A stretch of 64,000 nucleotides of DNA, taken from contig OY997592.1 in assembly GCA_963921825.1 (NCBI GenBank), forward strand, positions 22,385,432-22,449,431, read 5' to 3'. The stretch's first letter is position 1, and every line of letters starts with the position of its first letter. The position numbers and the translations under genes were made by a program. Positions 1 through 64,000 of the stretch are shown in pieces. Source of the DNA: Erodium maritimum (Eukaryota > Streptophyta > Magnoliopsida > Geraniales > Geraniaceae). The notes below the pieces were generated by a model. That model had not been told where the DNA came from and did no database searches. It was given only the letters and a program-made list of their open reading frames with translations.

Positions 1-85
1 TCACTTGCTTCACTGAAATGCTATGACATTAACTACACAGCCCCTTATAACATATAGATGTCAATAAAGTGAAGAAGAAAATTGC

Positions 86-1014
86 CTGAAGTCAACAACA
101 GCGGGGCAGGGAGCCGGGATTGAGCCATATGCAGCAGGTATGGTTGCACCCAAATCATACATTCCAGAAGAAGGAACCCCTCTTATCATCTCATCTTTTT
201 CAACTGCCATACCCTGATATCACCTTAGATCCAAAAAACTTGGCTTTGTGCTCACCCAACAAACAATCTAAGAATGAAAGGTGAAATAACAGCTTTAAGG
301 GGGAAAGGCAGATAAGAACCTCACTACCTTAGCAACCAGCTCAAGAAGCTTATTAGGAGGAGCATCAATGTTCAAAGGTGTCATTGTTGCTGAAGCAACT
401 GCACTTGCCGCCTAAAAAGGATAAAATGCAAAAAAAAAAATATGAATCAATGGACATAACATTTTTTCTACTATTTGGTTATTTAAAATCTTTAGGATGG
501 TAAGTTTCTTCGCTTAATTAAGGTGAGTGATATCTTCTTTAAACTACAAACAGCCTATCAAAAGTTAACACATTCTCTGACCCAAAAGAACTTTCCTTCC
601 TCCCAGGGTATAAAAAGAACTCATTTCAGCTTAATGATCATCTGATAATCAATGCAGTGGCTAATGTTTTCAGATAATTTAAAATAGATAGTACAGTTAA
701 GTGAAGCAAACAGAATCAATTGACTACTTATGTACCAAAAATTAAAAGAAAATAATCAAAACGCATACTCAAAATAATCCCGCACTTTCTCAGCAACCAA
801 ACAGGATAAGAAACAGGAATTCGGCATATGGATTCAACAGTATTGAATCAAGGCAACACAAATCCACGGAGAGTAGATATAAATTGAGTTCGGGGAAAAG
901 TGTACAAGGAAGTGCCTGATTGAGATTGTTGTCGCGAAGATGAGCAACGATAAGAGAATTGACTTGCCGGTGGAGCTTCCCATCTTGCAACGTCTGCTCC
1001 AATCTGTTCTCCAT
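86..1014 (-). CDS. CSTF50: CstF-50 (cleavage stimulation factor subunit 1), 5' part of gene, exons 1-3
   Basis: The product is the WD40 subunit of the cleavage stimulation factor, a nuclear complex that acts in mRNA 3'-end cleavage and polyadenylation. Three exons are read on the minus strand: 916-1014 (33 codons, MENRLEQTLQDGKLHRQVNS..LNQ), 328-411 (28 codons, AASAVASATMTPLNIDAPPN..) and 86-213 (GMAVEKDEMIRG.. to ..VVDF plus two bases). They join in phase and match the N-terminal dimerisation region of plant CstF-50 as I remember it; the WD40 repeats lie beyond the left edge. The start ATG at 1014 matches the family start. The donors after exon 1 (CAG|GCACTT) and exon 3 (CAG|GCAATT) are GC, not GT; the donor after exon 2 is GT. 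The exon 3 donor is chosen because the Arabidopsis protein reads DFS there, split after AG. No stop interrupts the exons, so the gene looks functional. Confidence 0.9.
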
Positions 1015-1241
1015 ATCTGCACTGCAATCCAGACGTTTCCGGTCTACCTCTCTAAAACCCTATCTCCATTTTTATTTAGGGTAATTTGGAGGGACAACTT
1101 ATTCAATTTTATAAAGTTGCTTTTTTTTTAGTGAAATGAAATATTATTATTCTATAATTAGTGCCAATAAGTCTTACATAAATGGTTTATTCTCACTAAA
1201 AGATGATGAGGACATTGTGGTTCTCGTTCTTGGGTGGTAGT
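1015..1241. promoter_or_regulatory. Upstream region of CSTF50
   Basis: This stretch lies between the CSTF50 start codon and the first transposable element. It is T/A-rich and should hold the 5' UTR and core promoter of the minus-strand gene. I see no strong TATA box at a convincing distance and no other gene. Confidence 0.4.
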
Positions 1242-3559
1242 TGTTGGGTCTCAAGGTAGGGTTGGAGATGAAGTAACTCGCAGCGGAAAATCAATGAAAA
1301 CCAAGAGACAATTAAAACTATGAAATAACTAACAAAGAATGGATTCACAAGAGAAAAATTCAGCATTATTTCTTACCAAAACAAGAACACCAGGTAACGA
1401 ATGATTGACTTGAGTCTCCAAGACGCATACGTATCCACATGGGAATCAAAGTCACGTAGTTCTTCTCTTTGAGGACTCAAGAACACAAAAATGGAGGTGG
1501 GAGCTTGCCTTGGACGAAATTGCTATTGAGAGGAGGGAGAAGTTGTGTTTCCTATTCTTGTCTTGTGTTTGTTATGTTGGAAAAAGATGAGTTAAACATA
1601 ACAAACTTCATATTTGTCCAACTAAAGACATGAGACAAGTATGGTGACAAATAAGGTGTAAATAAGACAAAGTATGGCTAGATAAGATGGGGTTAGGTGG
1701 TGAATCACCAACACCTTAATCCTTGCCATGCTTACTTAGTACTAATTAATCAAGACTTGATTAATTAGTTTCATGGGCCTTGGTTGCATGGGCCTTTCAT
1801 GGGCCTCTTGGAACATGGCCCGTGGCCATTTCCAACGAGGTCCCGTGATTCGCTCATCGCCTCCATGCCTTTCATACTGGAAATGTCCAACATTATCCGA
1901 CGCGATCAATCCCAAGACTCCAACCCTTGTCTCGATCCGTAAAGTCCTATTCACTTACGAGCACATGACCCAAAACCCAGTTTTGGTCATGTCCCAAGAC
2001 AACTCTCTTTTGGCCATTTTCCATAAATGTGTCAATGAGTTTCACCCTCCGGTGTGACCCTTAGGTTTATGCATGTCAATAGATCAACGTAAAATCCCAT
2101 TTTACTTGGTCCTATTTAGATGGCAACTAACGAGACTTTAGTATTGTCTGACACTACATAACGAATCGACCCTGTCGATTCTAACCTTTCCGTCGTCTGT
2201 GTCATTATCCTTTTATCTTCGATATCCTGATTGAGATAAGGCATATAGCTATCATCCTTATTATTCTCAATCATTGTTCCTTGATATGTGAGATGGCTGA
2301 ATATATGATACCCAGTATCATGTGCATGGCCATGTTATTCTTTTAGTCACTCTCGATCAAGCGGCCGAGAACCTATATCTTTCCCATACCGTAGCATGAG
2401 GGATAAATCCCTTAGCCGTCTTTCGTGTCACTCATGTAGCCCGTCCCCAAGCCAATCATGGCCGTTATGGAAGCCCTGTTACGGACAACGTTAGGCTCAG
2501 GTCAAACTCAGTTGTTTATTGCATAGCGATGACAAAGACTCCTTGGTGTAAGGATACATGACAAGCTACGACAATGAATATGTTCATGACTTGATATATG
2601 ACACATATTCATGTCGGGTCGTCCAATATCATGTCACATATGATATCTATGATCAGTGTAAGAACCGCCCCGGTCGATCTCGGTCGAACCGGTGATTTCT
2701 GGCGAAGTTTAATTTTCGGCCGGAAAAGTCAACCGATGACTCCGGAAGTCATTCGGGATCTTTCCGGGGCCCAAAAAGCTTAGCCGTCATCACGGTTAGC
2801 TTAGTTGGGCCATTTCCTTTCGTTTGACTGTAATCTTGGACAAGTCAAATTTTGGTCAAACCGGGACTTTTTATCGACTAAATTCGATTTAATTTGAAGT
2901 GCTGGATTTTTAGCTAGGGACAAGTGGTCCCTACATGGACACTTGTCCATACTAGCTTGGAGGGGAAGAAAAGAGGTTAAAAAGACCCTTTACCCCTCAC
3001 TAGTGTCCTTAAGTGTATAAAAACCCAAAGGGCTTTTTGGTCTTCCATAAATTTAGGTCTTTTTAAGCTAGTGCTAAGGAGATTCGGCCGAAAATTCAGC
3101 ACACTCACTTGTTGCAGCCGAAAATTGCTAAGGAGAGAAAGGGAGAGCAACTTCATAGCTTGAGGAAGAAGAAAGAGAGAAAAGGAAGCATCTTGGACTC
3201 ATTTCTTCACCTTTTCTTCTCCAAAAGCTCCTTATCTTCATCATCTACTCATCCTAAAGGTAAGTACACTCCTAACTTCTCATTTGAATCATTTCCAAGT
3301 TGTGGGTCGTGTGGGTTTTTGCTAGAACTTGTTGGTTTTGTGGTTAGTATTGTTAGATGATTGTTTTTGGTGGAAAATTAGTGAAGTTAGGTTGATTTTG
3401 TTGTGTTTGTTGAAGCTTTGATGAAACCCATTGTGGGTATTGAAGTTTGTGGGTTTTTGATGGCTGTTTTGGAGTTGGTTGTTGGTAAATTTGGAGTTTT
3501 TGGTTTGGTTTTTCGTAGAAATCGAGTTGGGGAAGAAGCAGAGAGCCTGCTCTGGTCTG

Positions 3560-3840
3560 GCACGGAATGGGACCCGGAGAGGGCCATGTTCCGGTACGGT
3601 ACGCGGCGCGGAACGGGCCAGGTTCCGGCACGGTACGCGGCGCGGAACGGGCCAGGCTCCGGCACGGTACGTTGCGCGGACCGTGCCTAATTCCGGACCG
3701 GGGCGTTGCGCAGACCGTGTCTGCAACCGGGCCGGTATGTGGCACGCGCCGGGTCGGGTTCCGGGCCGATCTGTGGCACGGGTCGGGTTCCGGGCCGATC
3801 TGTGGCACGGGTCGGGTCGGGTACCGGACCAGATTCCAGA
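3560..3840 (+). repeat. GC-rich tandem repeat inside the Ty3 LTR
   Basis: Units of roughly 35-45 bases built on GGTACGCGGCGCGGAACGGG and GGTCGGGTTCCGGGCCGATC recur head to tail. Long open frames on both strands here come from the repeat and its GC content; the predicted proteins (Arg/Gly/Pro-rich) are not credible genes. Confidence 0.6.
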
Positions 3841-4679
3841 ACTGTGGGCTAATCGAATTGGGCCTAGTTCGGGCCCAATTCACCTTTTGGCCCTAGTCTT
3901 TGTCGTTTAGAGTAATTTAATTAATCTAAGTTAAAACCGTCTTTGCTTAGTTGTTAATCTTAGTTTTAATTGTAATCCAAGACCTTGGACCCGAGCTTGG
4001 AGGAGGAGAACTTTGGGACACCGAGAGAAGACGGAGAGGAAGCTAGCCAGGACGTCAACAGCTAGGAGTATTTTAGCTTTGGAGTTTTCGAGGTAGGGAA
4101 AGTACTAAACTCATCTCTTAATTTAAAGAACGCTAATAGTATGCCTATAGGATAATAAAAACCGGAAAGGTCCTAGTTTGCATATAGGATGTGATTCACT
4201 AGAATAACCGCTTTCAATTATATTAATAACCGGAAGAGTCCAGTATGCATGTAGGATGTGATTCACTAGTTAACCGCTTTCAATACTTAGGGAAATTGTC
4301 GTGCTGGTAGAATGGCCATGTTGAGCCTTAGGATTGCTTGTTGAATGTATTTATTGTTGATTGTTCGTCCTTGGCATTGATGCATGCTCCGTCTTTAGGC
4401 TAACTATAAGAGTCCTAATAAACTAGATGAACTATGATGATTGTGTGTGAATGGTTGATCCGGGTTATGATTGATTGAATGATTGTTGATTGTGGATTGA
4501 TTGTGGTTAATGGTATGATCGGGTGAGTGATAGACCGATGGAACGTGGTTGGTAAGTTATGCTGGTAAGCGTGATAGTTAATGTGAGTTTCTTGTGACGT
4601 GTTGTGATAAGATTGCTGGGTTGTTAAGCTATGGTTGTACTATGTCTTTACACTGCGTGTTATTTCTTGATGTGTGGTC

Positions 4680-5095
4680 TAAGAGGGGTTGTGTTCGGTA
4701 TGGTACCTACACCGAGGGGAGTACCGGTGTAGTGTAGTACCTAGGCCGAGGGATTGTGGTAACCCCGATGCGAATCCCAGGAAGACCGATGCGAATTCCG
4801 GTATTGTGATAACCCCGACGCGAATCCCGGGAAGACGTCCATGCCGAAGGGAATTCCGGTATGACGTGAGGTTGTTGACCCTGCAGGGATTGTTACTTGT
4901 TGCTTCACCCCGAGGGTATGCGTTCCTGCGGGAGTGTTTCCGGGAGGATATCTTGTTTCGCCCCGATGACCTATGGTCCTTTGGGGACATTTCCGAGGAC
5001 TCCGATGATATGTGTCCCCTTAGGGATGTTTCCGGTGGCCTCGATGATATTTGTCTCCTCTGGACCGAGGGGAAATCCGATATGATACAATGACT
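4680..5095 (+). repeat. Diverged tandem repeat in the same LTR
   Basis: Units of about 45-60 bases carry 'accccgaygcgaatcccgggaag' and 'tttccgaggactccgatgat' type cores. A comparable array built on 'cctagggt' and 'accggcacttccttcggtg' type cores sits at 13150-13450 in the Tekay-like LTR, so such arrays are a shared trait of these long LTRs. Confidence 0.5.
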
Positions 5096-5910
5096 AATTG
5101 TGGATCGGAGCATTGGCTTAAGTTACCGACGTGACGTTTACGTGTTTTCTTTAGTTGTTTTTATTAAGGGTTAAACTGTCTCCTTGATCTCCTTGAGTTA
5201 CTGTTTATTTAAGTACTGTAATTCTTATTGATCTCTATTTATGGCATCCATTTGGTTATTCGTACTAATCATATCTTTTGGATAATTGTACAATTCGGGT
5301 TTTATTACCAAAGTGGGGATTTCTTTCACCTTATTACTTTTCCTATTGAGCGTAAGCTCACCCCTTTCTTGTTTACTGTTTGTACAGGTTTCCTTGATGA
5401 GTAGTATCTAGAGATGGTCTCAAGGCTCGGGAGCTCCTTGGGATTTGGGCTTTTTATTCTAGAGACGTACTACTTGTATCAACTTTATTTTTGTTGTTAT
5501 TTGTTCTACAGAGCTGTTGACTCTTAACTTGGATTTTATTAAGTTTTTGTGGAACTCGCACTTTTAAATCTCTTTTACTTGTATTTAATTAATGTCTTTA
5601 GTTCACGTCTCGAATCCGGTCAAAACCGGATTTTGGGCGTGACAATCAGACTCCGAAATCTCATTCCAATGACTAACAGAACGTAAGTCATAAAGAGTCA
5701 TCTTTCATACTAGTCGCTTTTAGTGAAGCTTTGTTGACTAAGGACCCATCGAGTGTGATCTATCTCGATCTATAGTTCTATTCGCATGGTGGGCATAGAT
5801 CATAATACACATCGATATATTACTCCAACACATAAGTAATATAAAGTCGCTTTAATTTTATTGCTAATGATGATATTTATATATTTGGACATTTATGACT
5901 GAACTACAGG

Positions 5911-8900
5911 GATTGGAGGTCGAGTGCCTCTCCAACGAGGTAGTTGTTTTTTTTATTTCCCTAACGGTGAGTCTATGGAGACCATCCGGCATCAAGGCCC
6001 ATGGGCATTCAGCGAATATCCCCTGATCCTGGTGCCCCTTCCCTCGTACATGCAGTCGAGCGTTATCCCATTCAGTTCATGGGGATAAGCGTATGAGCCT
6101 TCAATGTACCGGGAGATGCCCGTACAACCCTCAGTAGATCCCTTATGGCCAACACGTCGAGTACTAAGGTCATATTGGCGTCACTACTTACCCCTCGATG
6201 ATGGGATGATTATCTATGGTTCAGGTTCAGCTTGGACATTGACCGGCCCCTTCGTCGGAGAATCCGTCTCCGATTCTCAGGTCATATGGAGACCATGGAC
6301 ATCAGCCTTTAATACGAAAGACTGCCATAATTTTGCATCAAATACAGGAGGCACAATCACCGTATTGAGAACTGTCAGGCACACATTCAGGGAGTAGGCC
6401 GAGAGGAGGCCCGTTTTTATGATTCTCCGAGCACCAATGGGAATGGACACTAAGCGGCTCTTCCGTACAAAATGGAGCACAAGGTGTATAGAGAGGGGGT
6501 CAGTAGGACTCTGGCTCACCCACCGGGTGTTGGGTCTCGAGGTAGGGTTGGAGATGAACCAACTCGCAGCGGAAAATCAATGAAAACCAAGAGACGATTA
6601 AACCATGAAACAACTAACAAAGAATGGATTCACAAGAGAAAAATTCAGCACTATTTCTTACCAAAACAAGAACACCGATTAACGAATGATTGGCTTGAGT
6701 CTCCAAGACGCCTACGTATCCACATGGGAATCAAAGTCACGTAGTTCTTCTCTTTGAGGACTCAAGAACACAAAAATGGAGGTGGAAACTAGCCAAACCC
6801 GAAATGGCCATGGAAGAGGGAGAGAAAATGTGTTTCCTATTCTTGTCTTGTGTTTGTTATGTTGAAAAAAGATGACTTAAACATAACAAAACCCATACTT
6901 GTCCAACTAAAGGCATGGGACAAGTATGGTGTCAAGTAAGGTGTAAATAGGACAAAGTATGGCAAGACAAGATTGGGTTAGGTGGTGAATCACCAACACC
7001 TTAATCCTTGTCTTGCTTACTTAGTACTAATTAATCAAGACTTGATTAATTAGTTCCATGGGCCTTGGTTGCATGGGCCTTTCATGGGCCTCTTGGAACA
7101 TGGCCCGTGGCCATTTCCAACGAGGTCCCGTGATTCGCTCATCGCCTCCAAGCCTTCCATACCGGAAATGTCCAACATTATCCGACGCGATCAATCCCAA
7201 GACTCCAAGCCTTGTCTCGATCCGTAAAGTCCTATTCACTTACGGGCACATGACCCAAAACCCAGTTTTGGTCATATCCCGAGACAACTCCCTTTTGGCC
7301 GTTCTCCATAAATGTGTCAATGAGTTTCATCCTCCGGTGTGACCCTTAGGTTATGCATGTCAATAGATCAACGTAAAATCCCATTTTACTTGATCATATT
7401 TAAGTGGCAACTAACGAGACTTTAGTATTGCCTGACACTGCATAGCGAATCGACCCTGTCGATTCTAACCTTTCCGTCGTCCCTGTCATTATCCTTTTAT
7501 CTCCGATATCCTGATTGAGATAAGGCATATAGCCGTCATCCTTATTATTCTCAATCACCGTTCCTTGATATGTGAGATGACTGAAGATATGATACCCAGT
7601 ATCATGTGCATGGCCATGCTATTCTTCCAGTCACTCTCGATCAAGCGGCCGAGAACCGATATCTTTCCCATACCTTAGTATGAGGGATAAATCCCTTAGC
7701 CGTCTTTCGTGTCACTCATGTAGCCCGTCCCCAAGCCAATCATGGCCGTTATGGAAGCCCTGTTACGGACAACGTTAGGCTCAGGTCAAACTCAGTTGTT
7801 GACTACATAGCGATCACAAAGACTCCTTGGTCTAAGGATACATGACAAGCTACAACACTGAATATGTTCATGACTTAATCTATGGCACATATTCAGGGCG
7901 GGTCGTCCAATATCATGTCCCACATGATATCTATGATCAGACTCCGGAATCCCATTCCAATGACTAACAGAACGAAAGCCATAAAGAGCCATCTTTCATA
8001 CTAGTCGCTTCTAGTGAAGCTTTGTTGACTAGGGACCCATCGAGTGTGATCTATCTCGATCTATGGTTCTATTCGCATGGTGGGCATAGATCAGAGCACA
8101 CGTCGATATATTACTCCAACACATAAGTAATATAAAGCCACTTTAATTTTATTGCTAACGATGATATGTACATTTGGACATTTAGGATTGAACTACGGGC
8201 ACTAAGACTAACACCGGGGTCCCAGCACTACTGCCTCCGGTGGATGGGGAGGTTGTTTCGAAGACTTGTGATTTGGCTAAACAACATCCCGCGGGGATGG
8301 CTTTAGGAGTATAGTGGGTGCATCTAGGATTGGATCTAGAAGTAGTCGAGATCACAAAAACTTGTGATATGGATAACATGCCTTAGGAGATTAGGACGGT
8401 TGTGGAGGGGAAACGTCAAACGTTTCTCTCTCAAAGCCATACTTGATCGTAGTCATCAACCCCGAAGCACCTATTGTTGGGAACTGAGGCCCATCATCTG
8501 ATGGGGAAGCAGAAAGAACGTCAAGAGAAATCGGGCGCTCTAAGACCTAAGAAATCCAAAAGGTGAAAGTCGAAGGGGAGAAAGAAGACATATCAATTTT
8601 ACACTCGAACGAGTAAGTTGAAGCAGATGCTCGACTTGTCAAGCATCACAAACACCATAACCCACCAGCTGTTGGATGACGGGGAAGACGATTTCCTCTA
8701 GGCGAGGGCTACTAAGCAGCCTCGCCATGAGTCATGAGTTGGCAGACTACCCCCATGATCCAAGACCAGGTTCTAATGGTCTACCCTAGAGGAACGAGGA
8801 GTTGTTCTCATGCTATGTTTTATTCTGTAGGTTTTTGTTTATTTGTTTCAAGTTTTATTTTTATAGGATTTGGTTTCTTTGTTTGATTGGATGTCGGATT

Positions 8901-9070
8901 ATTTTATGTTTTTCTATGATGTAAATTAGACTTAGTCGATGAGTCCATGAGAGTCAGGTCACCTACGGGAGTCCTAGACACATTCTGTATACCAGGGGTC
9001 TATGACCCGGTTTATATAACTATTGATTAACATGATTAATAGAAATTAGTTGTCGCATGTTTCAAAAAAA
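5911..9070 (+). mobile_element. Unclassified virus-like fossil, family X copy A, split by solo LTR copy 2
   Basis: Two parts, 5911-6527 and 8214-9070, flank a solo LTR. The first part reads as protein with a capsid-like flavour, with stretches such as VLRSYWRHYLPLDDG, YGSGSAWTLTGPF and TGGTITVLRTVRHTF. The second part shares with copies B and C a short region around a DT..L..TKW motif, a CDLA..P.GM motif and a basic tail near a KK.K..K..T..LK..L.LS pattern, then about 350 bases of conserved non-coding tail (GTCACCTACGGGAGTCC) ending in a short A run near 9060. It looks broken by several breaks and old. A picorna-like (secovirid-like) capsid origin is a guess only; an unknown retroelement is the alternative. 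Confidence 0.45.
6528..8213 (+). mobile_element. Solo LTR, 1.7-kb family, copy 2
   Basis: It starts TGTTGGGTCTCGAGG and ends CACTAAGACTAACA, giving the inverted termini TGTTRG/CTAACA. Perfect 5-bp duplications CCGGG lie at 6523-6527 and 8214-8218. Length is 1686 bases. It is very close to copy 3. It interrupts family X copy A and looks whole as a solo LTR. Confidence 0.9.
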
Positions 9071-10199
9071 TCTCTTACATAGATAGAGGGTCAAGGACTT
9101 TGAGTTTTAGAATATAGTTCATGACCTCTTCGTGGGGCATGTGTACTAGCGCTCTGGGCTCGTAGAGGTGATCTACTTTTCATTATAGACACAATTTGGG
9201 CTATGAAAAAAGAATTTAAAACAGAAGACATAGACCACTACTAGTTTGAGGTTGCTTGGGGTATTTTATGGGCCCGTTGGTGTGCCTTATGGAAGGTTAT
9301 AAGGATGTATGCTCGAATGGCCGCTAGTACGTCTTGTCTTCCGAAATAGTTGAGGATGTTTCATACGATGGAAAGGGGCCGAGATAGGCCAACTCGGGGG
9401 TGATGTGAGACAGTACTCCATCTTACTGTCCTACATCTCGTGCCCTCATCGCATGATTCATAACAAGGCTGCTTGACAGCCTTCGCCTAAATAAGGTACC
9501 CCTCCCCTTCTTGTGGATGACCGAGATGATATGAGTGATAGAGAGCTCCAACGCCCATTTCAGCCGGCTCGTGCAGGTATGCACTCGGTTGGCCTTCTCC
9601 TTAACCCTTGTCTTCCAGCCCTTCGTCTTTTTTGAGGCCTAACCCCTCTGTTGAGTATGAGGCTCCTTCTACTTTCAATTTATCAGCCCTTCTATAGGTG
9701 TTGTCATCAACATGCCATAAAGAGGGTCGAGATGCTCGGGGGACTATGCTACTACCAAGTTTGGATTTAGTGGTAAAGGCAGGTGATGTCCCCCCCTCCT
9801 CGTCCCCTTTATCCTCTCGGTCCTTGTTAACCATGTCATAGATCTTTGTGGTCCTGACCCCCTTCATCCGGTCATAGATGCGCCCACTAAAAACTTGGAT
9901 TTTTCTCCTTGAGAAACTACTTAACCATGTCATAATTCTCTGGTTGGGTCTCCCTTCCTCAGAAAAGCTCCTAAGCCAAGAAGCCTAGTGGTGGGCCCGA
10001 AACACAATGAACTTGGTGATCCATCAGATGGTTCGGCTCCCCCTCCCCAATCTCAGGGCCCATTCATTTCTCTCCTCCTCCGATATCTTCCCTATGGTGT
10101 ACTCCATTTCGTCTGGAGCTGTTTCTCCGTATCCAACCCCACCAGAGCCTAGAGAGATGTATCGAAGCGTTACTTCGATGGCTTATTTTTAGGATGATG
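9071..10199 (-). mobile_element. Family X copy C, minus strand, tail to tail with copy A
   Basis: Read on the minus strand, this stretch repeats landmarks of copies A and B: the GGATAC..CAGCTCC..CAGACGAA DNA block near 10130, the basic KK.K..K region with TSRLK and a following LELS pattern near 9560-9600, and the block ending AAGCAGCC near 9480. Copy A ends and copy C ends meet near 9070. It looks broken by several breaks, and identity to the other copies is low, so it is old. The open frame on the minus strand at 9601-9933 is part of this copy and is not a gene of its own. Confidence 0.4.
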
Positions 10200-11287
10200 T
10201 GTTACGTTTAATACGACGAAAAACAAAAAAAATTATCTTATCGATAATCCTAGAAAAGCCTAGATCACATGTAATGATTAAACTTAATCTATGAATATAT
10301 GTGAATACGTGTACCTCGATATAGGCTACTTTCGAGCTTGTTGGTTCGAGACGGGAACCTTTGAACAGATAAGCCGATGAACCCAAGTATTTTTCCCTCT
10401 AACAATATCCACACGATAAAGATGACTCAACAACTGGACTTTCTAGGAGCCTTGATCGAAACTCACTTGCTCTCATTATGGGGTGGCCGAATACCCCTAT
10501 TGTCCAATAAGGGTGTTCACCCAAGCCTTATATTTTATATATTTGGCCCTTTTATTTGTCTTATTTAATTATTATGCAAGGAAATAATTAAATACAAATA
10601 TTTGGCCTTTATTCCATGAGCAATTGATTAAATAAATAAGTTATGTTATATCAAATATAACTCTACCGATTTATTTAATAAAACATCTATCGTTCACATC
10701 GTTGTGGTCATTAATTAATTGTCTGTGACCCTTTAGGATTCGTATGACATTGGTAGTGAGACGGAAATCAACAATTCCTCAACAAGTTATGGGTAACTCC
10801 CACCATGGCCCATAACTACCCAAAGTCATACGAACTATTGACTTTTTCTTTGTCAAATCCTGTTACCATAAGTGATCTTATCCTCTATCGTTTGGTGACG
10901 TCATTTACCGAACAAATGGGCATAGAAGCGCCATCCTTTTTCTATTCAGTTCATAGTTCTCATGATCGTTAGTTTGGATTGTATGTGACAAATCACACGC
11001 ATGGTCGTGCTTATTTTACAATCCTCTCCTCATCAAGAGGGGCCCATGTGACATCTAATTGATAAAAATACAAGTGAAAAGTCCCTATGACTATCACACA
11101 TATATCTCATATCATATGTATGTACCAATATCTAAGCATAACCTTAATAACTATCTTGTTAGGAGTAACGTTTAGTTATGTCGAGGCATGAATCAACATC
11201 ATATAGATGGTATGGCGATGTCATAATCGTAGGCCTAAGATATACTTTGGTAGTTGAGAAATGCTCATGTCCCATGTTCTTTAAAAC

Positions 11288-11436
11288 TGATAACAATAGC
11301 GTAATTGTATTGAATTCGATGAATAAAGCCTACAGTGTACATGTATATATAGCGGTGTTGCACCACTAGGGTTTCCTAAACCCGATCTTAACCCTAACGA
11401 GCCACATGGGCTGGGCCTATACAATATATTCTAACA
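11288..11436 (-). repeat. 3' LTR of the 149-bp-LTR Copia
   Basis: Plus-strand ends are TGATAACAATAG and ATTCTAACA. A run of 10 or more C at 11437-11449 is the polypurine tract seen from the other strand. Confidence 0.9.
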
Positions 11437-11454
11437 CCCCCCCCCCCCTCAAAC

Positions 11455-12388
11455 TCAAGATGGTGGTAATGAACCCAAATTGAGTTTGTCAACTAAAGGT
11501 TTGAACTTTCCTGGGATTAAAGCCTTGGTGAAGATATCTGCAATTTGATCGCTAGAGGAGACAAATCGGAGAGCGAGGGTGCCCTGATTGAGATGTTGTC
11601 TGACAAAGTGACAATCGATCTCAATATGCTTGGTGCGTTCATGGAAGACATCATTATGAGCAATCTGAATAGCACTCTGGCTGTCACAATGAATGGTAGT
11701 GGCTGACTTGTGAACAACACCCATGTCATGTAGAACCAACGAAGCCATATGAGTTCGGAAGTAGTATTAGCAAGGGCTCGATACTCATCTTCCGTGCTAG
11801 AGCGGGCAATGGTTGTTTGTTTCTTACTTCTCCAGGAAATGAGAGAGTTACCAAGAAAGAAACAATAACCTGTTGTAGATCGTCGGTCTGTGGGATCGCC
11901 TGCCCAATCTGCATCTGAATAGGCCTGTAGGACTAAAGGTGAGCCATAAGAGAAATGTAGTCCTTGTGTTAAGGTGCCTCAAACATAGCGCAAGATCCGA
12001 AGAACGACCTCATAGTGAGTAGTGCGAGGTGCGCACATGAACTGACTGACGATGTGGACAACATATGCAATGTCAGGTCTAGTAACAGTGAGGTATACCA
12101 ACCCTCCAACTAATCGGCGATATAAAGTGGGATTCTCGAGAGCTTTACCATCTAATGGAAGATACTTCACATTCGCTTCAATGGGAGTGGAAGCGATCTT
12201 GCTATCGGTTATTCCCCCCTTGGAGATGAGCTCGGCTGCATACTTGGCTTGGGACAAATGATAACCAGAGGACAGAGAGGAAATCTCCAAACCAAGAAAG
12301 TAAGAGAGAAGACCCAAATCCTTCATCTCGAACTGTTCGCTTAGGTGATGCTTAAGATCCATAATGCCGATAGCATCATCATCAGTAA
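11455..12388 (-). pseudogene. Copia reverse transcriptase and RNase H remnant
   Basis: Minus-strand reading gives typical Copia motifs: FEMKDLGLLSYFLGLEI, TPIEANVK, YRRLVGGLVYLTVTRPDIAY in the reverse transcriptase C-terminal part, and DSQSAIQIAHNDVFHERTKH and ADIFTKAL in RNase H. These domains copy the element RNA into DNA and remove the RNA strand. The region is broken and is read here only as a fossil. The reverse transcriptase side is bounded by the Ty3 LTR that starts at 12389. Confidence 0.85.
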
Positions 12389-15300
12389 TGTCACGCCCCA
12401 AATCCGGTTCTTGACCGAACTCGAGACGCAACTTAAAAAGAAAACAATTATAATAATAAAAGACATAAAGCCAAATAAGCATCCGAATTTAATACAGTAA
12501 AAAGTCTCCAAAACACCACTTCTAAAGTAATCCTTCAACAATAGGTTTTACAAAGTCATAATAGATCTTTAATAAAGGTTCAAGACTACAAAATAAAGAC
12601 CAACGTCACTAAGCACCCGGACCCAAGAAGCTCCCGAGCCTCGAGTCCACTAGTCACCATGCGAGCCTGTAAAACAGTCATAAACAGATAGGGGTGAGTT
12701 TACGCTTAGTAAGGAAAAAAATGCATAACCAGGTCGCCCTTTAGTTTAACAAAATAGGCCTTCACCATTTTGGTTCGGGTCTTAAATACGAGTAAATGCG
12801 AATGTATTGAAAAAAAGGAGTAAGACGAGTGTTAAGCGATCAAGAAAAGCCAACATTAATCATAATAAAATGACGTGATAAATGTATTTCTTAAATAATC
12901 AATAAATGTTAGGGTATTCAATTTAATGTCGTGGGACATGAGTCACCACCCTCCGATCCACATTATTCGTCGTGTCATGTCGGATTTTCCCTCGGTCCAG
13001 AGGAGACGCATAACGTTGGGCTACCGGTAACAACCCTTGAGGGCGCATATCGTCGGGATTCTCGGAAACGTCTCCAAAGGACCATATGTCACCGGGAACC
13101 AAGGTATAGCTCCCGTAGGACGCATACACTTGGGTGAAATAACCAGTAATCATCCCCGTAGGGTAAACCGTCTAAATACCCCGTAGGGTCCAATATCCAA
13201 TTTTTCGTAGGGTCCGTAATCTATGTCTCGCAGGGTCCAATCCGCCGGCTATGATACTACCCTACACCGGCACTTCCTTCGGTGTAGGTACCATACCGGA
13301 TACCGATTATGATACTACCCCACACCGGCGCTTCCTTCGGTGAAGGTTCCATATCGGATACCAAGTTATCGGCTTAGGTACTACCCCACACCGACATTCC
13401 CTTTGGTGTGGGTACCCTATGACACTACCCCACCCGCAGCGTGGGTGCCATACCGATATAAAAGCTAGTTTAAGGACTCATAAGTGGGTAACACTCTCAA
13501 ACAATCAAGGAATAACCGACGCTTAACGAATCATAATTCCGTCACAACACAATACAAGAAGCAATCATAATCTTACACTTACCATTTACTTACCAACCAC
13601 GATCCATCGGTTCATCGATCACCTGATCGTACCGCTGGGCACAACCAGTCATACTCGATTCCCCAATCAATCATTCAGTCATTCAAGAGTTCAAGCATTC
13701 AATCAAGTATACAATTAAGCAATCAAGCATTCATATTTGGTTGACCGAATTATCTAGTTGTAATAGACTCTTAACTTATCCAAATTAGGCAACAAAGCAT
13801 GTGAACCTAACACAACAACTAATCCGAGGGCTCATCACGGCCTCTCTGTCAGTAAAACAATTCCCAAGTATCGAAAGCAAGTTACACTAGTGATTCACGT
13901 CCTAAGCATGCCTACTAGACACGTCCGTTTATTTGTAAATGAAGTATATTTATTCTAGTTATTCGCATCCTATAGGTAATTCTAGGACCTTTCCGATTTT
14001 ATTAACCTAATAGGCATACTAAGCATTATTTAACGAGGAGTTAGGATTTTCCCTACCTCGTGGTCTTCCTCTAACAACTCTTTGCTGTAAAGTCGAACAG
14101 TCGCTCCTCCGTTCTTCGCACGGGTACTGGAGTGGTCTTCGTCTGCTCGGGCGAAGTCCAAGCTCTTGGGCGAAGCCTGGGTTTAAATACAAACGGTCCA
14201 AAATCAGATCGGATCCAGATTGCCCAGTTCTTTAAATTAACTGTTCGTCCTTTTCTTTAAATACGCCAATTAGTCCAAAGTGTCGTTGATTAGTGAATAA
14301 ATTAATTAATCTAATTCTGTCTGACCTGGCCGACCCGAGTCCGACCCGAAACCCGACCCAAACCCGGAAACCGACCCGGATCCAGGCCCAGGCCCGGACC
14401 GGCCCGTACCCGACCCAGACCCGGAGTCAGGCCCGAGTCCGAACCCGAAGTCCAAAGTCAATTCGGGCCGTGGCCCAAACCAGATTCAAGCCCAAGGCCC
14501 AAATATGGTCCAGGCCGAGACCCAACTGAGCTCCGGGCCCGAGCCCAAGAACTCGACCTTGACCGGTCTGAGCTGGAAATGGCGGCGGTCGGAGCTAGGT
14601 TTTCGGCGACTCCGGCGGCGGTGACGTCGACTACTTTGACGGCGTTTTTGGCGACGGGAGTTCGGGAAACCAGAGGGGATGGGTGGCTGCGCGTGTCACA
14701 AGCCCTTAATGGCCGGATCTGACGGCTGGGAGCTCGCCGGCGCGCGAGTTCCAGATCTGGAACTCGAGCGCTCCGGCGACGCTTCCCGGCGTCATCCAAC
14801 CCCCAAACGGACCGGAACTCGCGTTTACAGAAGAAGAAGAAGACGGGGAAGCGATTCAGGTGAGGGTTTGGGGTAACCGGCGTCGGATCTACACGGATTT
14901 TGTCACGGTGGCACTGGGTCGATGTCGGGGTCACCAAATCGAAGACGGAGAGGGGAATGGAAGGGTCTCTGGTGCTCGGGTTAGAAGTAGAAGGCGAAGG
15001 ATAGGTGGAGGGAGGCTCGATTTTAGCTCCAGGGCGACAAACAGAGCTGAAAGCTCCGGCGTCCCTTTGGTCCTCTCACGGGAGGCTCAGATCTGAGCTC
15101 TGAGTCGACCAGAAACAGATAAAAAAGATGAGGCAAGGCAAGGTGAAGGTGGGGGAAGAGTTTTGTCGGGGATGGTGGAGCGAGGGGATGCTGGTGGTCG
15201 GATAAAGAGGATGGGCGGCGAGGAGATGCTCTGGTTTCGCAGAGAGGAAGGTGAAGAGGCATGTGAACAGTGTTGCGAAGCTAGGGTTTCGCCCCTTTTA

Positions 15301-15503
15301 AAGCCAGACCATTCGGGCTTGTGGGTTGGGCTCGCGTAATTGGGCCAAGCGTGCTGCGACTGGGCCCTAATCCGAACTCAGCCCAACACTGCTGAAACTC
15401 TTTTTTTTTTAATTTTCTTTCCCCATTTACTTGTTTTGCAAAAATAAACCTCCACGTTTTAGATTGCAGTTTGACACCCTTAAAGAACGAAGTGGGTTTT
15501 ACA
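12389..15503 (-). repeat. 3' LTR of the Tekay-like element
   Basis: Plus-strand ends are TGTCACGCCCC and GGGTTTTACA. It holds the tandem arrays at 13150-13450 and a GACCCG/CCCGGA-rich stretch at 14330-14540. The minus-strand A/G tract at about 15504-15517 is the likely polypurine tract. Confidence 0.85.
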
Positions 15504-15554
15504 GTCTACCCCCCTTAAAAGAATTTCGTCCTCGAAATTTAAAACAGACGTACC

Positions 15555-15956
15555 TCAAGTATCGAACAGGTTGGGATACTTCTCCCGGATCTCGTCCTCG
15601 CACTCCCAGGTCGACTCAGCTCCCTGGTGCCTCCACTGCACTCGTACCAACGGAATAGTCGTCTTCCGCAAGACCTTCTCTCCCGTGTCCATAATCCTGA
15701 TAGGTTGTTCCTCATAAGAGACGTCATTGGCTACCTCAATGTCCGTCCACTCGATAACATGAGAGGTATCTGCGGTGTACTTCCGCAGTTGGGAAACGTG
15801 GAAAACATTATGCACGTTCCCAAGTTGCGGTGGCAATGCTAGGCGGTAAGCCACTGCTCCAATTCTGTCCAAGATCTCAAAGGGCCCGATGAATCTTAGG
15901 GACAACTTGCCTCCTCCGCGGTTGAACCGCAATAGGCCCTTCTTCGGGCTCCTCAA
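15555..15956 (-). pseudogene. Tekay-like integrase C-terminal and chromodomain-like region
   Basis: Minus-strand reading shows the GPFEILDRIGAVAYRLALPP and NVHNVFHVSQLRKY motifs of the integrase C-terminal GPY/F region, then a chromodomain-like tail with LRKTTIPLVRVQWRHQGAES and ENEIREKYPNLF-type ending. In chromoviruses this tail steers integration toward certain chromatin. Read as part of a fossil element. Confidence 0.85.
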
Positions 15957-15986
15957 GTAACTCCATCCATCGCCTTTGGCGTATGT

Positions 15987-17342
15987 TCAGGTCGCGCTGG
16001 GAGAAATATACTTGAGGCTCTTGTGATCTGAGAACACCCTGAAATGCTCACCGTACAGATAGTGTCTCCAGCTCTTCAGAGCAAATACCACAGCTGCCAG
16101 CTCTAGATCATGGGTCGGGTAGTTGCGCTCATGTACCTTCAACTGCCTCGAGCCATAAGCAACTACCTTCCCGGACTGCATCAACACACAACCCAGTCCC
16201 TCGCCTGAGGCGTCACTGTACACATCATAACCTACTCCTCGCTCTGGAACAATCAACACTGGAGCGGTAGTCAATCGAGCCTTTAGCTCGGTAAAGGAGT
16301 GCTCACACTCATCTGTCCATATAAACTCGACCCCCTTGCGGGTCAGTGTTGTCATAGGTGCTGCTAGACGCGAGAAGTCCTGAACAAAGCGTCGATAATA
16401 CCCTGCCAATCCCAGAAAGCTACGGATCTCAAACACAGTCTTGGGCCTTGCCCACTTCGAAACTGCATCGACCTTCGCTGGGTCGACTAGAATACCATCT
16501 CGGGACACAACATGTCCGAGAAATTTCACCTCTGCGAGCCAGAACTCGCACTTCTCCAAGTTCCCGTACAGCTGGTGAGTACGTAACAGAGTCAATACTA
16601 TCCTCAAGTGCTCCTCATGCGCCTCTTCACTAGGCGAGTAAATAAAGATGTCGTCAACGAAAACTACGACAAATTGGTCCAAGTATGGTCTGAAAATGCC
16701 ATTCATCAAATCCATGAAGGCTGCTGGCGCATTCGTCAATCCAAACGGCATCACTAGAAACTCAAAGTGTCTGTACCGTGTCCGGAAGGCGGTCTTCTCC
16801 ACATCCTCCTTTCGGACTCTCAACTGGTAGTAGCCTGATCTCAGGTCAATCTTGGAGAAACATGTCGCTCCCCTCAGCTGATTGAACAGATCATCGATCC
16901 TCGGCATCGGATAGCGGTTCTTCACCGTAACCCGGTTCAGCTTCCGGTAATCGATGCACATCCTCAAAGCGCCACCCTTCTTCTTCACGAAGAGGGCGGG
17001 TGATCCCCACGGAGAAACACTAGGGCGGATGAAACCCTTCTCTTGCAGCTCTTCGAGTTGTCGCTTCAACTCGACTAACTCAGCTGGTGCAAACCGATAT
17101 GGTGTCATAGAAATCGGCGCTGTGCTTGGGATCAAGTCGATCCAAAACTCTAACTCGCGCGCAGGCGGTAAGCCTGATAGCTCCTCCGGGAACACGTCCG
17201 GGAACTCACAAACTACTCTCGGTAGGTCTCTGCTACTCTGCATAGTCTCTGACTCAGCTCCCGTAGTCAAGGCAGACAGAAGGACTCCGCTCTTGCTACC
17301 CAACACACAAGTAATGACTCGGTCGCCTGACCTCACTGTCAC
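15987..17342 (-). pseudogene. Tekay-like reverse transcriptase and RNase H
   Basis: The 451-residue open frame carries Ty3 reverse transcriptase motifs: [50 protein letters not shown], and the active-site [12 protein letters not shown] (YVDD-like FVDD), followed by [11 protein letters not shown] and an RNase H region with [16 protein letters not shown] and [20 protein letters not shown]. It is one part of the broken element at 12389-20629. Confidence 0.95.
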
Positions 17343-17369
17343 CTGACGTCGATAGCAATCGATCGTCGC

Positions 17370-17765
17370 TCAATATCTCGCGAGCCAATCCATGCCCAAT
17401 ATCACGTCAAAAGCAGTCATATCAAGAACGAGAAGGTCACCAAGAAAGGGGCAATCCGCAACCCTAATCGCGCAGTCTCGACAAACGGTCCTCAACATGA
17501 CCTCTCCCGTAACAGGGGTACTCAAACAAAGGGGTTGACTCAACGTCTCCACCCGCAAACCCAAAGAAATAGCAAAGGAAGCAGAGATAAAAGAATGGGA
17601 AGCTCCCGTGTCAAATAGGAAAGATGCCCACGAATTATATAATAAACACGTACCCTGAGTGGCCTCATGGCCGGCGTACGGTCCCTCAACTCTGGCATCA
17701 ATAACTGCATAGACTCGGCCCTGCCGTGCTGGTGGTCCTCCTCTCGGTGGTGGTGGAAGTGCCAC
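17370..17765 (-). pseudogene. Tekay-like aspartic protease region
   Basis: The minus-strand reading holds FLFDTGASHSFIS, the DTGAS active-site motif of a retroviral aspartic protease, and the downstream VILGMDWLARY motif common in Ty3 elements. The enzyme would cut the Gag-Pol polyprotein. Confidence 0.9.
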
Positions 17766-17879
17766 CTACTGTCCAGCCCTCAGCTGATGTTTCTGAACTG
17801 CTGCTCCTGCCGCCTGACGCGGAGCTCTCTAAGGTTGTGCCTAACGTGGTCGGCTAGGAGGTGCCTGACGAGCCTGAAC

Positions 17880-19094
17880 CTACTGAGGCCTCGGCGCTCC
17901 TCCAGCTCTGTCAGGGCACGCATAGACGAGGTGTCCCTGTCGACCACACTGGTAGCAAGCACTCTCATCAATCCGTGGTCTATCTCCAACCCTCTGTGGA
18001 TAATCAATCTGTCGCTCTGCAGGTCCACTACCTCTCGGACAGTCTCGGGCTAGGTGGCCCTGCTGCCCACACAGAGAACATAACTGTGACACTGGGGCGG
18101 GCCCAACTGACGCTACAGTCCCTGCCCGGCACATGCCTCCAGACTGAAACTGAGGCTGAAAGGATCCCGAAACTCTCTGTCTATGTTGATCGCGCCTCTT
18201 TGACTGTCGTAGGAATCCACTAGGCCTTGGCCTGATCTCCCGCACCCTGGCGGTCTCTCTGAAGTGCCTCTCTATGGCCAAAGCCTGATCCAGGAGTCTA
18301 GAGTATACATCGGTCCTGAAAGCAATGACCCTGTCAGCAATCGACGGGATGAGCCCGTTCTCGAATCGCTTGCAGCGACTCTCCTCTGTCTGCACAAACT
18401 CCGGTGCAAAGCGGGCCAAAGAAGTGAACCTCATTGCATACTCAAAGACGCTCAATCCTCTTTGACGCAGTTCCAGGAACTGCCGGCGTCTGTCATCTCG
18501 AATGGATCGGGGAAAATGCTGCTCCAGGAACATCATGCTGAATAACTGATAGTCGTCCCCAACTCTGGTCTGCACTGACTTCCACCAATACTAAGCCTCT
18601 CCCTCGAGTTGAAATGTGGCAAATGATACTCTCCGACGTCCCTCAGATACTCCAGAGGTATCGAGGTTGCGGGTAATCCGCTCCAACCAGCCTGCGGTTG
18701 CCTCGGGGTCTTCTCCCCCGGAGTAGACCGGTGTGCCGAGTCTACGAAAATCTCTGAGGGCCTGGGTCGTGGAACTGTCAAGCGGGCCTGGTCCCTCACT
18801 GGTGACTGCTGCGGCAGTAGGCACGGGCTTTGGTGCCGGTGCTGCAGTCCCCTGCTGTGCGCCCATGGCGGCCAGCACTGCACGAACCACCTCCTCTAGA
18901 GGGGTCGTCTGAGTCGACTCAGCGACTGGAGATGTTTTGGGTGGTGCCTCTGATGGTCAACCCTCAAAACTCTGGTGCTCGGTGAAAGTAGCACCATGGG
19001 CGTCAGCTGTCCTTGCCTGCTCAGAGGCAGGTGCCTGACTCGGGCCCCCGGCTGGGCGGCTCCTGGTACCTCTCGGAGTGTAACCACGCGCCAT
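17880..19094 (-). pseudogene. Tekay-like Gag region
   Basis: Minus-strand reading starts MARGYTPRGTRS near 19094, includes the Gag core (FSMMFLEQHFPRSIRDDRRR, EFLELRQ-type block, FASLARF-type block) and two CCHC zinc knuckles: CSLCGQQGHLARDC and CYQCGRQGHLVYAC. Gag forms the particle and binds element RNA. It is part of the broken element. Confidence 0.85.
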
Positions 19095-19220
19095 GTCGTC
19101 TATCCGCCTACACGGAATACGCACAAGTTCAGTTTCCAGTTTAGACCACGGTTCGATCAATCACAAGGACGTTCACGCGCGTCACACAAGGGTCGTACAA
19201 GACCCACTGTACTTAGGCTC

Positions 19221-19272
19221 AGTAGATATATATCTATATATATATATATATATATCTATATATATATAATAC
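19221..19272. repeat. AT microsatellite
   Basis: A run of (TA)n with a few C interruptions lies in the leader of the Tekay-like element. Confidence 0.9.
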
Positions 19273-20323
19273 TTATATATAGACAGACAAGGCCGCATCT
19301 CAATGCGTCTCACACAGCAATCAGCGGTTCAATAAAATCAAACAACCAACTCCCGTAGGAGGGTTCAATCAAATTACTCCAACGACTCCTACAGGAGGAT
19401 TAATCTCAAGTAACTCTCACAAGGCACAAGACAACAGGCATACCCCTCACTCGGGTATCTTCCAAAACGTGGGGTCTAGTATCGTAACCGATCGCTTTTA
19501 TTAAGAATTAACATTCATTTCCTTCCTAAAGGTTCTTAACACTTTAGCTTTTACTCAACCTTCATGTCGATCTCGCGTCGTTACAACCCGATTCAGGCGT
19601 CCCCGAATCTCATTATAACGACTTGACATCCAACCATCACACTCGACTACAGTGGCGCCCCTGAGTCAACCCGTGATAGTGCAAACATTTCAGTTTTACA
19701 GAAATTTCGGCATGACCTATTCGTATTTTCCACTAACCCTCCGCTTATGCGGGACATGTACCAATCAATTTCATAAGATAATAGTACGCGGATTTCTCAT
19801 GCTCGGCCAAGTACGCAACCCAAACAATACACAGATTTCTCATGCTCTTTAAAGTACACAATACAACAGGTATACGGAGTTCTCATGCTCCAAGACAGTG
19901 GTCATTTAAACAAATCAACAATTGAATGGGACCATACTTCAATCTTGAAAATTTTAGAAACGATTCATCAAAATGGAAACATCACCAACAATTGGCCTAC
20001 TTTACAACGAATGCATAGCGGGTCGATCATTGCCCGTTAATCCAATTCCGATCTCAACCGCTCGGCTTCACCGATCACTGTAACTTACAGTTAATAGGGA
20101 AAGGATTCCAATCGAGCAATGCAATCATTGTAGTGTAAAAGGTTCAAATTAAACCACATTGAAGCAATCCATGACTCGTGTCGTTCCAACTCTCCACATC
20201 AATGTTTCCAAATTGCGTCACTGAGTGCCACGACTTAGACTCCCTCACTCTACCCACCTAATTTACGTGCGGTCCGAGGTTTTGAAAACAAGTTCAAAAT
20301 AAGACTTGTTTCAATTGAAACCA

Positions 20324-20336
20324 GGCTCTGATACCA
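20324..20336 (-). other. Primer-binding site of the Tekay-like element
   Basis: Minus-strand TGGTATCAGAGCC, complementary to the 3' end of initiator tRNA-Met, lies 3 bases from the LTR end at 20340. It primes minus-strand DNA synthesis. Confidence 0.9.
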
Positions 20337-20339
20337 AAT

Positions 20340-20629
20340 TGTCACGCCCCAAATCCGGTTCTTGACCGAACTCGAGACGCAACTTAAAAAGAAAACAATT
20401 ATAATAACAAAAGACATAAAGCCAAATAAGCATCCGAATTTAATACAGTAAAAAGTCTCCAAAACACCACTTCTAAAGTAATCCTTCAACAATAGGTTTT
20501 ACAAAGTCATAATAGATCTTTAATAAAGGTTCAAGACTACAAAATAAAAACCAACGTCACTAAGCACCCGGACCCAAGAAGCTCCCGAGCCTCGAGTCCA
20601 CTAGTCACCACGCGAGCCTGTAAAACAGT
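20340..20629 (-). repeat. 5' LTR (partial) of the Tekay-like element
   Basis: It matches 12389-12675 almost base for base. At 20630 the sequence changes to a GC-rich CGCGCGTGTGTG stretch that belongs to the leader of the surrounding Copia element. Confidence 0.85.
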
Positions 20630-20717
20630 CAACGCGCGTGTGTGTCACACGATCAACGCGCCTGTGTGGCACGCGGGCAGCGAGTGGGGCACGTGGCGCG
20701 TGTGCGCGTGTGAGTCG

Positions 20718-22405
20718 TGTTAGGTCTCGAGGTAGGGTTGGAGATGAACCAACTCGCAGCGGAAAATCAATAAAAACCAAGAGACGATTAAAACCATGAA
20801 ACAACTAACAAAGAATGGATTCACAAGAGAAAAATTCAGCACTATCTCTTACCAAAACAAGAACACCGGTTAACGAATGATTGGCTTGAGTCTCCAAGAC
20901 GCCTACGTATCCACATGGGAATCAAAGCCACGTAGTTCTTCTCTTTGAGGACTCAAGAACACAAAAATGGAGGTGGAAACTAGCCAAACCCGAAATGGCC
21001 ATGGAAGAGGGAGAGAAAATGTGTTTCCTATTCTTGTCTTGTGTTTGTTATGTTGAAAAAAGATGACTTAAACATAACAAAACTCATACTTGTCCAACTA
21101 AAGGCATGGGACAAGTATGGTGTCAAGTAAGGTGTAAATAGGACAAAGTATGACAAGATAAGATTGGGTTAGGTGGTGAATCACCAACACCTTAATCCTT
21201 GTCTTGCTTGCTTAGTACTAATTAATCAAGACTTGATTAATTAGTTCCATGGGCCTTGGTTGCATGGGCCTTTCATGGGCCTCTTGGAACATGGCCCGTG
21301 GCCATTTCCAACGAGGTCCCGTGATTCGCTCATCACCTCCAAGCCTTCCATACCGGAAATGTCCAACATTATCCGACGCGATCAATCCCAAGACTCCTAG
21401 CCTTGTCTCGATCCGTAAAGTCCTATTCACTTACGGGCACATGACCCAAAACCCAGTTTTGGTCATGTCCCGAGACAACTCCCTTTTGGCCATTCTCCAT
21501 AAATGTGTCAATGAGTTTCATCCTCCGGTGTGACCCTTAGGTTTATGCATGTCAATAGATCAACGTAAAATACCATTTTACGTGATCATATTTAAGTGGC
21601 AACTAACGAGACTTTAGTATTGCCTGACACTACATAACGAATCGACCCTGTCCATTCTAACCTTTCCGTCGTCCCTGTCATTATCCTTTTATCTCTGATA
21701 TCTTGATTGAGATAAGGCATAGAGACGTCATCCTTATTATTCTCAATCACCGTTCCTTGATATGTGAGATGACTGAAGATATGATACCCAGTATCATGTG
21801 CATGGCCATGCTATTCTTTCAGTCACTCTCGATCAAGCGGCCGAGAACTGATATCTTTCCCATACCTCAGTATGAGGGATAAATCCCTTAGCCGCCTTTC
21901 GTGTCACTCATGTAGCCCGTCCCCAAGCCAATCCTGGCCGTTATGGAAGCCCTGTTACGGACAACGTTAGGCTCAGGTCAAACTCAGTTGTTGACTACAT
22001 AGCGATCACAAAGACTCCTTGGTCTAAGGATACATGACAAGCTACGACACTGAATATGTTCATGACTTAATCTATGGCACATATTCAGGGCGGGTCGTCC
22101 AATATCATGTCCCACATGATATCTATGATCAGACTCCGGAATCATATTCCAATGACTAACAGAACGTAAGCCATAAAGAGCCATCTTTCATACTAGTCGC
22201 TTCTAGTGAAGCTTTGTTGACTAGGGACCCATCGAGTGTGATCTATCTCGATCTATGATTCTATTCGCATGGTGGGCACAGATCAGAGCACACATCGATA
22301 TATTACTTCAACACATAAGTAATATAAAGCCGCTTTAATTTTATTGCTAACAATGATATATACATTTGGACATTTAGGATTGAGCTACGGGCACTAAGAC
22401 TAACA
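20718..22405 (+). mobile_element. Solo LTR, 1.7-kb family, copy 3
   Basis: Ends are TGTTAGGTCTCGAGG and CACTAAGACTAACA with perfect 5-bp duplications AGTCG at 20713-20717 and 22406-22410. Length 1688. It inserted into the Copia leader and looks whole as a solo LTR. Confidence 0.9.
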
Positions 22406-22800
22406 AGTCGGGCGCGTGGGAGTCACGCGTCTTCTTCGACGAAACTCTTCGCGAGTTTTGCAGACGGCGCGCGATGCCGGCGCCTGTGATTCCGGCGTCT
22501 GCGTTGCTTCTCCGGCCGGGGTCGCGACACTGGGAGCAACGGAGCGGCAGGGGCAAGGACCAGTGGCGGTGTGGTCGATCGTGGTTGACGGAGATCGTCT
22601 CACCAGCGGCTGCGACGTAGGTCGATCTGGATGTCTTCGCTGGCGGCGGTGGAGCTCGTCAACGGTGGCGACTGGAGCAGGAGCAGCGGCTGAGCAGAGA
22701 GGGAATGCCGGTAGAGTACGGGCAGCGTTCAACGGAGGTGAACGGCGGCGGCGGTGTGGCGGCAGCGGCGGCGGAAGCGGAAGTAATATTAGAGCGATAG
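22406..22800 (-). other. Leader of the 149-bp-LTR Copia
   Basis: GC-rich DNA between the solo LTR and the primer-binding site. Open frames on both strands are rich in Arg, Ala and Ser and show no Gag motif, so I read it as non-coding leader. Confidence 0.5.
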
Positions 22801-22801
22801 A

Positions 22802-22814
22802 GGCTCTGATACCA
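22802..22814 (-). other. Primer-binding site of the 149-bp-LTR Copia
   Basis: Minus-strand TGGTATCAGAGCC abuts the LTR end at 22815 with no gap; it is complementary to initiator tRNA-Met. Confidence 0.9.
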
Positions 22815-22963
22815 TGATAACAATAGCGTAATTATATTGAATTCGATGAATAAAGCCTACAGTGTACATGTATATATAGCGGTGTTGCACCACTAGGGTT
22901 TCCTAAACCCGGTCTTAACCCTAACGAACCACATGGGCTGGGCCTATACAATAAATTCTAACA
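22815..22963 (-). repeat. 5' LTR of the 149-bp-LTR Copia
   Basis: It pairs with 11288-11436 and carries a TATATATAG box that could serve as the element promoter. Confidence 0.9.
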
Positions 22964-24759
22964 GAAACATTCTCAAGGTAGGTCATCAAATGTCAAACTC
23001 TTCGACATATGTGACGTTGACTCATATCGCTATATGCATGATCAGTAAAATATGATCCTCTAGTCAACAATCCTTATAGCTTTAATTGTCGGATTAGGCT
23101 AGGGATGGATGAATAGATTCACTATTTTCTATCTAAGAGTTCTACCGGGGAGCTGCTCCCCGATACTTAAAAGGAGTTGTATATTCAATGGTTTCATTAA
23201 CCGTATAACTTAATGATAATAAAACGTTTGCCAACTTATTATTAACTTACAAATAACATTGTACATGTTGTGACTTGTCCTAGGGCATAAAACCCAACAA
23301 ACTCCCACTTGAACTAGGACCAACTCACATTTTGAGAAATACCCATTGCCCTAATATAACACTCGAACTTGGGTTGTAGGTGTGCCTTAATTAAAGGATC
23401 AATTACGTTGTCATATGTGTCTACTCTACATATCTTGACCTCTTCCTTATCTACGAAATGTCGGATGATGTGGCAGCGTCTTTTTATGTGTTTGGATTTA
23501 GAATGAGCCCTCGAATGATGTGGCCTGACTTTTTACTAAAAAATTCACTAAAAGGGATGGAATCGATTACAGTGAAACATTTTCTCCCGTATTTAAGAAA
23601 GATTCTCTTCGTATTATTTTGGATTTAGTGTGCATTTTGACTTGGAACTTTACCAAATGGATGTGAAAACGACATTTCTCAATGATGATATAGAGGAAGA
23701 GGTATACATGAAACAATTCGAAGGTTTTTCCTCTTATGCTGGTGAACATTCGGTGTGCAAACTTAAAAAAATTCATATATAGGTTAAAACAAACCTCCCG
23801 TCACTGGTACTTAAAAGTTTCATGGTCTCTTCATTCGGTTTCGAAGAGAGTATCATGGATTAGTGTATATACCATAAGGTCAGTGGGTGTAAAACTTGTT
23901 TCTTATTTTGTAGGTGGATGATATACTACTTGCAACCAATGATAAAGGATTACTTTGAGGGGTGAAATAACTTCTTTGAAAGAACTTTGATGTGAAGGAT
24001 ATGGGAGAAGAATCTTATGTCATTGGAAATAAGATTATTAGAGACAGACATAGTGGTATTCTAGGTTTGTCTCAAGAGCCCTACATCAACAAAGTTTTGG
24101 ATGAAAAATTGTCCACCAAGTGTAACTCCTATTGTGAAAGGGATAAGTTCACATTGAACTAATACCCAAATAATGAATTTGAAAAGGAATGAATGGACCA
24201 CATTCTATATGCTTCGGTTGTTGGAAGCTTGATGTATATTCAGGTTTGTATAAGACCTAACATAATATTTCTAGTTGGATACTGGGTCGATATCGGAGTA
24301 ATCCAAGGGAAGACCATTGGAGAGATGCAAAGAAATTCAAGCGATACCTTCAAGGCACCAAGGATTACATGTTTATGTATAGACAAACGCATAGCTTGGA
24401 AGTGATTGGCTATTGTGATTCGGACTTTGTTGGCTGCATTGATTCACATAAATCAATAGTAGGGGTACATTTTTATGCTAATTGGTGGACCCGTAACGTG
24501 GAGGAGCATAAATCAAAGCTTAATGTCCACATACACTATGAAGGTCGAGTTCATATCTTGTTTAAGGCTACATCACATGGTCTATGATGAAGAGTTTCAG
24601 TTTGGGGCTTAGAGGTTATGGATCCCATATATACGCCCATAAGGATATATTGTGATAATTCAGCTACAGTCTTTATGGCTAAATCCCACAAGAGTGTGAG
24701 TCGAAGTAAACACGTTGACCTAAAGTATCTAGCCATAAGAGAACGTGTTAAGGATAAAT

Positions 24760-25860
24760 TAGGGATGGAAAAATAACCTGAACCCGACAGGTACCCGACG
24801 TACCTTACCCGATCGGGTATTGTTTTAATCGGGTAGGGTATTACCCGTTGACCGGTTAGGGTTTGGGTTTTTCCTTACCCGCCCCGAACCCGACCCGATC
24901 TTATAGCACATTTATATTATATACATAATTAAGTTCATAATAATAAACCTAATAACAAGTCACTTTAAAAAGTTGTACGATCATAGCTTGATGTAGAGCG
25001 CGTAGCGAAAGGGGAGTTCTTTATCGAACTCGTTGATTCACAAAGAATACTGAGCAAGATAGATATCGAATTTGTTGATTCAACAGAATACCGAAAGAGA
25101 CAGATTGAGTAGAAATCGTTTTTGGTGTTTATTAATCAAAATCTGAATTACAATGAGAGCTATCAAGTGCTTATATAGAAAACTAAAACCCCAAAGTCCT
25201 AATACAATAAGGAAACTAAACCCCAAAACCCTAAATCGAATAAAGGAAACCTCAAATTCTAACAAAAACAGGAAATAACATCTGGACTTCTAAAAATACG
25301 AATTGAACCCTCCAAATGACGTCGAATGGCCAAAAACCATCGGGGCTCATGGCAAATCCATGATTTTTGCTTGGGAGCCCGTTTTGACTCGAAAATGCTA
25401 AGACTTTGTCGAATTCGGACGTCGATACCTTTTCTATTCTCAATTTGGACTGCATCATAACTCAGAACTCATAAGCCCATAATACCACAAAATTCATTTG
25501 AGATTATTGATCATTGAAAAGAAAAACTCGAAAGGGATTACTTTTTTTTTGGTTGTTACTTTATTTTAGGGTTGTTGTATGTTGAAATTTGAGACGTGGA
25601 AAATTTTCTAAATTTTCATATCTTTTACTATTGAAATTTATATGGAACAATTACTTAGTTCCCATTTTTTTTGTCCTGTAATCCACATGTCATATGAATG
25701 AGTCGGGTAGAGTAATACCCGACTCGAACGTGTAGAGATTGGGTAGGGTATTGACCGGGTACTGATCGGGTATGAGTAGGGTACGCGTATTGAGTATGAA
25801 AATCGGGTAGGGTACGGGTATCACAAAACCCAACCCATACCCTACTCATTGCCATACCTA
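24760..25860 (+). mobile_element. Non-autonomous hAT element with a nested short LTR
   Basis: Termini are TAGGGATGG and CCATACCTA, and the 8-bp flanks GGATAAAT (24752-24759) and GAATAAAT (25861-25868) match at 7 of 8 bases, as expected for hAT. Subterminal DNA repeats GGGTAGGGTA and ACCCGAC motifs near both ends. It has no transposase. It interrupts Copia RNase H, which resumes in the next base after the duplication. Confidence 0.8.
24989..25457. mobile_element. Probable short solo LTR inside the hAT element
   Basis: The block starts TGATGTAGAG and ends GGACTGCATCA (inverted TGATG/CATCA) with flanks TAGCT and TAACT (4 of 5). Length 469. It differs in base make-up from the GGGTA-rich hAT around it. 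Superfamily not known. Confidence 0.4.
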
Positions 25861-25998
25861 GAATAAATCAGTGGTGATTGAACACGTGAATACTGAATTC
25901 ATGATTATTGATTCGTGGACAAAAGGCATGCCACCACTTAAGTTCAAGGATCGTGTGAAAAGTATGAACTTGGATCCCTTATGTAGTTTTTCATTATA

Positions 25999-27419
25999 AG
26001 AACGAACAAAACTCTTCTTTTTTTTTCATTTTGGTTTTGTGTACACATTTAGTTGAGAAAAATCATTATGCTTTGGACCAGAATAAACATAGGTTTTATT
26101 CATTAAATTTTATGGGAAGCGTTAAAGAGAACATAATACATTGTGATAGTTGGAAAATAACTCTCGTTACCAAGAGGGATTATTTCCACTATTCATGTGT
26201 TTTGTTTTCATACTTTGGCAAAAATGGATTATGGAGCAAGTAGGAAAATGTTGACATATTATTTAAATATATCATAGTGGATGGCATCATGATGAGACAC
26301 CATATTAAGTATACCTTCATACTTCTCCATATAGTTAACTTTTACAAGTTATTGTCATGCACTGATGGTCCCATATTCCATCAGATTTGCATATCTCGTA
26401 CAATCATTATGGAGTTATATGATGGATAGCGAAAGTGCAATGTAAAAGGATGAGTTTGGTCCATCAGTGCACACAACTCAACACTTTATACACTTCATAT
26501 ATTCATAATGAGCACTTCGGTTCAAGAGATTATACACAATCTGAAGTGAGTTGTGAGAGGGCTTAAAAGCACCAACCCTAAGAAATCTTAAGTTGCATGC
26601 TTATGGCGAGAGGTTAGTTGATCTATATGTTTCCACACTTGTCGATTTAGTATTGCTTATTTGGTTGTTGTAATCATGCTATATCGCATACATGGCTTTA
26701 CACCTAAGGATCATAGAATCAATCACATTACTCTAAATAAAACCGGTTAGTTTGACATCTATAATGGAGAAGCGAGACCATATTGACGGTGGGTTGCAAA
26801 GAAAGATCTTTCTTAAAAAATGAGAAGGGCGTGGGTCATAGAGATAAGATTACCTTTATACCATTCGAATGTTCTCTATTATGCTTTATAAATTTCTCGT
26901 TCCTTTACCCCAACCATCTGATCGAGAAAAAGAAGTGCGGAGCACTAAACCCTTGTAAAGATCGTGCTCGTGTCTTAGATTTAGAAAACTAATTAAGAAA
27001 AAAATTGGGAAGACTGACAAGTTAGTAGGAATCAGAAAGCAGAGCTCTAAGTATGGGGAGGCTAGAGATTCTTGTTCGTCTTTTGGCCCTCGTAAAGCTC
27101 TCTTGGAGAAGGCAGGTCCTGAAAATTGTAAAGCCTGAGGTATGCTCAAGAAGTCTCATGAGATATCTGTACTTTACGACACCGACGTCATCAAAGAAAA
27201 AATCTTTTTGTATTTCAGTGATTTCTTTTATCGTATTTTATAAAATGATTTTCATACTGGTAGTGAGATAATTAAAACAAGTTAAGTACTTTAATTGATA
27301 TTGCGTGAATAAACCAGTTTATATTATGTATCATTTTGTATTGTTTTAATTTATAAGATCTGAAGTGTACATTAGATAAACTCATATACGTTTTGAATAG
27401 AGTCTAAAAGACTGCAAAG
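25999..27419. other. Unassigned AT-rich DNA
   Basis: No gene, LTR end or terminal repeat was recognised. Open frames are short and lack known motifs. The first few hundred bases may be the 3' untranslated part and LTR of the plus-strand Copia, but I could not find a partner copy. Confidence 0.3.
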
Positions 27420-27882
27420 ATAAGGTTTATCCCTCTATACATTATGGCTGCCCACTCCCCTTTGACCATGCCAATCTTCTCCTCCCATAACACCACCGAC
27501 GACTCCACCTCCCTGTCCTTCTCCCAACGGAGGACCTTGATTCTCACTGCTTTCACCGCCCTGGCTGCATGCACCTCTTATGTTTGACATAGTAGCCCTG
27601 ATATACCCCGAGGACCATAGACGGTCTAAATGAGTTCCTCATCGCAGAGCTCTCTAACAGCCTGGTAAGGCCACCTGGCCCGTGCTATCCAGCAAACGAC
27701 TTGGTCTTTTCTTAGGATGCCCCATGCATCTCCCTTACCAACGAAGTTCTCCAACCAGCGCCCTACCAGGCCGGGGATGTCGCTCCCGGTCGATCCATCG
27801 GATTCCTGAACTGTGGAGGTCGTCCAAGGCCATTTCAGGGCCTTTTCTCTAGACGGTGATGAAGACAAGAGGATGTCGTAGT

Positions 27883-30800
27883 TGTCACGCCCCAATTTCA
27901 GTAAACCGAACTCGGGATGCGAACATTTAAAATCATAAAACATTTGAAACCTGTTTTGAATAAGCACTTTAAAATCTCCATTTAGTTAAACAAAATAATA
28001 CTTACAACTCAAAATAAGTCCCAACAAGTGGACAAAACAAGGTATCCGTCACTATACTCAAAAGTAAAACCCAGAATCCCGCTTCTAGCTCTTCAAGCTT
28101 CAGAAGCTCACCTAGTCCAACCTGCGACCGGTACCTATAGGAAAAGCAGCTAGGGGTGAGCGTTCGCTCACCACCACGGATAACAGACTGACTACGACAT
28201 AATTAGCAGACAATGCCGGTAACACCAACAATAAACTCAATACCGGGGAATACAATCCCCAACCCAAGTACTCCGACTGACACACGCCCACTGTTACCTT
28301 CCTTGACCAACTTAACACTCTGACACGTAAAGTAGACCCGACACAACGATCACGACCTCTTCCAAGGACTCAAAAGACCACCACACAACACTCAAGATCA
28401 CAAAGGATCGCACACCAAACAAGATCACAAAGGATCGCATACCAGTTGCTCAGTAATCTCCCTCAATCACGCGCTTTGCCGAACCACTCAGGCTAGGCGG
28501 TCGACCTGTATCAGTAACCTCTCTCTCTCATGCGCTTCCCCGACACAAAGTCGGGCCAGGCGGTCGACCTGTCGCACTCACAACCCCGAACCACACACGC
28601 GCGGCCAGGACCCCTTTACTGACGGGCGGGCCCCCTACCCCGTCTGAACATGCAGACGCGTGTGATCGAGGACCCCCGTTTCATGAAGCGGGCCCACAAC
28701 CTCAGGTAACCACAATCACAATCACAAACAAAGTTCAACAAACAGCAACGACACAAGTTCAGCACTCCACAAGCACTCATGGCCACCCAAGACACCAACC
28801 GTAAAACACGGACTCAACAACCCCACAGGCACTCACGGCCTCCCAAGATACACCAACAGTAACTCACGGGCTCAACAACCCCACGGGCACTCACGGCCAC
28901 TCAAAACCACCAACAGTAACTCACGGGCTCAACAACCCCACGAGCACTCACGACCTCCCAAGACACACCAACAGTAACTCACGGGCTCAACAACCCCACA
29001 TGCACTCACGACCTCCCAAGACACACCAACAGTAGAGACACGGGTTCAACAACCCCACGGGCACTCACAGCCACCCAAGACACACCAACAGTAGAGACAC
29101 GGGTTCAACAACCCCACGGGCACTCACGGCCACCCAAGACACACCAACAGTAAAGACACGGGTTCAAATACCCCACGGGCACTCATGGCCACCCAAGACA
29201 CCAACAGTAAAACACGGGCTCTCATGGCCACCCAAGACACAACAATATACCACGGGCTCTCATGGCCACCCAAGACACAACAGTAAAACACGGGCTCTCA
29301 TGGCCACCCAAGAAACCAAATTCACAATCAACCTCCGGCATAACCAATGCCTCCAACAGTCCCAATATCAACAGTTTCACAACCAACCTCCGGGCATGGC
29401 CATATGCCTCCAGTACTCCTAATATCGATAAGTTCACAATCAACCTCCGGGCATGGTCATATGCCTCCAGTAGTTCTAACATCGATAAGTTCTCTGCTCC
29501 TACGACACTACTAAGTGTCACATGCTTTTCTAATATTCGCTACGTTCCCGTATCATGCCTTTCTAGTATTCGATAAACCTACTTAACCCACGACACCCAA
29601 GTGTCACATGCATTTCTACTGTTAACTTTCCCTAGTCAGGGCCGAGATCCGGCTACTTTTCCCTACCTCGTGCGTGTTCTCCAAAAGTGCCCAAAAAGCC
29701 CCGGCGTGATCTCTGTCACTCGCCTAGCTTTCCTTTGCCTCGGTCCGCAGCACGATCTAAAAGAACACAATTTTAAACGCTTTTAAGCTTGCAGGCATAA
29801 TGCTGAATTTTAATAAACCTGCCGCCCAAAAGTAACGCCGACAATGTCGATCACTCCCAAACTCCCCAATTACTCGACATTGTCGATATTGGACCCGGAA
29901 AGGCCCGATTCGCCCGACATGGCGAATCTTCCCGGGTTTTGGAAATGCCCTTCCGGGGCTCCAAAAATTCCCGTTTTCGTTTCTACGGTCTTAGAATAAA
30001 TCAAGGGTCCCAATGTACTTGACGGAATCGAATTCCGACTTAGCGTTTCAAGTTCCTAAACCCGATAATTACAATTTTCGCATTTTAATTCCAAATTTCG
30101 ATTCGGCTAAGGACAAATGGTCCGGGGAACGTTCTAAACCACCCGAACATAAAACCCGAGCACCCGAGCACGTGGGCCCCACCCAGCCCAACTTGGTCGT
30201 GGGCCCTAGGGTTTAAATTGGGGCCTGGCCACCATGGTGGTGGCTGGTCCCAGCTCCGGCCAGCCACCCCATGGCCAGCCGACCACCACCCATGGTGGCC
30301 GGAGCTCCTCCCGAGCTTCCGGTCACCGAAAAACGTCAAATTTCACGTCCAAACATCTCCAAAACGTCTCCAACACTCCCCCAACATCAAAACAACCTTA
30401 AACTAATAGTTTCAAACCAAAACCTAAATCTAGAAAATGAAAAATCGAAGATCGGTTTGGTGTATACCGTAGAGGAAGACGAGGTGAGCTTGAATCTCTT
30501 CACTTTGAGACGATCTAAGGGTGGAGATGACGTGAATACTAACCAAGACCTCCCAAGCCTTCTCTTCCTTATCTCCTTCTTCTATCTCCCTTTCTCTCTC
30601 TAAAAGCCAATTTTTCTCTTCTGTTTTTGAAATGGACGTGTAAACCAACTTCTTTCCCTTTTGTTTTATTTTAAAAAAAAACAAACTAATACTTAAATGC
30701 AAACTAACACCTAAAGTAGTCTTCCTTGTCTGGTCCCACACCTAACACCACCACTTGCTTGACAAGTGGCAAGGTGGGTCCCACCCCTTTTAGAAAAATA

Positions 30801-31196
30801 TCTATTAGATATTTTCCAATCATATTCGCGAAATTCGGACGTTTCGGGCCCCGAAAGGGCACTTTTCCCAAGAAATTACGAAACTTGGCGGGCTACAAGG
30901 AAACGGCTCAACTAAGACCGTTGCGACGACGGCTAAGATTTTTGGATCCAAAACGGTCCTCGAATGGACCAAAACGTCGCTCGGTTGACTTTTCCAGCGA
31001 AAAGTCAACTTTTCCCAAATTGATCAGAAAGTTGCCTTGAGTCCCCCGGAACTCATTTTGGTCGATATCGGGGTCAACTTAAGTCCGGTATGACTCTCGG
31101 GGTCAAATATAGGTTCAATCAAGTGTCTGCTGAATTTTTTTAAATTTTCCTGTTTTTCGCAGATTTGACTGGCGTTGACCGGGAGTGGTTATTACA
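27883..31196 (-). mobile_element. Ty3/Gypsy-type solo LTR, 3.3 kb
   Basis: Plus-strand ends are TGTCACGCCCCAATTTCAG and GAGTGGTTATTACA, with perfect 5-bp duplications GTAGT at 27878-27882 and 31197-31201. The plus-strand LTR at 51852-54908 belongs to the same family in the other orientation: they share the GATTCGCC..GGCGAATC palindrome, the CGACAATGTCG block and a tandem array around 'ggccatgagagcccgtg'. It looks whole as a solo LTR; no internal domain is present. Confidence 0.9.
28740..29320. repeat. Tandem array of about 55-60-bp units in the LTR
   Basis: About ten units with the core CCACGGGCACTCACGGCCAC and spacer ACACCAACAGTAA run head to tail, getting shorter toward 29300. The sister LTR has a shorter version at 53860-54060. 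Confidence 0.8.
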
Positions 31197-32590
31197 GTAG
31201 TGCTCGTCCCTATCGAAGCCGTTCCGATAGCGTCGGATGACTGGTATCGTCACTCAATGGTTAGCGGATTGTGGTTGATATTACATGAATTCCAAGGACT
31301 CTATGTGGAGTAATGATACAACGGTGGAGTTTTCGAGGCTGGCTCCATGTTAGCCCAGACGTTGATAGGCCGTTACACCGGCGGATCCACTTGGTCACCT
31401 AGATCCCACGACTATATGCCTTAAATATGAACGCTTACCAAGGTTATGCGTTAGATATGGGAGGCTCAACCACCGGATCCGATCCTGCCAAGCTCGCCTA
31501 CCGGAAGTGGGGTGGGAGGAGGCCTAGTTTGATGATTCCCTCCGAGTCCCGATGGGATTGGATACAGAACAGCTCCTTCAGACGAAGTGGGGGCGCCTCG
31601 AGACCAACGAATGCTACCGGTTGTTCAACTGTAGACCTCCCTCACCTTGGAGGCTTAGAGGGACAGTGAGATGGGATGTAGAACTCTTCCTCCTCCCTAG
31701 ATTTCCTAGAACTTCCTCCTCCCCGAATTTCCCAGCACTTCCTCCTCCTACGGTTGGGTAGCCTGTTTTGAAGACTTGTGATTTGGCCAGAAGCATACCA
31801 AGGGGATGATTCCAGGATTTTAATGGGCGTATCCCAGATGGATGATGGGACAAGCGAGATCGCATATACATATGATCTGGCTAAATATGCCTAGGAAGAT
31901 GTCAGGGCTGTGCAAGGGGAGAGCGCAATTACATTAATGAGAGCCTTACACATTAATTGTCACCCTTTAGAACACCCACAAGTGGACACTGAGACCCCTT
32001 TTCGAGTGGGAAAGCATAAAGAGCCTCGAGAGCAGTTGGGCAGTTTGGGGCCCAAGAAGTCCACGTTTATGAAGCCGAAGGGGTGGGGACAAGACGGGGC
32101 GATTCTACACCCGTACATGACAACTAAAATGGGCGCTTGGCTTCTCCGCCGTCACCACCATAATCCGTCAACTTCTGGATGAGAAGGAGGACGACTTCCA
32201 ACAGGCGAGGGCTGCCAAACAGTCTTGTCAAGAGCCATGATTTGGTCCTTGGACGGGGTGATAGGTGTTTGGTGGCCTACTCCCCATGACCTTGGACCGG
32301 GCTCGGATGACCGTTCTCGGAGGAGCAAGGGAGCACACTAGTGCTTGTTTTTGTTTAAATTATTTTTGAATCCATGCTTGTTATGTCTGTTTTATACTTA
32401 TATTTTTTTAGAAGGTAGTTGGATTTATCCTTAGTTGTCTAAGATGAAAATTAGACATTTTTACTGGTCCAAGAGCGCCGGGTCACCTACGGGAGTCCCG
32501 GAGATATTCTAGAACCCAGAGTCCTCGACCCAGATTATGTTACAATTGGAAATATTAATAGAAATCGTTTCGCTTGTTTCAATCTTTTTT

Positions 32591-34327
32591 TATAAGATTT
32601 GATCATTTACATATCATGTTAGATTATGTTTTGTAAATTTTGGTATGGTTGATAATATATTTTAATTTTTGTTATCTTTTTAGGAGTTCTGGAACCTCAA
32701 ATACAAATTTTTAGAACTTTGATTGCCTTGTTTTATAATCTTGGAACACTAATTAGACCGATTTTATAGTTTTGGTACATCCATTTTATAATTATGGAGC
32801 ATAGCAACTGGAGGCTTAGCCTTCTCTCTAGAAACTGAAAAGCCCAAACCCTAAGAGCCCTTTCCTGTCGCCGGAGATCTCCTGCCTTGGAGGTCGCAGG
32901 CGGCGCCTCCTTCTCCTTCTCTTTCTCAGTCATTTCCCTCTGATCCAAACCTCGTAGCCCCTCTTCCTTCCTTGTCGCAGATCTTCAATTAGGCTTGTTC
33001 TTCTCTTCCCTGTCAGATCCTTTCCTTTGGACTCAGATCTGGTGTTGCTGTTCCTTTGGTTGCAGGTGGAGGGTCGCCTGAGAAGCTCCAGTGTTGGCCC
33101 CTCTTCGGTTCCACGCTGGTATTCTCAGATCTGGATCTATGGTCTCAGATCTGACCTCCTTCGGCCTCCGGGGTGTTGGCCCTGGTTGGCTCTCCACGGC
33201 GACTTTAGGAGCGGTCTCGGGTGGTAGTTTATCCGGTGAAGATGGTTGTCGTCTCCAGCCGGGCTCTCGTTGGTTCGATGAGTTTCTTCTGATGAAAGAC
33301 GAGCGCTGATAAGGTGAAGGTGGGGTGAGTTTTCTAGGTTCGCTGTGGGGGTCAGGCATCGCGGTGGAGTCAGGAAATTTATCGTTCGTGGGAGGCTTTT
33401 CGGTAAGGATTGCTGCGATTCTTTCCTCTCTCTTCAGTGTATGATGCCCCCCCCCCTCTGCTCGTCCCTACTTGGCTCGTCCTTCTCGGTTGCGGGTGAG
33501 GTTCTGCTCTGATTCCGGCTGGTATTTTCTTTCCCTTCCTTCCCTTGCATTTTTCGATTGATTTATTTTCTTCTCGTCCACATGGTTGGTCGAGCTCGCC
33601 GGGTTGTTATGGTTGCCGGCGAGTGTTTAAAGGTTGTTTCTTGCCTTCTCTGAAATCAATCGGATTCTGTGTGGGTTAAGGAAGTTCTGGTGGTGTACTG
33701 CCAGAACTGTTACTGTCGTGTTCGGTCCTGTCCGCCGGCGTGGTAAGGCTCCTCGGTTCCCTTTTCAGGGTCATGGGGCTTTACTGTTTCAAGGTTGTAG
33801 ATTTACCTTCAGGGATTAGGGCAACAGTGTCCCTGTTGTGCTTCAAGTTTGGGAAATTTAGGTTCATAGACCTCTATTTCGTTGCTCTGTTTTTGTGCTT
33901 CACGTTTGGTAAATCTCAGTTATTAGACCTGTTTAGTTGTTGTTCTGGTTTTCTGGTGTTGTTTCATCTACAATTGTTGGTTGTACTGGTTTCCCTCAGG
34001 TTGTTGAGGTGATTGTTTGAGGTTCATGTGTGAATCGTCATTAGGTTGTACTCCTTTTCACCCTGTTCTTCTTTTCAAAGAACAGATTTATAATATGTCT
34101 TTGCTAATTAAAAAAAAAGTTTGATTCTGGAATGTCTTTTCAAATTCTGGAACATCCATGTATAAAACCTGGAACATCATACTTAAAAGTGTCTGAAACA
34201 CTAGTCTTAAATTTTGAAACACCAATTACAAAATTCTGGGAAAAAATATAACATCGACTAAAATATTTAAAAAATTAGAAAAAATATATATTTTAAGAAA
34301 TCAATTTGACAGAAAAAGAAGAAGTAA
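32591..34327 (+). mobile_element. Retroposon-like insert ending in a poly(A) run (about 32810-34117) and its flanks
   Basis: The middle is gene-like in base make-up (around half GC, starting near AAACCCTAAGAGCC) and ends TTTGCTAATTAAAAAAAAA at 34117, as plant LINE-derived copies do. Both sides hold an AT-rich degenerate repeat of TTCTGGAACATCC-like units (32690-32805 and 34118-34250), so the insert seems to have landed in that repeat. No reverse transcriptase, ORF1 motif or clear target-site duplication was found. Open frames are short. Confidence 0.3.
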
Positions 34328-34332
34328 GATCT

Positions 34333-34526
34333 TGTTATAATTTCTTTGTAGAAACCAATGATCGAGGGAACAAGAAGCTAACAATAAATTCACTGATCAT
34401 GGACAATATATAAGCACACGGTTGAAGCTATATTGTCAATGGAACAAGGTAGTTCATTCATCTCATTAATTACAAGGAAGATGATAACGTCTCGAGCCTT
34501 GCATGGTGGGCCACACATTCACAACA
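34333..34526 (-). repeat. 3' LTR of the hairpin-rich Copia
   Basis: See the element entry. The LTR is followed on the plus strand by CTCCCCCTTGG, the complement of the polypurine tract. Confidence 0.9.
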
Positions 34527-34566
34527 CTCCCCCTTGGACCACCGTTCTAAATATATCGAACGTGCT

Positions 34567-34990
34567 TCAAGTTGCCTCGTTAAAAACCTTTTCAGGAAAA
34601 CCTTGTGGGACAAAACCTGAATAAGGGAAAAAGAGTGCAACGTACAAAATGTGCTTGAAGTTGTGCTTGATGCTGCCTCATTAAAAACATTTCCAAGAAA
34701 ACCCTGTGGGACAAAACTTGGATAAGGGAAAAAGAGTACAGCGCACAAAACTTGTCTCCCCCTGACTTCAGGCAGGTTACTTTGGTTGTTCGGTTGAGTC
34801 GAGCATCCTGATCTTGAATATTAACTTCTCAACAAATGGATGTCAGGAAAGTCATACCGTGTAGAGTATTTCTTCCATTTACTCACTTCTGGTGAGTTGG
34901 ACGTGCATAACAGTTGTCTCGTTAACAACCTTTCCAGGAAAACCTCGTGGGACAAAACCTGAATAAGGGAAAAAGAGTGCAGCGCACAGA
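34567..34990. repeat. Three-unit repeat of about 85 bases
   Basis: Units at about 34567-34650, 34660-34747 and 34905-34990 share GCCTCGTTAAAAACC and TGGGACAAAACCTG, then AATAAGGGAAAAAGAGTGCA. The third is set apart by unrelated DNA. The same kind of block is known from the 3' region of plant Copia elements. Confidence 0.8.
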
Positions 34991-37900
34991 AACATACTCC
35001 CCTTGATTGTCACCCCCTTTGAAGACTGACTAAGTAATCGGTTGCTTGCAGAGTCGACTCATATTATCTTGTACACTGACTTTCCCAAAAATGATGTCGC
35101 CAGACTTCCAGTGAACAAACTTACAGGATTTCCACTTCATGATTCTGATTGACGTCAATCTCTCATGACTCTTCAGGAGTTCATGATTATATCATAATTT
35201 CGTACGAAAAATGATCGGTTGCAACTGAAAAACACTGACAACTGTCTTCTCAAATTATAACTGTCCCGGGACGCGCTTTGCAGATCTGCTTCTATCTCAA
35301 ATCCAGTTAGTAGCTTCCGAGCTCAAAATGGCTAGCATATTTACTGCGAATTTTCTATCAGGCCTAGTTTATTATAACGTCTCAAATTTAGATATGGTAC
35401 TTCAAGACCAAATATCTTTTCATCTCTTTGAAACAAATGAGATCCTCTTTAGGATATAAATATCGATCGATCGTTTGAATATTAAGTCAAAATCGCTTAA
35501 GGCGTTTCTTAGCATATACATATTTATGGATCCATTTGAAAATACGCTCGATCTTCAGGCCGAGACAATACTTAATTATCAAAGCTTTCATTTGGAAGAC
35601 TTTCTTTAAACATACTGCAGTTTCAAGGACCTCTTCAGGAGTTCATATATTATCGACCCACACTGCTTACTGAGTACATGGTTTCTCATACCATGTCTCA
35701 TTACCTCATGCAAATCAAACGCTTCAGAGAGTCATTTCTCTAGATAATCATAAATCCTTTGGGGAATGGCATTGCTTCTGGCAATTTAAATTTTCAAGGG
35801 ATTTGCTTTAGGCAAGTTGTAATGCTTCAGGCAATGCATGGGTTTCGCTTCAGGCAAACTACAATGCTTCAGGCAAACTGCAATGCTTCAGGCAATGCAG
35901 GTCCTTCGGGGACTTTTATAAATATCGGCACTTAAAAGTACGATTAGCAGTGGGTACATATATCTAATATACCATGGTGATCACACAACATAACTTTATC
36001 AAAAGTTGGCTTTAAGTCATTTGAGAACAATACATTTATAAGGCGCGCTTTATATTCAACATCTTTGTTTTCTCATTTGATTATGATTTTGAACATTGGA
36101 CATTATGCCAATAAGTCAATTCTTCTGGATTGACATTTTCTCGTTTTGGCCAAACATGTCTTTAAATGACACCAGTCAATACCACGTGGTTCAATATCAA
36201 AATCATCTACCATTTCAATCATGGTAATAGAAATGCTTTTATTAATGGAAATCTATTTTCGATTCCCTGCTTTCTTTTATGTGTGAGTAATTCATATGAA
36301 TTTTCTCATTTCTTTTCTCTTGCAACTCTTCAGGAGTATTAGGGCCTTTCGGCACTTCCGGGCCGATTGGTTCTTCTGGAACCGCCTTTGGATATGAATT
36401 TCCTCATTTCTTTTCTCTTGCAACTCTTCAGGAGTATTAGGGCCTTTCGGCACTTCCGGGCCGATTGGTTCTTCTTGAACTGCCTTTGGTGGTTTTGGCA
36501 CTTCTGGGCCGATCGGTTCTTCTCCCGGGCCGATCGATCCTAATATTCTTATCAACTTCGAGAATCATGCTTATTCATGATCTGCCTGATTCTTTCTTTC
36601 TTGAAATCAATATTATTTGATCCAAGTGACCTCTCACGCTTCTGGTGTGTAAGAGGAGTCATTCCCCGCTTTCACAAAGCTTTTAAATCTTTGCAGGTAT
36701 CTTGGCATGACCTAATTATTTTTCTAAATGCATCTAGCATTTGGTCTGCAACATTTTTCAAATGTGCGAGCTTATAAACTTCAGGTACACATGATGAGTC
36801 AAAAATAAATTTTCAAGAACACTTCACGCCTTACTTCGGGAAGGCATTTTCTCTTCACTTCAAGGTGAAGGATATCGTCTCATTAAAATCAAACTAACAG
36901 ATCATGCTATAAATATCTTGTCCTTTAGGGACTCAAGATACCATAAGACCATCTTCTGGATGCGTCTCTTTATAAAGTAAGTATCATGATACCGTAAGAC
37001 TATCTTCTGGATGCGTCTCTTATAAAATGAGTATTGTTATTTATATCCTCATGAATTCTATATATGAGTAATTGAAATTTCATACTAAAATTGTCTTTAG
37101 ATGGTTGGACCATTAACTTTTCTTGTGAACAAGTTGTACATGATATCTCATTGGACATTAGGATCTTCTGGCCCTTTAATGAATGTCCACATGAGTTCTC
37201 AATAATCCTACGCATCATCGTTGATCCAGGATGACCAAGACGATTAGGCCAAAGCATAAAAATATCTGGACTAATGAAATTCTGGTTCATAGTCGCGTAG
37301 GTTTCAATTTGCTCTTATGGTTGTATAATACAAACCTGATGATAGAGCTTGCAATTTTTCAAGTACATGCTTTTCACCTTATTTATCACTTCGGGTGATA
37401 TAGAGAAATTAAGTCTTATTTGTGGTCTCAACATGACATGTATGTCGTTAATGATGAGTAGATGCTTCTGGATCTACTTTAACATTGAGTAGATACTTCT
37501 GGGCATTAATGTTTAACTTCATTGTAAATCTCAATGACATGGTAGCTCTTCCGGAGCCTTTAGTTGCACTAATGGCACCCAAAATATTGTTAACCTTACC
37601 TCAATCAACTGTTTCTCACTCGTCAGGGCGTATTGTGTAGTGATACACATATCATTATCATTTTCGCACATGAATTGATCGCTTCAGGGATCCATATATA
37701 ATAGGCGAAATGAACCATGATTATATCAGTTACATCGTTATATAGAGTCGTCTGAGACATTCAATTCTTTTAGATCTTCCGGATCTAGGTCATCAATCAG
37801 ACTTTATCTCTATCACCCTTTTCTTTTGCCTTTATTTGATGCTTGATATAAAGCCATCAAAATATTTGGTCATACAACATGTAATCGACCAGTGATCTCT

Positions 37901-39332
37901 CCCGTCTTCATATATAACATATACTTTTATCGCTTTCGGGAGTTCAACTCTATAAGTAACTTTCTTTGTGTCTTTCGCATTTGTCCCACTTCAGGTGGGA
38001 TTTCGAGATCGAAAGTTATAATGCATGCTAGAATGATTGAGGTCTCAATATGTTCCGAGTCTAGAATTACCATCATGATTTATCCCATTCACTTCTGGGA
38101 ATGGTATACTGCCAGTATGGCGAGTTTGATGGTTTTTCAGTAATAACTCATTATTTCGGCAATGAGTATACAGGAAATTAACTTTGAATATATAAGTTCG
38201 TATTTCCCGATATTAATATCGTGGGAGCATATCAGATGAAGGAAGAAATAGTTTCTTTATAACCAAACTAATATGGTGATATTTGGCAATAGTAATATTG
38301 ACATGTCTTATAGGTACTCGTCATTCAAACCTTTAATCTCTGAATAAATTTTCAGTTTTATATGAACTTCTGGCCATATAAAAAAATGGCACCTTGAATC
38401 AGAAACTCGAATTTTGTGAAATTTAAGTCGATATGAACTTCTGGCCATACGACATTTTAAAATATTGCACATATCAAATTCTCATTAAAATAATGGTTCA
38501 ATACATTCAAATTCTATGAAACTTTAAGTCTGTGTGAACTTCCGGCCATACGACCTTTAACAGTGGTGCACACATAAATTTTCACTTGAACGAATGGTGC
38601 ATTGATCTTATCTCAAATTCCGTGAAATTTGAAGTCTGTATGAACTTCTGGCCATACGACATTTAGAAATGGTGCACATATCTATTCCATTTGAACGATT
38701 GATCCACTAAACATATTTTTAACAATTTTGGAACTTCAGGCCCAAAGTACCTCAATATTTGTAAACTTCGGGTTACAAATATACAACATGTAAGTCATCA
38801 CAATTAGATATATAAAACCACACAATGAGCGAACTCATGGGGTAAACATAATAAATGCATTAATTAAATATATGTATAACCGCACAACGAGCAAGCTCGT
38901 GGGGTAGACAGAATAAGTAATCGCATATAAAATTTTAGGCTCCATGCCTTGGACACAAGTTACAGGCTTCAGGCCTGTGGTTTCGTCTTGTAACCTTAAT
39001 ACAAGTTACAGGCTTCAGACCTGTGGTCTGTAATCTTCCTTTACAAACATTTTACAGGCTTCGGGCCTGTGGTTTGTCAATCGGTCATAAATATAAGCAT
39101 CAAGCTCTAGACTCGTGATTTATCCTTTGACCGTATAGGCAAGCATCAGGCTTCGAGCCTGTGATTTATCATGTGATCGCAAAAGGCAAATATCAAGCCC
39201 CGGGCTTGTAATTTATTATTTTTGCCATAAACTCAAGTATCAGGCTTCGACCATGTGATTTTTCATTTGGCCGTTCAGGCACATATCAAGCTTCGGTTTA
39301 TAATTTTCATTTGGAGCTTCTGGTCGCAAATG
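34765..39332 (+). repeat. Dispersed CTTCNGG hairpin array
   Basis: I count about 39 exact CTTCNGG on the plus strand of this 4.6 kb, against about one expected by chance. Most are the apex of a short inverted repeat with loop TTCNG and an unrelated stem each time. Clear cases: 34881-34897 (ACTCAC/GTGAGT), 36369-36383 (GGTTC/GAACC), 37384-37400 (TATCAC/GTGATA), 37771-37787 (TAGATC/GATCTA), 37984-38000 (TCCCAC/GTGGGA), 38962-38978 and 39054-39070 (ACAGGC/GCCTGT). Others have longer stems with one bulge, for example 38758-38779. Loop N can be A, C, G or T. On the element's sense strand the loop is CNGAA. The pattern stops near both LTRs. Confidence 0.85.
37000..37290 (-). pseudogene. Copia GAG-pre-integrase fragment
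   Basis: Minus-strand reading holds RLGHPGSTMMRRIIENSCGH and CTTCSQEKL, matching the GAG-pre-integrase domain with its H-x-C-type zinc-binding pattern that precedes integrase in Copia pol. It is the clearest coding trace in this broken element. Confidence 0.85.
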
Positions 39333-39631
39333 ATTCAATTTCAATACAAGACCGCTTTACAAATAAGTTAGTAAAACAAACATGCATAACGAAACTTAAT
39401 ATGTAACGAGATTTAGATACGAACATATTTTTCTGATGTGAAAGATCCAAAATACCATTTGGCGATCACAGAGCATACTTATAGGGTATAAAAACCAGAT
39501 TCAAATTAGTATGGAACGAACACAAATATATTTCACGAGTAGCGTTAATAAATAATATGAACGAATCAAATTTATGATAATATGAAACTTTATACCTGAA
39601 CGATCGAAGAGAGCTCTTCGTGTTGATAACG

Positions 39632-39825
39632 TGTTATAATTTCTTTGTAGAAATCAATGATCGAGGGAACAAGAAGCTAACAATAAATTCACTGATCATG
39701 GACAAAATATAAGCACACGGGTGAAGCTATATTATCAATGGAACAAGGTAGTTCATTCATCTCATTAATTACAAGGAAGATGATAACGTCTCGAGCCTTG
39801 CATGGTGGGCCACACATTCACAACA
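39632..39825 (-). repeat. 5' LTR of the hairpin-rich Copia
   Basis: It pairs with 34333-34526 and ends next to the GATCT duplication at 39826-39830. Confidence 0.9.
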
Positions 39826-40087
39826 GATCTGCATTTATAAAAAAAACAGAGTTGTGCAATTACTAAATTTCATTTTCACTGAATTTTCTAGGGATAACAA
39901 CTATTAAATCTTACCCATTAGATGGCTCTAAATGGATTTACACTTACAAACATAAGATTGGTTTAAGGGGATATTGCCCTACTCTAAGGTAACAATAACT
40001 TTCTTATGCTACGAATGTTCCTAATGCACTAATTTTCAAATATTAATCAATCATCTTAGGAATGAAGAATCCATAGACTCTGACATT

Positions 40088-43000
40088 TCAGATACGTCCC
40101 CTCTTCACTAGTGCCCAGGCTATGGCTCCAACTGCAGCTCCACCCAAGTGAGCTGACCCCGATATCTCACTATCTCCCTGCAACAATAAAATATGATATC
40201 AACTCTGAAAATCATACTCAGATGGAATTTCTCGCTGTCATTATGGCCTGTTGGAGGATAATATGCTGAAACATGTATCCATCTTTTCGATAATGCGTCA
40301 TGACTAGGTTGGCAAGGATGTGACGTGTGAGGGGAGGAAAGAGGTAACTAGAATTTCTCACAGGACTTATTTGAGAGCCTAAGGTACAGAATGGTTGTAT
40401 ATGAACGAGTTTGTTGGTTCAAAAGCAACACATTTCCGAAAGTAAAAAAAAAAAAAGTTAATATAATAACTTGGAAGGAATTGGCAATGCAACAAATACC
40501 TCTATAATCCTCAGCGTATCTTTTCCAATCAGAAAAATTCCCTAAGGACAATAGCCAAAACAAATTCATAAGGGAAACGACCAATCATTAGTATACAAAA
40601 TATGGATGCAAGCTTACCAATAAGATAGCAGGAACAGGTATTATGAAATCGAGATAAAGAGTTGCTGTTGGAAAGAGGAATATATTAAGCAGCATGATAG
40701 CATTCACCGCCCCGCTTGCCCCCTATATCAAAAAAGCCACAACCAACAAGTCAATGGAATGGATTATTCATCCATCTTGTGTGGAGCTGTAAGGTGACTT
40801 GGACCAATTATGAGTGATGATTTGATAATGTTTTTGATGACATAAATGGAGCATATGCTAGGTACTTCCAGGAAGATCCTAGTCGTTGCAATTATCAATA
40901 AGGGTATAAGTAATGGATTAGAGGAAATAAATGAAATAAATGTTAGAACATTATTATGCGGATGCTTATCAATATGTTTTCATTTCACTCGAATATACAC
41001 ATCAAGCACTGCCAGTTGGATGCTTGCTAAATGCTCAAAACCATTAAATGATGAATAATTCTCTACAAAATAAATGCCATCTCAGTGCTACAAGCACACA
41101 TGGTGAGAGAGACGAATCCACAAGACGTCTTTTAGTCCAACAAAGTTATTAAATTGACAGGACAACGATGCAAATGTTTATATTAAAGCTGCATATTTCA
41201 AAAACCAGTAAAGGCAAAACCCAAAAGACTAGTGAGGCAAATATGTACACTAAAAAACATAAAAGGTTTTGTTAAAGCCGGATCCAACCCAAAAGCTTGA
41301 GCAGATGGGTGGTCACTTAATCCACATCCTTTCGAGGTGGAACCAGAACACTCCTCACGTGCGGGCCACACCAAAGTAATAAACCATGTAAGAGAATGCA
41401 TAACCATACACAATTGGATAAGGATTTGCCACTATATATTTTCATATGATAATTGTCCAAAACCACCCTAAAGTTTCGTCCACAAATGAGTTGATGCACA
41501 AAGTTTTGTCCACGCTGTGTGGCTACCCTGAAGTTTTGTCCACGCTTTTGTGGGTGCATTGAAGTTTTGTCCACGCTTCTATTCAATCCGGGAAGCACTG
41601 CCCAGAGGCCCCAGACCATCATTCTGAACATCCCTATTACGTCAAAACTAAAAAAGTGTGGACAAAACTTCAGGGTAGCCACACAGCGTGGACGAAACTC
41701 TGTGCATCAGCTCGTTTGTGGACGAAACTTTAGAGTAGGTTTGGACAATTATCCCTATTTTCATTACACCATCTTTGTGCAGAATCTTTGATAGGTAACA
41801 ACATTCTTAGTATATGAGAAGTTGCCTCATCCTTCAATGATGGATGATAGTGTCAAAAGTAGGATATTTGAGAATACTTGATTACATTTTTCTGTTAAGA
41901 AAAAAAGATAAAGAGCTGGATATATAATGGGATGGCAAAAGCATACCAGTGCAGGAGCATTTGGATTTCCGTGCCACATTCTTGCGCCCTGTAAGTAACA
42001 AAATGTGAGGATAGTCTCAGACTGCTTATATCAAAAGAGTTCAAGAACTTAACAAGCCATATCAAATGAATAGGTGACTGAGGTTGTCATGTTTGTTTAA
42101 TGAGTGGAATATTCTCTTAATAAGTGAGCTAGTGGCATTCCACTTAAAGTAAGCAGAAAAATGTCTACCTTGATGTGTAATCAATGAACAAAGTTTTAGA
42201 GGCAAGAGAAATGCTCAGACTAACAAAGCCCAGTTGAACTTATTTTAGTCTTTATATGAAGTGCATACAAAATCCCAAGTATTTACTCTTTTGAACCAAA
42301 ATAGTATTACATGCTGATAGATTAACATAATACCTTTGATGACATGCTGATATAACTCTTGTGAACCAAGTAGAAAACCGAACCACCAATTGCCCCAGCT
42401 AGGTACAACTTCAATAAAAATCCAGGCCCAAAAGAATTTCCAATCTGCTCAATGAAGAAAAATTAGTACAATACAAATATGACTAATAAATATGTCCTTA
42501 TGCAATAAGGTTGCCACTATTAATTGTGTAATTCTTAACCCATCAATAAGAGGAATTTGTAGTCTTCAGTAACTTAAATTTTACCAATGAGCAGAAATTG
42601 CAAGCACCAATTTTTTTTCTCTTCTTTCCTCATTTGGAAAACACAAATAAGAAAGATTAGCTTCTCAAGCTCATTTCCTAAAGCTAAGTTTCATCATCCA
42701 ATTCTCTTTAATATGTCAGTAAGATATAAATACCATAAAACATTTTTTCTAAAACAGAAGAGTCCAAGGCCGGTAACTTACATGCACTCCGAAGAAGTAA
42801 AGTCCGATCATGTTAGAAATGATATGTCCAGTATCAATATGACTGAATGCAGAAGTTATCAATGTGTGTATACGTCCATTTTTGAAATTCTCCAAAGACA
42901 GCTGCTCAGATAACGCCAATATGTCAGTGTAAGGAGTTCAAAAATCAACTACTAAATTAAAATTGACAATTTTGAGCCTTAGCACACAGTATGATTGCAG

Positions 43001-45208
43001 CCTTGTGACCAGAAAAAAAAAATGGAACAAGCTGCACACATACACAGCCCTCACAAGACCTCACAATGGAGGAGCACAGTGCACTGGCAGGCCCTTTCGA
43101 CAACTACAAAAGCACCCCAAAATAATGGATAGAAAATTCATATCCGGATGGAATACTTAGAGCATGTGCCGTGGTGCGATGCACGACTCGAAGCTGGGCT
43201 CGAAGCCTCGAATAAAAAACTATATTTGTGAGGGTTTGAAGCTGGAAGTTGCGATGCTAAATTTTGAAATTCTGCAGTGGTGCGGAGCCAGCAATGAAAC
43301 CAGCAGAGAAGCACAAAAATATATATTAATTTTCTTGCTTGTATTTTAAGAAAACAAATGTGAGAGGTAATGAAAATTAAAAAAAAATGAAAATTACGAA
43401 AAAGAAATAATGAAAAAAAATATAAAGGATTAATAAAAATTAGAAAAAAGAATTAGAGAAAATTTTGAAAAAATAGAAAAAAAAAAGCATGAAAGAAATA
43501 TTGAAAGATCGGAAAAAATTGAAAATTAACAAAAATTATTAAAAGGATTTCAAATAAATTAGAAAAAACAATAAATTTAGTAAAAGAACTTAAAATAAAA
43601 AGAAAAATAATTTATAGAAAAACATTAAAAAAAATAACAAAAATGAAAAAGAAAAGAGAAATGGTAGAGTTTTAAAAAAACAATGAAAAAGAAAGAGAAG
43701 AAGCAACGGCAATTTTTTTTTAAAATTGGTCACCACATGGCGTGACCTGGTTGGTCAGCGAGGCATGGTTCGGGTCCGGCTCCTGGATGTGCATCTTTGC
43801 ATCTCGCCAGGGTGCGTGCGAATCTTCTCCTGCAGCGACTTGATGCTCCTCGGCACGGGTCCGGGTCCGGCTGCAGCTTCAGTCGGAAGTGACTACAGCA
43901 CATGCCCTTATTTCTAAATTGAGTGAAAACTCTTGCCAGCTCTTCTAGGATAGTAACTTTGTCAGGTTATTATATGTTAGTATCTCTGTACTTAGCAATC
44001 TTCCGATGTTATGACCCAGTCAGACTAACCAAATTTGTTGTCATATAGAAACATATTCGCTAAAATGCTGATGACTCACTGTAAAATTATTCTGCATAAA
44101 CTTATGATCTGCAACTCTCCATAATATAAAAATGCCGGCATTAGCTAAAATCAGGCCCAAAACCATGTCATTAGCTGTTAGCCCTTCGAACCATGATCTC
44201 CTGCGAACAGGAGAAGACAAATTACTGACTTATAAGAATTCTGAATTTCCTGAATTCCACATACAGTCTAAGCCACAGGTTAAGTATAAGGAGAGAATTG
44301 CCTATCCCATCACACCTACAAGTAGAAAAAACTACCTTTTGGTTACCCATTTGATGCAAACATGAAAGCATATAAAATCCAGAAAGTTCGCCAAGAGTAG
44401 AGTTGTTTACTGAAAATCAATATGTATACTTATTTCAAAATTGACATCCACAAATGCAACATACATAATGAGATCAGTAAAACAAGATTGAAGTGTCAAA
44501 AAGGGCCTTCTATCATATCCGCAGCACAGGAAAATCTTTTACTTTTGTCTTTGTTTCTCTGTCATTTATCCATGAAACTATTGAAAATGTAGGGAAACTG
44601 GTCAATTTATTAACCATTCATACTTTGCTTTGTTCTCATAAGCAAAATGGATGTTCAAATTCATTTGAACCAGATGCCAAAAACCCAGAAGACTTCATAC
44701 AAAATAATAATAAAAAATCATTTCTACCACAATTATAATGATTTTCCCTCAATCACTGCATTCATGGAAAAACACCTTCTTCTTTTTCTGGCAGTTCTGC
44801 CTCATATTTCCCAGCAACCAAACATAACATTTAACCTATAAGAATTAAAAAGAAAATGACATAATACCTGCTCGACCTAGGCTGGAACTTGAAATTCTGG
44901 CTGCGAAACTGAGTTCTGAGAAAGCTAACTCTGGCATCGAGGAGACTACTGAGCGCAGGATGGTTGGAAGCCGAGAAAAATTGCTTGAGACAAAATGGTC
45001 CCGAGAGGAACCCAGAGAAAGTCGTGCGGGAATGGGATTGACATGAGCCAGCGGAAGTGAAGTGGGAGAAGAAGTTGTGGGTCTGAGTCTGGGGAGTTGG
45101 GGATGGTTTGGTGAAGATGGTTTTGTAGGGAAGACGATGGAGAAATGAAGGAGTGGTGTGATTTGCAAGTTTTGAGGACGCAGATCTGAGGGAGAAAAGC
45201 TTTTGCAT
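40088..45208 (-). CDS. RBL12: Mitochondrial rhomboid-like serine protease (RBL12 type), 8 exons
   Basis: An intramembrane serine protease of the rhomboid family. Exons on the minus strand: 44868-45208, 44080-44200, 42782-42901, 42334-42444, 41947-41988, 40618-40722, 40500-40541, 40088-40177; all donors are GT, all acceptors AG, and the frame is open for 323 residues. The first about 65 residues (MQKLFSLRSASSKLAN..) are rich in Ser, Arg and Lys with no acidic residue, fitting a mitochondrial presequence. Hydrophobic segments follow from exon 2 (MVLGLILANAGIFILW) on. Catalytic Ser lies in GASGAVNA (exon 6) and catalytic His in GSAHLGGAA (exon 8); HIDTGHIISNMIG (exon 3) is the conserved His/Asn region. 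An in-frame ATG at 45265 would add 19 residues; I prefer 45208 because the Arabidopsis homologue starts MQKL. Introns carry two MITEs. The gene looks intact. Confidence 0.95.
41446..41755. mobile_element. MULE-type foldback MITE in an RBL12 intron
   Basis: Inverted arms of about 105 bases (ATGATAATTGTCCAAAACC.. against GGGATAATTGTCCAAACC..) surround a short centre, with many internal GTTTCGTCCACAAA/GTTTTGTCCACGC units. Perfect 9-bp duplications TATTTTCAT lie at 41437-41445 and 41756-41764, which is the Mutator size. It sits in intron 5 and has no coding capacity. Confidence 0.9.
43160..43907. mobile_element. PIF/Harbinger-type non-autonomous element in an RBL12 intron
   Basis: Termini GAGCATGTGCCGTGGTGCG and (reverse complement) GGGCATGTGCTGTAGTC are imperfect inverted repeats, flanked by TTA at 43157-43159 and 43908-43910, the Harbinger target. 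The centre (43340-43720) is a purine-rich run of GAAAAA/AAATTA units with no coding potential. The ends resemble those of the Harbinger elements at 47626 and 56217. Confidence 0.8.
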
Positions 45209-45475
45209 TTTGAACGAGGTCTCCAATGGAGCTTCTCCTCCTATTCCTTGTGAAGCACAGTCCAACTGCTTATATGCTTGAGATCACAGCAAGGAATTGC
45301 TTCAATACTCATTAAATTAGGGAAGAGGAGTACTACGACACCGTTTCACTAGCGGATTCCGGTGACAGAACGACGGCGTTTTGGTCCGCCTGTCATGCGC
45401 AAGAAGTAAAGATGAAAATAGCACCCAGTTAGTAGAGGAGGGTGTTTAGGGGTGTGTAAGCTAGTAGAGTTGGGC
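45209..45475. promoter_or_regulatory. Upstream region of RBL12
   Basis: About 270 bases between the start codon of the minus-strand rhomboid gene and the Harbinger element. It should hold the promoter and 5' UTR, so the transposon lies close to the transcription start. No clear TATA box was seen. Confidence 0.4.
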
Positions 45476-45816
45476 GAGACCTGTGTGAAGTTCTGACCTT
45501 GAGTCCTTTGTGTTAACCGGACAAAAGTGAGTTTTTAGGGACTCAGAATAGAAGGTGTTTTGCAATGAGAGACCCTTGGTGAGTCCCTAGGGCTGAGGCC
45601 CTTGTGCTGAGTTATTAATTAATTGATATTTTACTGTTTTATTTAGTTCTTTATCGGAAACCGTTTAAATTATATATAATTTAAACAAATGTGAAAAATA
45701 ATAACTAATGACAATTAAAAAATAATAAATAAATTTAACACGAAAAAAAATGAACTTGTAATTTTATTCATCCCCTTGTAGTACAACCCAAAAACCAGCT
45801 CCAAGAGTACAAGCGA

Positions 45817-47250
45817 CTACTCGTCGTCACGAAAACCAGCTCCATATAGACCCCATAGGTGCTCCATAAGATCATTTTGTAGTTGCATGTGGGTCTCATG
45901 ATTTGTGACACTTTGTCGACAATCCACTAGTTGTTGGTATGCCAATGGCCCCCCGTGGTGTCATTGTTCCGGTGGTGTCCAATTCAGCATTTCTGGAGGT
46001 TGCTCGTAAAACAACTCGTCATCCCCATACTCGTACCGGTCGCGCTCATCCTCCACAATCATGTTGTGTAGAATGATGCAAGTGTGCATGATATCAGCCA
46101 AAGTGTGTTTGATCCAAGTACGAGCGGGACGGGAAATAATGTGCCACCTTGCTTGAAGTACTCCAAAAGCCCTTTCAATATCTTTCCGAGCACCTTATTT
46201 GCATTTAGCAAACAACTTCTCTTTGGGCTCGTAGGGATGCCAAATAGTCTTCACGAACCGTGCCCATGTTGGGTAAATGTCGTCCACCAAGTAATAAGGT
46301 CGGTCGTACCGATGGTCGTTGATCTCGTACTCCACTCCCAGCTCACGGCCGTAGTAAGCGTCTTGGAATAGGTGGCTGTTGTTGAGGACGTTGATGTCGT
46401 TTTTCGAGCCAGCCATCCCGAAATACACATGCCAAATCCATAAATCACGGGACGCTATAACTTCTAGCATAACCGTCTTGTCCCCGTGGTGACTTCCCCG
46501 TCCATGGGCTCCCTGGTCTTCGGTTGGGCAGTTCTTCCACTTCCAATGCATGTAGTCAAGACTCCCCGCCATTCCGGGAAACCCTCGGTTGTACCCTTCT
46601 CGGAGTAAGCGCTCCATGTCAGCCGGTGTGGGTGTACGCTCATACTCGGCTCCGAATACCTCAATGACGGTCTTGCAAAACTTACGTAAACATTCAAGTA
46701 TGGTGCTTACCCCAATGTGCAGAGTTTCGTCCAATGAATCGGCCGAGCACCCATACGCAAGCATCCGTATTGCGGCGGTGCACTTCTGTTCCGTTGATAA
46801 GCCCAACTGTGAGGCCGCGTTAACCTTCTGAACGAAGTAATTGTCGTGTTCCTTGACCTTGTCCATAATCCGTTGAAAAAGTGGTTTGCACATACGGAAC
46901 CGACGCCTAAACATATATGGGCCATATATGGGTTGATCGACAAAATAGTACCTCATTAATTGGTCGTGAGCTTCAGCACGACCTCTGTTAATCTCTCGTC
47001 GCATTGGTTCCCCACGGGCGGCCCTCTCGATCCTTGGCATTGCTCTCTGCATGCTCCTCTCAATCCTCTGCCGGAGTCGTCGCTCAACTACCCGCATTCG
47101 GGTTGTCATCTCCTCATATGTCGGCAGTTGGGCTGCCATCTCCTCATACGTCGGCATTTGGGCTGCCATCTCCTCATATGTCGGCATTTGGCCTGTCATC
47201 TCCTCATATGTCGGAACCTCATCGTCGGACATAACCTCATCGTCGGACAT
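45817..47250 (-). pseudogene. PIF/Harbinger transposase (DDE superfamily), with two in-frame stops
   Basis: The enzyme cuts and rejoins the transposon at TWA targets. The frame runs 478 codons without a shift, from MSDDEV at 47250 to a stop at 45817. It opens with four copies of PTYEEM, then a helix-turn-helix-like region (FRMCKPLFQRIMDKV.. STILECLRKFCK), then the catalytic core: first Asp in GSLDYMHW (residue 232), second Asp in KNDINVLN (285), third residue Glu in ARKDIERAFGVLQ (about 359). A TAA at codon 352, probably from CAA, lies before the catalytic Glu, and a TGA follows about 80 codons later, so no active enzyme is expected. Few changes overall suggest recent loss. A TATAAAT box lies about 90 bases upstream. 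Confidence 0.9.
47105..47225 (-). repeat. Four-copy 30-bp coding repeat in the transposase
   Basis: Units of 30 bases (GGCTGCCATCTCCTCATAYG) encode PTYEEMxxQM four times near the N-terminus. The copies are nearly identical, which points to recent tandem growth. Confidence 0.9.
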
Positions 47251-47857
47251 TTTGGAAATTAGAGAGTAGAATGTGGATATAAGATAGTGGAATTGGAGAA
47301 TGGGTGTGAAAAAAAATGAGGTTGGGGTTGGGGTATTTATAGGGTTTAAATTGTTATATATTTAATTAAAAAAAAGTCGTTGCCGACCGTTGTCAAACAG
47401 TCGGATTGGGCTGCCACGTGTCGTCACGCGAGAGGACGGGAGCGAGCCAGGGCCGAGGGGCGAGGGACGCGCGCCCGGCCCGCGAGCGAGGGACGAGGGT
47501 CGAGTCCTGCGGCCCGACCTGCGTGTTTGTGGACCGCGTAAAAACCGTCCCACAGTGGGACAGCCCGCGTCCCGCGGATCGCGAACGCACAGATTGGACC
47601 CGAGGGCCGGTCCGTTGTGTTTGCTCTTAGGGGTGTGTAAATTTGTTCTTAAATTGGATCTACCCGTTCATGAACTCATAATTCAAATGGACCTCTTGTA
47701 AATATGGTTGCGAATCTAAAATTTTAAAATCAATAAAATAATGAATGAGTTGTGATTATGGAATTCCAATACGCGGAAGGGCCAACCCACACACAAATTT
47801 TAACTAAATTACAATTCTATTTTGATTGTTATATCATACCCTATTTAGATTATTGCC

Positions 47858-49400
47858 AATTGAATTGTTTCTCCAATATAGCATTAGAACTTAAATTATA
47901 TCAATATTGGGGATCTGTTGCCCTAGCGCCGCAATGGCATATGGCGAAGCAGAGATGGATCATAGTCAGGATCACGACCATGATCCTAGGTAGGGTGATG
48001 GGTACTACCATTGCTATGGCCGCCTTAGCTTCGGCGATTTCGTGAAGGGGAAGCAACCATGTGCGGCGGTTTTGCGTGCGGCCGGGAGGTGCTCGTTCGT
48101 CTCAGATCAGGGAGATGAAATGGGGGTAAGTCTTTTGTGCTCAGTGTTGTAGTTGAATTCTCTGATTTTCCGGTGGATTTTGGGGACTCAATCGACGAAT
48201 TTAGGCTCGATTTTTTGGGGAAAATCGGGTCTTGTTGCCCCACTTCCGACGGCGGCGTTGTTGGGGTAGTTGGTGGGGCAGTCGAAAGAGAGTTCAGCGG
48301 CATGGTTCGTATGGTGAGGCTGTGGGGATGGACGTGTGCAGAAACGAACCGACGACGAAAAGCCGGAGTTTCTGACTGGTGATGGATTATGGGATCTGGT
48401 CCTGATTTGGGTTGTAGAGGGTTGTCGTGGTTCTGTTTTTCAGCAGGTTTTGATCAGCGTCGAATGGTTGGGGAACCGGGGACGGGACGACACAAGGGGG
48501 GCGAGGGTGGCTCAAGGTTCGGCGGCTGGTGAGGTGATGATGTGTTCAGGTGACTGGCCATCGGTGGTGGTGGGCGGTGCAGAACATGAGGACGCCTTTG
48601 GCCGCGACGACACTATGGTGTTGGGTGGGCAGGGTGAGGGCGATATCAGTGGCGGAGGACATAGTGGAGGCAGCGGGAGTAGCTTGTCGGTGCTTCGATC
48701 CACATCTTCTTTTCGTCTTACTGTAGAGGGGATAAGTGCCATAAGGACTTGGTCCTCAGTCAGTGACAGGAGGTACCTGTCTGCTGGTAGTGTGGGAGAG
48801 GAGGTACTGATAGGATGGCTACCAAGGGATCCTTCACCGTCGTTATCTAGAAAGAAAAGGGCAGAGAGGGACGAGGAACCTGAGATAGAAGGATCGTCGG
48901 CGTCTGACGGGGCGTCACAAGTAGCGGCGGGGGGCTTCAAGCACCCCCGCCTCCAGGAATGAGTGCCTGGGGGTCCAGGGAGGGTTGGTCGACTGTACCT
49001 TCTCCCTGGCAGATTGGTGGCAATGGTTCTACCAACAGTCGACAAGATGCTTCCCTACCACTTCGGAGTCAGCAATCCCGCGTTCAGGAGCCCTACAACT
49101 ATCATTCAAGGGAGGACGACGCATGCTGACTTACCGGGGTAGCTATCGGTCCACCACTGTTCAACGCTCAACTGATATGCTCGATCAGCGTTTTTGGTTG
49201 GAGCATACTGTATCGGTATCCAAGGATGCTACCGCAGTCAACCCCCCCGACCGCCTCTTGCATATGAGCACAATTTATTTCTCAGCATTTCTGTCTCAGT
49301 TTATTTTTTTTCGAACTACTGTTTTGTAAGGTTTTCGTCGACAGACGAACACCTAGTTATCTTTATATCTTACTAATATTTCCAGTTCCTCTCAAAAAAA
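47858..49400 (+). mobile_element. LINE-derived element A (ORF1 end, no ORF2)
   Basis: Perfect 15-bp duplications ATTTAGATTATTGCC at 47843-47857 and 49401-49415 and a CTCAAAAAAA tail define a target-primed retroposon of 1543 bases. The 3' part (48820-49400) matches element B (51820-51851 plus 54914-55469). No endonuclease or reverse transcriptase is present, so it must have moved using proteins of another LINE. Confidence 0.85.
48336..48962 (+). pseudogene. LINE ORF1 C-terminal part
   Basis: The 208-residue frame ends GGFKHPRLQE, the same C-terminus as ORF1 of element B (GGVKHPRLQE). The DUF4283 domain and zinc knuckle are not present here, so this is a reduced ORF1. The actual start is not clear. 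Upstream DNA to 47858 has short frames without motifs. Confidence 0.5.
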
Positions 49401-49415
49401 ATTTAGATTATTGCC

Positions 49416-49963
49416 TTCTTTTATAATATTTTAATGATTACTTTAGTAAAAAGACAGTATCCATATTATTATGTGCACCATTTTGTTGTTTATAAAATCA
49501 TTGAATTTTTTATATTATATTTTATGAAACCTTTTGAATGTTAAATTAAATGAAAAATTACACATAATTTTCCTTAGTATTTACTTATTTTCAGATCGTC
49601 CCTTTAACTATTTTTTTTTAAATTTAGCATCCTTAACTTTATTTATTTTTTACTTTAGTCTAACTCCGTTAACTTTTTATCCAAAAGATGTAAAAAGTCT
49701 TAAATACCCTCCATGAACCATCAAAATTTTAAAATCATTCGTTCTTCTAATAAGTTATTTTGTTTATTTTTATCATTAATTTTTTATCTGTTTTTTGTTA
49801 ATATATATATTTTTTAATTTTCATCAAGACTTGTTTTATTCTTTTTTTGTATTCCATTATTCTATTTTTTTTATAATTCATTATTCTGTTTTTAATATTG
49901 ATATATTTCTTTACCATTTATTAATTTTTTTTTAATTTTATTAAACATTTTTTTAAGCACATC
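49416..49963. other. AT-rich spacer with a MITE relic
   Basis: Very AT-rich DNA with T runs. The part 49535-49700 (AAAAATTACACATAATTTTCC.., ACTCCGTTAAC) is an inverted relative of 58905-59095, so both are copies of one MITE-like family. No gene. Confidence 0.5.
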
Positions 49964-51851
49964 AAATACAAAAAAAAAGTGTGCAGCCTCTCGAACCCCT
50001 CTGCTAGGGTTTAGAAACGGTTTTGCGATTTCCACCTTTCTCAATGGCGTTCTCGAGCATTGTGGACGGCGGGGACGTGGGTGGTGATGGCGGGGTCCAT
50101 TGGGGACCGCATATATCGGGGCAGGACGTTGGGGCCGGGGCTATCGTCGAAGAAGACGGAGTCGGGGTTGTTGGTACGGAGCATCCGGGTTTGATCCCGA
50201 CGAGCGAGACGCCGCCAGTGGAGGAGGCGTGGTCGGGGGAAGTTCGTGAGGAAGCCGATCCGGAGGAGGACTCGGAGGAGACGGGCTCCCTGTGGTCGGA
50301 GAAGGAGGGGGAGAGGGAGATTACGCCGGCGTTCTCGCCGGGGGTGATGAAGCCCCGTGGGTCGGGATCGCCAATGCGGTTCTCGGCCAACCGTGATGAG
50401 GAGGCCGGTTGGGTGATTGGGGGTCGTGTTCGATCTGGTCCGGCGACCCTTCGCCGTACGCAGGTGAGAGGCCCACAGCCGCGGCGGGGGGACACGGGGG
50501 TAGCTCGGCGTGTCCCGGAACAACCGGCGCGGGCAGGGGATGAGTTGAGTCCGATCCAGATCTCGTCGGGATCGGAAATCAGGCCGGTGGAGGCGCCGGC
50601 AGAGGTTACTTGGCGTCGAAGGAAGGGGAAGGAGCCGGTTGTGGAGGAGACTAGTGTTTCCCCTATTCGGGCCGGGGCTTCATGGGCGACGCTAGATGGG
50701 TGGGAGGTGGACCGCGGGTTGGGTCGAGACCACATCCGGGCTGGACCCGAGGAGGGGCGGGCGATGTGGCGGAGTGGGCTGCCCGGTTCGGCTCGGGTCG
50801 AGCCCAGCCGGATGGACCACGGGTCGGGATGGACGCTGAAACGGGTCGGGTGTACGGACGGGCCTCGAACCCGGTTGGCCGGGATGTCCGATCGGGTCAG
50901 GGGGTCCGGTGTTCTGGAATGGTTCAGCGTCGGGATGTGGGGATTCTCGTGGGGATCAGGCTGCACTGGACTGCCAAATGGGAGCGATGAGGATCAAAGA
51001 AGTAGTGGTGCCGGTCCAGGAGATCACTAGTAGAGGGAACTCGTACAAATTCGCTCTGGCAGCCAAAGTTCTGACCACTAGGAGGATCTTTTGGAAGTCG
51101 GTGGTGGCCCGAATGGAGGATGTTTGGGGAATGAAGGTGGAGGCTAAACCTTTGAAAGGGGGTCTGGTTGCCTTTTTCTTCAAGACTGCTAAGGAGAGGG
51201 AGAGGGTCCTGCTAGGGGAGCACTGGTCCTTTTGGGATTCTCTGATCCTGTTTACGGATCTGAGAGCCCATATGCAGGTCAGGATATGCAATTCCATCAT
51301 TTCTCGGTCTGGGAGAGGGTGTCGAACTTGCCAATTGGAGCTTGGACGAGGGATGTGGGTTTTAGAGTGGGCAACACGCTGGGAGTCTGTCAAGGCGTGG
51401 ATGTGGACGAGGATGGCCTTTGCTGGGGAGATTTTATGAAGGTCCGGATCAGGGCAGATATCAGAGTCCCACTACAGAGCCAACTCTGGTTCCGACTTTC
51501 TGTCTCACAGGTACGCACACGCTTGTACATCTCGTACGAACATCTTCCTGAACATTGTTTTGGTTGTTGTTGTGCGGGGCATCTATTCCCGGTCTGCCCG
51601 GTTGTGGGAGGAGTCAGGGGATCCTCACTAAAAGCACCAGGGGACCCAAGGTCAGCCCTAGAGAAAGCTAAGCATGGAAAGGCTACACTGGGGACGAACT
51701 GGACGTATTTAGGGGGCTCTGAGAAGGGGGGCCGGCCGAAGGAAGCACCAAAGATACCACCACGGAAGGACGGGACAAGGTGGTGGAGTCAGAGGGAAGT
51801 GGAAGAGGAGGACGGGCCGAGGGGTTGGCTACCAAGGGACCTGACACCAAC

Positions 51852-54800
51852 TGTAAAACTCGCTTCGCTTTCAAAAGGGTATTAAATTGCAATCCGAAAA
51901 CCTTAGGGTAGGTTTTTGAAAATTGTGGTTAAAAAAAAAAGCAGGTCTGGACCAGGCCAGGCGCGCAGGCCCAGCCCAGCCCAGCCAGCCTTGAGCCCGG
52001 TTGTCTTCTGAGGCCCGGAGTGGCCGACCCAAACCCATGCCCCTTATAAGCTGAAACCCTAGGGTTTCAGCGTCACTTTTACACGCAGCCGAACCCTCAC
52101 ACCCTCTCTTCTCCTCTCGAACCTTCACCTCCCGTTCTCTCTATCTCTCTCAGAAGTCGTCCCCTCCCTCATCTGGTTCTTATCGTTTCCGGCCGCCACC
52201 TCCCTCAGCACCCTCGTTCCCATCCTCCTCACCATCTCCGACCTCCCTACCTCTCTCTCCTCCTTCATCTCCCAACCCACTTTCTCCATCTCCATCCAGA
52301 ACCGCCAGCCACCGCCTCTTTCTCCTCCGTCTCGCCGCCCACACCCTCGTCCAGACCATCTCCCGAGCTCGATCCCGACCACCACAACCCACCCCGACCG
52401 CGTCTGTTCGGATCCGGCGCGAGGTTCGCCGTCCACCGCCGCTCTCCACCGCCCGCCACCGTTTCCTTACGGCGAGTTCTCGGCCCGTGGAACCTCAGCC
52501 GATAACGGCGTCGCCGGTGGTCGGCCGGACCCAATCCGATCTCGTCCTTCTTCTCTTGTTTTTCCTTTCCCCAGTTCGTTCAGATCTGGTCGGTGATAGG
52601 ACATGTTCTGTTCTGGATCTGGTTGGGACGGAACAGAACTTCGGAAATGGAAAGGAACAGAACAAAAACGTGATTTCAGTCTTGTTTAAAGGAATGTTGG
52701 GAAATGGTGTAAATCTGAAGTGTAAAGAAGAACAAGAATTTAAGTTGTTGTTAATTTGTTTCAATACGAAATTGGATCTGTTTAAGTGTGAAAAAAAAAG
52801 AGTTTAAGCTGAGTGTTAAAATGAAAATCAGATTTAGAATAAAAGTTAGATCTTTGTTTTTCGATCGTAAAAATGGTTAGTGATAAAAACTAGATCGGGT
52901 TAAATTAAAAGAGTTTTAAAACGAAAGTCTGTCGTTAAAGTTAAACTTGAGTTAAGTTAAATCGAAAGGGGAAAACGAACTCAGGTCGGATTTAGAAAGG
53001 TTTGGACCAAAACCTTGAGTTTGGAAAGGAACTGAAAGGAATCGTTTTGTTTCAACACAAAATCGGAACTAAATAAAGCAAAGGAGTTCAAAGACGGTTT
53101 TGAGTTAAAATTGGTTTTAACTGGGTTTTGGATCAATCTGAGTTCGGTGCGCAGGTGCTCGAAACCGACCTGTCGTAATCCCACTTTCATCCCGCTCGAG
53201 TGTAAAAGGCAACTATCAGTTTTAAACTGGACTAATCGTAACCTTTAACTTAACGGCGGAACCGTTATAAATTTATGGCTTTGTGTTAAATTTAGAGTCC
53301 GGCTTCGATCGAAGGGGAGCCCCGGAGGGCAATTTACAAAACCCGGGCAGATTCGCCATGTCGGGCGAATCGGGCCTTTGCGGGTCCTTTATCGACAATA
53401 TCGAGTAATTGGGAAGTTTGGGAGTGATCGACATTGTCGGGGTTACGTTGGGCGTTAAGTTTATTAATTTTCGGTTATTCGTACTAGTTTAAAAGTACTT
53501 TGAATTTGTGTTCTTTTAGATCGTGCTGCGGACCGAGGCAAAGGGAAGCTCGACGAGTGACTGGGATCATCTCGGGTTTTAGTGGAGCGCTTTTGGAGTT
53601 GTTTACGAGGTAGGAAAAGTAGCCGGATCTCGGCCCTAATTAGGGAAAGTTAATAGTAGAATTGCATGTGACACCGGTGTGTCGTGGGTTGAATAGGTTT
53701 ATTTTTTTAAATATTAGAAAAGCATGATACAGGATTGTAGCGTTTAAGAGAGAAGCATGTGACACTTAGTAGTGTCGTAGGAACAGAGAATTTAGCGATA
53801 TTAGAATTACTGGAGGCATATGACCATGCCCGGAGGTTGACTGTTTAATTTCTGTCTTGGGTGGCCATGAGAGCCCGTGTTATTTGAATTGGTGTCTGGG
53901 TGGCCATGAGAGCCCGTGTTATTTGAATTGGTGTCTGGGTGGCCATGATAGCCGTGTTATTTAAATTGGTGTTTGGGTGGCCATGAGAGCCCGTGTATTT
54001 GTTGTTGAGTTTGGGTGGCCATGAGAGCCCGTGTGTTATTATTGGTGTCTTGGGGTTGTTGAACCCGAGTCTTGACTGTTGAGATGTCTTGAGTGGCCGT
54101 GAGTGCCTGTTTGTTGAACTTGCTTGTGTTGTGGTTGTGTTTGCCCGACCCGACTGTGTGTCGGGGAGTGGTGTGGATTTTGGCAGGTTACGAGCATTCT
54201 TTGGCTGGCCTGACCAAACTCGAGCCTCGACAGGTTCTGAGCATTCTTTGGCTAGCCTGTTCCGTGTCCGGATCCCGAAAGGTTATGAGCATTCTTTGGC
54301 TAGCCTGATCCGTGACCGGGTCCCGGCAGGTTACGAGCATTCTTCGGCTGGCCTGACCGTGTACGAGGCTCGGCAGGTTCTGAGCATTCTTCGGCTAGCC
54401 TGATCCGTGTTCGTGTCTTTGGGGAAGGTCATTATTGGTTGTGTCAGTTTTACTTTACGAATTTGAGTTTGAGTCTGTTGTGGATGGTAATGGGTTGTGG
54501 TTCAGTTGAGTACTTGAGTTGGGGACTGTAGTCCCGGTGTTGGTGTTGGTTTTGGTTTTGGTGTTACTAGCTTTATCTACTAATTATGCCATAGTCAGTC
54601 TGTTATCCGTGGAGGTGAGCGAACGCTCACCCCTAGCTGCTTTTCCTACAGGTACTGATCAGCAGACGGATTAGGTTAGCTCTTGAAGTTCATGGAGCTT
54701 GGAGCGGAGTCTGGTCTTTACTTTTGTTGAGTCTAGTGACGGATGTTGTACCTTGACCACTTGTTGAGACGTTTTTGTATTGTAAATATTATTATTATTT

Positions 54801-54908
54801 TTGGTAACTAAATGGAAAAATCAGAGTTTTACCCAAAACAGGTTTTAAATGTCTCATGTTTTAAATGTTCGCGTACCGAGTTCGGTTCGCTGAAATTGTG
54901 GCGTGACA
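51852..54908 (+). mobile_element. Ty3/Gypsy-type solo LTR, 3.1 kb, inside LINE element B
   Basis: Ends TGTAAAACTCGC and GAAATTGTGGCGTGACA; perfect 5-bp duplications CCAAC at 51847-51851 and 54909-54913. Same family as 27883-31196, in the opposite orientation. It looks whole as a solo LTR. The C/T-rich and GC-rich stretch at 52080-52560 gives long frames on both strands that are not genes. Confidence 0.9.
53860..54420. repeat. Two tandem arrays in the LTR
   Basis: First array, 53860-54060: units of about 40 bases with GGTGGCCATGAGAGCCCGTG. Second, 54180-54420: about five units of 50-60 bases with TTACGAGCATTCTTTGGCTGG or close variants. The first matches the array at 28740-29320. Confidence 0.8.
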
Positions 54909-55481
54909 CCAACACTATCGGGTACCAAGAGGACCATGATGGGGGAGGATCCCGAGGAGGATGAAGACTCGACGGCGTCAAATGAGGCGTCATCAGCAGC
55001 GGCGGGGGGCGTTAAGCACCCTCGCCTCCAGGAATGAGTCACCAAGTGGCCAGGGAGGGTTTGGTCGGCTGTACCTTCTCCCTGGTGTATAGGTGGCATT
55101 GGTATCACCAACAGCTTATACGTTACTACCCTACCACTTCGGGGTCAGCATTCCCGCGTTCAGGAGCCCTACCATTATCAATCAAGGGAGGACGACGCAC
55201 GCTGACATACCGGGGGAGTAATTGGTCCACCGTTGTTCGTTTATCCTCTGATCTGCTCGGTCAGTTTCTTCTGGTTGGGGTATACTGTATCGGTATCTCT
55301 GGATGCTACCGCAGTCCCACCCCCCCGACCACAATTATGCTACAGAGCACTTTTAAGTTTCCGGCATTTGTCTTTCCAGTTATATTAGCTTGGTTTATGT
55401 ACGGTGATCTCCAGGAGTGGGATCACCAAGTTATTTTACATTAATAATATTTCAATTTCCTCTATAAAAAAATACAAAAAA

Positions 55482-56213
55482 TTGTCCCTGTAATGACCCT
55501 CCACCAACATCTTCCTTCCCTTTCGCCATTTCATTTCCTGTCTCTGTAATGACCCAACCTTGCATAGCAAACCAAAGCCTCTCTTCCATGTTAAAATATA
55601 GGCACAACACATAGGAAATTGAACAAAAAAAAATTCCAAAAAAGGAATGAACAAAATTACAGAATGAACAATTGTTGAAATGATTTCCAAAATGAACAGA
55701 AAATTGAACAAAAAAATTTCAAAGTAGGATTAAAAAATGTAGATCTGAGATTCGAGATCGAGACGGGCGAGGCTTGAGGGTCCTCCGATGCTTGGCTTCC
55801 ACGTCGTGGAATGATTTGCGGACCGAATCGAATAGGTCGGAGCTCAACCGGACGAGGTTCCTGAAAACGAGCTTCTCGGAGAGGAGATCGACGAAGAAGG
55901 CTTGGTTCCCCAAGTCCCCAAAACGAGCTTCTCCAGCCGTTACTTTCGAAGCTTCGCTCATGGTGTTCACCGGCTCCTCACCTTTCGTGGTTGCTTTGGC
56001 TTTGGCGGTGGTGGGTTAGAGATTGAAACGGAGAAGACGAAGAAGGGGTTTGAAGGAATCGATTTTGAAGCAAGGTTGGGTCTAGGTTGAGGAGGCCATG
56101 GTCGGTGGAGGCTTACTCTAGGAGATGGCTGATTGAAGGTGAAGGGAGGTTGAAGAAAGAGTTGATGAAGAGGGAGGCTTGTAGGAGAAAGAGATAGATA
56201 TGGTTGGGAGAGA
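55482..56213. other. Spacer holding a possible gene fragment
   Basis: The sequence between LINE element B and the Harbinger element. The left half is AT-rich with two near copies of TGTAATGACCC; the right half is gene-like (see 55719-55970). Confidence 0.4.
55719..55970 (-). pseudogene. Possible fragment of a host gene, first exon-like
   Basis: Minus-strand frame MNTMSEASKVTAGEARFGDL.., then NQAFFVDLLSEKLVFRNLVR and LSSDLFDSVRKSFHDVEAKH. The mix of charged and hydrophobic residues looks like real protein and unlike transposon frames nearby. I do not recognise the family. No further exon was found to the left, so it may be a captured or broken 5' end, or an unfinished gene model. The start could be MSEASK, three codons in. 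Confidence 0.35.
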
Positions 56214-56216
56214 TAA

Positions 56217-58416
56217 GAGCACGCACAATGGGTCGGCCCTCACCTCCGACCCCCGCGCGCGGTCCGCAGCCCTCGGGCCGTCCCGCTGTGTTTTGGAAAA
56301 GTCGCGGTCCGCAGCCCTGAAAAACGCGGCCCTCAGTTCGGCCCTCGCTCCTCGGCCCTCGATCGCGGTCCGGGCACGCGGCCCTCGCTCCTCGCTCCTC
56401 GGTCTCGCTGGCCCTCTCCCGTGCCGACACGTGGCACCCCACAGTCGACCGCTTGACAACGGTCGGTAACGACTACTTTTAAAAAAAATTAATAATCAAC
56501 AAATTAAAAGCCTATAAATACCTCAACCCCAATCTCATTTTTTCCACACCATTCTCCACTTTCACTCTTCAATTTCACTCTCTCATTCCCACATTCTCCT
56601 CTCTCATTTCAATTATTCTCGTGAAAAATGTCGGGCGACGCAGGGTCCCGTGCACACTCAGCTGGTGACGATGTCAGATTCAGCACCGACGAACTGGCAC
56701 AGAATTTGCAAGACATTCTAGCGGACCCTCGGGACAACTCCGCTTTCTCGCCATACTTGCAACCGGGGTCGAGCTCAGGTAAGTGCAAACTTATTATTTA
56801 TGTAATGTAATTTTTTAAATAAATTTATTGTATTTATTTAATGTATTTATTGAATTTCTGTAATTACCTCATTGTATTTGTTTAATTAATGTACTTATTA
56901 TAATTTTTTTAATTCATTTATTGTATTAATTTATTGTTTAGGCCAATTCCGTCCCCAACAATTTCAAATGGCGCCAGGGTTCCAGATGCCACAATTTGGT
57001 ATGAACCCACAAAGGTTCCAGATGTCACCACAATTCTACAACTACCCCAGGCACCCACTACCCGACGTAGTCGTCCCCCAACCATCCTCTGTCGGACCTT
57101 CCCAATGACGACCCCGGCCCCGAGCACCACAGCCGGATGGGCGGACATTCACCAAGGATGAAGACAACCACCTCATAGACTGCTGGTTGAGTACTACAAA
57201 AGACCCCATCAAGGGCAACTCTCAAGCCGGAAACACATTCTGGTGCGCTATTGAGAGGAAGTACAACTCGAAGGCAAGTCTCCAAGATCGCAACTGACAA
57301 GCTCTCAAGAAACGTTGGGGCAGAGGCTCCTCGCAGACAAGGAGGTTCCTCGGGTATTTGAAGTCCTTCAAGGACGAGTATGCGAGCGGCTTCAACGACG
57401 AGGAGCACATGAGACGTGCAAAGGAGATGTGGGCGGCTGCACCGAAACATCGTGACCACCCACTAAAGTTCGACCTGGATCATTGGGTGAAGAAGCTCGA
57501 GGGCAATACGAAGTTCGTTGCCGAGGAAGGCACAATGGGTAATGTCCGCCAAGAACAAGCACGCCAACAACGACAACGGTTGGATGAGACTGAGGCTTAT
57601 AGCTCAACCCCACCCACAAGCATAGGGGACGATTACACACCTCTTAGTGGTGAGTCCCAACAACCAAAATGTGGAGCTTCCGACCAGTACGAGGGGACTG
57701 AGGTCCCTCTCAGCGACACACCCCCATCCCCTGAGGCCGCCCCAAGTCCCCCTCGCCGAACCCGACCGCAAGGAAAGAAGGCAGTGAAGGCCTCAAACAA
57801 GGCGAGCGTCCTCACGACCCAAATGTCTACCTTCGCCGAGATGGAACGTTCACGGCTAGAGGCTGAATGTACACGGGAGGAACGCCATGCATAAAGGACC
57901 CGCATGATACACACATTAATCCAACAATGGGAAGCAAACTTCGCCACCTACAGGTCCATGTTGGACAAGGATACCTCCTCCTTCACCGAAGAGATATGTC
58001 AGAGCATAAGTGGTGTAAGGCCCGACTGCGAGAAGTCATGGCAACCCTTCAAGGTGAAATTAATGATCTTCGACGACAACAACCACCACCGGATGTCGAC
58101 CCAAAAGGGGATGATTCTTGAACATGTATTTTTTGGGGTTGTATTAAAAGAGGTTAAATAAAATTAAAAGTTAATTTTTATTCGTGTTAAATTTATTTAT
58201 TAATTAATTATTTTTTTCCCAAAATTGTTTAAATTATAAATAATTTAAACGGTTTCTGATAAAGAATAAAATAAAACAGCAAAATATCAATTGATAATCC
58301 AGTCAGCACATGGCCTCTCCATTGCAAAACACCCACTATTCTGCAGCCCCATGGCCTCACTTTTGTCCAGTCAACACAAGGGCCCCAGACCCAGGGCCTT
58401 TCTGTTGTACATGCTC
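56217..58416 (+). mobile_element. PIF/Harbinger element carrying only the Myb-like ORF1
   Basis: Termini GAGCACGCACAATGGGTCGG and (reverse complement) GAGCATGTACAACAG are imperfect inverted repeats; TAA flanks at 56214-56216 and 58417-58419 are the Harbinger target. It has a TATAAATACC block near 56513, ORF1 with one intron, and a 3' block with AATTTAAACGGTTTCTGATAAAG shared with 45476-47626. There is no transposase. Confidence 0.9.
56628..58121 (+). pseudogene. PIF/Harbinger ORF1, Myb/SANT-like (trihelix) DNA-binding protein
   Basis: In PIF/Harbinger elements this protein helps the transposase reach DNA and the nucleus. Exon 1 is 56628-56779 (MSGDAGSRAHSAGDD..), with donor GTAAGT and acceptor ..TTTAG before 56941; exon 2 reads a Gln/Phe/Pro-rich stretch, then the Myb/SANT-like domain (RTFTKDEDNHLIDCWLS.., NTFWCAIERKYNS, LKKRWGRG) and a Lys/Arg-rich linker (PSPPRRTRPQGKKAV). 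In-frame stops lie after VGPSQ, after LQDRN and after EERHA, and the C-terminal part is best read after a frameshift (MATLQGEINDLRRQQPPP). Not functional. Confidence 0.85.
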
Positions 58417-58465
58417 TAAGGTGGAGAAGATAAAAGGGTTTAGGGTTAGCTTAAGGTTATATATA

Positions 58466-58873
58466 GGGAAAACTACCAATACCTACCCAAAACCATGCCC
58501 ATTTAACTGAAGTTTAAAGTTAACTGATGCATACCCTGAAGTTACGACTTGTAACTAAAAAACCCTTCTGTCAGCTAAAATGACGAAAATACCCTTAGTG
58601 ATAATTTTTAAATAATTTTTTAAAAATATAAATGAAGTGATTTTTTAAATAAAAATGAAGTCATTTAATAAGTAAATATATATATATATATAACAAAAGT
58701 AATTTTTAAATAATTTTTTTAACATAATTATTGAAGTGTAGTTGAGGGTATTTTCGTCATTTTAGCTAACGGAGGGGTTTTGAGTTACATTTCGAAACGT
58801 AAGGGTATGCATCAATTAACTTTAAAATTCAGTTAAATGGGCATGGTTTTGAGTAGGTATTGGTAGTTTTCCC
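58466..58873. mobile_element. Foldback MITE with about 140-bp inverted arms
   Basis: Arms start GGGAAAACTACCAATACCTA at both ends and stay alike through GACGAAAATACCCT. The 9-base flanks TTATATATA and ATATATATA match at 8 of 9, which would suit a MULE, but the flanks are low in complexity. A (TA)n tract sits in the centre. No coding capacity. Confidence 0.8.
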
Positions 58874-58904
58874 ATATATATATAAGGGTAATTTAGGAAT
58901 TCTA

Positions 58905-59095
58905 AAAAAAGTAACAACATGTGCTTTGCACATGATAACTACTGTTTGTTTTTTGGACGGAAACTGACTAAAATGAAAAGAAAATGAAGTTAAGAGTGTT
59001 AAATGTAAAAAATATAGTTAAGGTGGGTATCTGAAAATAAGTCAATACTAAGTGAGGTTATGTGTAATTTTCTCTAAATTAAAACAACTGCTTAA
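58905..59095 (-). repeat. MITE relic, inverted relative of 49535-49700
   Basis: Minus-strand AAAATTACACATAACCTCAC, TATTTTCAGATACCCACC and AACACTCTTAACTTC follow the same order as in 49535-49700. The ends are not clear and there are no coding frames. Confidence 0.55.
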
Positions 59096-59327
59096 ATACC
59101 TATATCAGAAACTTACATTTTTTGTTTTAAAATGCATTGATGAAGCAATAAAAACCGATATAAAGAGCGAATCCAAAAACTCAAAAAGAGGTGGGATAAA
59201 AGCACACATTCAAATACTTAAATTAAACTAGATTAAGCTGGGTTTGCGCCTCACTGAATTTAAAATATATAAAAAATACTTCAAATTTTATAATATGTCT
59301 CAAGTTAAGCTTATAATATCTCCCCAC

Positions 59328-60487
59328 TAGGGATGGCAATGGGCCGGGTCTGGGTCGAGTCTTATGATACCCGTACCCGACCCAATTTTCCTACATAGTG
59401 GCCCACTTGTTGCCCGGCCCGCTTGTGCCCTGACCGGGTATTACCCTACCCGCCCGATATAAGAGTTGTATTTTTTTTTTCATTACAAGACACGATAATT
59501 TTATTTCAGAACTCAATTTATATTGACACATCATGTATATATGATGCGTAAAAGTTTCATATATTTATATGAAACATACAGTCTCATCATCTCGGATAAG
59601 TAAAACAAGTAACATCAAACCAAAACTGATCACTTCCAATTTTTTTTACTCTAATGACTAATAAACCAAAATCAGATCTAATTATACATACATAATTAAT
59701 CAAGTCTCCTCTCTTTCTCATTTCGAATCATTAAAATTCAAGTATTCACATCAACATCGACCATGGAAATTACCTGAATCAAAACAAGAAATATGAAGAT
59801 ATAAAAATAATTTTAACAATAAATTAGCTTGTATGTCATTGAAATATTTATAATATACCAAGGTTCTAAAAGTCGCTAGGCGCTAGTCGGACGGTTAGGT
59901 CCTTCGGGGATTAATCGGGGACTAGACGGGGATTAATCGGGGATTAATCGGATTTGTATTTTTTATTTTTAATAGATATATTATTATATATATAAATAAA
60001 ATATGAATTTCATTACATTAAAAATGGTAACTAATATCTAAAATACCTAAAAAATAACACCAAACAATTCAGAAGCACAAACTCTAATATCACCAACATC
60101 ATAACCATCTAATTATTTTAATTGAGTCAGTATACTACGTAAAATTGTAGGAATCGCCTATGCGGGTCGGCTAGGCGTAGGCGGGGGCCTAGGTGTAGGC
60201 GGGCGCCGAATATACCTCATGATCTTCATCATAATCAAAGAGTAGAAACATATATATAGCGTATAAACGTAAAAATTAACAAATAAATTTAGTTTTTTTT
60301 TATTTAGTAACCTATCGGGTCGGGTCTGGGTCGAGTAGTACCAAACCCGAGCCTGGCCCGAGCCCGATTAAAAGCCGATCAAACTAACTCGGCCCGACCC
60401 GTTCATACAATGGGCCGGGTCTGGCCCAATTTTTTTGGGTCGGGCAGGTCGGGTTCCTGTCGGGTCTAGGTATCATTGCCGTCCCTA
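59328..60487. mobile_element. Non-autonomous hAT element
   Basis: Termini TAGGGATGGCAAT and ATTGCCGTCCCTA are near-perfect inverted repeats, with perfect 8-bp duplications CTCCCCAC at 59320-59327 and 60488-60495. Subterminal GGGTCGGGT/ACCCGACCC motifs mark both ends. The centre has a short CTAGGCG/GTAGGCGGG-rich patch (59870-60210). It has no transposase and resembles the hAT at 24760. Confidence 0.9.
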
Positions 60488-60495
60488 CTCCCCAC

Positions 60496-61442
60496 CCGCA
60501 ATCCATTGGCTGAAATCCACAAATAAATATCAACATGTAGGCGGGTGGCAAGTCTCATTTTTGCAATCCACATATTTGCGGGTAGGCCAAAAATGATGCA
60601 AGTGTCGGATATCCGCCAATGCACGACAACCCCGGTTACCCAAGATACACCACCGACAACGTAAACAGGGGGAAGACAACAAAACGGGCCGGTTAGAAGA
60701 TTTTGAGCCCTATTTGAGTTGACTGAGATCAAATCAACATTTGAATAGAGATTTAATACATTCAAACGGTGTTTCTAATACTTAAAAAGAAAAACTGACT
60801 GAAACTCGTGTATTGCTATTTTAATTGTGCATGAACTTTACAAAATCTTAGAGGATATACTTGTCAATTTAATTATAGTCCTTTTGTAGTGTATCAAGGA
60901 CAACTAGGCTTGCCATTGTAATATCAAGGATGTTTCTATTAGGTAGGGGTAGGGTAGGGGTGTATGTTTACTATATAACCTATTGCTGCATATTGTTGGG
61001 TAACAATACATAGAGTTACTTACAAGAGGCAGCATCCATATATAGTTACAATTTTGACTTTGTAATTCAAGTGCTTGTTTATTTCCAATCCTTACTCACT
61101 GATGCTTTTTATGTATGTATGTAACCAGTGAAGAGCACCCTTCATTCACGTGCATCTGTTGCTGATTCTGCACTACTTTTTGTCCAACATTCAAACAATG
61201 GACAACTCATTAGTAAACCTTCTTCACGGAGGAGAAATTCCAACCAAACAGATATTATGAACATCTAATAGATATCGATAGAGAAAGAAAACATAATAGG
61301 AACAAAATTAATTGACAAATATGACTGAACAACCAATTTTGCTTGGGTAAAATTAGCAAAAAAGAAAAGTCCATTAAGTTTAAAGGTTCCGTGATATTGT
61401 GATTTTCTCTATTGTGCTTACCAATGCTTTGCTACTTGAGGT
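60496..61442. other. Intergenic DNA downstream of HRQ1
   Basis: No gene or repeat was recognised. The part next to 61443 should hold the 3' UTR and polyadenylation site of the minus-strand helicase gene. Confidence 0.4.
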
Positions 61443-62833
61443 TTAAGACTGGGGAATTCCACCAAAATGTGTTTTATCTTCATCCAAAACGCTCTACATG
61501 TACAAAAACAAACATTACAGAAGATGAAACGAGAGCTGCTATCTGTGATTGTTGGAAGAAATATCCAAACCTTAATGATTGTAATGGCCGCATCCTTGTG
61601 TAGAACCTCATTGTATTCGTGACAAGCTAGATTCTGCAGCAATGCCAATTTGGTATATTACCTTCATGTGGAGCAAGAATGCAATGCAGATACCTTAAAA
61701 TAAATAAATGAATAAATCCAGGAAAAGAGAGTGAGTCAGACTTGAACACAGTAAGGGCAACCAGTTTCTCCCAAGCAGAGGCAAGACTTGAGAAGATCCA
61801 AAGCTGCTTTTAACAGATCTGTGAAATGAGGTTGGACCTATCACAAAGCACAACCATAAATGTCGATCATTGTTGGCATACATTACAAGTCAGACAACCA
61901 TCCTGTTTGTCCTCCCAACACGTACCTTCACCATTATATGGGAAAATACAACCATGATTTAGCAATTTCTGGTAACGAAATAATTAGAGGTCAAGTCTAA
62001 AGTCTCACACAACCTAAGAGTTGCCATATCCTCTTACAAAATTACAGATTCAAAAAGCTTAAGCCACTGACAGTTGTCTTTGAAACATTCCTCAAGCCCC
62101 ATGAATGTCGAGCAATAATTACAACCCAACATGAACTAAAATTTAAAGCTAATTACAATATTTGTGTAGTGTCTTTTACCTGCATCGAGACACCAGTCCC
62201 TCCAGGATGCTGATCATATAATAGAATTCTTTCTGGAAAGTAACGAGTATCATGAGGGTTTGCACACTCAGGGGCCAAGTCGGATGAGTTGCATATTACA
62301 TATCTATATGTAGAAAAAAATCGTGAGGCATTCAGGTTCAAAAGTCAAAAAACAACAAGTGTCATGAACTAGATTAGGTAGCCACTATGATGTAAGTAAT
62401 GTTGTGATATGCTTCAAAAAGTAACTTCAGTTATAGAAATGTTATGAATTTAGAAGACTTACAAAGGCACTACATTCAGAACAGCATGAGAAGCAGCATG
62501 CAAGCCTGCACGAAATATTTCAATATCCATGGATGCTTCCACTGATTGTGGAACTCGAATCCAGACAGCCTGTTTACATGTAAGATGATATGAGTTATCT
62601 CGGCATGACAAGAAACAATAATGCAGAATTCCATTCACATCATCAATGTCCACTCAAGTCACCTGAGACTCATAGGAATATTTAGGAAGTGAATTATCAT
62701 CCACTACGTCAATGACTGCGTTGCTTTTTCTCCGTAAACGACGAAACCCAATCCAAGTAGTAGTTACTTTGCAATGATTTGCTTGGGCTGTTGTCCTTGG
62801 AAACTGAATCTTGGGTACCCTTGCTGGATAGGT
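61443..62833 (-). CDS. HRQ1: HRQ1-type RecQ-like helicase, C-terminal exons
   Basis: A RecQ-like DNA helicase of the Hrq1 family, which acts in DNA repair in the nucleus. Six exons on the minus strand: 62663-62833, 62463-62569, 62180-62303, 61742-61837, 61571-61633 and 61443-61493 with stop; all have GT/AG borders and join in phase to give the last 203 residues. Landmarks are VTTTWIGFRRLRRKS, YSYESQAVWIRVPQS, APECANPHDTRYFPERILLY, the DQHPGGTG motif, and the zinc-binding cysteines in CLCLGETGCPYCVQ of the MZB (DUF1998) domain, then CHEYNEVLHKDAAITIIK. The family name rests on memory of these C-terminal motifs. The helicase core lies beyond the right edge. The last exon (SVLDEDKTHFGGIPQS) is the least certain. 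Confidence 0.85.
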
Positions 62834-64000
62834 CTGAACAAGAGCAGTAAGCGTAGATTGAGAGGTTTGCAGTATTTACACATCATGAGTAATACATTAA
62901 ATACAATGTAGCAGCTACAAATTACCAAATACCAAGTAGGCAAAATTGGTCACAGTATCATTATCGGCATGTTTTAAACAACATTTCTAATAGGATGCAT
63001 GATTATATAATCATTGTCTGTGAAACACAAACAGTTGTTTTGTGGCTCTAAATGATTGTCTCTAGAGTAGAAGGTTCTCTGGAGACCCAATATAGATAAA
63101 TATTCGCCACAGGATCGAGGTTAGTCGAGCATTTGGGGCTTACACTTGCTATCTCTTTGATCACCCATGTGTACCAAGCAAAGGTTTGAGATCAAGACCT
63201 ACTCTCGCTACCTCTTTTATAAATAAATGTAAGATGTCATAAAAAGCAGATCTGGAGCTCGTTAACTAAGGCATGATGACTGCTAGACCAGAAGTCATCA
63301 TAGAACACATTGCAAGAATAAATTGAGACAAGATGATAAATGGACATATTGTTATTTTCAGAATGTGGCAGGTGACTTTATTCACTTGACAAACAAGTGG
63401 AACCATTGTTTCTTATGGCCCAAGGTCAGCTGATTAGACAGGTACTCTGAAGTACTTTTTCTGGGGGCATTAATAGCTTTTATTGGCATAGGTTCTTTTT
63501 ATCATGGTAAGAATTTCGGAACGTAAACAATAAGTTATTGGTATGGAATCAACTCAATCAATCAAAAGATGCCGCCTAATTGCTATTTCGTTGATCTAAT
63601 GCAGCGCATAGCAAGTATATATGATAGTCAAAGAGATGGTTCCTTTGATGGATTGACACAGACGTAAAACTAAGACATTAAGTCACTTGCTTAGATTCTT
63701 TGTTCTCTTTAGGATCACATAAAATCCAGAAATTCACCATCATCCCAACTGTTCTAAATTTAAATCTAGAAGTTCTGTGGCATTTTGCATAACCCTTATT
63801 CAGTATCATCTCAGCTACTAAAAATAACATAACTCCAGATTTACTAGACATAAATAAAAATGTCTAATAATTTTCAGCTATTTGGATATGCCTCAAATTG
63901 TCCAAGAGTCCCATTGAAAAAATTATATGATAAGGTCCAACCTAAATAAAGAGGAAAATATAAATTACTCTGTTCATCTCGTGTACTTTATGAAAAGCAA
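62834..64000 (-). other. Intron of HRQ1 reaching the window edge
   Basis: No exon-like stretch with splice sites was found upstream of 62833, so the next exon is probably outside the window. No transposable-element ends were recognised here. Confidence 0.4.

What the first reader, a model, noticed from the sequence alone, without database searches (positions are those of the whole stretch)
34765..39332. About 39 hairpins with a shared TTCNG loop and unrelated stems inside one Copia element
CTTCNGG occurs about 39 times on the plus strand in 4.6 kb, where about one is expected, and hardly at all on the other strand. In most cases the bases on either side are complementary for 4-8 pairs, so each is a hairpin with loop TTCNG (CNGAA on the element sense strand) closed by C-G. 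The stems differ, so this is not simple copying of one hairpin; it looks as if a loop is fixed and stems vary. A codon bias for Pro-Glu explains a few cases in the PEVPK linker but not those in non-coding parts. Possible causes are selection for RNA structure, a small hairpin-forming insertion process, or fold-back copying during reverse transcription. I know of no described element with this property.
Basis: partly seen in the sequence, partly recalled or inferred. Interest (0 to 1): 0.8.

Follow-up and report, generated by a model that had tools for sequence, protein, structure and literature searches.

The report
Copia retrotransposon peppered with loop-sharing hairpins
A plant jumping element carries dozens of small RNA hairpins that share one loop but have different stems, and the pattern looks selected at the RNA level, perhaps as docking sites that get the element's RNA packaged by proteins of a coding relative.

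Summary
The element (34333-39825, minus strand, 194-bp LTRs, TSD AGATC) has 41 CCNGAAG on its sense strand and 0 on the other; 2,000 shuffles average 1.1, maximum 7. Twelve of the 41 drop out as look-alikes, mostly tandem copies; 19 of the remaining 29 have a stem of 4 bp or more just outside the heptamer, against 2.6 by chance. Stems start flush with the heptamer or after one extra 3' base, never after one extra 5' base. It is a family trait: 29 other fetched copies have 11-41 sense motifs; 30 loci, nearly all of one other Copia lineage, have 0-2 per strand. A relative with long gag and pol frames has 22 motifs in coding sequence; synonymous shuffling gives 9.6 (maximum 15), and 9 stems of 4 bp or more against 0.39. 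Motif columns show few shared substitutions and persist across diverged lineages. Codon bias, tandem copying and chance are not enough: the hairpins look selected in sense RNA. Function is inferred: I favour dispersed Gag-binding packaging or assembly sites, kept and multiplied in a non-autonomous derivative. No binding was tested; within-family covariation was uninformative.

The parts
34333..39825 (-). complete non-autonomous Copia-type LTR element that carries the hairpins; sense is the minus strand
   Evidence: LTR pair, 5-bp TSD, 4 differences in 194 bp, fragments of gag, PR, INT and RT only
39632..39825 (-). 5' LTR (194 bp, TG...CA); no CCNGAAG
34333..34526 (-). 3' LTR (194 bp); no CCNGAAG
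39826..39830 (-). target site duplication AGATC, 5' side
   Evidence: read
34328..34332 (-). target site duplication AGATC, 3' side
   Evidence: read
34527..34535 (-). polypurine tract before the 3' LTR
   Evidence: read
34766..39323 (-). span of the 41 CCNGAAG heptamers (their + strand starts are listed)
34886..34892 (-). motif, flush hairpin, P(closed) 0.99
37389..37395 (-). motif, flush hairpin, P(closed) 0.99
37776..37782 (-). motif, flush hairpin, P(closed) 0.97
37989..37995 (-). motif, flush hairpin, P(closed) 0.99
38766..38772 (-). motif with 10-bp stem and one extra 3' base
38367..38373 (-). motif with 10-bp stem (G-U counted) and one extra 3' base; tandem relative of the 38438, 38539 and 38645 sites, with changes in both arms
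38967..38973 (-). motif in the 47-bp tandem array, 6-bp stem
38942..39269 (-). 47-bp tandem array, 7 units aligned; 2 of the 7 keep an exact CCNGAAG
38406..38682 (-). 101-106-bp tandem repeats, each with one hairpin
36294..36489 (-). 98-bp tandem repeat of the Pro-Glu-rich INT-RT linker remnant; carries several motifs
35847..35895 (-). 19-bp tandem repeat of a motif
38063..38248 (-). gag remnant (aa 148-210 of the relative's 344-aa Gag query, 46% identity)
   Evidence: tblastn
36943..37594 (-). PR / GAG-pre-integrase / start of integrase remnant
   Evidence: tblastn
35309..36216 (-). RT remnants in pieces
   Evidence: tblastn

Best explanation
The sense RNA of this Copia lineage carries many hairpins of one design: apical CCNGAAG (loop CNGAA, closing C-G), a stem of varying sequence, and often one unpaired non-G base just 3' of the heptamer. 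Shown by sequence statistics: the motif is far above chance, strand-specific, linked to flanking stems, more frequent than coding requires in a long-ORF relative, and kept while the family multiplied. Inferred: the loop is read by one RNA-binding protein, most likely the Gag made by long-ORF relatives, so that the sites act together as dispersed packaging or assembly signals; the non-autonomous element, freed from coding, kept and multiplied them by point change and tandem duplication and so competes for Gag in trans. My estimate: RNA-level selection about 0.9; Gag packaging or assembly about 0.45.
For: Enrichment and stems. Family-wide: 29 of 29 other fetched copies have 11-41 sense and 0-3 antisense motifs; in the 3' part 15 sites are shared by 13-27 of 29 aligned rows. 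Coding level: 22 motifs against 9.6 and 9 stems of 4 bp or more against 0.39 under synonymous shuffling; CCNGAAG is the commonest one-N heptamer of the relative. Purifying pattern: motif columns 7 shared to 42 singleton variants, background 278 to 559, P = 0.0045; matched windows P = 0.0004, unmatched windows P = 0.021. Across lineages: 13 of 24 sites testable, mean conservation 0.60 against 0.27. One set of four tandem units has three pairs changed on both sides with pairing kept. Trans-mobilisation: 4 differences in 194 LTR bases and only pieces of gag, INT and RT; relatives with ORFs of 1,000-1,200 aa exist, and one has a copia-type Gag match plus a zinc knuckle below Pfam's cut-off.
Against: No binding or packaging data. 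Within-family both-sided paired changes are no more than chance (3 against 2.6); the 47-bp units give one such pair only. In the relative, stems of 5 bp or more are not significant (1 against 0.10, P = 0.10; any register 3 of 24 against 1.7), and the Pro-Glu linker shows no stem excess (P = 0.13). 15 of 41 window sites have no 4-pair stem in the registers examined. One relative only was read, in one unnamed plant genome. The integrase core of the relative has 1 site in 900 nt and the window LTRs have none.
Confidence: 0.5

Rival explanations
1. The hairpins are bound by a host RNA-binding protein and serve RNA stability, nuclear export, splicing or translation control rather than packaging.
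For: The same sequence evidence fits any sense-RNA reader; GAAG words resemble splicing-enhancer words (recalled).
Against: The other Copia loci sampled have only 0-2 per strand in 3.7 kb, which favours an element-specific reader; but these are nearly all one lineage and show a mild sense excess of their own, 20 against 5 in 108 kb.
Confidence: 0.28
2. By-product of protein coding (Pro-Glu and Leu-Lys words) plus tandem duplication, with stems by chance.
For: 10 of 10 Pro-Glu of the L068 ORF are written CCNGAAG; 12 of 41 window sites are look-alikes, mostly tandem copies.
Against: 3,000 synonymous shuffles reach at most 15 motifs (22 observed) and at most 3 stems of 4 or more (9 observed); stems stay significant after removal of look-alikes; the motif is kept in the decayed family.
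Confidence: 0.07
3. A DNA-level or reverse-transcription-level process (hairpin insertion, fold-back copying, template switching at hairpins) creates the sites.
For: Several tandem arrays carry a hairpin in each unit; the strand bias would fit a process acting on RNA.
Against: Sites are shared by copies without bordering indels outside the 19-bp array, in the part aligned; stems differ while the heptamer is fixed; few shared variants at motif columns point to selection.
Confidence: 0.07
4. The hairpins help reverse transcription or RNA dimerisation of the element itself (pausing, strand transfer, kissing).
For: Many copies along the RNA; sense-specific.
Against: The complement of the heptamer occurs 0 times on the sense strand of the element; the complement of the 5-nt loop occurs 6 times on it in 34765-39332, so some loop pairing is not excluded.
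Confidence: 0.08

Closest known systems
Dispersed packaging signals of ssRNA viruses (human parechovirus 1, PMC5431903, passages seen; STNV, MS2 and HBV only in the search listing)
   Same: Many hairpins along one RNA, a shared short loop motif, varying stems, also inside coding sequence
   Different: There the coat-protein contact has experimental support; here a protein contact is inferred. Here an exact heptamer stands out by plain counting
BARE1/BARE2 of barley (PMC3735527, passages seen)
   Same: Copia element lacking Gag whose RNA is packaged by a coding relative
   Different: No dispersed loop-motif hairpins in the passages seen; packaging and dimerisation signals are said to be conserved in BARE2
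Sirevirus repeated motifs (PMC2829016, passages seen)
   Same: Copia elements with many copies of a short dyad motif
   Different: Those are palindromes with a CGG-CCG core in LTRs or near env; here the LTRs have none and the loop, not the symmetrical core, is the constant part
Ty1/Ty3 RNA packaging (review PMC4974528, passages seen)
   Different: No repeated loop motif was named in the passages seen

Membership tests
Ty1/Copia LTR retrotransposon | direct LTRs TG...CA with short TSD | tested here: met
   194-bp LTRs, 4 differences, TSD AGATC
Ty1/Copia LTR retrotransposon | INT upstream of RVT_2-type RT | tested here: met
   met in the relative L068 (rve, then RVT_2); the window copy holds only fragments
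Ty1/Copia LTR retrotransposon | primer binding site matching a tRNA | not tested
   no comparison was made
Non-autonomous LTR element mobilised in trans | insertion with near-identical LTRs but no intact gag and pol | tested here: met
   the donor of the proteins is not shown
Dispersed packaging-signal system | many hairpins with a shared loop motif and varying stems | tested here: met
Dispersed packaging-signal system | sites conserved between relatives | tested here: met
   (13 of 24 sites testable)
Dispersed packaging-signal system | loop bound by the capsid or Gag protein; loss impairs assembly | not testable with these tools
   needs binding and assembly assays
Sirevirus repeated-motif boxes | palindromic CGG-CCG boxes in the LTRs | tested here: not met
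   the heptamer is absent from both LTRs and its constant part is the loop; no separate search for CGG-CCG boxes was made
Rfam families | covariance-model match | tested here: not met
   0 matches at E up to 5 in 34333-39825

The most novel reading that the evidence does not exclude
A plant Copia lineage has an RNA code of about 20-40 hairpins spread along its transcript, read by its own Gag through the heptamer CCNGAAG with an asymmetric 3' bulge and written into coding sequence by synonymous choice; a parasite derivative has shed its genes and filled much of its length with such sites.
Probability: 0.4. Interest if true: 0.88.

Novelty: new variant of a known kind. Interest (0 to 1): 0.73.

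Why it matters
What marks LTR-retrotransposon RNA for packaging is not clearly defined (PMC4974528, passage seen). A repeated, countable loop motif gives a direct test with purified Gag and short RNAs, and a way to see how non-autonomous elements compete for a partner's proteins. It would bring the dispersed packaging-signal idea from ssRNA viruses to retrotransposons. I saw no description of such an element among the rows listed (15 of 33; 20 of 28; 20 of 61; 15 of 3,086; 15 of 37), judged by titles and starts of abstracts; the library lacks most subscription papers.

Tried and rejected
Chance: rejected. Tandem amplification of one unit: 12 of 41 sites are look-alikes, 10 of them in repeats (repeats). 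Pro-Glu coding: explains part only. A general Copia trait: 30 of 30 RVT_2 loci have 0-2 per strand, but 28 of the 29 with an ORF over 300 aa are one cluster at 60% identity, so this control is nearly one lineage. Known RNA family: none. Relatives in viral contigs: none confirmed for Gag or pol. Covariation inside the family: uninformative; 47-bp units weak; 101-106-bp units three pairs but four rows. Genome-wide variants of one hairpin: 105 places against 1 in the reversed control, letters shown for 56, little variation in the left arm; two earlier versions of that pattern were mis-spaced by me (0 matches; 1 match). Small-RNA precursor: stems of 4-10 bp are too short for that in my judgement; no small-RNA data were available. 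The Bpu element of Cycas mitochondria shares the word CCTGAAGC (recalled, not tested).
Full report
What is there. The window holds a complete insertion on the minus strand, 34333-39825: two 194-bp LTRs (TG...CA) with 4 differences, a 5-bp duplication AGATC and a polypurine tract. tblastn with the Gag, PR and pol pieces of a relative finds only separate fragments, so I take the copy to be non-autonomous. The few LTR differences suggest that it moved fairly recently, and so probably in trans (inference; no dating was done).

The count. CCNGAAG occurs 41 times on the sense strand and never on the other; 2,000 dinucleotide shuffles average 1.1 with maximum 7. It is the commonest heptamer with one free inner position in the element and in the long-ORF relative. 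Of 59 CNGAA in the element, 41 are closed by C...G.

The structure. Next to the heptamer the flanks are complementary far more often than when flanks are swapped between sites. Stems of 4 or more pairs (G-U counted) begin directly at the heptamer (10 of 41, 1.2 expected) or after one extra base on the 3' side (15 of 41, 1.7 expected); one extra 5' base gives 0 of 41 (0.6 expected). In all 26 of 41 sites have such a stem and 15 do not. In the listing the extra base of the 15 sites with one extra base, and of the 5 such sites of the relative, is T, A or C, never G. After removing look-alikes (flanks 60% or more alike) 29 sites remain, and 19 have such a stem with 0-2 extra 3' bases (2.6 expected, maximum 8 of 1,000 shuffles); with the relative's 24 sites it is 32 of 53 (4.1 expected, maximum 11). 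Partition-function folding agrees: closure probability 0.49 against 0.07-0.11 with 14-base flanks, and 0.43 against 0.04 in context of up to 157 bases. For the relative the figures are 0.40 against 0.06-0.10 for 24 sites and 0.24 against 0.03 for the 15 sites of L068.

The family. A search with 2,236 bases of the 3' half reported 156 matches after scoring 40 of 1,360 candidates. Thirty loci were fetched, one being the window copy. The 29 others have 11-41 sense and 0-3 antisense motifs in about 4.6 kb. For the 3' part I aligned 29 rows (28 copies plus the window; L033 dropped for a late start, L005 as the same copy): 15 sites are shared by 13-27 rows and 5 are private. So those sites are inherited, not new in this copy. 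Thirty RVT_2 loci of other Copia elements have 0-2 per strand; 29 of them together have 20 sense and 5 antisense in 108 kb, and 28 of the 29 cluster as one lineage at 60% identity.

Selection. (1) The relative at C1:610900-618600 (L069, L068) has a 347-aa gag frame with a copia-type Gag match and a sub-threshold zinc knuckle, and a pol frame reported as 1,165 aa. Its coding parts hold 22 motifs; 3,000 synonymous shuffles average 9.6, maximum 15; stems of 4 or more 9 against 0.39, maximum 3; stems of 5 or more 1 against 0.10, not significant. Split by part, motif number is above shuffles in all five (P 0.043 or less) and stems of 4 or more in four; the Pro-Glu linker alone shows no stem excess (P = 0.13). 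All 10 Pro-Glu of the L068 ORF are written CCNGAAG. (2) Among copies, motif columns show 7 shared and 42 singleton variants against 278 and 559 in background columns (P = 0.0045), and fewer shared variants than control windows (6 against 13.5, P = 0.021; GC-matched 6 against 17.2, P = 0.0004), while singletons are not fewer. Six of the 7 shared variants lie at the CNG cytosine or guanine, as methylation decay would give (inference). (3) Between the relative and the decayed family, at alignments under 85% identity, 13 of 24 sites could be tested; copies keep the heptamer at 0.60 on average (over half the copies at 9 of 13 sites, none at one site) against 0.27 for other heptamers (P = 0.0008) and 0.22 for GC-matched ones. 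Four of the 13 lie in the repetitive linker, where alignment is less certain. (4) Covariation: inside the family 3 both-sided paired changes against 2.6 expected, no evidence. Tandem units: seven 47-bp units, one pair changed on both sides, 23 of 500 shuffles as high on the score; four 101-106-bp units, three pairs changed on both sides, 14 of 500. The structure used for one search was drawn by me on these same rows, which flatters it.

How it most likely works. Shown: a fixed heptamer on varied stems, sense strand only, kept by selection beyond coding. Inferred: one RNA-binding protein reads the loop. An element-specific reader is the simplest, because the other Copia lineage sampled lacks the excess and because copies without intact genes keep it. 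Gag is the natural candidate, and packaging or assembly the natural role, as in viruses with dispersed packaging signals (PMC5431903, passages seen) and as BARE2 RNA, which lacks Gag, is packaged by BARE1 (PMC3735527, passages seen). Neither binding nor packaging was tested here; a host protein with a role in export, splicing or translation is the main rival.

Comparison. Sirevirus repeated motifs (PMC2829016, passages seen) are palindromic boxes in LTRs; these hairpins are absent from the LTRs of the window copy and have a constant loop instead. A Ty1/Ty3 review says that scattered sites may contribute to packaging but that cis-acting sequences are not clearly defined (PMC4974528, passage seen). 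The rows listed by the paper searches show no description of such an element as far as titles and starts of abstracts tell; most lists were capped and subscription papers are mostly missing.

Limits.

Against the first version I corrected the description of the 12 dropped sites (look-alikes, mostly tandem), the number of sites without a stem (15 of 41), the loop-complement statement (0 for the heptamer, 6 for the 5-nt loop), and the scope of literature and control claims.

Noticed in passing
L018:2260-2535 and its copies: A 92-aa frame related to the RT core has no stop in 21 of the first 30 matches listed (the window copy has two) although the RT around it is decayed; whether it is still translated is unknown.
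   Followed up: partly
34562-34991: Three copies of an 88-bp repeat (84-85% alike) between the RT remnants and the 3' LTR; the relatives also show several matches to this stretch.
   Followed up: no
41448-41753: Inverted repeat with 102-nt arms, 92% complementary, 102 nt apart; looks like a fold-back element.
   Followed up: no
28764-29336: Array of units spaced 56-59 bp passing into units spaced 38-39 bp, in a stretch with strong C over G skew.
   Followed up: no
L069:2070-3110 and 3221-3700: Gag and pol of the long-ORF relative lie in different frames with a gap between them; frameshift, separate translation or damage not resolved.
   Followed up: no
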